The notes beneath the pieces are model-generated. The model was not told the origin of the DNA. It was given only the letters and a program-made list of their open reading frames with translations, and searched no databases. The translations under genes were made by a program, and so were the position numbers. A DNA stretch of 64,000 nt from Acephala macrosclerotiorum (Eukaryota; Ascomycota; Leotiomycetes; Helotiales; Mollisiaceae): the NCBI GenBank assembly GCA_014904845.1, contig MU119272.1, positions 62,001 to 126,000 of the forward strand, in the 5' to 3' direction. Of the stretch, positions 1 through 64,000 are shown one piece after another (positions within the stretch are counted from its first letter, which is position 1; every line of letters begins with the position of its first letter).

Positions 1-329
1 TCAATGAAATATTTTCGGGCGTTCGGACTTACAAATGTGGTTTGCGGGACCAAACCTGAGACAGCAGACGAGATGTTTGAAGCCATATCCACGCACCGCC
101 ACCAAGAAAGAGACAGCTCAAGCGGGGGGAAAGGAACCCAGTGCAATATGTATCAAAACGGCCGGTACTGCAAGGCTGCGCATGTCTCAGCTGGATTGCC
201 TTCCAAGCTTTCTTGGCAATGCGGGAGGCTGAATGAAGATACCGAAGTACTTTGCTCCATAACTTTAGCTGAGTTCAGCCTTGTGCTTTCAATCACGGAC
301 CATTTTTCGAGGAGAACATCTCGATATTA

Positions 330-961
330 GAAGTTTCAGTCTCTCATTAGATAAACTTTCACACGATAGCCTCAACTCCTACCATGCCCCTCTTCTTCTT
401 CAATTCACGCGCCTCTTTCTCCTCTTTCTCACTCTTCTACTTTTCTCTCCTCTCCACATTCTCTAATATCATCTTCTCTCTCTATTTACCCCACCCCTCT
501 CTCTATCATACTTCCCCATTTCTTCTTCACTCCATTATAAGCCCACGCAGACGCATGAACCGCAAGGTAAAATCCTTTAAGCACCACCCAAACTCCAGCA
601 GAGATTCGACCAACTAGCCAAACCCCGCGATCACTATCCACAGCGAAGTATAAAATCACGCCCAAAATGATGGACCCGACGACGATGATCGGGATGGAAT
701 ATTTTAGCGAGGAGCATGGTAATGAACCGATGTTGTAGATACCCATGACTTTTTAGGGTCCTCGTGCTGATTTCGATGTAGGTTTTAAGTACACGCAAAA
801 ATGCCAAGCACTGCTAAGGAAAGAGCTTATAGACGTTGTAGAAAGAGAGATGATAATAAGGAAGGGGAGTCTCGTGATAATTGTGATGAAATGGGGTGAG
901 GAGAAAGGCGAAAAGTACCGCATAGGACCCCCAGACTCGACAGGGTCGTCACCTCAACCAT
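330..961 (-). pseudogene. Array copy 1: decayed small membrane protein
   Basis: This is the most degraded member of the five-copy array. An open segment at 486-746 encodes a strongly hydrophobic stretch (IPIIVVGSIILGVILYF) followed by a basic region, as in the other copies, but it ends early. The family's C-terminal signature survives downstream in another frame near 330-375, read as ARELKKKRGMVGVEAIV and then a stop. A TAA lies in frame just before the ATG at 746. A possible first exon starts at 961 (MVEVTTL), which fits the short first exons of the sister genes, but no clean splice to the membrane segment was found. The shared upstream element lies at 1142. The C-terminal signature is clear; the pseudogene call is my inference, and an unusual splice pattern is the alternative. 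Confidence 0.5.
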
Positions 962-1141
962 CCAATTGGCGCAATAGTGCAACCCATCTCTCAATGTAAC
1001 TCTGTCCCTTCTTCTCTAGTCGATAATACGAGCTGTAACACCTAGCATTTAGACAACCAATTGAAAATGCCAGAAAATTACAGAAATAGAATATTAGCAG
1101 GCTAGGTCACGCAAGGCCGAGGCAGACTCGAAGCGAGGCCC

Positions 1142-1156
1142 ATGCAAGCCACTCGG
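1142..1156 (+). promoter_or_regulatory. Shared upstream element, array copy 1
   Basis: ATGCAAGCCACTCGG, followed by a TTCGC six bases further on. The same word recurs about 200 bp upstream of each array gene. Here it lies 181 bp from the putative ATG at 961. Confidence 0.4.
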
Positions 1157-1294
1157 AATGTCATTCGCTACCCAAAAGCCCCCATGACCCGCGTCCGAGA
1201 CTCTGCACGCGAAACAACAACAGCAGTACCTCGTATTGGAGACCCTTGGCTTTTCACTTGAAGGTTTGGTGCTCCCTTCCTCTTCGCGATCTCT

Positions 1295-1940
1295 TCAAGC
1301 AAGGTCAATTGCCTCAACACTAATAACTCCCCTCTTCCTTTCCAACTCTGCTGCTTCCCTTCGCTCCCTCTCCCTCCTTTTTCTCTGTTTCATCTCCAAT
1401 TGAACAGCCTCCCTCTGCTCCCTCGCTCTTCTTAAACCGTCTTTTCTTTCCGCAATTGCCCTCCTTCTCTTCTGTCTCCAACCCCTCCACTGCTCCTTCT
1501 TATCTCTCAACTTTGTGACAATCCATCCAAATCCTTCCAAAATCGTATAGAGAAAGCATCCAAGTCCTCTAAAGAAATAATAAAAGCACGAGAGAATGCT
1601 TCTCCACAGGAAATAGATGATGCAGCCAACCACAATAGCCCCAGCAACCGCACCGATTATGATGGGCCACATGTACCGTGCCCATAGATATGATGCTTGT
1701 ATTGCCGAGTCTGCTGGAATCGTTGGAGTTGGGAAAGTTGGGTATTTCGGTCCGTTGGAGGAGAAAGATGTTGAGGTCGTAGAAAGCGCGTGGACGAGGA
1801 GGCTCGAGATCTAGGAGCCACTCATCAGTATATATTGCAGATATGCATTTTGGTTGCAACAATATAAGAGGGTATGGAAGATGTAGAAAAGGAGATCTTA
1901 CGAGAGTAGTCGGCGAGGCTGTAATAGTAATGTCAGCCAT
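1295..1940 (-). CDS. Array copy 2: small membrane protein, unknown function
   Basis: Two exons are predicted, 1902-1940 and 1295-1810, giving 184 residues. The first exon is only 13 codons (MADITITASPTTL). The second begins with a Ser/Thr-rich stretch (ISSLLVHALSTTSTSF), continues into one long hydrophobic segment (WPIIIGAVAGAIVVGCIIYFLW) and ends in a highly charged, Arg/Lys/Glu-rich probable coiled coil closing with AAELERKRGVISVEAIDLA. Donor GTAAGA and acceptor CTAG give a phase-0 join. The same architecture occurs in the genes at 3059, about 4142 and 5170, so the family is supported by internal comparison. I do not recognise it. A single-pass protein with a Ser/Thr-rich outer part and a basic cytosolic tail would fit, but the topology is not proven. 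Confidence 0.6.
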
Positions 1941-3058
1941 CTCTTCCCAGCCTGTGAACTACTCCTCAAAGATCAATGATACCAAGCCTGACGCATCTAG
2001 ATCAACAGCCCAGATTTTGCAGAAGGTGCCAAGAAAATGAGAAAGAGCGAAAGAGCGAAAGAGCGTCGAAATATCGCTCTCAGCGCCGACATGGTTGGCA
2101 AAACGGTCACTGAACGCCATGTCCAATTTTGGTGTCGCATATGCAAGCCACTCGGCATGCCGTTCGCGACTCTCTGACCTTCCACCTTGGAGTGGTTTGA
2201 AGAATTTTCCCTGGCCTCGGATGTGCTAATGCTTCTAGGAGCATCAGGACTGATGTGGCGGTGTAAAGAAGAGAGTGTCTTGAAGGTCGACAATTCTATC
2301 ATTGTAGCTTCGGGAGCTAGTCTTCATTGGGATAGTTTCTATCCCCTGAGGCTTCAGAGCGACTGCCATATCCTCCGCAGATTCAACGAAGGTTGATATG
2401 AATGTTATAGACGACTGAGATATAGTTAATTCGCGTCACGACTGTCTTTCTGCGTCCATTTCTCGAGCCATTCGCACGATGTCATGCGCCAGTGGCCAAT
2501 CAGTTGACTCGGTCATTGACTGCGAATCTCGAGAATAACTTCCCCTCTATTATGCCTTGCTGACATTCGTACAGTGCATCGAGTCCTTGCAGATTTGAAG
2601 AGTGAGTGCGCATTTCCTTAGTATGTTTTGGTTTGGTTTTAACAGACAGGCTGATGAAGGACGTACTCGACAGTTTGAGAACGTTCATTTGGCCGGGACT
2701 CAAGAATGAGACAACTGAGCGATCATGCTCTTTTTAACGGCCCACACGGTACAGCTGGGTTAGGAGAGACACTATCTATGTCAGTTGCTGACAAAGGGCG
2801 TCAGCAACACTGCTTCCAAGACCTCAGGTGATGCTTCCAAGGTAGTCCCTAGGGCAGACAGTTTCGGCATCGTCTTTTCCAAAAAATACAAACGGATTGA
2901 CCTTCACTTGAACTTACAACATTTCCGCTCGAGCGCTGGTATCTTGGTTCCAACCTCTTTCCCTAGGGTACCACCCCCGCTAGGACAATCGCAGCGGTGC
3001 TATCGTCCATCCATTACCTGGAATCTGACAGAAGCAAAGCGGCTGCAGAAACCCATCT
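1941..3058. other. Spacer between array copies 2 and 3
   Basis: Apart from the copy-2 upstream element at 2141, I see no supported gene here. Short open frames exist on both strands, but none shows splice or family signals. Confidence 0.5.
2141..2155 (+). promoter_or_regulatory. Shared upstream element, array copy 2
   Basis: ATGCAAGCCACTCGG, 201 bp upstream of the ATG at 1940 and again followed by TTCGC. It could be a regulator site or simply part of the duplicated unit. Confidence 0.45.
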
Positions 3059-3642
3059 TCAAATAATAGCCTCAACCCCAACTACACCCCTCTTCCTCTC
3101 CAACTCCACCGCTTCCCTCTCTTCCTTAGCCTTCCTCCTCTTATCCCTCCTGTCCGCTTTCTCTTTCCCCTTCTTAACCCTCCAATCTCCCCACTCCTTC
3201 CTTCTCTTCACATATACTCGCTCGATCCATTTCCACAACGCTTCTAGCCTTTTAAAAAGCTTCTCGAAGATCCATATAATAAGTTGCAAAAGGGTCAGAC
3301 AGACCCAGAAAAGCACATAAAAGGCACAGATACCGATGAAGACGAGGACCAGAGAGACGAAGAAGATAGGCACGATGAAATCAGCGCACCTGGTGCAAAC
3401 TTGGGCTGAGGACGAGGTGGAAGAGGCTGAGGAAGTGGTTGTTGTCGGGTTGGTGGAGGTGATGGATGTTGGTGTTGGAGTGGTGGAGATAGCTTGGCGG
3501 ATGAGGATTGAGATCTGGGATACGTCAACCCTGGGATTCTTCTTGAAAGGGAGATCTTGTATGAAGTGAAAGGGGAGATGAGAGGTGAAGCTCATACCAG
3601 AGTGCTAGGCAAGGCTGTGGCTGTGGCTAGTGGCGTAGACAT
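3059..3642 (-). CDS. Array copy 3: small membrane protein, unknown function
   Basis: Exons 3598-3642 and 3059-3514 give 166 residues. The first exon encodes MSTPLATATALPSTL. The second opens with ISILIRQAISTTPTPT, runs through a Ser/Thr-rich linker with a CTRC pair, a hydrophobic span (FIVPIFFVSLVLVFIGICAFY) and further apolar sequence, then a Lys/Arg/Glu-rich tail ending AVELERKRGVVGVEAII. Intron donor GTATGA and acceptor CCCAG join in phase 0 at the same place as in copy 2. Function is unknown. It is the paralogue closest in tail sequence to copies 2 and 4, and the whole unit, including the upstream element at 3853, appears to have been duplicated. Confidence 0.6.
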
Positions 3643-3852
3643 CCTGAGTTCTTGCAACCTGCATCTAATACTGTTCTCTTCTAAACACTATCTCAGATCT
3701 CATCATCCAGAATTCTCGCACTGAAACCTCCAACCCTGAATTGATCACCGACAGCAGGTGCAATAAGAGAAGAGAAACCAACTGCAGTGACGATGACTTG
3801 GCAAGGCTATGCTTCTCCCCTGGCTGCAGACGCCAAGGCAGATTTGGCCGTC

Positions 3853-3868
3853 ATGCAAGCCACCTCGG
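3853..3868 (+). promoter_or_regulatory. Shared upstream element, array copy 3
   Basis: ATGCAAGCCACCTCGG, 211 bp upstream of the ATG at 3642, with TTCG shortly after it. Confidence 0.45.
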
Positions 3869-4141
3869 CGTTCAATTCGTGCCTCCAGTTCGATGATTCG
3901 ACAGACAGCTGACAGGCTTCTGGGAGAGGGGTAATGCTGTGTATGCGGTATCGAGAGCTCTCTATAGGTTCCTGTGACTAAGCTTGAAGTTCCGTGGTAC
4001 GTCGATGAATGGTTTCAGAATAGAGATTGAAAAGAGTATCACGAAATCCAAACCACCCCCCAGAAAGTAGCATCAGTAAGAAAAAAAATACAAAACTTCA
4101 CATAATTATAGCCAAAGCACCATTCTAATTGATACTATGAA

Positions 4142-4705
4142 TCACGTTCTCGCTTCAACAGCGATATCCCCTCTCTTCCTCTCTAACTCCACCGCGTTCC
4201 GTTCTTCCTTTCCATCCCTCTTCTTCACCCTCCAACCACGCCGCTCCAACCACGCCGCTCCATCCTGCTCTTCCTCAAATCCCTTTTAAATTCGTCGTAC
4301 GAACATTTGATCTCTTTGAAAATCCACTCAAACCCTTGCTTGAGGAAAATCATAGCTAATATCAAGATGGCGCCTATCCAATAGAGGACGTAAACGGCGC
4401 AGGGAATTGCGATTATACTAGTGAAGGTGATGGCAATGACGAACTTCGTGTCGTGTGTATTGATAGAAGTCGAGGTTGAGGTTGAGGTTGTCATTGGGGA
4501 AGATATGATGGAGGAGCTTGTTGTGTCGAGGGAGGAAGAGAGTGGTGGTGTAGGAGTGAGGGTAGTGGAATTGGCTTGGTGGATGAGGATTAAAATCTGG
4601 GCATTGCCAACAGAGCCAGTGTAATTCAAGTATAGAGAGAAATGCAAGACAGGAATTGAAGGGGAATATTACTAGAGTGCTTGTTGAGGCTGGTGCCACA
4701 GGCAT
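4142..4705 (-). pseudogene. Array copy 4: frameshifted by a 14-bp tandem duplication
   Basis: Exon 1 (4673-4705, MPVAPASTSTL) and exon 2 from 4596 (ILILIHQANSTTLTPT) match the sister genes, and the hydrophobic span (IAITFTSIIAIPCAVYVLYWIGAI in part) is intact. The reading frame then stops at 4225. At 4232-4245 and 4246-4259 the same 14 bases occur twice in direct succession. The family tail (AVELERKRGDIAVEA, stop at 4142) is fully preserved downstream in the frame that would be read with a single copy of the 14-mer. The gene therefore still encodes a membrane protein of about 134 residues but has lost its charged tail. The lesion looks recent, because the sequence beyond it has not decayed. 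Confidence 0.6.
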
Positions 4706-4904
4706 CGTGATCTGTGCCCGATTGCCATTCGCACCAACAAATATTCTTCTGTCTCGAGACTTGCAGAGAAATGAAATGATCCTGGGTTGCATTAATGGAA
4801 AGAAAATGGAAGGAGCACCATCAGAGAGAATGGCTTTAGAAGGCTGTCCTCCTTCCGTGTTTCTGAACGCCAAGGCATAATGCATGCCAACGCAACGGAT
4901 CCTC

Positions 4905-4920
4905 ATGCAAGCCACCTCGG
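4905..4920 (+). promoter_or_regulatory. Shared upstream element, array copy 4
   Basis: ATGCAAGCCACCTCGG, 200 bp upstream of the ATG at 4705. It is identical to the copy-3 element over 16 bases. Confidence 0.45.
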
Positions 4921-5169
4921 GAGTCGATTCGCCTCTAATTCCCCATGGATCCAGGATCCAAAGACATCAGAGAGGCGTCCGAGGATGTACTATTCTGAGG
5001 TACCGTAACCGGGCTGCGGCTCCTACAGCACCTGAATGTTTAAGCTGAGCTTGGGATGGAGGACGAAGACGAAGAGGCGGATGAAAATGACAGAGATTAA
5101 CGATGATATGGACACAATCCAAATCGTAATTGATCGAAAATGTTAACTCCATGTGAATGCAATACCATC

Positions 5170-5733
5170 TCACATTATTGCCTCCAAAGCAATCGTACCT
5201 CTCTTTCTCTCCAACTCCCTTTCCTCTCGTTCCTTCTTCCTCTTCAACCTCTCTTGATTCCAATACTTCGTCGCTTCAACTCTCCGATCTACACCACGCT
5301 TCACACTCTCCACACCATGAAAAGTGCCTTTCAAGGTCCACCCAAGCACTTTCAGGGTCCACCCCAGCGAGTACACTAGCAGAACCAAAATAACGACAGC
5401 AACGAATCCCAAAGCGAGATCTAATGGCCAGAGATAAAATATCCAGAATGGGAAGGCTTTTTTGTGTTTGCTAGGCAAAGAGCAGACTAGGGATGTGGTA
5501 TTGGTGTAATCGGAAGTGGAGTTGATGAAGGAGGTGCTGTTACAGGTGCTGTTGAAGTAGAGGGTTGTTGTTGCTGAGGGATGGATGGAGGAGGACGTTG
5601 GGTCTGCTGAGGAGGAGGAGAGGAGGGCGGTTGTGCTTGTAAGCTGGGAGAAGGATTAGTGTTCATTGGAGGAAAGAGGATTGTGTCCCACCAATGTTGT
5701 AGGCAAGGCTGAGGATGAAATATTTGTAGCCAT
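5170..5733 (-). CDS. Array copy 5: small membrane protein, unknown function
   Basis: Exons 5692-5733 and 5170-5643 give 171 residues. Exon 1 is MATNISSSALPTTL. Exon 2 starts LTSTTALLSSSSADPTSSS and has a longer outer part with several N-glycosylation sequons (FNST, CNST, INST, TNTT) and two Cys. A membrane segment follows (FVAVVILVLLVYSLGW), then a basic tail ending EERELERKRGTIALEAIM. The donor (GTGGGA) is weak, but branch CACTAAT and acceptor CCCAG are good and the join is in phase. This copy is the most divergent in its outer part while keeping the C-terminal signature, a pattern expected if the tail binds a conserved intracellular partner and the outside diversifies. The role is unknown. 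Confidence 0.6.
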
Positions 5734-5925
5734 AGTTTCTGCTCAAATGATAAAACAAGGCTGCAGATCTCACTTCTCTGTTGAATCAGTGGCGTATCAA
5801 AAATCCGAAAAGACAAATCTGAATGCTTGATGCGAATGTGCTGTAACGAGTAGATATACTGCAGATCAATCAAAGCCACTCAAAGATTTGTAAGTACAGC
5901 ACATGTTCACCATCTTGGTGTCCAA

Positions 5926-6562
5926 CTAGCATAAGGCAAATACCTCTCTGTGAGGTTTAGACAAGGATCTCAATCCGGTGGCTTGCATAGGTAATGTCCA
6001 TTGGCACCACGTTCTCAAAAAGGAAATCGTCAGGCTGTGATCGATATCTTTCAAGAATTTAGACATCTCATTGGCAATAGTTGTCCAAAGTTCTGCCGTG
6101 TCCGCAGAAAGCCGAATGGCTGCGATGGCTTGGCGGGGTATGCCCTTGCGCCATTGGCTGAAATGAGTTGTGAGGTGATCGGGACTGGCATGATGAAGGA
6201 TTTCTGGAAATTCATCCCGCATTTATGGCTCTGCGCTAGAAGCTTTCTTGCTGGAGAGCTGGGCGGTGGCCTGAGGGGTTTGAACTCACGCGAGGTTGAA
6301 CACGGAATAGAGCTTGGTCACGAGTCTAGTGTAACACGTGACTCACCAGGCAAAGATTTGTCTTCTTGATGTTTCGAAAGGCCAGACAGTCTCTGGTGCT
6401 AATCCCGACTTGAGCATGTCTAATTTCATTGTAATATTCCAAGTGTTGGTCGGCTTGTGTGGTTGTCTCAGTGGGCATCCCGGGCCCCCACGATATGGAA
6501 TCAAAGATTCCGATCGACGAACATGAGAGATTCGTTGCGGCTATCGAGGTGGTAGCCGTCAT
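5926..6562 (-). CDS. Possible two-exon hypothetical gene
   Basis: Two protein-like open segments lie on the minus strand. One starts with an ATG at 6562 (MTATTSIAATNLSCSS...) and reaches a GTGAGT donor near 6350. The other (SADTAELWTTIANEMSKFL...) ends at 5926. A TTTCAG acceptor precedes the second, but the phase does not join cleanly with the obvious donor, so the structure is unresolved. No family was recognised. It lies between array copy 5 and the transposon and could be a gene remnant. Its C-terminal part overlaps the inverted upstream element of copy 5. Confidence 0.2.
5976..5989 (-). promoter_or_regulatory. Shared upstream element, array copy 5 (inverted)
   Basis: The minus strand reads ATGCAAGCCACCGG, the same word lacking two bases and turned round, 243 bp upstream of the ATG at 5733. 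The inversion argues for a cis element rather than mere carry-over of the duplicated unit. Confidence 0.35.
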
Positions 6563-6686
6563 CCATTGAGAAACCTAACACCTATTCTCTATGGGCTGGA
6601 ATGTGGGTTGGCCTCCAATCCCGTAGCCACCCGGCTGCCAGACTGGCCTGGGTCTTCTAATAAAGGAAGTGTATATTTCTGAAGTA

Positions 6687-7988
6687 CAATCGGTTCCAGG
6701 GGTTGTCCGTGAATCACGTGCTAGGGGTCTTACCCACTTTGAACTCTTATAACTTCACAACCAATGGTCCAATTCTTTCCATTCTTGAACTAAAAGAGAG
6801 CTAATCTAATACTTTGTTATTCCACCTTTGTTTTTGATACAAGCGTCTATCCTCTTCTCTATACTAGCGTTCAACTTCTCAAGCGTTTCCGGCTTGATTT
6901 GAGGCCAAATTTCCTCCAGTGCTCTCTCCATCATCCCTATATTCTTGATCTTATGCCTCCTCTTGCCGATTATATTCTTGATTTGCTTCCACAAATTCTC
7001 AATGGGAGAGAGATCTAGCGATTGGGCGGGCCATTGAAAAAGGGGAATGCCCTGTTCCCTCATGTAGTTTCTCACTACTTTGGCAGTGTGCCAAAGGGCA
7101 TTATCCTCTTGCATGACCACTCCTTCACCATACTTCTCAACCATTCGTCGATAAAAAGGAATAAAATGCTCTTTGACAGTCTGCAAATAGCGTTGCGCGT
7201 TCATTCTGCCCCCCTTCTCAATGATAACTAAAGGGCCCATCTCATTCCCACAAAAACAAGACCACACTCCCACCGAGGTTCTCCCGCTCTTGAAACTAAA
7301 GTTCAAGTTCTTTTCTAAGAACTCTTCCCCGGGCCCTCGAGTAACGTAGATAGTGTTTCCATCTGCTCCCACATGGAATGTGATCTCATCACTCCAACAG
7401 ATCTTCCGGTAGTTCCTTTTGGTCTTTTTTTGTTGTTTACACCAAATCAAACGCTTCCTTTTGTGTTCAGGCTTCAAATAGAGCTTACGGCGAGGCTTGC
7501 GCTTTGCTTTGCCGTGTTCTTTGAGGATTTTGCGGACCGTATTTCGAGAGAATTCATGCGTTGATTTGAACGGTGTTCCAAAAGCGTCAAAAGTGTCTTT
7601 TGGATTATTGAGAGCATGTCGAAGAAGTACCCTATCGTCTCGATCGAAGGTCTTCCTAGCAGGCCCACTTCGGGGCTTCGATTTGAAGGTATCGTCTTCT
7701 GTAGCTAGCCTGCGCTGGATAATATCTCTCACTGTAGAGTAGGGAGTGTCCTCTAGCCGTGAAATTGCGGCATATTTATGTCCATCAAGCCAGCGAGTCC
7801 AAATTTGACCTCTCTTCTTAGGGGAGGTCTCCTTTCGATCGGTCTTGATCTCGCGCGCCATTTTGATATAATTTAAGGGTATAGAGTGTGTGTGGGAAGA
7901 AGATATAAGCGGGGAAAGAGGGGCAGGGCGGGGCCCTAAGCACTAACCAAAAAGAGTAAAATTAACGGACAACCCCTGGAACCGATTG
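6687..7988 (-). mobile_element. Intact Tc1/mariner-type DNA transposon
   Basis: The element is 1302 bp, bounded by perfect 24-bp terminal inverted repeats (6687-6710 and 7965-7988, outer end CAATCGGTTCCAGGGG) and flanked by TA dinucleotides at 6685-6686 and 7989-7990, the target duplication expected for the superfamily. It holds one uninterrupted transposase gene on the minus strand. Identical inverted repeats together with an open reading frame indicate a young, possibly still mobile copy. Confidence 0.95.
6806..7861 (-). CDS. Tc1-like transposase (DD34E)
   Basis: A single exon of 351 residues starts at an ATG 127 bp inside the right inverted repeat. An N-terminal helix-turn-helix region (about residues 10-110) would bind the inverted repeats. 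The catalytic triad is visible as CWSDEITF, MQEDNALWH and SLDLSPIENLW. Exactly 34 residues separate the second Asp from the Glu, the DD34E spacing of Tc1-type enzymes. No stop or frameshift interrupts it and the length matches active relatives. The enzyme catalyses cut-and-paste movement at TA sites in the nucleus. Confidence 0.95.
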   Translation of the reverse strand: MAREIKTDRKETSPKKRGQIWTRWLDGHKYAAISRLEDTPYSTVRDIIQRRLATEDDTFKSKPRSGPARKTFDRDDRVLLRHALNNPKDTFDAFGTPFKSTHEFSRNTVRKILKEHGKAKRKPRRKLYLKPEHKRKRLIWCKQQKKTKRNYRKICWSDEITFHVGADGNTIYVTRGPGEEFLEKNLNFSFKSGRTSVGVWSCFCGNEMGPLVIIEKGGRMNAQRYLQTVKEHFIPFYRRMVEKYGEGVVMQEDNALWHTAKVVRNYMREQGIPLFQWPAQSLDLSPIENLWKQIKNIIGKRRHKIKNIGMMERALEEIWPQIKPETLEKLNASIEKRIDACIKNKGGITKY

Positions 7989-7990
7989 TA

Positions 7991-8830
7991 CAGTACAAGA
8001 AATATTCATTTCAAATCAATGTCCAGAGTGTCCTTAAATTTATCGACGCGCAACAAAACTCCGATCCTCCTTTTCTATGTCTGAAACGTGGCTAGATCTG
8101 TAAACATGCAACAAAGGCACAAATTTGGCTCCAAGTCAATGTCCAGAATGTCCTTGGACTTGCTGGCGTGCAACAAACCTCCCAAGCTCTTAATGTCCGA
8201 AGTAGTGTGAAAATTGTCAAAATTCAAAGACGGTATCAAACTCTGAAATGCCGCTGGAAATTTAGATATGCAAAAAAATTTAAATCTCAGCTTCGAATTT
8301 TAAGGTCCCCAATGTCCAAGGAACTACCGACATATAACAAAACCACTATAGCCCCAGGCGCAGCTGGACATTTGGCAGTTTTGTTGCACATCGCGACCAT
8401 CGTGACTCACGATGGTATTCCCATTCCGTCCTCCTACTGAGGAGAATGGTACAGAAGACTTGAAGCCTTGAAGCAGCACCATGTAAAGAAAAATGGACTT
8501 GAACGTTCTACGTACAGTAAGACACCCAGCAAAGGTGTCAAGGAATGGCTTTCAACGAAGCAAGAACTTTGAAATGGACGGTACAAGTCCCAATAACAAT
8601 CTTCCACTCCTCCAACTTCGGAGGAGCTTGAATTGCCCATTTTCAATTCTCTCCGAAGCTCTTCGAAGAGGTTGCTTTCGCTCGGGACTCGGCGCCCTCA
8701 ACTCAAAATCAGACGAAAGCAAAACAACCACAAGTAACAAGATGAACGAGTGGCCTCATACTCGTTTCAGCTCAACTTTCTCTTTTGCACTCGCAATGCC
8801 CTCATTCCCTCTCCTTCCCTCTCTCCCTCT
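7991..8830. repeat. Gene-poor segment with degenerate 120-bp-spaced repeats
   Basis: TCAATGTCCAGARTGTCCTT occurs at 8016-8035 and 8136-8155, exactly 120 bp apart, each followed about 14 bases later by a GCAACAAA word. A weaker third version (CCAATGTCCAAGGAAC then CATATAACAAAACC) starts near 8308. This looks like an eroded tandem repeat next to the transposon. No gene was found. Confidence 0.4.
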
Positions 8831-9313
8831 TCAAGAAGAAAACGGGCAGTCGTCAGACGCGAATAGGGGAAACGAGAACGAGTCATCTTCGCATCGTCGT
8901 ATTCTGAACTCGGCCTTCAGCCACAACCTCGCTCTCGGTGAACACTCCAAATCCATCCTCTTCATAAAATCCCGGACAAATGATTCCCAACTAACTATCT
9001 CACCCTTGTCCTTCACCAAATGATTGGCTTCCATAACTCGAGCTTTGACCGCCGTTTCCGCGCCCAACAACGGCTCGCCCCTTGTCCAATCACCAGTTTC
9101 AAATCTTAAAATTTGGATATTTTCCTCGAGATTCTTGAGCAGGACAGGGGGACAGAGCGCGCGAAACGAAACGCCGACGTTCACGAATCGGAAAAAGGGG
9201 TTCGGGAGTTTTGGCGGGGCAGAAAGTTTGATTGGTTGGGGACAGCGTTGTGCAAGCGACTCGGAGAGTAGGATGTGCCGAGTATTGCATAAAAAAGAGT
9301 TTTGTGCATTTCA
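8831..9313 (-). CDS. Orphan ORF, no family recognised
   Basis: The minus strand is open for about 160 codons from just after a TGA near 9315 to the stop at 8831. The content is protein-like, with motifs such as PNPFFRFVNVGVSF, LLKNLEENIQILRFETG and LVKDKGEIVSWESFVRDF, and codon use looks coding. There is no in-frame ATG near the start, so it may be a 3' exon whose upstream exon I cannot place, or a gene fragment stranded beside the transposon. I do not recognise the family. Confidence 0.3.
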
Positions 9314-11532
9314 GCCTAGCTAAAGAAATGCTATCGGACTTGAACATCTCTTTTCCGATCATCTCTTTCGCAAATTTTTATTTCGCGATGTGGAGATGCA
9401 ATTTTATCTCGTTGAGGTTTTTTCGAAGTGGATTTTCGGATCTGGTAAATTGGAACCACACACAAGGGAGAGAAGCCGAGGAGAACGGTTAGAATAAGCT
9501 CGAGCTTGAGGGAAAATGGGGGAAGAGATCGTGTGATGTGTCTTGCAGCGAATTTGTTGTGGCTTGATTTGATACGGTAGGAAAGTTGTGGTGTGGACTG
9601 ATAAGATAGGGGCAAGGATGAAAATGCGGTCGCATCAGTATCAGCTGATGCTCGACATACCGTTGCAACTTGCATGTGCATCATGATCTGAACGTTGCAG
9701 CAAGTCGGTAGTTGTGCGGTGGTCGTGATCGTCAACTGAAGTCCTGACGAGATGGCTTTTCTTAGAGGCACTAGGAGGAAGCAATCTGCTTGCTGACATC
9801 AGAGGCTCTGGTAAGCTGAAAGTCTGTTGTTGGGAAAGTTGCCGGATACGGCTTGTCGGAAGCGAGAGCTAGGGGGGTGCTTGCCGACATGGGGAAGGCG
9901 GCTGTCCTATTTATCCTTGTAGATGAGGCTAGTCGAATGAGAGGTCGAAATTGACTCGGCATTACAATGTACAGTAAGCAAGGAAATAAGAGTAAAATAT
10001 ACCGTAATGAAGTTATACGGCCGTATATCAAGTTCCTTGAAGTTCAAATGTTCTCAAACATCGAGGACGCAACGTTGTGATATCAGATGAAAACGTGCTT
10101 GAAACTCGAGACGCAGAGCGATATGCAAGACAGCTTGCGTGTGTGTCTGGAATCGTTTGCGGAGATGTTTCAGACCCCAAGGGAACAGCCATGCCTCAGC
10201 CTCCTCGCACGACCATCAATCCTACGACCAACAAAACACAGCGTGAATCCAATCCGCTTCATCAATTCAGCCCTCCTGGGCTGTTAAGTTCCTTGAATTG
10301 TATCACAATATGCGCTCCAGCGATCTGTGCGAAGATCAGGGCCTTCTGTTCATCCTATCAATGTTTGATTCCTCATATTGTTATGAGGCAGTGGCTGAGA
10401 AATAATTTGAGGCACAGAGACACGTTTTTTCAAGGACGTAGGCGGCCTGAAAGCGGCCAGCCGGCTGGGCTGAGAAAAAGCACTGAGAGGAGAGAAACGT
10501 TGGCAGAATGACGACGTCGATTCGAGATTCAAACATTTGTCGCAGTGGAAAGTGTCGCAGGTGTTGGAGATCCTCCACACTCTCGACCCCGATATCGATA
10601 ACCTCGATGCGATAAGTAATACGGCGCGATACGAGGAGCCCAACCGGCGTGTTTTGGTTTCTTACTGTATTTATTTTCAGTTGGGTTCTTATGTCAGGAC
10701 ATACCGCCGTGCAGGCTGCGGCTGACCAGTGAGAGGATCCGGATGCTGTGTCGCGGAAGACTCGGGGGTTTGTGCATTGGTTAGGATGATAGTTTCGACC
10801 ATTATTGCTGACAGGGCATGCATGCGGCCGGCACATGATGTTGAAGATGCAGTCCAAATCATCGCATGTGTTGTGTTTGAAGCACAATGGAGCAAATCAT
10901 TCGATGCACGTCTGATGTGGTGGTGATAGCGGAGACTGCCTCCGACTCACGATGCTATTGTTCAGGCATCACTTACTCTCCCTTCAAGACTTCAGCTTTT
11001 ACTTCGTACCTCGCTGAATGCATCATTACATCGTTAACTTCAGGTAATTTATGTCAAGATCCCAGAATAAGCGCAACCCGGCGCATGCTGTGCTTTTAAA
11101 CTCCGTCTTCACTCTCATCGGAGCCCGAGACTGCCTCGACTGCGCCCGTGCGGTTGCGGTATTTCGCTTGTGCTGTGGCTTGGACGTGCCTGCCAAATGA
11201 GATTCCGCGCCAAGGAGCTACCTCCAGCTAGCCCGTTAAGTTTAGATTCTTAGAAAGCACCATCAAGAAGTCGCAGTCGCAGAAGACCGAACATCCGCTC
11301 TCACATTACTTCGTCCTTCCCCCTCGACGTCCCTCCTCCTCAATCCCTCTTACAGCTCGACGACGGCGACGGCAATATCGACTACATGTGCAGCCCATAG
11401 CATATTCAACAGTCCTACCTGTATTCATCCATCCCCGTCGCCTCCGCGCCCATCCGTTGGGTCCTGTTCGCCGCTGAAACGCCATCATCACTATCAACTG
11501 TGCGAAGGACGGACTCAGATTCCACCATCACC
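9314..11532. other. Intergenic, no confident gene
   Basis: Several open frames exist, including a Cys-rich one on the minus strand at 10381-10887, but none has an ATG start, splice signals and recognisable domains together. The last 300 bp are probably the AUR1 promoter and 5' leader. Confidence 0.4.
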
Positions 11533-12971
11533 ATGCCGGATACCAAGTACTACGCGTCGAGTTCGCCGACAACGTTCACGAAAGCAAAGATTCCCTTCTC
11601 ATGGCCTTCAATACCGAATCCCATTCCCAGGAGGTATCGCCGTCGGTTACGGTCGAAGTTTCGAAATGCTCAGTCGCCTGCCTCATCCATTGCGAGAATC
11701 GAAACCTCCTTCAACCCCGCAGATAGCATAGCAGCTCTCCGAATGCATAGATGGTCATACTACGATGGGCAATACATAATATTGATCATTCTAGCTATAT
11801 TCTCTCTGTCAATCTCCCAGGCTCCAGGGCCATTGGTGAAGACAGGTGCCGCGTCATTATTGATCTTAGCTCTGCTGATGCCTATAACGAGACAATTCTT
11901 CCTGCCAGTCCTGCCAATTTTCACCTGGCTGGTATTCTTTTTCAATGCTCGGTATGTACTTAATTCTTCCGTTGGAGATTTTTGGGATTGCTGGGCGCAA
12001 TGATCGACAGAATAAAATTGCGGCGCAGAATATCACTAAAACCATAAAACTGACTTTGCGATAGGTTCATTCCTGCTGAATACCGACCACATATCTGGGT
12101 GAAGGTCTTGCCCGCCCTCGAAAACATATTCTACGGTGCGAATTTGAGTAACATCTTATCGGCTCACCAACATGTGGTTCTCGATGTGCTCGCATGGGTG
12201 CCTTACGGACTATTACATTTCGGGGGACCCTTTTTCTGGGCGGCGCTGATGTTCTTCTTTGGGCCGCCCGGAACTCTCCCAGTATTTGCTCGCACCTTTG
12301 GGTTTATGAACATCGCAGGTGTGGCAATCCAGCTGATCTTCCCGTGTTCACCACCATGGTATGAGAATATGTATGGTCTTGCTCCCGCAAATTACTCGAT
12401 GCAAGGGTCACCTGCTGGATTGGCTCGCATCGATATGCTGCTCGGCTTCGACATGTACACCACGAACTTCACCGCATCCCCCCTAGTGTTTGGAGCTTTC
12501 CCATCCTTGCATTCTGGAAATGCTGTTTTGGAAGCTCTTTTCATGAGCCATTGCTTCCCCAAGCTGCGACCTGTGGTAATTGCATACGCAATGTGGATGT
12601 GGTGGGCCACAATGTACTTGTCGCATCATTATGCCGTGGATCTTGTTGGAGGTGGATTTATGGCAGCCATTGCATTCTACGTTGCAAAGACCAACTTTTT
12701 GCCAAGAATCCAGCTTGGAAAGTTTTGGCGTTGGGACTACGATTATGTTGAGAAGGGGGATTCGCCGATCGGAGAGTACGAATATGGGTTGACAGTTCTT
12801 GGTAACGACGATTTCCGAAACGGCGATAGTAGCGATGAGTGGACTGTTGGATCTTCATCTTCCATCTCATCTGGCTCAAGAAGTCCAGTTGACGAGAGCC
12901 AATCATGGGAAGGCGAGACTCTCGCATCACAAACTTCGGATTCAGAACTCCAGGAAATCATTGTCCGGTGA
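11533..12971 (+). CDS. AUR1: Inositol phosphorylceramide synthase catalytic subunit
   Basis: Exons 11533-11951 and 12065-12971 (113-nt intron, GTATGT donor) give 441 residues. The enzyme moves phosphoinositol from phosphatidylinositol to (phyto)ceramide in the Golgi, an essential fungal step and the target of aureobasidin A. The protein is multi-spanning and carries the PAP2-type catalytic signatures of the AUR1 family: PSLHSGNAV and SHHYAVDLVGG provide the catalytic His and Asp. A conserved lumenal loop with SPPWYENMYGLAP is also typical. The C-terminal 90 residues are acidic and Ser-rich, as in other filamentous fungi. The ATG at 11533 is the first in frame and precedes a basic, Pro-rich cytosolic head. 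Length and motifs fit a functional gene. Confidence 0.95.
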
Positions 12972-14834
12972 TCACCTATTCACAGCTCCCGAAATCTCTA
13001 CTCCTCAATCGACTCGTCCCACGTCGATATCCTATGTCATGATTTCACGGCATCATGTTTTACGGCGTTTAGCATATGAGCGACTTCGTATCCCTTTTAA
13101 TCATTCTTCAACCACTACCTCCCTCGATCTCCGAACCTCTCGACACCAATCCGCCCTGTATATAATCTTCCATCACCTCAATCACCCTGTTCGAGAGCTT
13201 ACCTGATCTGGAGAAATGGGTTAACTTCGAAATTATATTTAATGATAATACTGCCGGACAACACAACGGCTCCTTTCGCTTCGCCTCTTCGCTTCAAACC
13301 ACATTTTTCGCCGACACTTCCATTCTTCATCCTCTGCACTTTGGGAGTGAGAGGCTTTTATTTGCATTATACTTCGTTGCCTTGCATTGCAGCGCTGTTT
13401 TGTTCAAATACCACGATCGCTAGAGTTACCGCCGCTACGCCTTCTCGGGGAATAGATGAGATGACGGGTGTGCTGGGCTCGACTTCAACTTCGTTTTTGT
13501 AGCCTTATTTTATGGCATTTGCCAGATACAATGGTGGGACGTTCGCTGGTTTATAGACTCGGATAGGTGGGTGGCCAACGTGCCGTTTTTGGACACAGGC
13601 CATTATTCATAGGGCGGGAAAACTCTGTCGCTATAGACTTGTATTGTGTATATGGTGGAAATGAATGCATGGCATTATGCGTAAGGCGGAGGGATGAGGG
13701 ATGTGTCAGCGAATGATGGAATGGAGTGTATCCAAAGAGAGAGCTGGAAATGAAAGATAAATGAAAACACTCTAAACACATTATTCTTCCCCCGTGAATT
13801 TGGAACTTTGAATCTAAACCCCATATGACCCATAAACACCAAATATTCAAGCTTCGAAAAATTCTCCATATTTTCATCGATAACACTAGGTCAAATTCAT
13901 GATGATCATAGACGAGTTGAGAAATCTTTGTTGCACGTCGTACATAAAAAAACGTGGACTTTTGCAAATAATGCGGTGTACAAAAACGTGGAGAACACGT
14001 GGATTTTTTCGTTGTATATCCGAGGTTCGTATTTTGTGGGGGAGAAGAAGGGGGGTTGTTTTTTAGGCTAATTAATTTGTCTTTTGCGGTGGTGAGAACT
14101 GGTGGGAGGTGGGAGGGAGCGGAAGTGGGAGTGTTTGTGATGGTGGGGTAGGGTGGGTATTGTATTGTATTGTTTCCTTGCTGATGAAATCTTGGGGTCT
14201 TGAGATCGTGGGATTATGGTTGAATTGGAGAGCGATTATGAGGGGAGTGAGTGAGTGAGTGAGTGAGTGTATGTTTGGTTGGTGGGGGTTGTAGTTAGTT
14301 TTAAGGAGAATATATGTATGTATGTCTGATATTTCGGGTGTATCGAAGCGGGTGGATATTAATTAGATAAAGAGAATGTATAAAGGAAGGCATCGCTGGA
14401 TATTGTTGGAAAGAAGTAGAAAGCCTGGAAATAAAATTCAATGTAAGCCTCCCATCTATCTATCTAGTTCAAGCAAAGTGTTTGAAATCTTAATTTCACA
14501 TTTTCTTGACTAGATGGCTTCAATACATGTATGCCCAGAGAAAGTCACAGTCGAATGTTTGAAGTCAACTGAGATGTTTTAGTAGAAGAGAATATTTGAA
14601 TTGCATTTGGTATATCCTTCCATTCAATCATATTCTAATGCCTTTGTGCCATTCCATGATCTCATTCCTCGTAGACAGATGGTAGACTTATCAAACGTCT
14701 ACCATGTTGCTCCTAAATCCTATCCCAAGCCCGAAGCCGAGAACCAAAGAAATAATAAAAGTAACGAAAATTCACAACGCTCCGCTTTTGCTTTGTAAAG
14801 ACAGACATTTAACGCAACTTGCAACAACTCGCAA
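12972..14834. other. Intergenic between AUR1 and the kinase gene
   Basis: These are the 3' ends of two convergent genes plus low-complexity sequence. A GAGT microsatellite (six units) occupies 14245-14270. No gene was seen. Confidence 0.5.
14245..14270 (+). repeat. GAGT microsatellite
   Basis: Six perfect GAGT units followed by GT. Confidence 0.9.
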
Positions 14835-16179
14835 CTATCTACCAGAAATCTTCGCCGTACCGGCATTCCATAAACCCTTTGTGGTTTCAGCAATTTTTCT
14901 TGTTTGTGCTTCGATCTGTGCTTCCGTTTGTCCTTGTCCTGAACTCCGTTCTATGCCTCTCATATGCGTATCCGATGGTTCTTCTGGTCCCTGATATGTC
15001 ACGTATCCCGAATCACCAGACGTATCCATCGCATCACCACCTCCACTTCCCATTCCTCCTACACCAGAATCATTATTCGTACGCTGCAACGGCTTTGCAC
15101 CTCCAGTTGGATTCGACGAGACGATTCCGTTCATTAATCCACCTTGTCCTTCTCGTAGCTTGTTGATAGCGCGTACGGTGTCGATTGCTGCGTGCAATGT
15201 TCGTCGTGCGTTGAAGTTCTTCTTCACTACTGGTAGCAAATCGCTGCCCTTGCCGTCCTTGCCATCTTGTGGTAGGACGCCGGAGACGAATGGGTGGGAG
15301 AGGGCTTCGTGAGCGGTCATGCGTTTGGTGGGGTCGATGGTCAGACAGCGTTTGATGAAATCGCGAGCTTGCAGACTGACACCTCGCCAGTATTCGATTG
15401 GTGTGAAGCTGTAGTCTGCAATCAAGATTGCTTGCATTTCCTCCAAGTTCGAGTCTCGGTCAAAAGGTGTGTAGCCGCAGAGCAAGAAGTAGGTTATCAC
15501 GCCTATAGCCCAGATATCTACTGGCTTGCCATGACCGGTCTTCTTGAAGATTTCGGGCGCCATGTAGCCTGGTGTACCGCAGGTTGTGGTCAGGACGTGG
15601 AATTGCTCCTCATCCATTATTCTGCTCAGGCCGAAATCTGCGATCAGTAAATCGGCGTTGTCTTCAGGGGTTCGGAAGAGGAGGTTTTCGGGCTTGAGGT
15701 CGCGGTGGACAATGCCATGATCGTGGAGGTAGGCAACCGCTGAGAGGGTCGCACGGATGAGATCTGCAGCGTCGGATTCATAGTATGAACCTTTTCGGCA
15801 GATGCGGTCGAATAGCTCTCCACCGAGGGCGAGGTCGGTGACGAGGTATAAGTTGTTTAATGTTTCGAAGTAGTCGACTAGGGTGAGGATGTTTTGGTGG
15901 CCCATGGACACACGCTTTAGCACTGCGATTTCATTTCGCACCTACAACAGAATCAGTATGAGTGACGCTTCGAAATTGACGACGGCATACCATATGTTCC
16001 CGGCCTGCCATCAGTCTCTTATTGATAACTTTGGCAGCATAGTATCTTCCGGTGTCAATATGTACACACTCCTTCACCACCGAGTATGACCCCGCGCCAA
16101 GCGTCTTTCCGGTCTTGTAGCGACATGCTTGCACCTGGGGCTTGCCCTGCTGGCTATCCTGGGGATTATTGTAGCTCAT
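14835..16179 (-). CDS. Calcium/calmodulin-dependent protein kinase (CaMK type I-like)
   Basis: Exons 15991-16179 and 14835-15941 (49-nt intron) give 431 residues. A complete Ser/Thr kinase domain occupies roughly residues 23-285, with glycine loop LGAGSYSVV, lysine AAKVI, catalytic loop HRDLKPEN, DFGLS, and activation segment CGTPGYMAPE. The C-terminal part after the kinase core is basic near FNARRTLHAAIDTVRAINKLR, the expected place for an autoinhibitory/calmodulin-binding helix, and then Gly/Ser-rich. The start chosen is the ATG at 16179 (MSYNNPQDSQQG). The frame stays open to 16344 without another ATG, so a further 5' exon cannot be excluded. It would act in calcium signalling. Confidence 0.9.
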
Positions 16180-16835
16180 GATGTCCCCGAGGTTCTCAAC
16201 AACTGTGCGCGCTGGCGGTCGCAGAGATTGTTGTTTTACGACGTCGTCAACCGTTGCGATAAGAGAGCCTCGGGTTAGGAACGGTATCACAGACTCGGTG
16301 TTCGTCGTAGATGAGGGGTAATCGACAGCCAACGTAGGCCACAAAGCTGGTGGTTCTCGAGAGCTGGGAGTGGGAGGTCGCAGATTCGCAGATGTTGAGA
16401 AGAGAAGTCTGTCGGGCGTACTTCGTTGTCAGATTTGCCAGTGATCAGGTCAGCCAAAGTTCAGCCGCTCCTCAATCTTCAGTTCTCGTTCGTCAAAGGA
16501 ATTGAAATGTCGCCCAATCATTGGCTGGTAATCGTGGGGTTCTAGACGGGAACGCTAGGCTTCTTACAGCCGCATAAGGCTTCTCCAGTCTCTTCAAACT
16601 TCAATTTCCCTGCAACACTTTACAATCTTTATTTAGAACTTTCTCCTTCTTTCTATAATTACAAATTCCCTTCATTTATATTCTATTATGAGAACTGTTG
16701 TCCTAGCCATAATCACCTCACGAATGCACACCCGAAATTTGCCCTTGGTAGCCCTGTTGAGCACAGTCCTGAAAATCGGTTGAGTCCCGAAATCTCGTTA
16801 GAAAGTACAGTTAGGCTTGGAATGTTTTGAAAAGG

Positions 16836-17879
16836 CTACAGACTCTTCTCTAAAGCTACGACAACATTTATAGGTTCCGCAATATCAGCTGCGATCACCT
16901 CTGGACCACTTCCCAACGGCCGTCTGCTCTTCCCCTGGCCATACCCAAAATGATGCGCCACAGACTTCTTCACGCCCGCAACGCCCATTTTTTGCAAAGC
17001 CCAATCCGCATGACTCAGCTTTGACTGTAATTCTATAGCAGCTTTCAGGTTCCCTGCCTCATACAGTCGCAAAAGCTCAGAGTGCAGCTTTGGTACAACA
17101 TTTGCCAAGGCTGCAATAACTCCATTAGAGCCTGCTACGATTGCTGGGAGACAGAATTCTGATTTCCCTGCCATGGCTGCAAATGAGCTTTTCGGAAGCG
17201 TCGATGCAACCCTTTGGAGTTTCCCAATGTTTCCGCATGTCAGTCTGGAGGCACCGTTAGCACCTGAACTTTGAAACTAGGATAAAAGTACTTACTTTAC
17301 CCCGACAATGGCGGGGTTTTCCTTAGCAAGTCGGATTATGCTATCAGAGCTAATATCAATACCACCAGTTACGCCTGGGAAATTGTAAATTAGGAACGGT
17401 AATGGCGTCGAAGTCGCAACCTGAATTTGCGTGAGCCTTCAAAACCCGACATATCACCGCAGACTTTAACCTACATCTCTAAAGAATTTCTCAACAACAG
17501 GCCCAGACATCGCAGCCGTCCAATACGCCGGCGGCAACACCAGCCCATAATCAGCACCCACCTCCTTCGCCTCAAAAAGATACAACAACGTCTCCTTTAC
17601 ACTCGCAGCTCCACACCCCACTATCAACTTCAGGTTCCCGTGACCATTTTTCACCAATGTCTCTTTGATGGTGCGGACTAGGATTTGTCGTTCGTCGTGA
17701 AGGAGATGAGGAGCTTCGCCGTTACTTCCTTGGATCACTAGACCTGCTACTTTTCCTGTAGCCATGCGGAGGGCATGTTGGGTGGTTGAGGGAAGGTCGA
17801 GAGATTCGTCGTCGTTGAAGAAGGTTACGAGGGGAGTGTAGACGCCGTATGGCGGTGGGGTGTTTGGGTGGGTGTTCAT
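16836..17879 (-). CDS. DHDPS/NAL-family class I aldolase
   Basis: Exons 17475-17879, 17296-17420 and 16836-17244 (introns of 54 and 51 nt) give 312 residues, typical of the family. These lyases form a Schiff base with a pyruvate-type substrate. The GSNGEAP motif, the Tyr in FLIYNFPG and the Schiff-base Lys in VGVKLTCG are present. Fungi make lysine by the aminoadipate route, so a diaminopimelate role is unlikely. Candidate activities are 4-hydroxy-2-oxoglutarate aldolase or 3-deoxy-hexulosonate aldolase, which sequence alone cannot separate. The gene is divergent from an aspartate-type aminotransferase 493 bp away, the partner expected if the substrate is 4-hydroxy-2-oxoglutarate. Confidence 0.9.
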
Positions 17880-18372
17880 GATTTCTGATTGAAGTATTCT
17901 GAATTTGAACGAAAGGAGAATTCAACGAGTGTGGAATTACTCAAGTATCGCGATAGAATTAGCAGTAGTGAAAGTATAAAATTGTTGTCATCTTCGTTTG
18001 GCGATGGTGGGGTCGCGCCGCGTCCGGCGACTGAGGGGTTCAAATGAGCATGTGGAGCACCACCATGGATCACAAAATGCCGTCTAACGACTATGCTACT
18101 CCGTTTTCGGCGCGGGCAGAACACCGCTGTCCTTTTCCGAGTTCTAGAATCTCAGAGCTCTCATAAGGTACAATTTGAAATCAAATTGCGTTTTCAAATT
18201 CAGTACGTATCGTTGGCCGTGAGCTCTGGCTGGAAGCTCGCTTAAAAAGGGGCTCCATCACAGCCCCACTTTCAATTGAAGCTTCACTGTCAGCTCCAAC
18301 TTCAAGCACAATTCCTTCACCATCGCCTTCGCTCTTCTTAAGATTTATCTAAGAAAACTCAACTGATCCAAA
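17880..18372. promoter_or_regulatory. Bidirectional promoter region
   Basis: This 493-bp gap separates the divergent aldolase and aminotransferase genes. A TATA-like TTAAAAAGG lies near 18242, about 125 bp upstream of the aminotransferase ATG, followed by a CT/CA-rich leader. Shared regulation is possible but not shown. Confidence 0.4.
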
Positions 18373-19644
18373 ATGTCATCTTCACTTTTGTTCTCAAGAA
18401 TCCCCTACTTCCCACCCGACGCAATCTTTGACCTCACACGGCAATTCCACCTCGACACCTTTCCGCAGAAAGTAAACCTCGGGCAAGGCACCTACCGTGA
18501 CGGCACCGGAGAGCCATGGATCCTCCCCGGCGTTCAAAGCGCGAAGAACAAACTTGAGGATCAAAATCATGAATACCTCCCCATCCTCGGCCTACCAAGC
18601 TTCCGAAAAGGCGCAACTGAATTGTTGTTTGGCAAGGAAAGTCCTGCTCTGAAGGAGAACAGAGTAGCCTCAATCCAATCACTTTCCGGTACGGGGGCTC
18701 TGCACCTTGCTGGTCTATTCTTGAAGCGATACATTGCTCCAACAAGTTCGGTTTATGTCAGTGAGCCGACTTGGTCGAATCACCATCAAGTATTCTCCTC
18801 GATTGGTTTCGAAGTTTGTACATACAACCACTACAACCCCGCCTCCAAAACACTAGATTTTGACAGCATCCTCGAGAATTTAAATACAGCTCCTGAGGGG
18901 TCGATATTTGTATTGCATGCGTGTGCACATAATCCCACTGGCTGCGACCCCTCTTTTGAACAATGGAAAGAGATAGCGAGGACAATGAAGAGGAGAAATT
19001 TATTCCCTTTGTTCGATGCTGCGTATCTAGGTATTAATTCTGGGAGCTTTGAGAGAGATGCCGGGCCGATGAGGTATTTTGTCGAGGAGATGGGGATGAG
19101 CGTTGCTGTTTGTTTGAGTTTTGCGAAGAATATGGGATTGTACGGTGAAAGAGTTGGCTGTGTGGCGATTATTTGTCCGGATTCTGAGGCGAAGAGGAAT
19201 ACGGAGAGTGTATTGGAGCAGTTGCAAAGGGCTGAGATCTCGAACCCACCCGCTTACGGTGCGAGGATTGCAGCAGCTATCTTGGAAGATAGTGAGTTGC
19301 GCGAGCAGTGGGGTAGAGATCTGCAGACTATGAGCTTGAGGATAGCTTCCATGAGGCAGAAACTGCTGCAGGAGTTGAAGAGTCTAGGGACTCCGGGGGA
19401 TTGGTCACACGTTGTGAATCAGACGGGGATGTTTTGTATTCTTGGGTTGAGTAAGGAACAGGTACGACATTTGCAGAGTATGTTTGCTTCCTACACAATT
19501 TTTGGACGAAAAATTGACGCGAGGCTAGATTATCACCATGTTTACATGGCGGGCAACTCGAGAATATCTGTGGCGGGATTGAATGATGGGAATGTGAAAT
19601 ACTTTGCGCAGGCGCTCGATGAAACGGTTCGCAATGTCTCATAG
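18373..19644 (+). CDS. Aspartate-type aminotransferase (class I, PLP)
   Basis: A single exon of 423 residues. The fold type I signatures are in order: NLGQGTYRDGTGEPW near the N-terminus, LSGTGALHLAG, the substrate/PLP segment HACAHNPTGCDPS, DAAYLG, and the PLP lysine in SFAKNMGLYGERVG. These are the aspartate aminotransferase subgroup motifs. No mitochondrial presequence is evident, so a cytosolic enzyme is likely. It exchanges amino groups between dicarboxylic amino acids and 2-oxoacids. An intronless gene beside heavily spliced neighbours is unusual here. It is more divergent than a housekeeping aspartate aminotransferase would be, and its position in the metabolic block suggests a dedicated role, for example on 4-hydroxyglutamate. 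That last point is inference. Confidence 0.9.
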   Translation: MSSSLLFSRIPYFPPDAIFDLTRQFHLDTFPQKVNLGQGTYRDGTGEPWILPGVQSAKNKLEDQNHEYLPILGLPSFRKGATELLFGKESPALKENRVASIQSLSGTGALHLAGLFLKRYIAPTSSVYVSEPTWSNHHQVFSSIGFEVCTYNHYNPASKTLDFDSILENLNTAPEGSIFVLHACAHNPTGCDPSFEQWKEIARTMKRRNLFPLFDAAYLGINSGSFERDAGPMRYFVEEMGMSVAVCLSFAKNMGLYGERVGCVAIICPDSEAKRNTESVLEQLQRAEISNPPAYGARIAAAILEDSELREQWGRDLQTMSLRIASMRQKLLQELKSLGTPGDWSHVVNQTGMFCILGLSKEQVRHLQSMFASYTIFGRKIDARLDYHHVYMAGNSRISVAGLNDGNVKYFAQALDETVRNVS

Positions 19645-19987
19645 GAATAGACGAAGGCTGCAGTTGGCTTTCAATGTATGCCTACTTCGAAGACAAGATT
19701 TTGGTACATACGACTAGCACCAAGAAATAACATTTGACACGCCATTTCTTCGTGTCAGAGATAATGAGGTAATAGCAGTTGACTGTGTGGGACTAAGGCT
19801 TTGAGCGAGTAGACCAAAACAAAGTACACAGGTGTGGTATATTAAATCGAGATACATTTAACATGGCACATCTTCTTGTGAAGCAAAGAGAAATGGAGAG
19901 GTGCACAGACCGAAAATCATTCGAAGACAATATAAGCGCGATAGCAAGACCAGATAGAATACAATCCATGGTTAACATATTTCAGAT

Positions 19988-21128
19988 TCAGGGGCTTTGT
20001 CTACTATTCTCTGTCCAGAACGGCAATCCAGACTCATGCCTAACAGTACCATACATCGAGCTACTATCCAAGTTGTCTCCAGCATAAGCTCTTGCATTCA
20101 ACATATGAGACAGAGCAGCTTCCGAGACATTCAATCTCATATCGTGGTCGTTTGCAATAGAGATAGCATGCTTGGCATCTTTGATGGCGAGGGAGACTGC
20201 GAATCCAGGAGTAGTGCCGTGAGGTGGTGCGTAGGCACCTGTGGTCAGCCTCAAGGAAATGTCAGCAATATTCGGCCTTGAAGCGGATATGGGGGAATGC
20301 ATACCTCTTCGAGTAACTCTCAGCGACAGGTCCAAACATATCAGCAATCATTCCCTCCATCGTCGCAGTCCCCAAGCCGACTTTCTCTGCAAAAACTTGC
20401 ACTTCGGAGATAAGTTCCATCAGACCAATAACCATCACATTCCTAGCTCACGAATTAGACCTTCCCATAAAACTCAACGAGGGATAAATTCACCCAGCAA
20501 TTTTCAGCATGCTCGATTTCGACACATCCTCACCAAGATCGATAATGCTCCTTCCCATCACGTTGAGGACCAACGGCTTCAACTTCTCTGTAGCCTCCTT
20601 CGGCCCGGCCATCGCGAAGATCAACTTCCCCGCAGCAGCCATAGCACTGGCGCCGAAAACCGGTGATGCGACAAAAGAGGCACCTTGTGCGGTCAATTTC
20701 TCGGATGCTTTTGCTACGGTGTTGGGATGCACGGTTGATGTATCAACGAATATCTTGCCGGAGATGCTTCCTGTTGACAATGCAGATTCTACTAGCTCAT
20801 CGAGAACTTTGTCATTTGAGATCTAGATGATGTTAGTGTGAGTAATTGATTATAAAAGAGGTTGAACGAACCATGGTGAAAATGATATCACATGATTTTA
20901 CGAGTGAAACGTAGTCTGGTTCTTCGATACCTCCTGCTGCTTTCAGACTTTCGCCCTTGGATAGAGTGCGGTTGGAGTAGTGTAAACTGGGCTGCTTGGT
21001 TTCTTGAAGATGCTTTTGGAGGTTGAGGGCCATCCCAATGCCCATAGAACCTAAGCCATACTGCGTACCAGTTAGCAACTTTGCAAAATTTGGCTTTTCA
21101 GTCAACCTACAAATCCGATTCGAAACAT
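19988..21128 (-). CDS. Beta-hydroxyacid dehydrogenase (HIBADH/GLYR family)
   Basis: Five exons (21111-21128, 20872-21060, 20494-20822, 20305-20442, 19988-20249) give 311 residues, matching the family's usual 290-310. The first exon has only six codons (MFRIGF) and splices to YGLGSMGIGMA, completing the N-terminal Rossmann dinucleotide-binding motif. DTSTVHP, the substrate-binding segment SPVFGA and the catalytic lysine in LAIKDAKHA follow. Intron 4 appears to use a GAG acceptor; all phases agree with this model. Members reduce or oxidise 3-hydroxyacids, tartronate semialdehyde or glyoxylate with NAD(P). The substrate is not predictable here. The gene converges with the aminotransferase. Confidence 0.9.
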
Positions 21129-21432
21129 GATGCGTGTTTTTTGAAATGTCGTAGTGCTACAGAAGTCCCCGAATATTTGGGACTTCGACGATACCCATTC
21201 TGTTTTGTCTGCCTTCCGACATTGCTAACAGATGCGTTGTCGGCCTGGAGCCCGGCACCCGAGAATCCGCCCCACTTCTGACCCTCCACCGCCACCTCCA
21301 CCTCCACCAGGTGCGTGTCCGCCAATGATGTCCGTTTGGATTGATCGAGTTGATCCATTCAAAGCTGTTTTCGTCGTGTGGCTCCGCCCATTCTTGAGAA
21401 ATCTGACTCGGGTACGATCTGAGGAGGCTCCC

Positions 21433-23843
21433 TCATTGTCCGAACTCGGTCTCGGCACAGATTTCGTCCAGAACTTTACCCATTGAGGTTCCGATATCCC
21501 AAACATCCCGTCGGTCACAAAGTTTCCTGATCCAATGAATGAATTGTGTCTCGAGTTGATCCACACTCTCGAGACCTTCCATTGTTGAAAGTGACTCGTG
21601 AGAAACATAATGTCCCTGAGGATCGTAGATATTGAGCGCGGTAATGATGGCATGAACCACAACTCTTGCTGGGTCGTAGATCTTGGCGTACTTGTCACCG
21701 CCAGGTGTTGGACAGACCTGGCCTTGTAGCTCAGCAATAGAGAATCGTAAAGCCTGCCACAATATGATGAGGATCTTGAAACCTTGAACTGTAGTCCATG
21801 GACCTTCCCAGGGGGATAGACTGTCGCTCATTCCCATCTCCTGCATTGCCTTGAGCATTTCATCTAGAATTGCAATGAAACCATGCTCGCCGATAGGCTT
21901 CCGCCTCGAGCTCGAACCCGAACGGCGTGCGGAAACGTAGTTGCCCAGGTTCAAATGTACGCTTGTAGCTAGACCGGCCGCCGGGCTGGTCTCCACGATT
22001 CCACCGACGAGTAAATCGTCAGGCTTGCAGAGACTGATTTTTGTAGACAAACAGCCAAGGTGTACTGCATGCCAGAGAGACCTGCACTTTGAGTCGCAAG
22101 ATATGCAAGCATTATCAGCAGCAACTGACAATATTAGAACCAATGCTGCCGAGATCTTAGCATTCTGAGCCTGGGTAAGAATGTGGAAAGGTGACGGATC
22201 AGCCAAATTTGGTGGCAGTTGGTAGTAACTGCGGGTGAAATCCCTGACGAGAGTTTCCAAATTGGCCACAATGCACAATGTCCCAAATGCCGATGAAGAA
22301 AGTGCCTTCAAGAGCCTAGAGGACGGCGTGTTTGACAACAAAGATTGGGTAGCGATCATGACAGACCTGAGCTGGGCTTTATCGTCTAAGGTACCACCGC
22401 GGCTCAATTCAAGCTGCATTTGTAGCATTGCATGCCACCAATCTGTCGCATTTTCAGCTTCCCATAACGAAGACTCTCGTGGAAGTTCCCACTCGAACTC
22501 GAGCGAGGAGATCATCGGCCGCATATTGAAAGATGCAAAGAGATGGTAATCGAAATAGTAGAAAGTGTAAAGAGAGATCTTGACCGATTCTTGGTCGATA
22601 AAAAGCTGCCATCTTCGGTGGACTTCGTCGGATGATGCCGATAGGCTGAGGTCCGCATCCCAAGCACTGTCTGGAGGAAAGACCGACTTCTGATGGAGCA
22701 ACTCAAAAGCACGGAGTGCCTAGCTTGTGGTCAGTGAATACGTGAGAGCAGCTTCGCCAAACTCACATCTATGACGGAGCGACACATGTCCCGAGATTTG
22801 CCAATGCACTTTTCATCGCCCGTGAAAATTCCATATGCAATGAGCAGAGCCCAGCTCTGAAGGACCCAGGGTGGCCAGAGTCTAGGACGATTCTTTTCGA
22901 CCTTGAAATTGAAACTTCAGCTCAGAGACCAGGTTCAAGGGAGCAGGCCAAGCATACAAAAGTTTCCAAGTCGAAGCAACCCCCTCTCCAGAGCTCTTGG
23001 CTAAGATTGCGGCTGGCTTTGGTATCCAACAAGTCTGCTGACTGAGCTCTACTTGCCGAGTAGAGACATCCAATAGCCAACACGGCCTTCAACAGAATCG
23101 GTGGCGTAGAATGAGGATTAAGAGATGCTAGATGCAAGATCGGCAAAGATGGGTGAAAATATGCGATATAGGACTGAACATGAAAGATCTTCGCCTCGTC
23201 AGAGATACTGAAGCCATAATTCGTTAGCCTTCTTCTTACAAGGTATCGGAAGCGAATCCTCCTCAACGCTGGCTGGAGACGAAAGATTACTGACAAGTCT
23301 AGATTCGAGAATTGTTCTGCGGAGGCTGAGATCTCATCCGCGGCTAATTGGAGCTGCAAATCAAGGTCCTGGGGATCGCTGGTGGGCTGACCGTGTGGCA
23401 TGGTGTTCATGTCGAGGTTCATATTTTCCCCATTTAGGTTCATCTGCTGTCTAGCACCTGGCGGTGAGGTCTGATTTTTGGGAGATCTCGCCGTCCCTTT
23501 CGGGCAATTGACACTATGTCTTTTGCAGACATCTCTGTAACCACAATCAGCCTTTATCTCCAGTAAAGCACAAGATATCCCACTTACTTTCTGCTGAATT
23601 GTGCGTGGCACTTGGGACACGTGAATCGGGGGCCATTTGCGCCATCGTGATCTTGTTGGACAGATCAGTGAAAGCTATTTACAAACGGGAGACATCCAGA
23701 AACATACGAGTCCGTTTATGCCGTGCAAGATTTTCCTATGCGGCGGTCAACGCGGGCCGAGGGTGCCAGAATGGGGCGAGTACGCTTCTTGTGAATGCTC
23801 GAGAACACTCGGGACATGAGAAGGGTCGCTCACTTGGAGGCAT
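21433..23843 (-). CDS. C2H2 zinc-finger / fungal_trans transcription factor
   Basis: Six exons (23784-23843, 23708-23735, 23588-23651, 22958-23534, 22767-22901, 21433-22719) give 716 residues. Two N-terminal zinc fingers are split by introns. Finger 1 is CPECSRAFTRSENLARHKRTHH and finger 2 is FTCPKCHAQFSRKDVCKRHSVNC, a C2HC-like form. A linker and a long fungal-specific transcription factor domain follow (from about residue 130; WPPWVLQSWALLIAYGIF, LWEAENATDWWHAML). Intron 2 uses an AAG acceptor. The gene sits in the middle of the eight-gene metabolic block, so a pathway-specific activator is the natural guess. Architecture is certain from sequence; the target genes are inferred. Confidence 0.9.
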
Positions 23844-24287
23844 TGTGAAGGAGTAGCGGCGATGGCTTAAGAAAGAGGGATTAAGTAGTGACGGGTTGCA
23901 GATGGGAAGGATGTGTATGCAGGAGTTGGAGAAAGCTGAAACCCCACTTTGGCACGTGATAGGTCGGTATTCGTGAAGAGCCCGATTTTCAAGGCTGCCG
24001 CTACTTCTGTTCCTTCAATCTCCCAAACCTCTTCAATGCTCCTTCCATGAGACCTGTATCGTTTGCCAACCATCATCACGAGAGAGCGCATGTAATTCGA
24101 GCACGGCCGGACCAGGCTGATAGACAGGACTACCGGAACGCTCTGAAGCAAGATATCGACACGCTTCGATTTCGCGATGACACACGAAAATCATACGCGT
24201 CTCGGAATAATATCACACGGGTAAGTACTGTGATTTCATGATATTATGCCAAGCCGTTCGCATATCAATTTTTCTCGACATCTAAAA

Positions 24288-26506
24288 CTAAAGATCCAGC
24301 AAGGATGCAATATCCTCCTTTCTGAAGACTACCTGCTCATCCTTTCCTCCTAGCAGCCCAAGATACCAGCTCAAATCTCTTCCATCGAATTCTCGCGCAG
24401 AAAATCCATTTCCGAAGTAGCGAAAGCGATTTCTGTTCGCATGTTGCAACTCATAATCTTCCCATCGAGGTCGCTGCATGTTCTCGAAGAAATGAATGCG
24501 AGAGCCTGGCCACATCATGACCTCGCCGTCTATTGTTCCTTGCTTGAACCACGACCGGCATGGCGAGCTCCAAGCAGTTCTGGGAATGAAGGTTCGGCGA
24601 TGCTCTTCAAAGTCTTCCACGGCCTCGATCTTCGGCTCAAACGACGTCACATGCTCGTATGCCATCTTTTCGATCATTTGTATGAAGTGCTTTGAAGTTG
24701 TCTCGGTGATGGGCAGGAAGCTACCATGTGCGTATGGTCCGAAAGGACCATTGAAGACTTGGCTTCCGGTTAGTGCACCGGGCGATCAAAAGGTAAAATT
24801 CAACTTACTAAGGTAATTGGGGAAATGCGGAACGGTTACAGAGAGGTATGTCCTGGGGATTGTTTTCCACTCCTCACTCAAGCTTCTGTTACCCCGGCCG
24901 ATGGTTGGATACGCTGGCCGCCAGCTGACGTCGAACCCTGTTGCACAAACAATGATATCGACCTTGTGGTCCTTGCCGTCGACCGTCTTGATGCCATCCG
25001 GCGTGATCTCGGCGATACCGTCCAGCACTACCTCGACGTTGTCTTCGCATAATGCTTCGAGATATCCGTTGCCTGGTGTTGGCCGCCTGCAACCAACCGC
25101 AAAATCTTTCGGTATGATCGCTTCTGCAATCTCTGGTTTGGCGGCTAGTTTTCTCCTCATCTCAGACTCTGCGAACTTCAAATAGTCAGCTTTCTTCCTA
25201 CACCTCTGAATGTTAGATGAAACCTACCGCCCGTGCAGTTGCCTGCTCCTTTGAGCCATTCAAGATGAAGCGGAAACGCGAACTGATTTCTGACTCGATG
25301 TTCTTGCGGTATCTCAAAGAGGTCTCCGGATTCTCAGCCAGAACTTTCTTCTGAGCCTCGGTGTCTGTGAAATGGTTAGTGAACAACATTATCTTGTTGG
25401 CTTCTTCAACTAACACTTGAAGTTTCCTCCATCCTTGGCAGCAAAAGATGAGCCAAATCCCGCTGTCACCCAAGAGGCGCTTCGAATGAAGCATTTCAAT
25501 TGGTTTACCACTATTTGCTTCAGAATTCCGACATCCAACAATCTCGGGGCTCTGTTCGGTACTCACCTGGACGTATGCTGGGAACAATCTGCACAGCCGA
25601 TGAGCCAGATCCGATGACTGCGACAGTCTTGCCTTCCAGGGAAACTTCGCTGTTCCAATTTGCGCTATGAAGCATCGGACCTTTGAAGGTTTCGCGGCCC
25701 TTGATATTGGGCCATTTCCATTTGCTAGAGTAAATTAGCCACCCGCACGTCCGCGGACATTCAGGAGTGCCCACATACTTCAAGACTCCACTCGCATTGA
25801 CCAAGAGATTGCATCTGTCTTCGAAAACATCTTCCGGATTGTCGCCCCTCTGGATTGTCACTAGCCACTCTTGCGTGTCCTCCTGCCAAAAGGCACCAAC
25901 AACCTTATGGCTAAGGCGCACGTATTTTAAGAGATCATACTTTTCAGCAAGATTCTTGAAGTACGCGAGAATTTCAGGAGCAGTTGAGTAACTGCAAATG
26001 CGAATTCATCAGCAAGTGCTTCCACCTTCAAAATGAGCCTGGATGGCTTACTAGGAGCTCCATTCCGCTGATGGTGCCCAGGACAACTGGTACACCACAG
26101 AAGGGATATCACATGCACATCCAGGATACCTGTTCTCATACCATGTGCCACCAATCTCAGGATTCTTCTCATATATCGTCAGATCAATGTCCAGGGAGTT
26201 GGTATCGATGTCATGAGCAAAGTTCAGTGCACTAGCCCCTGCTCCAATCGTAATGACTTTGATCTTCCTGCCAATCCTATTTGGCTCCTCGAGGACGGTA
26301 TACGCAGGTTCTGCTTTCAAAATAGACTCCGGTGGAGAAGGAGGCACGTTGCCGGGGCGGCCGGGAGGAGGAACATCTTCTTCAACAAGTTTGGTCATAA
26401 TGGACGTCAATAGTTCAGATTGGTGCGAAATGGAAGACGGGAATTGGTGAGTTTCTGAAGAGCTCAAATTTTCAGCTCCAGCATTTGAGCGATCAATCTT
26501 ATTCAT
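24288..26506 (-). CDS. Baeyer-Villiger-type flavin monooxygenase
   Basis: Seven exons (26052-26506, 25779-25991, 25567-25724, 25415-25510, 25228-25364, 24809-25175, 24288-24757) give 631 residues. The FAD Rossmann motif is VITIGAGASALNF, followed by GGTWYENRYPGCACDIPS. The NADPH Rossmann motif is VAVIGSGSSAVQIVP. The Baeyer-Villiger fingerprint is present as FKGPMLHSANWN, matching FxGxxxHxxxW with Asn where Pro or Asp is usual. These enzymes insert one oxygen atom next to a carbonyl or oxidise heteroatoms using NADPH. Two introns end in AAG. The start could also be the internal ATG at 26398. It is divergent from the oxoprolinase gene (375 bp). Confidence 0.9.
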
Positions 26507-26881
26507 TTCTTCTGGCCCCAGGTGGCATGGTTTGGACTCTAGCAAGGATGCAACAATGAACATCTTTGCCCCACGAGCCTATCTGAGCTCCATACTGCGT
26601 TGTCGAAACCCCAACCGATTGTGGTGTGGCGTTGCTGCCCGAGGGCGATGTGGTGCTCCATGCTCCACATCCCACTTTCCCCCACTTTCCAAGTATGGAC
26701 GAGGACAACTCTAGACTTGGGCTTGACCCCTCGCGAGGCTACCAATCCTCACTGTCAGCCTTTCCTGATAAGTAAGTTAGAGCATGCAGACGTGAGAGCT
26801 TACCTAGCTCTTGGATCGTGAATATCAGCAATCTCAACCTGTTTCCTCATTTCCAACAACAGCCTGCTTTCTTGCGCCATC
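26507..26881. promoter_or_regulatory. Bidirectional promoter, monooxygenase / oxoprolinase
   Basis: A 375-bp gap between divergent start codons. Its short open frames have no support. Regulator sites were not identified. Confidence 0.4.
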
Positions 26882-29800
26882 ATGCCAGGTACACTTCTCC
26901 CCACTCATGGGCTACGAATATCAATCGGTAAGTATTGGCTCTTGGTATACTCACTGTCATTACTGAATTGCTTTCTAGATCGCGGTGGAACATTTACAGA
27001 CTGCGTATGCAGAGTACCAAATGGAGAAGATATCGTGGTCAAAATTCTGAGCGTCGATCCGAATAATTATCCAGATGCACCATCCGAGGCGATCCGAAAG
27101 GTTTTATCTCAATACTATGGCCGAGAAATACCTCGTGGTTTAAAATTGGACCTTGCGGATGTGGAATGGGTGAGAATGGGCACAACCGTCGCGACAAATG
27201 CTTTGCTCGAACGGAAAGGAGAGCGTACCGCTCTTCTCATAACAAAAGGATTCAAGGTAGAATCTTCGCTCTATTTGAAGAGTGGGATCTTTCTGACAGA
27301 ATATGTAGGATCTCCTCCATATTGGAAATCAATCTCGGCCGCACATGTTCGATTTGGCTATCCGGAGACCTGATGTTCTATACTCGAAAGTCGTGGAGAT
27401 ATCGGAGCGAGTTGTTCTCGAGTCTTGTGCGGAGTCTGGGAGACAACCCTTGGCCTTGACCAGTCCTCCGCCTCTCCGATCAACGATTGGGGTCACTGGT
27501 GAGACAGTTCAGATCGTCGAGGAATTAGGTATATCTTGTTATCTTCCTGCGCGCCGCAGCAGAGTTTAGCTGACTGATCGCAGATGAAGCGGCAGTGAGT
27601 GCCAGTCTACAAGAAATCGCTGCTGAAGGATATAATGCCATTGCCATCTGCCTCATGCATTCTTACACATTTCCCGACCACGAGCAAAGAATATTCGACT
27701 TAGCCAAAAATGCTGGCTTCAAACACATCTCTCTCTCGCACTGTATCTCCCAAAGGACCAAAATCGTTCCCAGAGGCAATTCTGCAGTCGTCGATGCCTA
27801 TCTTACTCCCGCAATCGAGCGCTATTTGAGGAACTTCTCTGAAAATTTCGAGGATGTTGAAGCCAGCTTGTCTAAGATAGAGTTCATGCAGTCCGATGGC
27901 GGTCTTGTGCCATCCAGAAGGTAGCTGCATTCTTCCTAAGAAATAGCACGTGTTGCTAAGTCTAGATAGCCTGTTAGGTCTGCGTTCGATCCTGTCTGGT
28001 CCTGCTGGTGGGGTGGTAGGATATGCGGAAACTTGTTATGATCGAGCATCTGCGACGCCTGTCATTGGATTCGACATGGTATGATAGCTTTTACATAGAT
28101 CATTACTTGCTGGTTCTAATTCCTTTGCTTTAGGGTGGCACCTCGACAGACGTCAGTCGATACTCTGGCTCTCTTGAACACATCTTCGAAACGTCAACAG
28201 CAGGAGTCACCATACAAAGTCCTCAACTCGACATCAACACCATCGCGGCTGGGGGCGGAAGCATTCTTACATGGAGGAATGGGTTATTGCAAGTCGGACC
28301 GGAAAGCGCATCCTCCGACCCAGGTCCAGCGTGCTATAGAAAGGGAGGCCCTCTCACTGTGACCGACGCGAATCTTCTCCTTGGAAGGCTGGTACCCAGT
28401 GTTTTCCCTTCAGTGTTTGGCCCCAACGAAAACGAACCTCTAGACATATCGGCCACGATATCCAAGTTCCAGGAGCTCACGGCTATCATCAACAGAGATA
28501 CTGGCAAAGACATGAGTTGTGAGGACGTCGCCCTTGGATTCATCAAAGTGGCAAACGCTGCAATGTGTGGACCTGTCAGAATATTGACAGAAGCGCGTGG
28601 TTTCGATACAAGCAAGCATGATCTGGCATGCTTCGGTGGAGCTGGTGGCCAGCATGCATGTTCCATTGCTGAGGAGTTGAAGATTCGAAGAGTGCTCGTC
28701 CATAAATACTCATCAATCTTGTCCGCATATGGAATTGGCTTGGCCGATATCGTGCATGAGGAGCAAGTCCCATGTATGAAAGTCTTCTCGACTTCGAATG
28801 CACCACTTTTGTCTGCTGACTGCGACCATCTCGAAGCAATTGCTCGTCTAGCTTTGGTCAAAGGAGGTTTCAAGGGTCTTATTGAGAGCGAGAGGTTCTA
28901 CAGCATGCGATATGACGGGAGCAACACAGCTTTGATGGTTTCAGCTGAACCCGGCAGAGATGTCGAGGCAGCTTTTGTCGCAGCTCATCACCAAGAGTTC
29001 GGATTTAGTCCAACAAACAGAGCGATACTTGTTGACGAATTGAGAATCCGAGCGATCGGAAAAGGTTCTGCAGAGAATGAGAAGGATCCATTCCAGGAGC
29101 TGAAGACCATGACAAGGCAGGAGGCCGCACAAGCTAAAAGCTACCAAAGTGTCTACTTCGACACCCATGGTTCTGTCTCGACCCCAGTATACATCCTGAG
29201 CACGTTACAGCCAGGAGACAGAGTGAAAGGCCCTGCAGTGATCATCGACAACACACAGACCATTTTAGTCACGCCGAACTCCATTGCTAGTATCCTCAGC
29301 AACATGATCGCAATTGAAGTCAACCAGCACGCACAGGAAGTTGTGAGTGCCGTTGATCTAGACCCGATCCAATTATCCATCTTCCGGCATCGCTTCATGG
29401 GAGTGGCAGAACAAATGGGGCGAGCTCTCCAGAAGACGAGTGTGAGCGCCAACATCAAAGAGAGACTGGATTTCAGTTGTGCTATTTTCACACCGGAAGG
29501 AGATCTCGTCGCGAACGCACCCCATGTCCCCGCAATGATTGGAAGTATGGCTTTTGCAGTACGTGGGCAAATAGCTACGTGGAAAGGAAAGTTGCAGGCC
29601 GGCGATGTGCTTTTGTCGAATGCTCCAGGTTGGTGTCCCCCATGATTCCCTAGGTCCTCGCTCACACAGAGTTCAGAGTATGGTGGGGTCCATCTGCCAG
29701 ACCTCACGGTAATAACACCTGTCTTCAATGACGCGAATGAATTGGTATTTTGGGCAGCCTCTCGTGGCCATCATGCAGACGTAAGTTACAGTTCTGTTAT

Positions 29801-31207
29801 GTAGATTTTGAGTTGGAGCTTACATCTCCTAGGTTGGAGGTATCATGCCAGGATCCATGCCTCCGAACTCGACATCATTATGGCAGGAAGGAGCGGTGTT
29901 CAAATCATTCCTCTTGGTGCGAGATGGGAAATTCATGGAGGAAGAAGTTACTCGCATCATGTTAGAAGAACCAGCTAAATTTCCAGGCTGCAGTGGTACT
30001 CGATGTCTGCAAGACAATATCACAGATATCAAAGCTCAAGTGGCGGCCAATCACTGCGGAATTCGCCTGATTCATCAGCTGATCGCAGAGTACACGATGG
30101 ATGTTGTCCAAGTAAGCTACCTGTGACTGCTTTGCTAATCATCATTAACCCTCCGAATAGTACTATATGAAAGCGATTCAAGATTCAGCAGAGCTAGCTA
30201 TCAAAACCCTCCTCAAAGACGTGGCATCGAGATCCCAAAGCTCCGTTCTGAAAGCAGTAGACCACATGGACGACGGAACTCCAATTTGCCTCAAAATCAG
30301 TATCAACTCAACCAACGGAACAGCAGTTTTCGACTTCACTGGCACTGGCGACGAAGTATTCGGCAACTGGAACGCACCCCTCGCAATCTGCCACTCAGCA
30401 GTAATATACTCCCTCCGCTGTATGGTGCAATCCGACATTCCCCTCAACCAAGGGTGCATCAACCCAATAACCATCGTCGTCCCACCTGGCTCAATGCTCA
30501 ACCCCTCCAACGAAGCCGCTGTTTGCGCTGGCAATGTCCTCACTTCCCAACGTCTTGTAGATGTCATCTTCAAAGCGTTTGGTACTTGTGCTGCAAGTCA
30601 GGGATGCATGAATAATTTCACTTTTGGCATTAATGGTGATAATGGATTTGGGTACTACGAGACGATCTGCGGAGGGAGTGGTGGTGGCCCTACATGGCGG
30701 GGTTCGTCTGGTGTTCACACCAACATGACGAATACCCGGATCAACGACCCGGAATCACTTGAACGACAATACCCCGTTGTCTTGCGAAGATTCATTCTTC
30801 GTCCAGATAGTGGGGGTAATGGACAGTTCCCTGGCGGCGATGGAGTGATCCGCGATGTAGAGTTTAGGATTCCCATGACGGCGTCAATTTTGTCAGAACG
30901 AAGGACTTTTGCGCCTTATGGGATGGACGGAGGAGAACCGGGGAAGAGGGGTATGAATCAATGGATTAAGAAGAATGGAAGGACTGTGAATATTGGGGGG
31001 AAGAATTCGGTGCAGGTTGAGGCAGGGGATCGAGTGGTGATTAATACACCTGGTGGTGGTGGGTATGGGAGGAAGTCGGGGAAGTCGGGGAAGTCGGAGA
31101 AGTCAACGAATGGAGCATTGGCTTTCCTTCAAGAGGTAGGCAAGGCTTTCGTGCCAATTGCAAATGGTACCGTAGAGGCAATCAGGAGTATGGGGGAATC
31201 TTCATAG
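26882..31207 (+). CDS. 5-oxoprolinase / hydantoinase (fused HyuA-HyuB)
   Basis: Nine exons (26882-26927, 26979-27256, 27309-27528, 27584-27920, 27970-28078, 28134-29628, 29677-29780, 29833-30111, 30161-31207) give 1304 residues, the size of eukaryotic 5-oxoprolinase. The HyuA half starts with the nucleotide-binding RGGTFTDC motif and has [32 protein letters not shown] and [16 protein letters not shown]. The HyuB half begins near residue 737 ([20 protein letters not shown]) and ends with GGGGYG. The family hydrolyses 5-oxoproline to glutamate with ATP, or related cyclic amides. The final 40 residues contain a small GKS repeat. Its place beside an aminotransferase and a permease suggests a lactam or hydantoin substrate, but the exact substrate is open. 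Confidence 0.95.
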
Positions 31208-31719
31208 AGCTAGGTTACCACGATGTGGAATAGAGGTAGATGGAGTTATTGTAGAAATCGACACTTTTGGACTTCTGCGAGCCATTCGAAGGAGTTCTGT
31301 CTTGACATAATTTTCCCCATCAGGTCACTGTTTCACATTTAACCAATGTTCTAGAAGCTTACATACAGTACTTATAAGTCCTCAAAAGTCCTAGCATTCA
31401 AAGTTTTTCGCCTGACTCCCTCGAAAAATCCCACTCGCAGGGTCTTTTTTCAGTGAGAATATCACAGTTCTAAAGCAATCGAGGCTCAAAGATGTCTGGA
31501 GTCCCACGAAAGATTTTCTTGCAAGTATCAAACTTGAACACCATTTGATTGGCGCATTGCCACACTTGGAAGATTTCTGCTGATTTGTTGATTCCTATAT
31601 CAAACGCTATTTACGCTAACATACTCAAACATACACCAAAGACGACAACTGTATCTTGTACTGAAATGCCCAAACATCATGGGCCTTCGTCAATTTATGT
31701 ACCGACGAATAACTCCCAT
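31208..31719. other. Convergent 3' regions
   Basis: This gap lies between the stops of the oxoprolinase and permease genes. Nothing else was recognised. Confidence 0.5.
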
Positions 31720-33399
31720 CTAAAGCACATAGCGGAAATGGGGCTGCTCGAAATCAGTCAAATCCAAAAACTTGTTCTGCTCATCCTCCTCCGTCAGCTC
31801 TGTTGTGCCTGATTCTTCTTGCATCTTGTTCCTCTTTCTATTTTCCATAATGTTGACAAATCGAAGTATAAGCAGAGTCAGAGCGGATAGGCCGTACATG
31901 ATCGCAACCAGTGTCTTTCCAGTCGGGTAATTTGGAGCCTCGCGAGATCTGAAGGTTTGAGGACCGATCCAGTTGCCGCATCCATAGGCAATGATCTGCA
32001 GTCCACTGACAGTTGCTTTTTTCGTGTAGCCAAGGGTGTTGTTCGATATCAAGACCATTACCAGGCCCCAAGCAGCACCGGACACTGATATCATGTAGTA
32101 TCCAATGAGCAAGGCAGGTTTGGCAGTTGTCGTGATCATCAGGATCCCTCCTACCATGGGGAAAAGTATGGCAACGAAAGCTGGTCCAGTCCGATCCATG
32201 TACTTGTCCGAAATCCAAGTGAAGAATAACTTTCCTCCGAAGTCAAACACTCCGGCCGGCGTGCCCAGCAGAAGCGAATTTCGAGACCCGAATCCAAAAG
32301 AGCTAACAACGAGCGAGCCGAACGTTGTGATCCCACCATTTGGTATATTCATCAAAAGTGAGAACAGAACGTAAAGATACGTTCTCGGGTCTTTGAACGC
32401 CTCTCTGAACTGATTCCACTTCCAGACCCTGCTTCCAATTCCTTGAAAGTTGTCACGGATCCGCTCAACAGCGATCTGTCGCTCGCGGGGATTTAAAAAT
32501 TTGGCATTGACTTGGTTGTCTGGCATGAAGAAAAGGCAGTAAATGCCAGTTGCACATGTCAGAGGGCCGAGGATGAGGAAGAGAATCTTCCATGAGGCGA
32601 GATGAGAGCCTGTGATAGCTGAGAGACCGTAGCCGATGACGCCCATAAGGATGAGAGTTATGCCATTGCAAGAGAGCCAGTAGCCCATTCGTCGAGCTTG
32701 CTCATTTTGTTTGTACCACATCGATGTGATTAAAACGAAGGCAGGGGTGACGGTTGCTTCGAAGAGTCCGAGGAAGAAGCGGACACTGAGGAGGCCGGCA
32801 TAGTTTGAGGTTGCAGCAGTACAGGTGAGGACTGCTCCCCAAAGGATGACATTGACGGAAGTGTACTTTGCCACAGGAAGACGTCGGAGGAGATAGGTTG
32901 TTGGAAATCTAGAGATATGTTAATGCCTGTACGTCTGTGGAAGATTGGTGGCAAACTTACTCCCATAGCAGATATCCAGCATAAAAGATACTAGACACCC
33001 AACTGTATTGTTGTGAATTGGGGTCCAGATGCGTGTCTGTACGGATTCCCATCAGGGATGCATAGTTGAGAGAGATCTTGTCGGCAAATTGAATTGCATA
33101 GATCCACATCAGGAGGGGGAGGATATGCCAATCCTAAAAAGTTGTCAGTAACCACTCATGAAGAGCATGATGTTTTGTTTAGAGAATATGCGTACAATCT
33201 TGGACAGAACAATTTTCCCCTCCTCTTCAGTGTATTCCACTCTCTCACCCGACCCGACTAAAGCAAAAGCTGGATCTGCTGCTTTGACATCGACCTTGGA
33301 GATCTCGCCTACTTCGAAAGCGTCAGGTGGGATATCTGCTACTGGTGAGATTCCATCATGTTTGCCGCTCGGCATCGCAGTCTTCTCGTCGCTTGACAT
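31720..33399 (-). CDS. MFS permease, allantoate (Dal5) type
   Basis: Exons 33196-33399, 32961-33133 and 31720-32908 give 521 residues. The protein has a hydrophilic acidic N-terminus of about 90 residues and about twelve membrane spans. Features of the Dal5/anion:cation symporter group are visible: YASLMGIRTDTHLDPNSQQYSWVSSIFYAGYLLWE, FPTTYLL, RFFLGLFEATVTPAF and WYKQNEQARRMGYW. Known members import organic anions such as allantoate, nicotinate, vitamins or dipeptides across the plasma membrane. The gene is divergent from a 2OG oxygenase (476 bp) and convergent with the oxoprolinase, which fits a carrier for the block's substrate. The start is the ATG at 33399. Confidence 0.9.
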
Positions 33400-33875
33400 A
33401 ATGAAGTGAGAGGTCGTCAACGACTATAGAAATCTCGTCCACAAGATTTGAACGTGAACGAAAGGTTGGAGCAGGACCCAGAGGTGAGGATCGTTCATCC
33501 ATTTTGTAAACTTTGACGGTCCAATCAATCCTGAATGGCAAAGATAACGAATCTCTATTATCATGATGGTGGGAAGCACGGGAAGGAAGATGCTCGCAGT
33601 TCTCCCGCCAGAAATTTGTTGGTCTTGGCGTGTGGAGGTGTGGAAAGTGGGGAAGAATTGTGGCGCTCCACTAACGCTCGGACAGGAAGTTCTCGCCCCT
33701 TTTCTAAGCACCGATGGAGCTCCACACGGAACCTGTTCGCAGTTCTATCGCATTGTTGTTGGATGCGATTGGAGAAATAATAACTTGATATTTAGACTTT
33801 GAGGCAGCATGGGCTGCTCGTTATCTCAACAAATTCATCATCATCCGCATAAGCCACCCCTCCACAATTGACAAC
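33400..33875. promoter_or_regulatory. Bidirectional promoter, permease / 2OG oxygenase
   Basis: A 476-bp gap between divergent start codons. No individual site was recognised. Confidence 0.4.
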
Positions 33876-35283
33876 ATGGCTGCCATTAGACCCGAGATAC
33901 CGAAATGGGTTCAACCTCAGACATCAAAGGAGTACTGTGAGTTGTTAATTGGTCGTTCCCATATACATTGTTAGGTATAGACTTCTCACTAATATCAATA
34001 CACTCAGTGGCCTACATTGAGCTTGCGAATCTGGATCTTTCAAAATTTGACGACCTGACTACTCGAAAAGAGCTTGCAAAGGAATTCTTCACGGCCCTTA
34101 CGACTACTGGATTCTTCACAATAACAAATCATGGCATTTCAAAAGAAGACTGGGACCAGCAGATGGACCTTGCCCATGCAGTGATGGCAATGTCGTCGGA
34201 AGAAAAGAAACCATACGAGGGTGGACAATTTACCTCGCACTTGCTTCTAACTTGCCTAACAAAATCCAGTGTCCCGCGAAGATGACAGCAAAGGCATCTA
34301 CTGTGGCTTCAAGATCGCTGGAGGGCCCGGCTATCACAGAGCAGTAAGCATATTGCAGGCCTACTCGACCTTCAGGTGCTGACCATTCAGGTCGATTGGT
34401 TCAACATGCTTCTGAATGACAAAGTTCCCAACCGCAAAGTACCTCCAGTCTTGGAACCCTACATGCCAGAAACTCGGAATATCATGTATCACGTTCGTGA
34501 TGTTGTGCTGTACAAACTCTTGATTCTCCTCGCTATGAGTCTAGAGCTGCCTGAAGAAAAAGTGTTAGCAACTCACGCGCGAGGGGAATGTTCTTCTGAA
34601 TACTATAGATTCGTAAGAGAATATTGAAGACGTCGAATTGAAGATTCTGATTGTGATGTAGAGTGGATATTCTCCGTTGACGGCGGAAGAGAAGATCAAA
34701 TCTCGTGGTCTTTTCATGCCAGGGCATGCTGATTGGGGAACCTTCTCTATTCTCTTCTCGCAGACCATCGCAGCCCTGCAAGTCCTCGACTACCAAACGG
34801 GAACTTTCAAGTGGGTTGAGGTGAATTGAATCCCATGTAGCGGCAAGAAATCCTGTCACTAAACATTTCCAGCACATCCCATACGCGCTCATTGTCAACG
34901 TCGGTCAAGGACTCGAACTCCTCACCGGCGGCCTCTACAAAGCCACAATACACCGCGTCGTCACACCTCCTACGGACCAAGAACACGAATTACGCGTAGG
35001 ACTCTTCTACTTCTCCCGCCCGAACGACGACTATATGATGCTGCCAATGGCTGATTCCCCGGTGCTGAAGCGACTTGGTTTTGACAAGCAACTTGATCCT
35101 GAACATACATTCAACGCTACGGAATTCTTGGAAGCAAAGAAGCACGGGTATATGAAGCCAGACTTCGATACCGACAAGCCGAAGGATGCGACTCATATTG
35201 ATGATTTTAGGAGTGGTGATAGGTACGAGGTGGCCAAGCCACTTGTGTCGTATGGCCCTGGGACGGGGATCAAAGTGCAGTAA
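33876..35283 (+). CDS. 2-oxoglutarate/Fe(II)-dependent oxygenase
   Basis: Six exons (33876-33936, 34008-34220, 34270-34343, 34391-34612, 34662-34820, 34873-35283) give 379 residues. This is the isopenicillin N synthase-like group. The DIOX_N region contains FFTALTTTGFFTITNHGIS; the iron ligands are HADWGTF (His and Asp) and the distal His in HRVVTPP; an Arg before VGLFYFSRP is placed to bind 2-oxoglutarate. The enzyme would hydroxylate or desaturate a small molecule in the cytosol. It closes the eight-gene metabolic block and is divergent from the permease. The C-terminus is longer than usual (DKPKDATHIDDF...). The substrate is unknown. Confidence 0.9.
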
Positions 35284-36411
35284 GGAGTGCTGTGAAAACG
35301 TAACGAATAACCTCCACTCAATGATGAAACATCTGCTTCGCGATTTTCTACCTCGTTCATACTATCTCAATGATTGCTTTTGCAGCATCACCCCCCTTTA
35401 TGGCTTAGAAACGAGCCTCTAAGCTTAGCGAGCCTCCGCATTGAAACGCTTCCTTCACTTTCAAATAACTCAAGCTTCAAGATTCAAACACTAAGAATTC
35501 TCTTGCTCGTTTTTTATTTCGAGATTCAACTTTCGAAACATATTGTGGTCTCTATGGCTGACTTGGCATTCTAGAGCCTGCGCTTTTGCGCACTGATCAG
35601 AATTGTGCCGTCCTTTATCGCTTCGCGGAAATATGATATCTCAGCCCAGCTCCCTTCACCAAAATTTCTCCAGCTTCTCAAACATCAGCCTTTGCAACAA
35701 TTCACACAAAGCTTACTCTGCCTCGCCTTTCGCGGCTCTCTCTCATTCTGTTCCGCTGTGCGACATTGCCATGATCACATTCACCACGAAACACTTCTGA
35801 AGTTTTTGCCTTTCGGCGAGCAGGCCAAGAAAACCGTCGAATCCCGATTTCTCAATCCTCGGGACATCATGGCATTTCTGCGGCTCTCCAACCCCTTTTC
35901 CAAACTCCAAGTGAGCCAAGTCTACGGCGCAGCACAGGTTTAAATGTTTTTTCGACCTCGGTCAAACCGAAAGAAAATCTTGATGCCTCAGCCTCCTTTT
36001 CAGTGGTTCTCCACGTGATCCGAACTCCGCTCCACTGTCCGCGCGTTCATGCGAAGAAACAGGCTAGAAACAGCAGAAAATAGCACCACCCATGGCGACA
36101 ATGATGAACTATCTCCTTTTTAACAGTTTGATCTCCAACACTTTAATGCAAACCTATCAACCAGCCCTATAGATGTGGTGGCTGAGAGCCTCACAGGCCC
36201 TCACTGCACCCAAACTGGTAAGTCATTTCCAGGGCATTCGCGTCACGAATCGTGTACACATGTCTGGATTTAATGATGTTTCTCTCCTCTTCTGTTGTCG
36301 TCGTCGCATTCGTACCTTCGTTTCGTCCGGTCTTGTTACGCGTTCAGGTGTTCAAAAGTCATTTGAATTTCTATTTTGCGATCATCTTCAATTGGCACAG
36401 AACAAGACAGC
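35284..36411. other. Intergenic, possible 5' exon of next gene
   Basis: No firm gene. An ATG near 36270 starts MFLSSSVVVVAFV, which would suit a signal peptide for the gene at 36412, but the splice could not be fixed. The segment around 35410-35455 resembles, in inverted orientation, 38395-38455 (shared AGCCTCT, TTAGCGAG and CGCTTCCT words), a faint dispersed repeat. Confidence 0.3.
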
Positions 36412-37632
36412 ATGAGTTCTCCTGGTGGAAGCAACCAGCAAGGCGGGGCTGGAAGCTCGAATGGAGGCTCGGGAGGTCAAGGGAATCAGGGTAATCCTGC
36501 TCAAGCAACAACTACGACAACTTCCCAAGGATATGCGACATCAACTCAATCGCCATTCTCTTCATCGACACAAACAAGCCCTTCGAACCCAACGTCCACA
36601 TCGTCTTCCTCACCCAGTTCGAATAAGACCGCCATCGCCGGAGGGGTTGTTGGAGGGATCGCAGGGCTACTGGTGTTGGCATTAATAGGGATATGGTTTC
36701 TCAATCGGAGGAAGAAGAGACAAAACGCGGTGAAGAATGGTACTGTACAGCCAGTCACTTATGCGGGTCTCAATTCCTCTTTCGCGGGCGTCCCATTTGG
36801 CCACAATCGGAACGAAAGCAACCATGACGGTCTAACACCAAGACCGTTGCTTGGTTCAAGCCCGCACTCGTCCCAGCACCCAGACATCGAAATGAGAGGA
36901 GGCAACCATAGCCCAGCGGAAAGCGACATGTTCCTACCAACATACGCTGAGAGCCAAGCTGCAATGTCTGTGAGAGGAACAAGCACGCTTGGGCGATTGA
37001 GCACAGCTCACAGTGGTACACCATCCACCAATGTCTCCCCACTGAGCACATCAGGCACACGCACACTACACAACATGACGCCAGACCTAGACCTGGACCT
37101 GCCTCCTATGCCACCACTTCCCCAAACGGCCGCAGCACGCGACACAATGGGTTTCCCAATTGACTCTCCCGGATTTCCTTCGCCAGGATTTCCATCGCCT
37201 GGCCTCGCATCACCTAGAATGGCATCGCCAGGCTTCGAAACCATCCACCTCCAACCCGAAATCCCTCTCCCCATCATTTCTCCAACACCCCGGCACCCCC
37301 TAGTCCAACAAGACTCCCTAGAACGCCAAGTTCGAGCCGGTATGATGCCAACCGATTCTCCCGAACCCTTACAAAACATCAACCCGAATCGATTACGAGT
37401 TCTCAGCCAGGAGATGCCGAGGGAAAGTCCCATTTTGGGATTGAATAGTGTGACGATTCAGCAGCCGGCTGTAGCTGGACCGAGTAGTTTGAGTCTGAAT
37501 ACAGGAAGTGGGATTGATAGGCATGCAAGTCAGAGGACGGTGAGCAGTATGGGTAGTATGCCGCCTGTGGTTAGTGACGCTGAGTTGGAGTCTTTAGGGG
37601 TGGGAGTGAGGCCTCTTCAGTTGAAGAGGTAG
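36412..37632 (+). CDS. Single-pass membrane protein, Ser/Thr-rich ectodomain
   Basis: From the ATG at 36412 the protein has 406 residues. A Gly/Ser/Thr-rich region of about 65 residues, rich in potential O-glycosylation sites, is followed by one membrane helix (AIAGGVVGGIAGLLVLALIGIWFL) and a stop-transfer RRKKR. A long, probably disordered cytosolic tail contains a PGFPSPGFPSPGLASP repeat. This is the layout of fungal wall-stress sensor or axial-budding-like proteins, but no sensor ectodomain such as WSC is visible. A signal peptide is missing in this model and probably sits on an upstream exon near 36270. The function is therefore only a general cell-surface guess. Confidence 0.65.
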   Translation: MSSPGGSNQQGGAGSSNGGSGGQGNQGNPAQATTTTTSQGYATSTQSPFSSSTQTSPSNPTSTSSSSPSSNKTAIAGGVVGGIAGLLVLALIGIWFLNRRKKRQNAVKNGTVQPVTYAGLNSSFAGVPFGHNRNESNHDGLTPRPLLGSSPHSSQHPDIEMRGGNHSPAESDMFLPTYAESQAAMSVRGTSTLGRLSTAHSGTPSTNVSPLSTSGTRTLHNMTPDLDLDLPPMPPLPQTAAARDTMGFPIDSPGFPSPGFPSPGLASPRMASPGFETIHLQPEIPLPIISPTPRHPLVQQDSLERQVRAGMMPTDSPEPLQNINPNRLRVLSQEMPRESPILGLNSVTIQQPAVAGPSSLSLNTGSGIDRHASQRTVSSMGSMPPVVSDAELESLGVGVRPLQLKR

Positions 37633-37690
37633 ATATTGGTGAGGAGATATCGACCTTTGAGGATACAAGACAGGAGAAGAATCTAACGTT

Positions 37691-37801
37691 CAATCTCCCA
37701 GCCTTGCTAAGACTTTCTCAGTCCATGAGCGGGTTTTGAGGACAAGATTAGATGACAAATTAGTGCAGCTTGTAGGGTGTCCAAGCTAGGCTGGGAGATT
37801 G
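37691..37801 (+). repeat. Inverted repeat in the 3' region
   Basis: CAATCTCCCAGCCT at 37691-37704 is exactly complementary to the end of 37781-37801, with a 69-nt loop, starting 58 bp after the stop codon of the preceding gene. It could be a 3' UTR stem. Confidence 0.5.
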
Positions 37802-38911
37802 GAATGGGTAAGGATGATAGTAATGAGAGAGGCTTGCATGGCATATAATAGCAAAAGGCGTTGGGGAATTTCCTTTGTCATGTCGATACCCAAATTTGTA
37901 GATCTTACCATAGTACAAACACAGCCTAGTCAGGAAGAATTTCAGAAGTTTCAGATACCTCAATTGTTCCATTTCTGAAAGTCCCTAACATCTCAGGACA
38001 TTTCCCACGCACCAGTATCCGAAGCAAACTCGTGTACAAAAAACAAGTCCCAGAGCTCGCATCAATACCTGAAAAACTCCTCCCAGTCAAACACTCGAAT
38101 GTCCCACCCAGACCAGTACATTCGAAATGACTCTGCCCACCTCAAAGCTTCATTTCCTGACTAAACTTACTAGCACCCAACCCATACAACTTAATCTCAT
38201 TAAGAATATAGTTATACTCCATTCCCTGTAAGCAGCCAGTAAGCAATGAGAGGTACTAAAAAAAATACGTTCGTGTGACATATCTTACAAGGACTACCAA
38301 CATCTGGAGTTTTCTGGTTCGTGGGTCTGTTCTGTTGTATCTCGAGGTTGTAAGGTTGTGGTTTCAGATCGAGGGAGACGCGTTGAGACGCGGTCTTTTT
38401 GTAGACGGTAGGAAGCGCTTTGAACGAGCCTCTTCCTCGCTAACGTTAAGAGGCTAAAGCATCTTGCTTAGGAGGGAGACATATTAGCCGTAGCCTCCGA
38501 GCCTCGAAGGAGGGACGCCAGAGAACGAGGTGAGGACTTGGGTACGCCCATATCCCCATGCCTCCTTGTGGCTCTTTGGCAGAGCAGAATTGCTAAGCAC
38601 AGAGAGAGGGTTTGAATCTGAAAATATATAAGGCAAGAATTGTTCTGTGAAGTCCAGTTCTGGACTTGGTGCAGAGGACATAGTTATATAGATGATGAAG
38701 TACCGAAAAGCAAAGATGATATTTGTTATAAGCTCAATCATAATTACAAGGCTTCTTTACTGAGACCCAAGAGGCCAAACCGAAGAGGGATTGCAAAGGT
38801 CGATATGTTTGCTTCGACTATGGCACTTGCAAAGACGACTTAACAATCGAAGTAGAATACAATTACAATCGAATCGACAGGCAATAAGTGTTTGTCAACA
38901 ATTCAATTCTC
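37802..38911. other. Intergenic, no gene recognised
   Basis: Only short frames without supporting signals, plus the faint inverted dispersed repeat near 38395-38455. Confidence 0.5.
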
Positions 38912-40301
38912 CTATTGAAGTTTCCGCATATGCTCTAACACAGCTCTAATACCAGGATCCAGGTCCTTCAACTCTAGTATCGGCTCCGTCCACGCTCTTG
39001 TTTTCTTCGCAAGCTCTGCTTTGTCCTTTGTCTTCCCCATCGATTCCTTCAGTCGAGCCAACGAAGTTCCCAGGGCCACAGCAAACTCGGCAGAGAGCGG
39101 ACTGATCCCAACTATTGGCTGTCTGGTGAAGGAATTGCAGGTACATGGGTCGATTGGATATAGTTCTACCATAGCGTCGAGAACATGCTGTAGGATTGTC
39201 GACAGACATCGAACTTGTGAGAACATAGCAAACATGTCGAAGAATGCGTCCGCGGCTGAGGCACAGAAGAAAGGTTGCTTACGAGCAGCATCAAAGATGG
39301 CCAACGGGATAGCACCATTCAGTGCTGGTGTAGTCATAGGGTCTTTGGTAGCTTCTGAATCCACCTCGACTTTTTCGATCATGCTCGAGCGTATAGAGTT
39401 GGTCTTAAAGTCTGGGATAGCAATCATGTCCTCTGAAGTTGTGAAGCCAGTGTCATCAGCACCCTCGTCAATCTCCATCGTATCTTGCTGGGTATCTTCC
39501 ATATCCAGACCAAGAATTTTCCTCCGTATTGCAATCTTGGCCAGGTATATCATTTCGAGTTTGGCGTACTCAATCCAAAGATCTTTGCTCGTTGTACAGA
39601 ATCGTGTGCCTCTCTGCATATAACTCCTAGCACCATTCATATCCGCTTCCGACTCCAGGGTCCATCTCGCAGCATAGAGCCATAGTTCTGACTTCGTGGG
39701 ATGCAGTCTTATGGCGGCCGTGAGAATGGTCTTGAATTTCTTGTTCGCCTTTGCTGTCCTAGCATATTCCAGATATGACATCCATAATGCGACATCTCCA
39801 GGATGTTTCTTCGTTCCTCGATCGAAGATGTTGAATATCCTCGCTTGACCACTATGCGTTGTGCTGCCTTTTATTCGTAATCGTTTGCATCGCTTCTGTC
39901 GTAGTGTCTCTAGGCCAATTTCCCATGCTGCATATCGGGCAAAATCCACGGGTTGCGAGCCTCTTGCAAGGACTTTGTGTTCGAAGTCGGACCTCTTCTT
40001 TACTAATGTTCGGATCTCGTCCTGTGGTCAAATATCAGCATGAACTACATTTCGTAAATACAGTAGAAGCAAATAGTAATTCGAAAATTCAGAAGTGCAC
40101 AGAGTGCTTGGTGTATCGCCATAACACGGTTCTTGAGGCCGCTCAGTAACACGGACCAATGTCGTTCATCATGAAGTATTGTAGGTTGAATAGTTCGAGG
40201 GATATGCATACCTCGGTAAATATCTTCTTCTCTTTGAATTCCTGTAATTGGGGAACAGCCTGTTCTAAGTAGAACCGTGCTTTGTCACTTGTGCCAGACA
40301 T
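38912..40301 (-). CDS. UTP6: U3 snoRNP / SSU processome protein Utp6
   Basis: Exons 40212-40301 and 38912-40021 give 399 residues. The N-terminus is the conserved Utp6 start (MSGTSDKARFYLEQAVPQLQEF), followed by DEIRTLVKKRSDFEHKV and VDFARYAAWEIGLETLRQKR. HAT repeats follow (HPGDVALWMSYLEYARTAKANKKF, HPTKSELWLYAARWTLE, TTSKDLWIEYAKLEM). In yeast the protein belongs to the UTP-B part of the 90S pre-ribosome and is needed for 18S rRNA maturation in the nucleolus. The single intron is 190 nt, far longer than most introns in the window, and contains a C/D snoRNA. A host gene and guest RNA that both act in ribosome synthesis is a common arrangement. Confidence 0.92.
40022..40211 (-). ncRNA. Intronic C/D-box snoRNA, U18-like
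   Basis: Coordinates are those of the host intron; exact RNA ends are not determined. A C box ATGATGA lies at 40166-40172 (minus), then the guide TTGGTCCGTGTT at 40148-40159, one base, and a D' box CTGA at 40143-40146. The guide is complementary over 12 nt to the conserved 25S/28S rRNA sequence AACACGGACCAA, the known target of U18 (positions Am649/Cm650 in yeast). Vertebrate U18 has nearly the same word, CATTGGTCCGTGTT, before its D' box. Candidate final D boxes (CTGA) are at 40089-40092 and 40035-40038. A clean terminal stem was not identified, so the 3' limit is uncertain. Predicted role: rRNA 2'-O-methylation. Confidence 0.75.
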
Positions 40302-40695
40302 TGTGAAAGTAGCAGAATAGGATATGTTCTTCGCGAACAGCAATTTTGAGGATTTATTTATTTTCTGCCGAGTCTAGCCAAATGCAGGCGGTCAAGAGTC
40401 GTTCTTGCTCTAGCTCAATTCGGATGTATATTTCTCCGAGTCCGTAAGGCGCTTACCGTAAATAGCCAGAAGCTCTCGGGCCGTTGTTTTGTTTTATGCG
40501 TGGCTTTGGTGGCCCTGAGAACAAAAGCCTCTTTTATGGGGACCATGCTCCCACTCGTCACCTCGGACCTCCGCGTGTTCTGTAAGCAACAAATTCACCA
40601 ACTTCAGTTCATGTCAATCTCTGAATATTCACTATCCGCCCTCTCCGGATCCTCGAATGCCGTTCCTTTGGATGTGAAATCTTTCCCTGATCGCA

Positions 40696-43600
40696 ATGGC
40701 ACCCAAATTCAAGGACGGCGACGTCGTGCTCGCCTTCTCTGGTAAATGGGTGTCCTGGGCTCATACAGCTATCGCATACGGTGCGTAAGCTTCTAGATGC
40801 AAAATTCCATAAGCTGACCTCTTATGCAGCGGCTTTCCTCAGCGCTCTCATTGTTGGGGTCTCTCTGCATTACCACAAGATTGTACAGAACGAACATTAT
40901 GGATACCCTGACGAATGGTTCCCCTCGGTTTCTGCGACAATTGGCGATCGATATCCAGAACGCTCGTTCTTCATGATCTTCATTGCGATCACTTCGGGTA
41001 GGGAAGCTTCCTAAGGCAGAAGAATATCGATTGATGACATACAGGTCCTCGATTTGCTCTCGTCGCATTATGGTACCTCCTCACAGCTCGGCCGAACACG
41101 ACTCTACCGAAATTCGTAGCCTTTATGGGCGTGTTCCGAACACTTACTTGTGGAGGTTGGACATATGTTACATCCACGGATGATCATGATTGGCATGACA
41201 TATTTATGATATCATATCTGGTAGCTACGTTGCCTTGGACGTTGGGATGTCTGGCATTGAGCCCGAACAATGCCAGAGCTGTTAAATATCGAAAATACTT
41301 AGCCTCGGCCTTCTTTGGAACCCTCATACCCCTCATCTATTTCTTCATCCAACACAAAGTCCACAAAGTAGCAGGAGGTAAGGTCAAAAAGGGTATATAC
41401 TGTTTCTAAGCTAATCCCGTATAGCATACACCATTTATGCTTTCTTTGAATGGGCGCTGATCTTGTTTGATGTGGCTTTTGACGCTGTTACTGTTCTTGA
41501 TTTTGACACCTTCGAGTTGGTTGTGAAGGATGTTAAAGGATCGAGTAAGGGGTACGTCCATTAGCTTCCGAAGTAGTCTTGTAAAATATGTGTTCCATCG
41601 ACAATGCATAATTATGAACTATTCTAAATGTTTTCTGGCGTAGAAAGAACAAGATGGTAGCCGATGCTGTCCTCCAAAAAGAGTATGTGATCATTGATCC
41701 TTCCCACCCTATCATTCGCTAATGATTTTTCCAGGAAAGAAAAGCAAGTTGGTCAGGTGTTTGGCCAGGCATTCTCATGGGCAGAGGGAATTGATGCTGT
41801 GGCTGATGTCTACAATGGAGTGCGTCCACTGGATCTGCTCGTTGAACTCATGCTAATAGATTGAAGTTCGTCTTCTGGTCGATGTTGACATCTTTGGGAG
41901 TCCTCGTATGGTGTAAGCACGCCCAAAGCAGTTCTAAGTAATTCCTTACTGACAGCCCTAGACTTCCCGCTATGGCACATGGGTATTTCTGGCTACGAAG
42001 TGATGGTTATGTCAACAGTCTCGCCCTTCTTACTCGGCATACCACCTCTGCGCTCATTGATTATCAAGAATCTCCGCGCCTGCCACTTCTTGTCTCTGGT
42101 AGGTTTGCTTGCATATCAGGTTACCGACCCGGCCAATCGTCTCTTCACTGTAGGTTTTGCAGTATGGATGTCGTGTTTGTCATGGGCTGGGACTTGGTAC
42201 TCGGAAGCTGGCCAACCTGGTCGATTGGAAGCGAAAATTTGCGCGTGGGTTGTTGGATTGATTGCATCTAGCGTCGTCAAGTTTGCGTGGCAGACCAGCA
42301 ATCCCATCTGGCCAATATCGCACGCTTCAAATGGCGGATGGAATGGTACTGGACTCGTCCTTGCTATTCTGGCTGTGCTACGATCGACACGCAAAGCTCC
42401 AATTGCTGGAAGCGAACTCGCCATCCAAGGGCGCAAAGAAGGATCATCAGTTCTGGCTGGACTAGGTATAGCTGGACTCTTTTTCGGCCTCCATTCACTA
42501 TTGTCAGACTCTAGCACGATGATTCTCTGGGTCTGGGAGGGGTACCCAATCAGAGGTCCCATTTCTGCACCTCACGGTTCTTACACGATTGCAGCTATGG
42601 GTGTTGGTTTAGCTCTTGGGCTGTTTAGCGAAGGCATCGCTCGAGGCTGGGCATTCTACGGAATCGGCTGCGTCGGTGCGGCTATGGTGACCCTTTACAA
42701 CAACTGGAAGGGCTACTACGGCGCATTGCTCCTGACAATCTATCTCACGGGTTCTTCTGTCCCTCTGATTGGTTCAGCAGCAAGAAAAAGCCCCGCCAAA
42801 ACATTTGGCGTTGGCTTCTTGGTCTATAACTTCATGGTCTTGTTCCATGTCTGGGTCGTCGCCTATGCCTTCGTTCCAGGTGGACCTCTCGTCCGTGAGC
42901 ACACTGATTGGGTCATGACAGCAACGATGCTACTCATTGGATGTGGTGTCTTCGCGTCAGTCTCCTCGACTCCAGCTGCTCAGAAAAAGCGCTTGAATGC
43001 CTACCTCAACTCTCGCAGGCAACGATCCTACTACCTCTACGTTCTAGGCTTCCTCCAATTAATGTCGGTCGCGATCGCGTATCTCCGATTCCCCACATAC
43101 GACTATGTGCCTTATCACAAGGACGACAAGATCCTCACCGCAGGTATTTGGACTATTCATTTCTCGCTTGACAACGACATGTGGTCCTCAGAGTACCGAA
43201 TGCGAGACGTCATCAAAGAACTTGAGATAGATGTTATTGGCCTCCTAGAGTCAGATCTCCAGCGCATTATCATGGGCAATCGGGACACCACACAGTTCCT
43301 GGCTGAGGATCTCGGCATGTATGTCGACTATGGACCAGGACCAAACAAGCACACTTGGGGATGTGCTCTGCTATCGAAATTCCCTATTGTGAACTCAACA
43401 CATCACTTACTTCCATCGCCCATCGGCGAGCTGGCACCAGCTATCGAAGCGACGCTCGATGTGTACGGAGAAATGATTGACGTCTATGTCTTCCATTCCG
43501 GCCAAGAAGAAGATCCGGAAGACCGAAGACTGCAGACGGAGTATCTGTCGAAGCTCATGGGTGCATCTTCCAGACCCTCGATATTGCTTTCATACTTGGT

Positions 43601-43943
43601 CACAAGACCATTGGAGGGCAACTACAACACCTATGTCTCCGAAACGAGCGGCATGCACGATATCGACCCTAGCGACTGGGACCGATGGTGCGAATACATC
43701 CTCTACAAGGGACTGAAGCGTACAGCATATGCTCGAGTCTCCAGATCAACCATCACAGACACCGAAATCCAAGTCGGAAAATTCCTCATCGGCGAGAAAG
43801 AGAACCCCGACGCCGAAATACGGAACGCAAGAATCAACGAAGACCAAGTCCCCGAAGGAATGCGATTCCCGCAAATGTTCCGAGGCGAAGGTGTTAGAGG
43901 TCACAAATACCATGTCTTCGATGAGCCAAGATACTACGCTTGA
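40696..43943 (+). CDS. CWH43: Cwh43: GPI-anchor lipid remodelling protein
   Basis: Eight exons (40696-40780, 40830-40997, 41045-41377, 41425-41551, 41644-41682, 41735-41819, 41867-41912, 41962-43943) give 954 residues. The N-terminal third is a Frag1/DRAM/Sfk1-like multi-spanning region ([24 protein letters not shown]). Further spans follow, with [28 protein letters not shown]. The C-terminal part resembles an endonuclease/exonuclease/phosphatase fold ([50 protein letters not shown]). In yeast the protein exchanges the diacylglycerol of GPI anchors for ceramide in the ER and affects wall integrity. One intron uses an AAG acceptor (41866). Length and domain order match the family. Confidence 0.95.
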
Positions 43944-45582
43944 GTATCGTAATAGAGAGAAAGAGCATAATTTCCTTTGTTGTATATGGAGGCGGGCATA
44001 GCTTGGGTGGAGCATTTGCCATTACGCATTATTGATAACTTGAGGTGAAGCAAGATGAGGATTGTATGATAAATATGATGGTGGGGACTTGATTTAGCGT
44101 GCGTTGCACATTCGGGCTGAGGCTCACGAATATATGGAAATCGCTCTACTGTACTCTGGCCTGCTCGTTTGAGAATCGGCGTCTGTGATGAGATCGTTTG
44201 GGCTTCATTTCCTGGATCGTAGCTACCCTGCCTGTCTCCTACTCCGCAAGTGCGGCACTCACAAAACTTAATAAGATGTTCTTTCTATTCCGGCCACTAA
44301 GCCTTCCCACCCAAAAAGAGGTGGGCAAAATAAGGTCAAAAGAGGACGATTTTGCTCGAGCAAAACTGAGGCGATCAAAATCAGTGTGCAAAATCAGCGG
44401 TGGGCAAAATCGCGTCCAAAGAAGGTGATTGTGCCCAGCCAGATCTGGCCAGTCACTCGTACCATCAGAGACATCAGCGCTGCCCACGCCTCAAGACCAA
44501 ATAAAACATTTCCATACTCTCCCCGCCAATCCCAGAGACCCTGAAAGTAATCAGATGCCAAGTGGCCAATGAATCTGCCTACAGATTGACGGAGGGTATT
44601 GTCAAAAAGAAGCTTATTTTAGCGGTCGATCAGTCGATGATCTTGTTAGCCGAGAAAAGGGATAAAGCCGAGGTCAGGTCGTCGAAACAAAAGTTACCTT
44701 CATCCATTTTGTAAAAGATACATAACTTTTGACTTCAGAAAAACACATTATTCTGAGTTTACGCGATCTCTTGCACCAATCTGAGCATTTTAATGTTTGT
44801 TTTTGGTAATATCTTGGTGTAGAGAAATCTGCTAGAAGCGCCGCGAACTCCGTACAGCCGGATCTAGTATCTTCTTGACAAACGCCAAATGCATACCAAC
44901 ATTCGCCTTACGGCAGATTGGAGGTCTATCAAATCCTAAATTTAAGCTCATGTCCTCTCGGGTCAGATCTTCGCCTTGCATGCAGAGCTAGGGGAAGTTG
45001 GCTGCCCAAGTTTCACTAGCCGTTGTTAGTTGGAGCTCTGGAGCACATTGAGTAATCAGCGAGTCAGTCATGTCAGTTTTTATTGTTTCATTGGGACATC
45101 TGGGGCACGCCACGAAGTCTTAGGAGACCAGAAAATCGTTGTGGATTTGAAATCATACACAACCCGACCGAATTCGCGGCCGCAAATTAAAGTCAGCGGC
45201 TGAACATGTTGAGACTTGTATCTGCCGGCCCAGCACTATTTCCTCCATTCAATGGGCTCGTCGAAGTACCGTTATGGTGTCTCCTTTGAGCATGTTGTTT
45301 GATACAGTTTGACCCCTCGTCTCCGCTCTGGCCTCGCCAAGGCTTTCATGACTTGCAGACGAAAGTATTCCCATGACATTCCTAGACATCCAGGTGAAGT
45401 TGTAGGAGTCGAGGATCTACATTTGAGACTCTAAGGGCTTGCTTCCTCAGACTATGTGATAATTTGAACTATTTATAGACGATCCAGCTCTGTTCAGTCG
45501 TATCCTACTGTTGTGTATAAGAAAGAGTTCCCGCCTCCTGCTCTCAGGATAATCGAATTCGCAACCACCCAAACATTTCAAG
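43944..45582. other. Intergenic with a degenerate short repeat and a TATA box
   Basis: GGTGGGCAAAAT followed by a related 26-base stretch occurs at 44320-44357 and 44399-44436. TATTTATAG at about 45470-45478 is a good TATA box about 105 bp upstream of the peroxidase start. No gene was seen. Confidence 0.5.
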
Positions 45583-46882
45583 ATGTTTTGCCGCGCTCTA
45601 CTCGCGTACATGCTGTTCGAGGCTTCGGCAGTCGTTGCCTTTCCTGATATGGCAAAGGCTTTGGCAGCAAGTCGCCTCAACGAACGTGTGAATATTCTTC
45701 CCAGCTTCCAGACTAACTTCCATCAAGGAATCGCCCCAGTAGCTCCGTTCCCAGAACACCTAGGCTCGCCATCTCACGCGCTATATGGTAAGCTCGATGC
45801 CGCTCCCCAACCTGCTTCGGCAAGCGATGATCATGCATTGCAAGCGCCAGGACCAGGAGGTATTCGATGCTCACGTGCTAGCCTCAACGCTGCCGCGAAC
45901 CATAGATACCTTCCTTGTGATGGAATTGCCACTGCTGAGACCGTCAACACAGGACTCTGGGAAGCCTTCGGTCTTGATAAGACTGCCACCTTCTTCTTGC
46001 AGACAGCAACCATGTTCTTCGATGACGACCCAGTGTCTGGAAGATGGTCCATCGGATATCACTCCGACAAGACACAATCACTTGGCATTGTTGGGGACCT
46101 GTCGGGTAATGAGACGGGTATCTGCGCATACAGTCATCTCGAACCCGAGGGAGATGCTTCCATTGCTCGTGGTGACTGACTTGCACCAGACATGAACTCA
46201 AACTGTGCTTCATACCCCGAGTCTGCCCAAGAACTTCTCGACCTTGCCAAGACCCGCACTGGAGGAAATCTCACACCCCAAGTCATGGCTGAGCATCAGC
46301 ACAACCGCAAACAACGCTCTATCACTACCAACCCAAAGTACTTCTCTCCTGCCTATGCTGGCATCGCGTTCACATTCGGTGCACACATGTTTGCGTATCA
46401 GCTCCTCACCAATCACTCTACCGAGTATCCACGAGGTTACAGACAACAAGTTCACCCTCACATACGGCCATGAATGCATCCCTGATAACTGGTATCGCCG
46501 CGCAGACGATGATGCCTGGACGTTGACCGATATACTGATCTCCACCGCCCAGCAACGTATTTCCTACCCCTCCAACTGCCAGGTCGGAGGCAATACTGGA
46601 GAAGTCAACTCTTTCTCTGGCGTTGACCTCGGCGATATTACTAGTGGTCTCGTCAGCTCAGCTTCTGATTTGAGTGATCCGGAGAGATTGGGATGCTTCA
46701 TTAGTCAGGCGATCCGAGCTGATGTTCCGAGTTTATTGGATAATGTGATCAGTGGTGTTGCACTGACGGAAGCATTGGGGCTGGTTGATACAATGTTGAT
46801 GCCTGCGTTAGCGGGGTTCGGTAGCTGTCCTAACTTGCCGGCTGGGAAGAGTGTGATGGAGTATGAGAAGAGAAGCTCATGA
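45583..46882 (+). pseudogene. Heme-thiolate peroxidase (chloroperoxidase/UPO family), broken
   Basis: A secretory signal-like start (MFCRALLAYMLFEASAVVAF) leads to a peroxidase family 2 domain: GIRCSRASLNAAANHRYLP corresponds to the proximal heme-ligand region, and PEGDASIARGD to the distal Glu motif. The usual PCP triad is altered; the Cys remains but the flanking Pro residues are gone. The frame is broken twice. A TGA at 46177-46179 interrupts it although the same frame continues in family-like sequence (NSNCASYPESAQELL...). Near 46440 the frame shifts between TEYPRGY and DNKFTLTYGHECIP. The TATA box is still present. Such enzymes oxygenate or halogenate organic compounds outside the cell. 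Loss of function is inferred; an assembly error is the alternative. Confidence 0.7.
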
Positions 46883-49315
46883 CTAGTGGGCCAAGGGAGC
46901 CATTTTAGGAGATTGGAGAAGGGGAAGTAGGGAACAGATAGCAGGCGTAACGATATCTTCAAAACACAGATGCAGGCAGATAGTGAAGTAGCATTAACAT
47001 TCAGCTGTCCAAATTGACTACGGGTGCCTTCAGTGCCCTCGTCGCTCAATCGATGCATCACCCGAAGACCTCAACAAGTTTGCACATATTAAATTCACCC
47101 TTTCTTCCCCTCACAGCTTCAAAATCTAATTCAACTCGTAAACATTGAGAGAATGCGCCTAGATCTCTCCAAGTACACCGTCGTGTTGCAATCTCGTGTT
47201 CTTCTTGACAATCTCCCTAGCTATGTATGCCTCGTTTCGTCGACCAGCCTCAGCCATAGCAGTCATGAAAGTGGGATTTCGATTCAAGATGATCTCTCCC
47301 TCGTTGTGGACATGTCGGTAGACATTAAGGTTGTTGAGTTCGTGTTGGGTGATGTTGATGACGGTTTGGGTGGTGATGTCAGCATATTTGGCGAAGGGCA
47401 TGTGAGGAATATAGTCATAGTACTGTATGGTCGAATGAAAGCGGGTTCGGACTCTGACATTAAGATTTGGGCAAGCCCAAACTCCTCGCGTAGACTGTAG
47501 ATGCGGTCAGCTTCGATTCGATAACATCATTTAGCTAAGGCGTCTATAGCTATGATACGACATTTCCCTTCCAAAAGCCCGGACCTCGCTTCAGACATCC
47601 ATTGATCTCACTACGAAATTGATGAAAGCATGGACATGATAGAGGAAGAAGATAGATTGGTGAAGGGAGGCTTGAGATAAACATACTGATAGGGAGGCAT
47701 AGGAGCGCTCTTTCTGCCGTCATGCTCCTGTTTAATAGCAATATCCTTCCTGAGGCCTCTCTTGGTGTTGTCCTCCGCCTGAATACTGTCAATAATAAAT
47801 CATCAAGAGCAAAGAAGGGACATGCATTCATGTTTAGCAACCGCTCACGTATATCTGAGGCTGTTTGTTTGAAGTCGTGGATGGGAAGAACTTTGAGAAC
47901 GATCCGAGATAGATAAAGTCAGTTCACGAGGTAGCCTCGTGCTAGCGAGGATGAGCTTTCCCCGCTACGGAGTCAATGTGAGAATATTTCGACGTGGAAT
48001 TCGATGAGGCTGGATATTAGAGATTCAAAGTGACTCGCGCCAAACTAGTTTGCATTCTCTGCATAGTAAGATCATCGACCTGGTCTTGCAGCTTTGCTAA
48101 GATACGCATCAACTGAGAATTCATCAGCCCACTGTATCTTATATTTGATAGGAAGTGTAAAGGTATTATGAGAGGATATATATAGGTAACACTGGAAGAT
48201 TCATAGCAACCCAAAGCCTTCAAGTTCAGTAAGTGCTTTGGCAACTTATCGAATGACACAGGGAAGGTCATGTCTGGACAACCATTCTCTTTTCGCTACC
48301 CACTTCCTTTTCCTGAGATTCGGTCCATGATTCGAGGCGCTTTAGATGTGTCAGTTTCGAATTCTTGATCTGAACTCTTAAAAGATAGCACCTATCGACA
48401 TATTACTTTCGAGGAGAGCAACTCGAGATTTAGCATTCGTCTCCTGAAAGTATTTACTATTTTCCTTACAATTTCAGTCACTTCTTCTAATTCTGCCGCC
48501 TGTAAGTAGATCTATATTGGGGATTATATTGCCCCAACTTAAAAAGCGATGAAGTATTCCCACGCAACTTTCAAGCACAAAAATTATATGCCCCTATTTA
48601 AACGAGCTTAGCCCCACTTTTTCGCCACGACCTTCAACATGGAAAAAAGTTCGCACGGAAAGAGAGACGCGGCAGCTGGTAGCAAAAAGAAACAAAAGAT
48701 TTGAAGAGAGAATATGAAGAAAAGAGATGTTTTTTTTTATAGCTTACTGTTAATCAAAGAATTTATAGATTTATAGACTTTTCGGTCTCCTTGGCACGCC
48801 GGCCTATGTGCAGTGATTGGCACACCAGATTGAGTTCGTATCTGGGAACGCGGTCATAGTTTTTAGCATCTTCTTCACCGTATCGGACTTGGAGTACAAA
48901 GTTCGTATTTAAATCTATATTGAGGTTTGTGCAGCGGCGCGGTTATTGAAGCTAGACAGGGAGTGCGGGACGCGGAATTTCCTTGTTTTGATATTATCGA
49001 AGCGAGGTGGTAGCCTTATCCGCTACGAGATGAGTCTGTGGATGACGGGCAAGTCGGATCGACTTTCATGGAGAATTTAAATGGGTTCGAGAATAAAGGA
49101 ACGGGTGAGCCCGAATGGCTGAGTCGCTGTCTAGATTATTGCTTGCTGGGAGTTGTTCTGTGATACTTGGTGTGAATTCTGACAAGGACTTTACTTCTAC
49201 AATCGAATCATTCACGATGACCTCAAACTCCAATTATCAACCTTCCGCGATATTTTATTAACCCCATCCTCCGAAATTACTCAACACAGAGTCACCAGAA
49301 TGTAGTCATTGATTC
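46883..49315. other. Gene-poor segment with coding-like fragments
   Basis: Apart from the fragment listed at 47159-47900 no gene is supported. 48500-48620 has three short GCCCC-led AT-rich stretches. 48700-49200 is AT-rich with no recognised element. Confidence 0.4.
47159..47900 (-). CDS. Unrecognised multi-exon gene or remnant
   Basis: The clearest piece is a 3' exon ending at 47159 that begins after a CATACAG acceptor near 47428: YYDYIPHMPFAKYADITTQTV, then ITQHELNNLNVYRHVHNEGE and EAYIAREIVKKNTRLQHDG. A second coding-like piece lies near 47695-47780 (AEDNTKRGLRKDIAIKQEHDG, KSAPMPPYQ) between an ATTCAG acceptor and a GTATGT donor. The pieces are on one strand with plausible splice signals, but the middle part could not be joined and no start was fixed. 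No family was recognised. It may be a fungal-specific gene or a relic. Confidence 0.3.
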
Positions 49316-51248
49316 TTACTCCTTGCGACATCTGCCGCAATTGCAAGCTGAGTGCAACCATGACTCCAACTTCATCTGTCTCTCCTTCTTGACAGCCAAC
49401 AACTCCTCGGGCGCGATGTACGAAACAAAGATCTCCTCGTCCTCTTCAATGTCTCGCAATGCTACTATCTCGGTATCGGAGAATAAGCCAGATCGTGCAA
49501 GGACCATTGAAGCGTTCGGGCTGCAGCTGTGGTTGAACCAGCAGTAGTTTGGAGCCATGATACGGTTTGGGAAATCCATTATGACGGAAGTACTGTTGTT
49601 CATGATGCGATACCTATCACGGGTCAGCCAATGTCTTTTCTTGAACCTTCGAAACATGCTGGAGTATGACTTACCACATCGAAAGAATGACCCAGGTATC
49701 AAAATCGTGGTTAGCAAAGACATCGACACCGAGCATCTGCAAGACTTCGATCGGACCCTTGACCATGCCATTGAATGACCAGGTCATCTCGGTACCCACG
49801 CTAGGCTTCAATTGAGCAATGTTCGGGTGTGAAAGAGGATCGCAGCTAGCCTGGACGCACATCGCGAGGATGCGAATCATGAAGACAGGAGTGTAGTCAG
49901 GGAAGGGGTACTGAGAATGCTTGTACTCATCAGTGACCTGATCATGCCAGCCGGTTAATTCCTCAAGTTCCGTCGTATTATCCACGTGCTGAGTACTCTC
50001 TGCCTTTCCGCCATATGATTGATGAGCTCGATTGATGATTGCTGAGAAGTCCTTGCCACAGATCGCGCTATGGTAATTGTCCATAGCTGACTTCTCACAT
50101 TTCTCTGAGCAATATGCGACACCTGGACAGCATTCCATCATACGTAGATGAGTGGCTGAAGCAATTGGCGTAAAGCAATTCATACATTGTGTTTCCGGCT
50201 GTTCGAGAGACATAGCGAAAGGGTGAGACTCGGATATGATGAACTCTCCTTTTTGAATGTCTCTGGTGGCGAAAATACCGTAGCAAATCGGACCATATAC
50301 TTTGGTCTTAGACCCCTCAATCATCGAGATTCGAATCTCCATGCAATTGGACCACTTCTTCAAGTTCTCATTATAGGTTTCGATTTGCTTGAATGATCTG
50401 ACCCGCATGTCGATGGGAACCCAAGGATATGTTCTGATGTAATTGAATCCGAAACTTAATAGCTGCTTCTGAGCCTCGAATGGCATTCCTTCAGCGGCGT
50501 AGTATTTGGCACACTTATCGAATTCTGCTTTCGCTTGATAGAATCGTTCTAAAAGTCGTTGCTGGATGCCTGCCTCGGCTGGGGAGAGTTCTGTATCGGT
50601 TGAGTAGAGATCCAGTCCTTCGCTACAGATTCTCAGAACGTCGGGGAAGGCTCGTAGCTTTAAGACGATGGCGCTGAGCATCAAGTATCTAAAGGTATAT
50701 CAGTCTTATTGCTCTCCGATCTCATAGAAAGATGGATGTTTTTGATAAGAACAGGGCCATTTGGCGCTTTGGAGATTTAACTTACGCTTTTCCTCGCATC
50801 AATTGGAGAACCTTTTCGACCGCCAGGCACAGGTACAGCTTATCCACGTCGATATGAAGTTTCTTCTGAACCAATATAAGGCACATAGCTGTAGAGAAGC
50901 GAACAATGTCTCCAAGCGCATCCAGGCCATCAAGACCTGCATTGCACAGCATGATTACTTTGTACGCGTCTGCCGCCGCGAGTTCAGGATATCCAAGTTG
51001 CGTAAGATTGAAAGCTCGGTCAATCCATGGCAGGAAGAGGTAGGGTGTTTCTTTGATCTTTTCAGTGGCATTGATAAGCGCTAATTTGGATTGCTCGACT
51101 TCCTGTTCGTTTTGTATCAGCGATCAGCTCAGAATAAGTATTGAGCAAGGATCGAGGGGAAACTTACTGTCTCAGAGGGTTTGCTTTGACCAATTGCCAT
51201 GGTAGGGTCGCTGGGATCCCAATTTCCAACAGACCAGTCTTGATCCAT
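49316..51248 (-). CDS. MYND-finger SET-domain protein (SMYD-like)
   Basis: Exons 51168-51248, 50786-51102, 49675-50688 and 49316-49613 give 569 residues. The N-terminal 200 residues are helical and TPR-like. SET sequence (YGIFATRDIQKGEFIISE) is interrupted by a MYND zinc finger with the Cys pattern CMNCFTPI, CCPGVAYCSEKCEKSAMDNYHSAIC. The second SET half has NYCWFNHSCSPNA and the Tyr in EIFVSYIAPEE, and a post-SET Cys cluster (CNCGRCRKE) ends the protein. This is the split-SET layout of SMYD lysine methyltransferases, which bind S-adenosylmethionine. The protein substrate, histone or other, is unknown. All exon phases agree. Confidence 0.9.
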
Positions 51249-53211
51249 GATCGCGATCTTGGTTTTAGGGAGATAGAAAACGGTTTGCGGGTAAAATGGA
51301 GCAAATGGCTATCAACAAGAAAGCAGTCGCCTAAGATCAAGTCGCTGCTAGCAAGCAGAGAATGAACAACAAGCAAGATGGAGATGCAAAACAAGATGGA
51401 GGTGCAAAGTTGTTGACGCGTTATCGGCCGATAAGTCAAGAAGAGGGCGGTGAATTAGGTCAAGTTTGCTTCAATGACGAATCGCAGTTGATAACGGACG
51501 GATAAAAAGTCGCCGAGATACCGAGAGACCATGGTGCTGAAGACAGTGGGCTATTTTTTAGGACTTCTGTTGAGTGTGTGAAAGAAGATGAGCACAATTC
51601 AAAGCCTATAAGTCTAGAATTTCCTTCCCCGTTCCAGAGCACAGCGAAGAGCCTGTCAACTTGAACGATGTTGACGCAGCACCAGCTTCTTCCATCTCAG
51701 TACTTTCAAATAGTCAATAAGAAAGAAGAAGGTGGGGTCTCTCACTTTTGCAAGTATTGGTATGCACCTTGCACATAGGTCACTGCCTAACTGAAAAGCA
51801 GAACCAGAGCACAACCTCGCTCGCATAGGTTATAGGAAGCGCAAACCAATGTCTCTGAATTATGTGAGGTATTTCGACAAACTCGTAGACTTCCAAGGCA
51901 TCGAAAAGAAGAAAAACTTAATCCGACATTTTGACGGTCTGCCTAAGATACAGTACCGTCATTGCAGATTAGACTGGAAGCTCGGAATCTGTCAGTTCTT
52001 TTGGACTTCCTCAAGATCTCCTTGTTTAGCTAATTCGACATTTCACTCTTTTACTTTTGGCCTTGAAAATGGCAAACATAATAGCTTTCTGAAGTTCTTG
52101 GCGTCTGAGCTGCTTCTTCGTATTCGGAGACAATGCTTCACGAGCTTCCCGCTCGGATACAAGCCTGACATAGTGTGAGCTTGATTAGTACCTGGATGTA
52201 GTGGATAAATACAGATCTTGAACTCTCTGCTTGACGTTTGGTCCTCTATGGTGGGTGGTCTTTGCAGGAAACAGGTGAAAGGAGACCGAATCTATGATTG
52301 TGGTGACCATTTGCCAATCTTCTTTCTCATTCTGGGCAGCAATCCAATGCTACTCACAGACAATTTCTAGTTGGTTGCCGAACAAGTGCTTCGACTTTTT
52401 GATATCCTAGTCGAGATACATAAGAAGCTAAGGCAGTGGATCAGTCAGTGGGTTAAGTAAGCGGATCTTTGATCCTAGCCTGAGACTGAGAATCTTGTCA
52501 TACACCCTTTGTGGTTACTACGTACCGATCGGCTTTACCATATTCTCTACTGGTCAGTTGGTCATCGAAAGCTTTGTACCATTCGATAGTGCGTCTGCGT
52601 AGAGAGCGTCGGGATCTACTTCGTACAGGGATACTGTAGTTCGCAGTCTAGAACAGTGGCGGACGAAGCAGGGAAGTTTTCCTGGAAGACAATCCGGTCT
52701 TGAACATCTTTGTTGTGATCAAACGTGGTATACTTGCTTAACTTGCAGAGTTTAACTATCTTTCTGAGTTTAGTAATGAACAAGTCGATTGAGGTATCGT
52801 GAGGTCTACCCCGCGCCACACGTGTAAGGGAATGTTGGTGGCTGAATTGAGATGTGTCTATTGGATTCGAACTGCATTGAAAAGGTTACGGGTGCCTGCT
52901 GCACAGTTTAGTGTTTCAGTCTTTGTGTAACTGCTTTTCTGTCATATCGCGCTGTGCTAGCAAGCGAAACTTCGGCGGGGGCTAGACGTCTTCTCACACC
53001 GAGTAGATGCAGGCATCATCCACCACGGTGATAATAGATGTTTTTCGATGCACTCCGTTTGGCAGCTGCAAAGCGCACCTTTCAAACTGTGAGAGTGAAG
53101 GATAGCTTGCCAAGAATCTATCGAATACCAAATTTTTTTGTCCTCATCCAAATGTGCACACTGTTCATATGTACTCCATATCCTACATGTACAAGGTGAC
53201 CTCTCCAGATC
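51249..53211. other. Long intergenic region, no confident gene
   Basis: A 109-codon ATG frame at 51849-52178 on the plus strand (MSLNYVRYFDKLVDFQG...) has no recognised domain and may be chance. Nothing else was supported. Confidence 0.4.
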
Positions 53212-53310
53212 TCAAAAATCTCCGCCCCGGCCACCTCCACCTTTTCGAGCACGTTTCTTGTCGCCGTGCATCTTTTTCATTCTTAGTCGTGCAGAATTAT
53301 CTGCCTTGAT
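53212..53310 (-). CDS. Possible 3' exon with basic Gly-rich tail
   Basis: A coding-like segment after a CATACAG acceptor reads IKADNSARLRMKKMHGDKKR followed by a Gly-rich end (GGGGRGGDF) and a stop. It would be the C-terminus of a small basic, perhaps RNA-binding, protein. No upstream exon in phase was found. It lies just downstream of the release-factor gene. Confidence 0.3.
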   Translation of the reverse strand: MKADNSARLRMKKMHGDKKRARKGGGGRGGDF

Positions 53311-53455
53311 CCTGTATGACATAGTGGTTAGCATCAACTCGCAGACCAGATGGGGTGATGGCACCTGAAGCACGAAGCTAGATTGAATTGCTAGGAATGT
53401 TGATAATGATGTTGGGAATGTTGGGGATGGTGATGACGCTGATGCCAAATGCAAA

Positions 53456-54302
53456 TCAAGGCTTCGGACCCTTGCGCCCTTTGCCTCTCTTGCACTTCAA
53501 GGCAAAGAGTTTACCAGCCTCTTTCCGCGCCCCTCTTTCGGCTATGGCTTTTGCTTGTCTTTCTTCTCCTTGAGACTTTCTTCTCTCTGTAACGATGGCT
53601 TGCTTCAAACGCAATTTTTGTTGTTTGGCAGCTTGATCGTTGTGCTTGTGATCCTTAGCCAATCGAGCTAGAGACTTTCTGCAAGGGCGTAATATAAATA
53701 GTGTGAACAGCAGTGGATAGGAACATCATGAAAGCCATACTAAATCAACTTACATTTTCTCGACTCTTTCCTTCTGCGCCAATGAGGTTACCCCTGGCAC
53801 CTTCTTCTTGTACATCTTAGTGATTTCATCGGCGAGTCTCTGGAAGTTTTCTTCTTTGTTGCTCGTCTGGCTCCGATCGCTGTCGCATTGAATGATGATG
53901 GAATCGGAAGAAGGAGCATAGTATCTGCAGCCCCGCAACTCCTTGTGAAGAACTTTTGGCACGTGCGGCATCAAAGCTTTTACCGACCAGGTTGTTGTAG
54001 CTTTTGAAGCGGTTCTGTAATATTTGTTACTATAGTTCGAAGAAGATGCAAAGCACAACTTACTTGTTGGTTTTCTGTCCACCCGGGCCACTCGAACAAG
54101 AAAATGTTGTAGTAGCAATCTTTACTGGAATCGTTGACTTGTTGAATCTTCTATGCCACTCTCGTGCTGCATCAAAGTCCGCTTCATCGTCACTACTCCT
54201 TGAATGCGAGGAGTAGGTGGTTCTTATTTGCTGCAGCGCTGGGAATGAGTGGCTGCGAAATGGCGTAGCTGAGAATGTGCCGAGAGCGTAGCGTTGAAGC
54301 AT
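53456..54302 (-). CDS. Mitochondrial peptide-release factor-like GGQ protein
   Basis: Exons 54064-54302, 53754-54014 and 53456-53678 give 240 residues. An N-terminal basic, Ser-rich presequence suggests mitochondrial import. The catalytic loop SSGPGGQKTNK contains the GGQ motif that hydrolyses the peptidyl-tRNA ester on the ribosome. No codon-recognition domain is present. A Lys/Arg-rich C-terminal tail (LRLKQAIVTERRKSQGEERQ, then KCKRGKGRKGPKP) resembles the mRNA-channel tail of ICT1/ArfB/MTRFR proteins. It is therefore a rescue-type release factor for stalled mitoribosomes rather than a stop-codon reader. Which subgroup (ICT1-like or yeast Pth4-like) is not settled by sequence alone. Confidence 0.88.
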
Positions 54303-55022
54303 GATTGAGGCTGAAATAGCAAGGGCAACTTAGTAGATGTAAAGTACAAGAATTAATAATGCTACACTAGAACAAGAGATGTGATAAGTGGATTTCGTCC
54401 TACTAAGAGTGGATTGGGTTGAGAACTGGTGACTCCCAGACTTGAGGGGCGACTCGAGCTTTTAAGAGCCCGTCCAACTGTCTCAGATGCCTGAAGGCAC
54501 CTGCCTGTCTGAAAGCTCTGCGTTGGCTTGCAATTGAAATGACAGAATTCACCTGCATTGCGGATGCAGACGCCATGATTTCTGTCACAAATGCTCATGG
54601 CACGTTTGCGGTGGCTAGCGCGCCTAATTAGGGTTAGCGCTTTGTTCGCGGACTGGTGGAGACCTTGAAAATGCGATTGTCAGCCACTTGAGCCTCATTG
54701 CAAATTCCTCCCACTCCCAAACATCATCAAGGCATCCTCTTGCCAATGCATCGCATCGCACCTGATTGTGCGCCATCAATCGTCAAATGCGATACAACAG
54801 CTCTTGAAATCATCGCGCCACGCCCACAAACAACAAGTATCAAAGACAGCCTCGCTCTTCCTTTCTCGAGTCCCGCCACCACCCCGCCTTCCTCCTCCGG
54901 AACTCACTACTCTCTCTTTCCACATTGTTGATCTGAGCTTCCCACTTGATACCCTCTTGTAAAAGCCCTCGACCTTACTCAACACACCCACCTACCTTGA
55001 ACGCCTCCGCATATCCTCCTCC
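54303..55022. promoter_or_regulatory. Bidirectional promoter, release factor / NAB3
   Basis: The gap between divergent genes. A 61-codon minus frame at 54403-54588 (MTEIMASASAMQVNSV...) is basic and could be a presequence exon, but no join was found. The right half is a CA/CT-rich leader. Confidence 0.35.
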
Positions 55023-57840
55023 ATGATCGCATCCAGCGACCCTATGACACCAGAGCCACCCGAGTTCCGTACAAAGACATTCTTGTCTCCTCTTTCTCCT
55101 CTTCCAGTGCATCCTCCTGAACCCTCAAACATACCTGTCCTCAGGAATCAGATCGACCCAATATTCAACATGACTTCCACACATATTGAACTTGAGCCGC
55201 CCAAGACAGACGTAGCCGTCCTCACAGACTCTATACCACAGTCTGCAGACGTCGCAGCACGTTCTCCTTCCGCTGATTCGAGCTTTTCCGATGCGTACAA
55301 AGAACAACCCAACAGCGAAGAGCATAAGCAGGATGGAAATACCAAGCAGGGCGACGATGTCAGTGATGACTATGCCATGACCTTTGACTCTGATGGAGAA
55401 GCGCACACAGATAGTCTGGATGTATCACAGGCAATCATTGAGCCAGAGACGAAATCTTCCATTGTTTCCGTGTCAGAAATCACTGAACCATCTTCCTCAT
55501 CCTCCAATCAGCCTGCCACCGACATCCAAGATGGTCCAGCCGCCGACCCTGCCAATCCCAAACTTATTAACGAGAGTCCAATCGCCGACCTGCCCAAGCC
55601 CAACCCTTCCCTTCTATTCCCATTGAGTACCGAAATCCCAACCACAAGCCCCACAGAGACGAAGAGCATTGATGGACCTCCAGCAGAATCTGCCGACTCG
55701 AAGCCCCTTATACATGACGATGCGTCAAGCGATGGGATAGATATTCAGCAGTTACTGGACAACATTACTGCTAATGCTGAGAAGAAGGAAGCTGCTACCG
55801 CTGGCCAATCTGCCACATCTCCCACCGTACCCATTCCTAAGACTAGTTCTGGTCTTCCTGCTCACTCAAGTCTTCCACCACGTCCAAATGTACCCCAGAA
55901 GCGCCAGTATGACGATATTCAGAAGTATCATACCACACCTACAGGGCTTCCACATCCTTCCAACTCCTTTAGACCACCTCTTGTAGCTGCCGGTGCGCCT
56001 GGCACATCCACCGATCCCAGAGGTGGACTCCCTCCTCCTCCAGGTAGGTCAATGGATCCAAGAGGTGGGCTCCCTCCTCCCTCCCTTGCCACTTTCCGGT
56101 CTCCCCATTCCACATCTGGCCCTATCAGCCCAGCTTCATATTCCCAGATCAATAGACCGTCGGTTCAAGGCAACCAGGCAAAATCTATAGCATCACAGGA
56201 TGAAGCTGATGAACTAGATGCAAAATGGGGCCCAGAAATCCAGAGGATTTATGACGAGTTTCTGGACAATGAACGCCATTTTGTAACTGAGGGATTATGG
56301 GACCAGTTTCCTAATGGTTCTCGGCTATTCATAGGTAAGCAAATTGCTTGTGGATGGTATGTTCAGCGAAGCTGACTCGGAATAGGCAATCTTCCAAGCG
56401 AGAAAGTTACCAAGCGAGACATATTCCACGTTTTCCATCCCTACGGAAAGATCGCACAAATCTCGATCAAGCAAGCCTACGGATTCGTCCAATTTCATGA
56501 CAGTGCCGCTTGTTACGCAGCCTTACAACGTGAACAAGGATCTGAAGTAAGAGGCAAGAGAATACGTGAGTTTTCAAAGTGCTTTGAAAGTCTTTCCCGC
56601 TGACAATTAATAAGATCTCGAAATTTCAAAGCCGCAGAAGAACACGCGCAACGCACAAGCATCCAGACAAAGATCTCGATCTCCAGATTATTCCAGAGGA
56701 AACATGACAGGCCGAAATGGAAATGGAAATGGAAATGGAAACGGCAGAGGACAAGGCCGTGTTGACCGCTACGAGCCCCGTGCAACACCACAAACTCGCG
56801 TCGACGAATACGGACGTCCATTACGTGTTCGTGATGACTATCGTCCATCATCAGCAAGATCACCCACACCACCTCGAGGTAATTTCCGTGGTCGTGATGA
56901 CTATGGACCGCGTGGTAGAGAGTCCTATAACATTCGAGACAATCGTAGAGGTCGGTCGAGATCTCCTCCTTATGGTCAAAGAGAAATGGGACATTATCGA
57001 GAGCGAAGTATAAGCCCTAGAAGCCGTGAGGTGGATGAGGACGCGACCTTGCAGATTCCACGACGAGAGCCAAGAGATGTTCCTGACGTCCAAATCATCC
57101 TTATGGATCAACTTGACCGAAACTTCATCTCGTGGGTCGAGAATGAGATTCGAGGACGCGGTATCAAGGTTGAAGTCATGTTTCTCAACCCCCGGCTCCC
57201 TCTCCAAGCTGTTATCCGAAGACAGATTCTTGAAGGTGTCCATGCAGTGTCCAAGCTTGATATGAGATCACAGAACTCCAGCAAGATCCCACTCCAAGTC
57301 TTTGATCGTCAAGGAGGCGCCAACAATGTTAGATTTGATGAGTACCAAGATCTCGACCCAAAGATTGCCGCCGAACTTGTTCTTCGTTCAAAGCAAACCC
57401 AGGCCCCAACACCGGTCCAGAGCGCGCCATATGTTCCACCTCCTCAATACGGCAATGGTCAGCAATACCAGCAACCCGCCGTTGCCTCAGCTCCCAACTT
57501 GGTAAACATGGTTGGTCAATTAGACAATGCAACCTTGCAAAAGCTTCTTGGCTCCCTCACCCAGCAACAAAACGCCCCAGCCGTCGCCACGAACTCTAAT
57601 ATTGACCTCGCCGGCATTCTTGGTGGTCTCAATGGTCGTCAACAACAACAACAACCTCAGCAAACCTACCAGCAACCACCTGCAGATCCATATTCGCACC
57701 TTGCTTCAAACCCTGCGTTGGCGTCGATTCTTGCAAATGGTGCTGCAGCCGCTCCTCAACCACCTGTTCAGCCTCAACCTCAGCAATCTGCTCAGCAGGT
57801 CCAAAACATCATGGCACAACTTGCTAGGTTCCGTCAATGA
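55023..57840 (+). CDS. NAB3: Nab3-like nuclear RNA-binding protein
   Basis: Exons 55023-56334, 56386-56565 and 56615-57840 give 905 residues. The first 430 are acidic, Ser/Pro-rich and probably disordered. One RRM follows (SRLFIGNLPSEKVTKRDIF, with RNP1-like YGFVQFHDS). After it come an Arg/Gly/Ser-rich stretch with a GNGNGN repeat and a conserved C-terminal module (DVQIILMDQLDRNFISWVEN, VEVMFLNPRLPLQAVIRRQILEGVHAV). The end is Gln/Pro-rich, as in yeast Nab3, where the tail self-assembles. In yeast, Nab3 acts with Nrd1 and Sen1 to terminate short non-coding Pol II transcripts. The second intron uses an AAG acceptor. The identity rests on domain order and the post-RRM module. Confidence 0.88.
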
Positions 57841-58424
57841 TCACCAAGCTGCGAATATTCAAATTGCGAATTAGTCTTTCAATACGAAGCGCTTATCAGT
57901 GGATGGTTGTTTGGGCTAGATATGGAAGGTGAAAACTGTCAAAAGTTATAGTTGAGTACCTGTATCATGTATCTAGCTGTTGTTATATAGGGAGATGAGT
58001 TTTATGATACATGGTTTTCCTTTCCAAGCCATACCCTCTACCACAGAAACGCCAATCCAATACAAGTCGCATGCGTGGTATTCTACACAATTGTACATAG
58101 CATGATTTCGGGTCATAGACTCGTGGCCCTAATAAGTCGTCAATCAGAAGTGCTTAAAACTCTGATGTCCGTCGACATATGTGAACAATATCGTCCGTGC
58201 CGTTAAATCTCGCCACCCCTTTTGTTTCCCGTCGGTTACTCTCGCACCCTCTTTCCTTGCTTGATTTCGCTATCTCTTTGCTTTTAGTTCGCGTGAGTCC
58301 GGGTGAAAGCTCGTCTATAGCTTCACAAACTCAGGAGCTTTAGTTCTCACAGGCCAAACATTTGGTCTACAACAATTAGTCCCAATCCCTTGACTCTAGC
58401 CTATGCACCACTCAAGTACCGAAC
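57841..58424. other. Convergent 3' regions
   Basis: This gap lies between the NAB3 and LETM1-like stop codons. No gene or RNA was recognised. Confidence 0.5.
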
Positions 58425-59467
58425 TCACCTAGTCAACAACAACCTCTCAATCCCCACCTTCTCCCTACTCCTCAACCAATTCCCCAAAAATTCCCTCAAC
58501 TTCTCCTCCTTCATCCCCACGACATTGATCCCCCTCTCCACACATGCCATCTTCACCTCTTCCCTACTAATCCCACTCACTCCCCCAGCTCTCACAATCA
58601 ACGTATCATCCATATCCAAATATTCCATTGCCTGCCTAGCCCGTCTTTTCAACAACATTTCTGGAGGTCCAAAGACCCATTCCCATAGCTTGGACGACAA
58701 ACCTAGAGAAGAGTTTATATGTCTTAATTGCCATTTATCTAATTTGCCCACCGCTTCCTCCACTTTGGCTCCTGGATTCGGTGAGGGAGGCAAAGAAGTC
58801 AAGTCTCGGAAACTCTCCCCCCTTCTCTCCTCCAATTTACTCCTGTCAGAATCGATTTGTTTCGGTATTCGACATGTCCAGGGTACGACGGCTGTGAATG
58901 CTATCACAACTAAAGGTGTGAATTCCCCACATATTAGAAGGACGAGTCCGAAGAGAGGGACGCGTTTGATGTCGTGCCAGTTGCGGAATAGGAGTTGGTA
59001 TTCGGAGCGTGTAATTGAGGAGTTGCGGACTAGGTCTTGGAGTGTGGATTTTGAGACGCGGGATTGGATGGGGGAGGAGAGTTTGTAGTTTGTGTAGATG
59101 TTTTTTATGCCAGTTTTGTAGAATGTTAACTGGATAGAGTATATGTTTAGCGTATGTCTTTTCTGCATCTGAGGAAGCTTGGGCTTACATATGTCTTTCC
59201 GGTTGCGATGAGGTAGGAGGGGAGGGATTGGTCTTCTTTCCGGACTGGGAGGTCGAGGGGGGGAGGAAGTGTTGTAAGAGGGCCATTTATGTCGGACAGC
59301 TTCTGCGGAGGAGGGGTCGATTTGTGCTGGGTGGAAGGAACAGAGGAAGCGTAGCGGAGTTGCAGGAGGACGAGGGAGGGCTTGAAGGAAACAGGCTCGA
59401 TGTGTTGTGTGGAAGTGTTCGGAAAACGAGTGGCGGTGCGAAGAGCACGCAGAGCGGTGGTGTTCAT
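58425..59467 (-). CDS. Mitochondrial LETM1-like (ribosome-binding domain) protein
   Basis: Exons 59189-59467 and 58425-59129 (59-nt intron) give 327 residues. The N-terminus is basic and hydroxylated (MNTTALRALRTATRF), a typical mitochondrial presequence. The LETM1-like domain is recognisable from TRSEYQLLFRNWHDIKRVPLFGLVLLICGEFTPLVVIAFTAVV (one membrane helix) and the following CRIPKQ. The C-terminal helical part includes QLRHINSSLGLSSKLWEW and GISREEVKMACVERGINVVG. LETM1/Mdm38 proteins sit in the inner membrane, support K+/H+ homeostasis and bind mitoribosomes. This one is shorter, lacks EF-hands and belongs to a less-studied fungal subgroup, so its role is inferred from the domain. Confidence 0.8.
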
Positions 59468-59954
59468 TTCATTAGAAGTGGTATTTTCAAAAGAGGTACA
59501 GGAAATGGAAAAGCAGGGAGTGGTTAAAGAATTGTAGAGCAAAAAATGCCTCTGCGGTCGTATTTTCCGAGCTGTTGACGTCGTTGATCCTTCAGGGGTT
59601 GGCTACCCTTGCTAGCGCTCCCGCAGTGTTTCTTGGCAAGACACTTGTCCGCCCTCCACTTGAAGGCGGCCAGTGACATTTGTAAGCTTTCTAAAGCTAT
59701 GGGATTTGCTTATGCGGCGTGGGGAAGAGACCAAATAGCACTCCACTTGTTGCTTTGTTGCCTTGGGATGAAGTAAACTTGTCCTCATCCTCATTCCTTT
59801 GGACCATATTTCGGATCAGATCTTGGGGATTGGAGGAATACCGTTTTCTAAGTTTCGGAACTCGGTCCTGAGATCAGCAAGTTTCTGGGAGAGGACATTG
59901 AAGCTCAGCGCTCAACTTTCAACTTCGTGTTCATTGTTCATCTGATATCTCGAG
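59468..59954. promoter_or_regulatory. Bidirectional promoter, LETM1-like / ferric reductase-like
   Basis: A 487-bp gap between divergent starts. No specific sites were recognised. Confidence 0.35.
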
Positions 59955-61949
59955 ATGGGTTGGCCATATCACCTCCTAGATCTCACACACGATGAGAAAC
60001 ACCTACGACGACTCGCTCTGGACCGATATGCTGTCTACTCTCAGCTCTCGGCTCTTATCCCTATTCTTGCTTATCAGCTATACCGCCTAGGTGGTTGGGT
60101 ATATTCCGAAAGACAAAGGGCCAAAGTCAGATACTCAGCCATTCCGAGTTCGCCGGGCTTGAAGCAGAGTAGAACTTCAACTACTGGTGCAGTCGTGAGG
60201 AGATGGCGAGCCTTTGTTTGGTGGCTTAAGGGAGAGGTTGCACCGACTTGGGGATTGAGGGTTCATTGGATTGCGGGAACGACTTGGATGACATGGCTTT
60301 TGTTTTTGTGTGTTCATCAAACTGGTGAAGGTATGTTCGCTTTCTCTTGGGCGTTGTGTAAGCACTGTCCAGGTATCATCAGTATCAAACGTCATTTCAT
60401 GCTAGATGTTTGCTTCGTTCTCCCCACATCATCTCCATGTATTCTCTGCATTCTATCACTCGGCTTCTGTTTCCTCTTATACCGCCGTTAGCTCCTCCTT
60501 ATCAATCGTTTGGCTTGAAATCTCTCCACATAACTCTACCTCCTTTTCGATCCTTTAAGCATAGAAACCATCATCACTAACAGAGATGTAGACTACCTTC
60601 ATATCACCAAGCGATTTGGGGCCATTGCCGCTGCTCAATTCCCTCTTCATTACATGTTGGCAATGAAGTCGCTGTACTCGCCCCTAAACCTCGCCTTTGG
60701 ATCATCACACGAAGAACTTAACCCCTGGCATCGACTTCAAGGAAGAGTCATCTATGGACTCTTGTTTCTTCATGCTACGTGGTATCTAAACTACTTCGTT
60801 CAAGCCGGTGTTCTTGCAACTCGTCTTACTGCACGAGTCGTCATCATTGGCTACGTAGCCTTCTTCCTGATGAACATACTCTTTAGCACTAGCCTGGAGA
60901 AAGTTCGACGTTGGAGTTACCGGGTATTCTTCGTCGTTCACTTGGTCATCGGCATGGCACTACCTCCACTACTTTTCTTTCATGCTAGCCATTTACGGAT
61001 CTATGTCACTGAAGCCCTCGCCTTGTTCATCTTCGATATCATCTGCAGAAAGCTTGACACTATCACTGGCTACACAACCATCACACCAGTTCCTCACACC
61101 AAGCTCGTCAAGATACGAGTTCCCGTACCACAATCCAAAATTCAACGCTTCCGTGATGCTCCTGGCCAACACGTCTACCTTCAGATCCCGCCTGAGAGCA
61201 CCCCACCATACTCCTCTTCTCCATCTCTCTACGAACTCCTCTACAATCCATTTACCATCGCCTCCGCCTCCAACACAGAGGTGACGCTCGTCCTCCGTGC
61301 TCTTCACGGGCCCACCACCAAAGCCTTAGAGCATCTCTCACATCTCTCGAAAGCGCACCCACCACTCAACATCGAAGGTCCAATCGGCTCATCACGGCAC
61401 TTCCCCAACCTCGCTGCTGACTACGACAGAATACTGCTAGTAGCAGGCGGCGTAGGCTCAACCTTCATCTTACCTATCTACCAACATGTCCGCGATCAAC
61501 TAGTAGCCGAAGCAAGGAGTCCCGATCGCGTAACCATGATCTGGTCGATGCGTTCCTCCTCCGAAGCTCTATGGGCAATTGACTCCTCATCTCAAGCTAC
61601 CTCCGAATCCGAAGAAGGAACCTCGATACAAGATGATGAGAATGTGGAGATTTTCGTTACGGGTCATGATAGTCATCATGGTCATAATGAGCCGGAGCCG
61701 GAAGATGGAAGTGTGGAGATGAGTGAGTTGACAAGGAAGGAAGATGAGGCTGGAGTTAAGGTTACTGCGAGGGATAGGCCGGATTTGGGGAGGATTGTGG
61801 ACGGTGTTTTCAGAAAGGGAGAAGAGGAGAGAGTTGCTATTTTGGTGTGTGGGCCGAAGGAGATGGCGAGAGAATTGAGGAGGGATGTGGGAAGATGGGT
61901 AGGAAAGGGGAGGGAGGTTTGGTTCCATGATGAGAGTTTTGGGTGGTAG
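59955..61949 (+). CDS. Ferric reductase / NADPH oxidase-like membrane flavocytochrome
   Basis: Exons 59955-60330 and 60592-61949 give 577 residues; the intron is long (261 nt). A ferric-reductase transmembrane domain carries His residues in the expected helices (FPLHYMLAMKS, LLFLHATWYLNYF, VFFVVHLVIGMALPPLLFFHASH), which would hold two hemes. The cytosolic part has an FAD-binding segment (APGQHVYLQIP, LYNPFTIAS) and an NADPH-binding segment (LLVAGGVGSTFILPIYQ, ILVCGPKEM). An acidic, His/Asp-rich insert (EIFVTGHDSHHGHNEPEPED) interrupts the nucleotide domain. It moves electrons from NADPH across the membrane, probably to Fe(III) or Cu(II); a NOX-like role is the alternative. Confidence 0.88.
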
Positions 61950-62319
61950 ATAGGAGGGTTTTGCTGGTTCTAGCTAGAGACACAGAAGCAAATTAAAGCA
62001 AAAAAAGCAAGTTCTAGGAATGATGCCTTTGAACAAGCAACAAGTTGCTTGTCTTGCATACTTGACAACTAGAAAATGTTGAAAGAATGTGGGAAATGTG
62101 TAAAATATTTAGCATGACGATGTCCCTTTGACATCACACAGGAGCTGACATGCTTCAAGTGATTCAGAAGACAGGACATAAGTCTTATCCCCAGATATGG
62201 ACGTGAATACTGAGTCGTATAAGCACAATCTCGGCCTGACCGCACTCATTGCTCACACCTGGATTTCGCCTGGTCGTTATACCTTCAAATACGCAGATCT
62301 GTTGTCATGTTCACCTCAA
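61950..62319. other. Intergenic upstream of tRNA-Trp
   Basis: The 3' end of the reductase gene and the 5' flank of the tRNA. Nothing else was recognised. Confidence 0.5.
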
Positions 62320-62391
62320 GGACCGCTGGCGCAACGGTAGCGCGTTCGACTCCAGATCGAAAGGTTGTCCGTTCAAATCGGGCGTGGTTCA
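62320..62391 (+). tRNA. tRNA-Trp (CCA)
   Basis: A 72-nt intronless tRNA folds completely. The acceptor stem is GGACCGC with GTGGTTC (G2-U71 and G6-U67 wobbles), the D stem GCGC/GCGC, the anticodon stem TTCGA/TCGAA with loop CTCCAGA, and the T arm GTCCG-TTCAAAT-CGGGC. The anticodon CCA is at 62352-62354. Box A (TGGCGCAACGG) and box B (GTTCAAATC) are present, and short T runs follow downstream (62410s). Confidence 0.93.
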
Positions 62392-62674
62392 AATCCTCTT
62401 CAGGTGATGGAATTCCTTTTACTTTTCGGTCTTATAGTTTTGGCTCTTTGACTGAAAGGTGAGAGAGAAACTTTTCCTTCCTGGAAGCATCCCTTTGTTA
62501 GCTTCATTTAGCCAGCCCATCATAACTTTTTACTCTCAAAATATCAACGCCGAGGCCGAGCAAAAATTGATACTCGCTTGTCTACTCTCGCTCCTCCTCG
62601 ACCCACTCCACCAAAAACTTCATCCGAAGTCCTTCCTTCATTCTCCCCAATTCCAAAAACAAAATCAGAAGATC

Positions 62675-62710
62675 AAAAAAAATGTGTTCTAATCAAGGTA
62701 TGCCTTGATT
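62675..62710 (-). terminator. Hairpin plus T8 Pol III terminator of tRNA-Phe
   Basis: A perfect 8-bp hairpin (AATCAAGG with CCTTGATT, 4-nt loop) at 62691-62710 starts 10 nt beyond the tRNA 3' end. It is followed by a run of eight T (minus strand) at 62675-62682, a strong Pol III stop signal. Confidence 0.75.
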
Positions 62711-62720
62711 CGCAGATAGA

Positions 62721-62861
62721 TGCGGCTTCTGTGGATCGAACACAGTGCCTCCAGATTTCATGTCTGAAGTGATCTTCAGTCTGGCCTTTGAGATTGTTAG
62801 TTTGCGGATGTTGTTGATGGAAGTGGGTAAACATACGCTCTCCCAAGTGAGCTAAAGCCGC
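62721..62861 (-). tRNA. tRNA-Phe (GAA) with two introns, one spliceosomal-like
   Basis: Exonic parts are 62837-62861 (positions 1-25), 62774-62785 (26-37) and 62721-62756 (38-73); together 73 nt. Acceptor GCGGCTT/AAGCCGC, D stem GCTC/GAGC, anticodon stem CCAGA/TCTGG with loop CTGAAGA, and T arm CTGTG-TTCGATC-CACAG all pair perfectly. The anticodon GAA is at 62775-62777. The spliced sequence is almost the yeast tRNA-Phe. A 17-nt intron follows position 37, the normal site, and contains CTTCAG, complementary to the anticodon region as tRNA introns usually are. A second, 51-nt insert separates positions 25 and 26. Positions 15 (C) and 48 (A) break the usual tertiary pair, and the former also weakens box A, so reduced function is possible. 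Confidence 0.85.
62786..62836 (-). other. Spliceosomal-type intron inside tRNA-Phe
   Basis: The 51-nt insert starts GTATGT (62831-62836) and carries ACTAAC (62796-62801), with the branch A 11 nt from a terminal AAAG. This is the same size and signal set as protein-gene introns across the window. Its exact removal joins GAGC to GCCAGA as in yeast tRNA-Phe. It is not at the tRNA-endonuclease site. Confidence 0.7.
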
Positions 62862-63540
62862 TTTGAGTCTTGATTGGTTGATGAAGGGATTATGGGTATT
62901 CAAATCTATATCGACTTTAGGAAATAGAGGGTCAAGTCATGAGGAGAGATTTTGCCGAGGTGGGTATTTTGGCGGGAGGTGTGCCTATGAAATATGACAG
63001 CGGAGGACCCCCCTCAAAGTCTCACACATTATCAACGTAGAAAAATACCAGGTGCCAGTTCGGTGGATAAGTTGATAATTGTACTTGTGAGTCTGTTGTT
63101 ATGATTTCGTGTCAAAATCTCTCCAGTCCATTGTAAAAACCTTGTCTGGTGTGAAAAGTTGCTTTGAACTATAGGAAGATGAGCAGCCTTTCTTCTCTAA
63201 ATGTTGGCTCTACTGTGTTTGAATTACCCAACAGTGATCCTACGGTGCATGTGTCCTAAAGCCTGCCGATTGAGAAGATCCATGCATGTACTTCTATTCC
63301 TACTCACAGAGCATCCAGCGCCTAAGTTGTCAACAACCCGTCACATTAGCATCACGGCAGCAAGATGTCTGAAAAGGCCTTTTGTTCATTTCTCCGATGT
63401 GAAGCTTCTAAGCCGAGAGATATTTGTTATCACAATCCTACAGCATGGAAACCGCATGTTGCCAAATCACAGAATCCGAAGTCCGCTGCACTCAAACGCT
63501 CCAAGAAACGCCTTGCAAATCATCGTATCGTAACGTATCA
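62862..63540. other. Intergenic right of tRNA-Phe
   Basis: No gene was recognised. The segment probably holds the 3' UTR of the VanZ-like gene at its right end. Confidence 0.4.
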
Positions 63541-64000
63541 TCAATCTGCCCTTTTTTTAGTCTCCCCGAGATCCTCACCAGCGGAGCTCGCACTAGGAGT
63601 CTTCAGTCCCTCACCCTCAGCACTATCCAAGTGCTCATCCTCGTCCCAGCCATCCTCGATGTTCTCATCCCAGTTATCCACCTCCTGGTCCAAAGTCGGA
63701 GTATGTGCCGGCACTCCTACGCTCGTCGTCCCCGACTCTTGTGCCCCAATACCCTCACCAAGCTCTAGATCTGCCTCTTCATCTCCAGGCACAACTTGAT
63801 AGTTCTTGGCCAGTCTCTTCCTCTCCAACATCCTCAGGTGATACCAAGAGCTCAATCCTATAGCTGCCAAACTCCCCACCACATTCGCAACGATATCATA
63901 GAAATCGAACTGCCTTCCATTTGGCAGAAATCCTTGAAGGAATTCCGATCCGACACCGAGGATGCCGGTGCAGACGAGGAGAGTGAGGTGCAAGTTGCGC
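63541..64000 (-). CDS. VanZ-like membrane protein, partial (runs off the right edge)
   Basis: Only the C-terminal 150 or so residues are inside the window; the frame is open to the right edge without an ATG, so the start lies outside. The visible part has the end of a VanZ-like domain: HLTLLVCTGILGVGSEFLQG, then NGRQFDFYDIVANVVGSL with another membrane span, and WYHLRMLERKR. An acidic disordered tail rich in Glu, Asp and Ser follows. Fungal VanZ-domain proteins are small integral membrane proteins of unknown function. The bacterial link to glycopeptide resistance should not be carried over. Confidence 0.8.
   Translation of the reverse strand, partial: RNLHLTLLVCTGILGVGSEFLQGFLPNGRQFDFYDIVANVVGSLAAIGLSSWYHLRMLERKRLAKNYQVVPGDEEADLELGEGIGAQESGTTSVGVPAHTPTLDQEVDNWDENIEDGWDEDEHLDSAEGEGLKTPSASSAGEDLGETKKRAD

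Follow-up and report, generated by a model that had tools for sequence, protein, structure and literature searches.

Spliceosomal-type introns in tRNA-Phe and other tRNA genes of the fungus Acephala macrosclerotiorum

A tRNA-Phe(GAA) gene in a 64,000-nucleotide stretch of the genome of the root-dwelling ascomycete Acephala macrosclerotiorum (Leotiomycetes, Helotiales, Mollisiaceae; the whole stretch analyzed here is called the window below) is interrupted by a 51-nt insert. Judging from its sequence, we are highly confident that the insert belongs to the U2-type spliceosomal introns and that the gene works, that no fewer than 53 introns of this kind lie in 40 or more tRNA genes, and that this one would be spliced out before the tRNA endonuclease acts. 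We also consider it probable, with only slightly less assurance, that the spliceosome is an essential tRNA-maturation machine in this organism: about half of the resolved genes would need mRNA-type splicing, as would all genes found for eight or more isoacceptors, elongator Met and Phe among them, and Pol III initiation would rely on a TATA element upstream of the gene, which would allow even the B box to be split. The preliminary description of this DNA was confined to a single gene; its account of the tRNA-Phe insert held, and the phenomenon extends to at least 22 anticodons.

The tRNA-Phe gene lies on the minus strand at 62721..62861 (G1 at 62861, A73 at 62721) and consists of three exons and two introns, as seen from the cloverleaf formed once both introns are taken out. 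Exon 1 (62837..62861) provides tRNA positions 1-25, with the A box within it. The 51-nt spliceosomal-type intron at 25/26 (62786..62836) starts with GTATGT and ends with AAG; its predicted branch site, CTAAC (62796..62800), places the branch A at 62797, 11 nt from the intron end. Exon 2 (62774..62785, positions 26-37) carries the anticodon GAA at 62777-62775 and is followed by a canonical 17-nt tRNA intron at 37/38 (62757..62773), and exon 3 (62721..62756, positions 38-73) contains the B box region GTTCGATCC. The A box and B box regions are both intact. On the same strand, a TATA element, TATAGATTTGAATA, occupies 62897..62910, 36-49 nt upstream of G1, and a T8 run at 62675..62682 is the probable Pol III terminator. 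The sequence agrees with the preliminary description in the coordinates, in the position of the insert, its length of 51 nt, its GTATGT start, its ACTAAC branch word and its AG 11 nt past the branch A, and in having a 17-nt intron behind position 37; the strand is added here.

Without both inserts, the minimum free energy (MFE) fold of the RNA is the exact cloverleaf with 7, 4, 5 and 5 bp and a GAA anticodon, which bears out the earlier claim that a fully paired cloverleaf is restored by removing them. In the predicted fold of the unspliced 141-nt RNA the D-arm is absent. When segments of the gene were removed without restriction on their borders, the GT-AG removal at 25/26 was one of the two best-scoring. 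The insert does not occupy 37/38, the canonical position of endonuclease introns, which is taken in this gene by the separate 17-nt intron. The mature molecule presumably resembles yeast tRNA-Phe.

The split gene was called in the window neither by ARAGORN at default settings nor by Rfam, and ARAGORN with long introns allowed misread it as tRNA-Glu. The sole tRNA that these programs returned in the window was a tRNA-Trp(CCA) at 62320-62391 on the plus strand, uninterrupted and approximately 330 bp from the split tRNA-Phe; another tRNA-Trp, on C108 (L078), is interrupted in the variable region by a GT-AG insert of 59 nt. A 3' trailer hairpin, at 62691..62710 on the minus strand in the window, stands behind all four tRNA-Phe copies of the genome (the window copy, L002, L003, and L004), and GAACACA and a T-run come next. 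Among these four sequences, five of the eight hairpin pairs have both sides changed in at least one sequence, and one pair is lost through a gap in one sequence. Elsewhere in the window, a 351-aa open reading frame on the minus strand (6806-7861) has DDE_3 and HTH_Tnp_Tc3_2 domains and encodes a Tc1/mariner-like transposase.

Searches for tRNA-Phe were run against the assembly of 69.7 Mb in 778 contigs. A query made of the gene and its flanks matched tRNA-Phe 3' halves at four places in the whole assembly. The last 19 nt before the discriminator, with up to three mismatches allowed, occurred at 11 places, the four tRNA-Phe copies with 0 or 1 mismatches and the other seven with 3, and the first 15 nt, with up to two mismatches, occurred at 54 places, of which the three exact ones belong to three of the four copies. 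These three are complete genes that differ in their introns: the window gene (C71) is interrupted at 25/26, the C19 gene at 15/16, and the C175 gene at both sites. The mature tRNA is nevertheless identical from all three, with C15 and A48 throughout, and the 37/38 intron sits at the same place in the other two genes (20 and 17 nt). The fourth copy (C133) is a relic with no 5' half among the 54 places, a GAG anticodon, and C56 changed to T. This relic (L093:3430-3502) seemingly retains the 3' end of a 25/26 intron, and approximately 320 bp away the opposite strand carries an uninterrupted tRNA-Tyr gene.

An intact tRNA-Phe copy elsewhere in the genome would have weakened the case for the split gene; three kinds of search of the assembly (gene plus flanks, end patterns, and spliced query) found no uninterrupted tRNA-Phe. 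The preliminary description had also allowed, on account of positions 15 and 48, that the gene is a decaying copy. Because C15 and A48 are common to all three complete genes, they are a fixed trait rather than the decay of one copy, and a lone decaying copy is rejected, each complete gene having both bases and at least one GT-AG intron. A 181-base query against the assembly returned no second copy of the window insert. Introner-like or otherwise near-identical mobile introns were likewise rejected, since pairwise identity among 42 tRNA introns was at most 0.76, with a mean of 0.63.

The genome-wide survey resolved 53 spliceosomal-type introns, a minimum for the genome, in 40 loci with 22 anticodons. 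The interrupted loci are Phe GAA (three), Trp CCA, Lys TTT, Glu TTC (two), Glu CTC (three), Ser GCT (three), Leu TAA, Leu CAG, Arg TCG (two), Gln TTG (two), Gln CTG, Met CAT, Pro AGG, Pro CGG, Ala AGC (four), Ala CGC, Thr AGT (two), Thr TGT, Gly CCC, Gly GCC (five), Tyr GTA (two), and Cys GCA. The stems of the 40 spliced cloverleaves contain one mismatch in a few cases. Each resolved gene has at most two introns of this type, and by the scorer 25 of 33 interrupted loci have a canonical 37/38 intron as well. The junctions fall after nucleotides 6, 9, 13, 15, 16, 17, 18, 23, 25, and 30 of the spliced tRNA, counted from the 5' end; others are situated within the variable region or beside G53 of the T stem, and in three Gly(GCC) genes a junction lies in the T loop between 57 and 58, inside the B box. 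About 41 fetched tRNA genes are without such introns according to ARAGORN, an uncurated count from which overlaps with interrupted or odd genes were excluded.

Candidate loci for the survey were obtained from Rfam, from patterns of a B box plus a T-run, and from spliced-exon queries, and GT-AG segments were then removed by script; from the pattern lists, the places judged tRNA-like by eye were fetched. Three of the B-box lists comprised at least 100 matches each and the others 58 (T-run within 36 nt), 62, and 100 of 107, and for the class GTTCAANYC 100 of 187 matches were listed. Such patterns miss genes with a split B box, for example those for Gly(GCC) on C419, C37, and C54, which were read by eye and with a regular expression, outside the scorer. 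In the Rfam family search 63 of 2302 candidates were scored, and the intact Glu(CTC) gene on C14 was among the genes missed; none of the absences stated here is based on this search. Rfam gave no match to that uninterrupted gene (L107) even when it was presented directly; an Rfam miss alone is therefore no sign of an intron.

Several loci were set aside or required further work. L003 (a 5'-truncated relic) and L104 (score 41.5) were left out by hand, and L096, L099, and L137 (36-37) and L111 (30 or less) by score; L084 scored 28. No good cloverleaf was obtained at L095, L100, L102, and L133, of which L133 later reached 36.0 and L100 25.5, and L095 yielded nothing. L136 was admitted after the donor rule was relaxed, and a re-search of ten sequences resolved L136, L157, L161, and L162. 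The short stretches initially taken for L158-L160 ended within the T arm or its intron, and these loci were solved by eye on longer stretches.

L096, L111, L137, and L104 are probable tRNA genes (Gly UCC twice, one Glu-like, one unplaced) in which one, two, or three GT-AG inserts can be made out by eye, and their cloverleaves do not close cleanly. L108, L113, and L138 (two genes) are tRNA-like: a T-run is present and the acceptor, D, and T arms are paired, and the four genes, aligned to the Rfam model, have 64-85 nt in the anticodon arm at the place of 6-9 nt in the model. L099, which barely reaches the cut-off, and L109, L110, L140, and L141 probably belong to the same class, several members of which are clustered on C17, C98, and C117. 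These genes may represent either a separate class of tRNA-shaped RNAs or tRNAs with very long introns.

The splice signals of the resolved introns are uniform. All 53 have GT-AG borders, which were a condition of the search, and are 47-59 nt long, with G at +5 in 50 and A at +3 in 40 of them. CTRAY, the ascomycete branch-site word, was the best branch word in 44 of the 53 introns, compared to a mean of 6.9 with shuffled interiors, a looser branch word having been a condition of the search. The distance from the branch A to the intron end is 6-16 nt (median 11). For comparison, eight mRNA introns in two window genes, mapped with GT-AG required, measure 47, 47, 47, 49, 49, 51, 52, and 92 nt, have GT[AG]NG donors, and contain CTRAY in five of eight cases. 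One window gene (18373-19644) matches an aspartate transaminase of A. macrosclerotiorum with 96% identity, and the gap in the match is one in-frame mRNA intron of 51 nt. The tRNA inserts share their length class and signals with the mRNA introns of the two genes compared. The spliceosomal reading of the insert in the preliminary description is strongly supported by this likeness, by the donor, branch, and acceptor signals, consistent across the 53 tRNA introns, and by the absence of bulge-helix-bulge (BHB) enrichment described below.

The choice of GT-AG borders was examined with segment removal free of any border rule. GT-AG removal was among the top solutions for 29 of 42 introns (1.46 expected) in 33 test loci that had been preselected by cloverleaf score after GT-AG removal; for the remaining 13 introns, another removal was better by 0.5-4.5 points of a crude scorer. 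A penalized score of 36 was reached by all 33 real loci and by 1 of 495 shuffles, in which the sequence 5' of the T arm was randomized; a score of 39 was reached by 28 of 33 and by none of the 495, and a score of 42 by 17 of 33 real loci. The cloverleaves of these preselected loci therefore exceed what chance would give. With three kinds of decoy borders on the real loci, 36 was reached in 7-9, 39 in 3-6, and 42 in 1-5 of 33 loci. Decoy borders attain such scores because near-correct removals still score.

The flanks of the interrupted genes hold recurrent transcription signals. A TATA-G/T-ATTTAAATAAGC element was found upstream of 26 of 33 interrupted genes, compared to 1.1-1.3% of 75-nt stretches of the window, by a regular expression composed after the sequences had been seen; by eye, six of the other seven genes have weaker TATA forms and L139 has none. 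Runs of five or more T occur within 45 nt of 11 of the 12 interrupted genes found without a T-run query, against a background of 3.5-3.6%. Eighteen uninterrupted genes of the approximately 41 were compared in both respects: most have the TATA element by eye, and 16 have a T5+ run within 70 nt. Inside the tRNA introns, T4+ runs number 4 compared to 10.8 expected, with 1% of 300 shuffles as low; T5+ (1 vs. 3.0) and T6+ runs (1 vs. 1.0) are not significantly depleted. The single T6 run, in the second intron of the C175 tRNA-Phe gene, could stop Pol III. Many T-stem introns stop right before GTTCRA and thereby leave the B box whole. In contrast, introns split the A box of the tRNA-Phe genes on C19 and C175 and the B box of the three Gly(GCC) genes, and some of the promoter role may therefore fall to the upstream element. 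Judged by the TATA elements and the T-runs, the polymerase would be Pol III.

The introns would be spliceosomal as well if the tRNA exons were contained in capped, spliced Pol II transcripts from which the tRNA is cut out afterwards. Splicing by the spliceosome normally goes together with transcription by Pol II, TATA elements serve this polymerase too, and the split internal promoters and the T6 run inside one intron speak for such an arrangement. However, the T5+ runs behind nearly all of the interrupted genes tested, the same TATA and T-run organization of the uninterrupted genes, the scarcity of T4+ runs in the introns, and the many T-stem introns that spare the B box all weigh against it, and we regard a Pol II origin of these RNAs as improbable.

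A second alternative, that the inserts are non-canonical endonuclease introns at BHB motifs, is much less plausible still. In the available parts of two reports, non-canonical tRNA introns of eukaryotes are described from nucleomorphs and Cyanidioschyzon merolae (PMC4090602, PMC3978253), and in these lineages and in archaea they lie at 25/26, 30/31, and in the D and T arms, with sometimes several and up to three per gene, positions that overlap with those found here. In archaea and C. merolae, according to the same parts, these introns are tied to the BHB, whereas the inserts described here follow a GT-CTRAY-AG scheme; the Guillardia theta nucleomorph introns measure 3-24 nt, compared to 47-59 nt here. 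Exact BHB geometry was present at 0 of 42 junction pairs (permuted mean, 1.05), and with slides of up to 3 nt at 12 of 42 compared to 11.3 for permuted pairs, so that the motif is not enriched, by a test that performed weakly on its positive control (of 25 canonical introns, 4 were exact and 13 fitted with slides). In addition, a BHB origin gives no reason for the GT, the +5 G, CTRAY, or the AG.

Comparison of paralogues brings out a constraint on the exons. The four Ala(AGC) genes with two introns each have no exon difference in 73 positions in any of the six pairs, and between their introns 31-48% of the aligned columns differ. Among three Gly(GCC) genes, the exons show 0-2 differences in 71 positions, against 12-37% for the two spliceosomal introns. 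The exons of four Glu(CTC) genes are identical: the C14 gene is without an intron, and those on C73, C144, and C313 have one of 53-54 nt at one site.

Spliced queries turned up no intron-free copy for eight isoacceptors: Phe, Ala(AGC), Gly(GCC), Gln(UUG), Glu(UUC), Lys(UUU), Leu(UAA), and elongator Met. This search (30 of 30 candidates scored, 48 matches) missed the C93 gene for Gly(GCC) and all four of the Ala(AGC) genes already known, in which the exons are cut into short pieces; a copy with no interruption would present longer pieces, of a size that was listed for other tRNAs, and a diverged one could escape. Lys(UUU), Leu(UAA), and elongator Met are apparently single genes, and the intact Met gene (L021) has features that we take to be those of the initiator. 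Uninterrupted copies do exist for Tyr (C133), Trp, Thr(AGT), Pro(AGG), Cys, and others. If the assembly, on whose completeness the absence of intron-free copies hinges, is near complete, the cell must splice these eight isoacceptors to live, which we consider the strongest argument for functional splicing. That the interrupted loci are dead copies with reverse-spliced mRNA introns, the tRNA coming from unseen intact genes, is the least credible of the alternatives: one truncated tRNA-Phe relic (C133) exists and genes can be missing from assemblies, but paralogue exons are identical or nearly so while their introns diverged, the cloverleaves are fully or nearly fully paired, no intact tRNA-Phe appeared in any of the three kinds of search, and eight isoacceptors would need to be missing at once.

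For spliceosomal introns in Pol III-transcribed tRNA genes, the following order of maturation may be proposed. Pol III would make the pre-tRNA from the upstream TATA element and, in genes that keep them whole, the internal A and B boxes and would end at the T-run. The major spliceosome would then take out the 47-59-nt GT-AG introns in the nucleus, as their signals and the constraint on the exons suggest. The tRNA body would fold after this step, and the ends would be trimmed. The tRNA endonuclease measures the mature tRNA body, and the 37/38 intron would be the last to leave, by the action of this endonuclease and the ligase.

Introns of this kind have partial counterparts in other RNA genes. 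The rRNA genes of the nuclear rDNA are transcribed by Pol I, unlike tRNA genes. In the accessible text of two reports, spliceosomal introns are present in these structural RNA genes in ascomycetes (PMC2586383, PMC11782384). A closer counterpart is the U6 snRNA of fission yeast, where, in the available portion of the source, an mRNA-type intron in a Pol III gene is attributed to reverse splicing (PMC10484740); as in the present case, a spliceosomal intron interrupts a non-coding RNA made by Pol III. U6 is, however, one snRNA that sits in the spliceosome, whereas here dozens of tRNA genes are concerned, with no more than two such introns per resolved gene. The best U6 copy of A. macrosclerotiorum (47 of 4550 candidates scored) is a full-length match to the model with no insert, and a U6 intron was thus rejected as a parallel within the same genome. 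The canonical tRNA introns at 37/38, removed by endonuclease and ligase, co-occur with the inserts in many of the same genes and differ from them in position, length, and sequence signals.

A literature search of mostly open-access scope, with subscription papers and preprints largely outside it, returned no report of spliceosomal introns in tRNA genes. The accessible portions of PMC12730881, PMC4494063, and PMC13130702 likewise contain none, and in those of the review PMC4090602 no word starts with "spliceosom". As far as found, a spliceosomal intron in a Pol III gene is thus known from U6, and its occurrence in tRNA genes and at this scale is new.

In the textbook division of labor, tRNA introns are removed by endonuclease and ligase and mRNA introns by the spliceosome. 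Here, one precursor seems to need both splicing machines, and this for tRNAs that are indispensable to the cell. The finding opens several questions to direct tests: how Pol III transcripts reach the spliceosome, in which order tRNA processing takes place, whether splicing and the capacity for translation are linked, and how spliceosomal introns are gained and lost. The last of these is approachable because identical Glu(CTC) genes with and without an intron both exist in this genome. Many of the genes described here were overlooked or misread by ARAGORN and Rfam at the settings used, and similar ones may therefore hide in other genomes. Altogether, the gene structures suggest that in A. macrosclerotiorum the mRNA splicing machine is also needed to produce working tRNAs.
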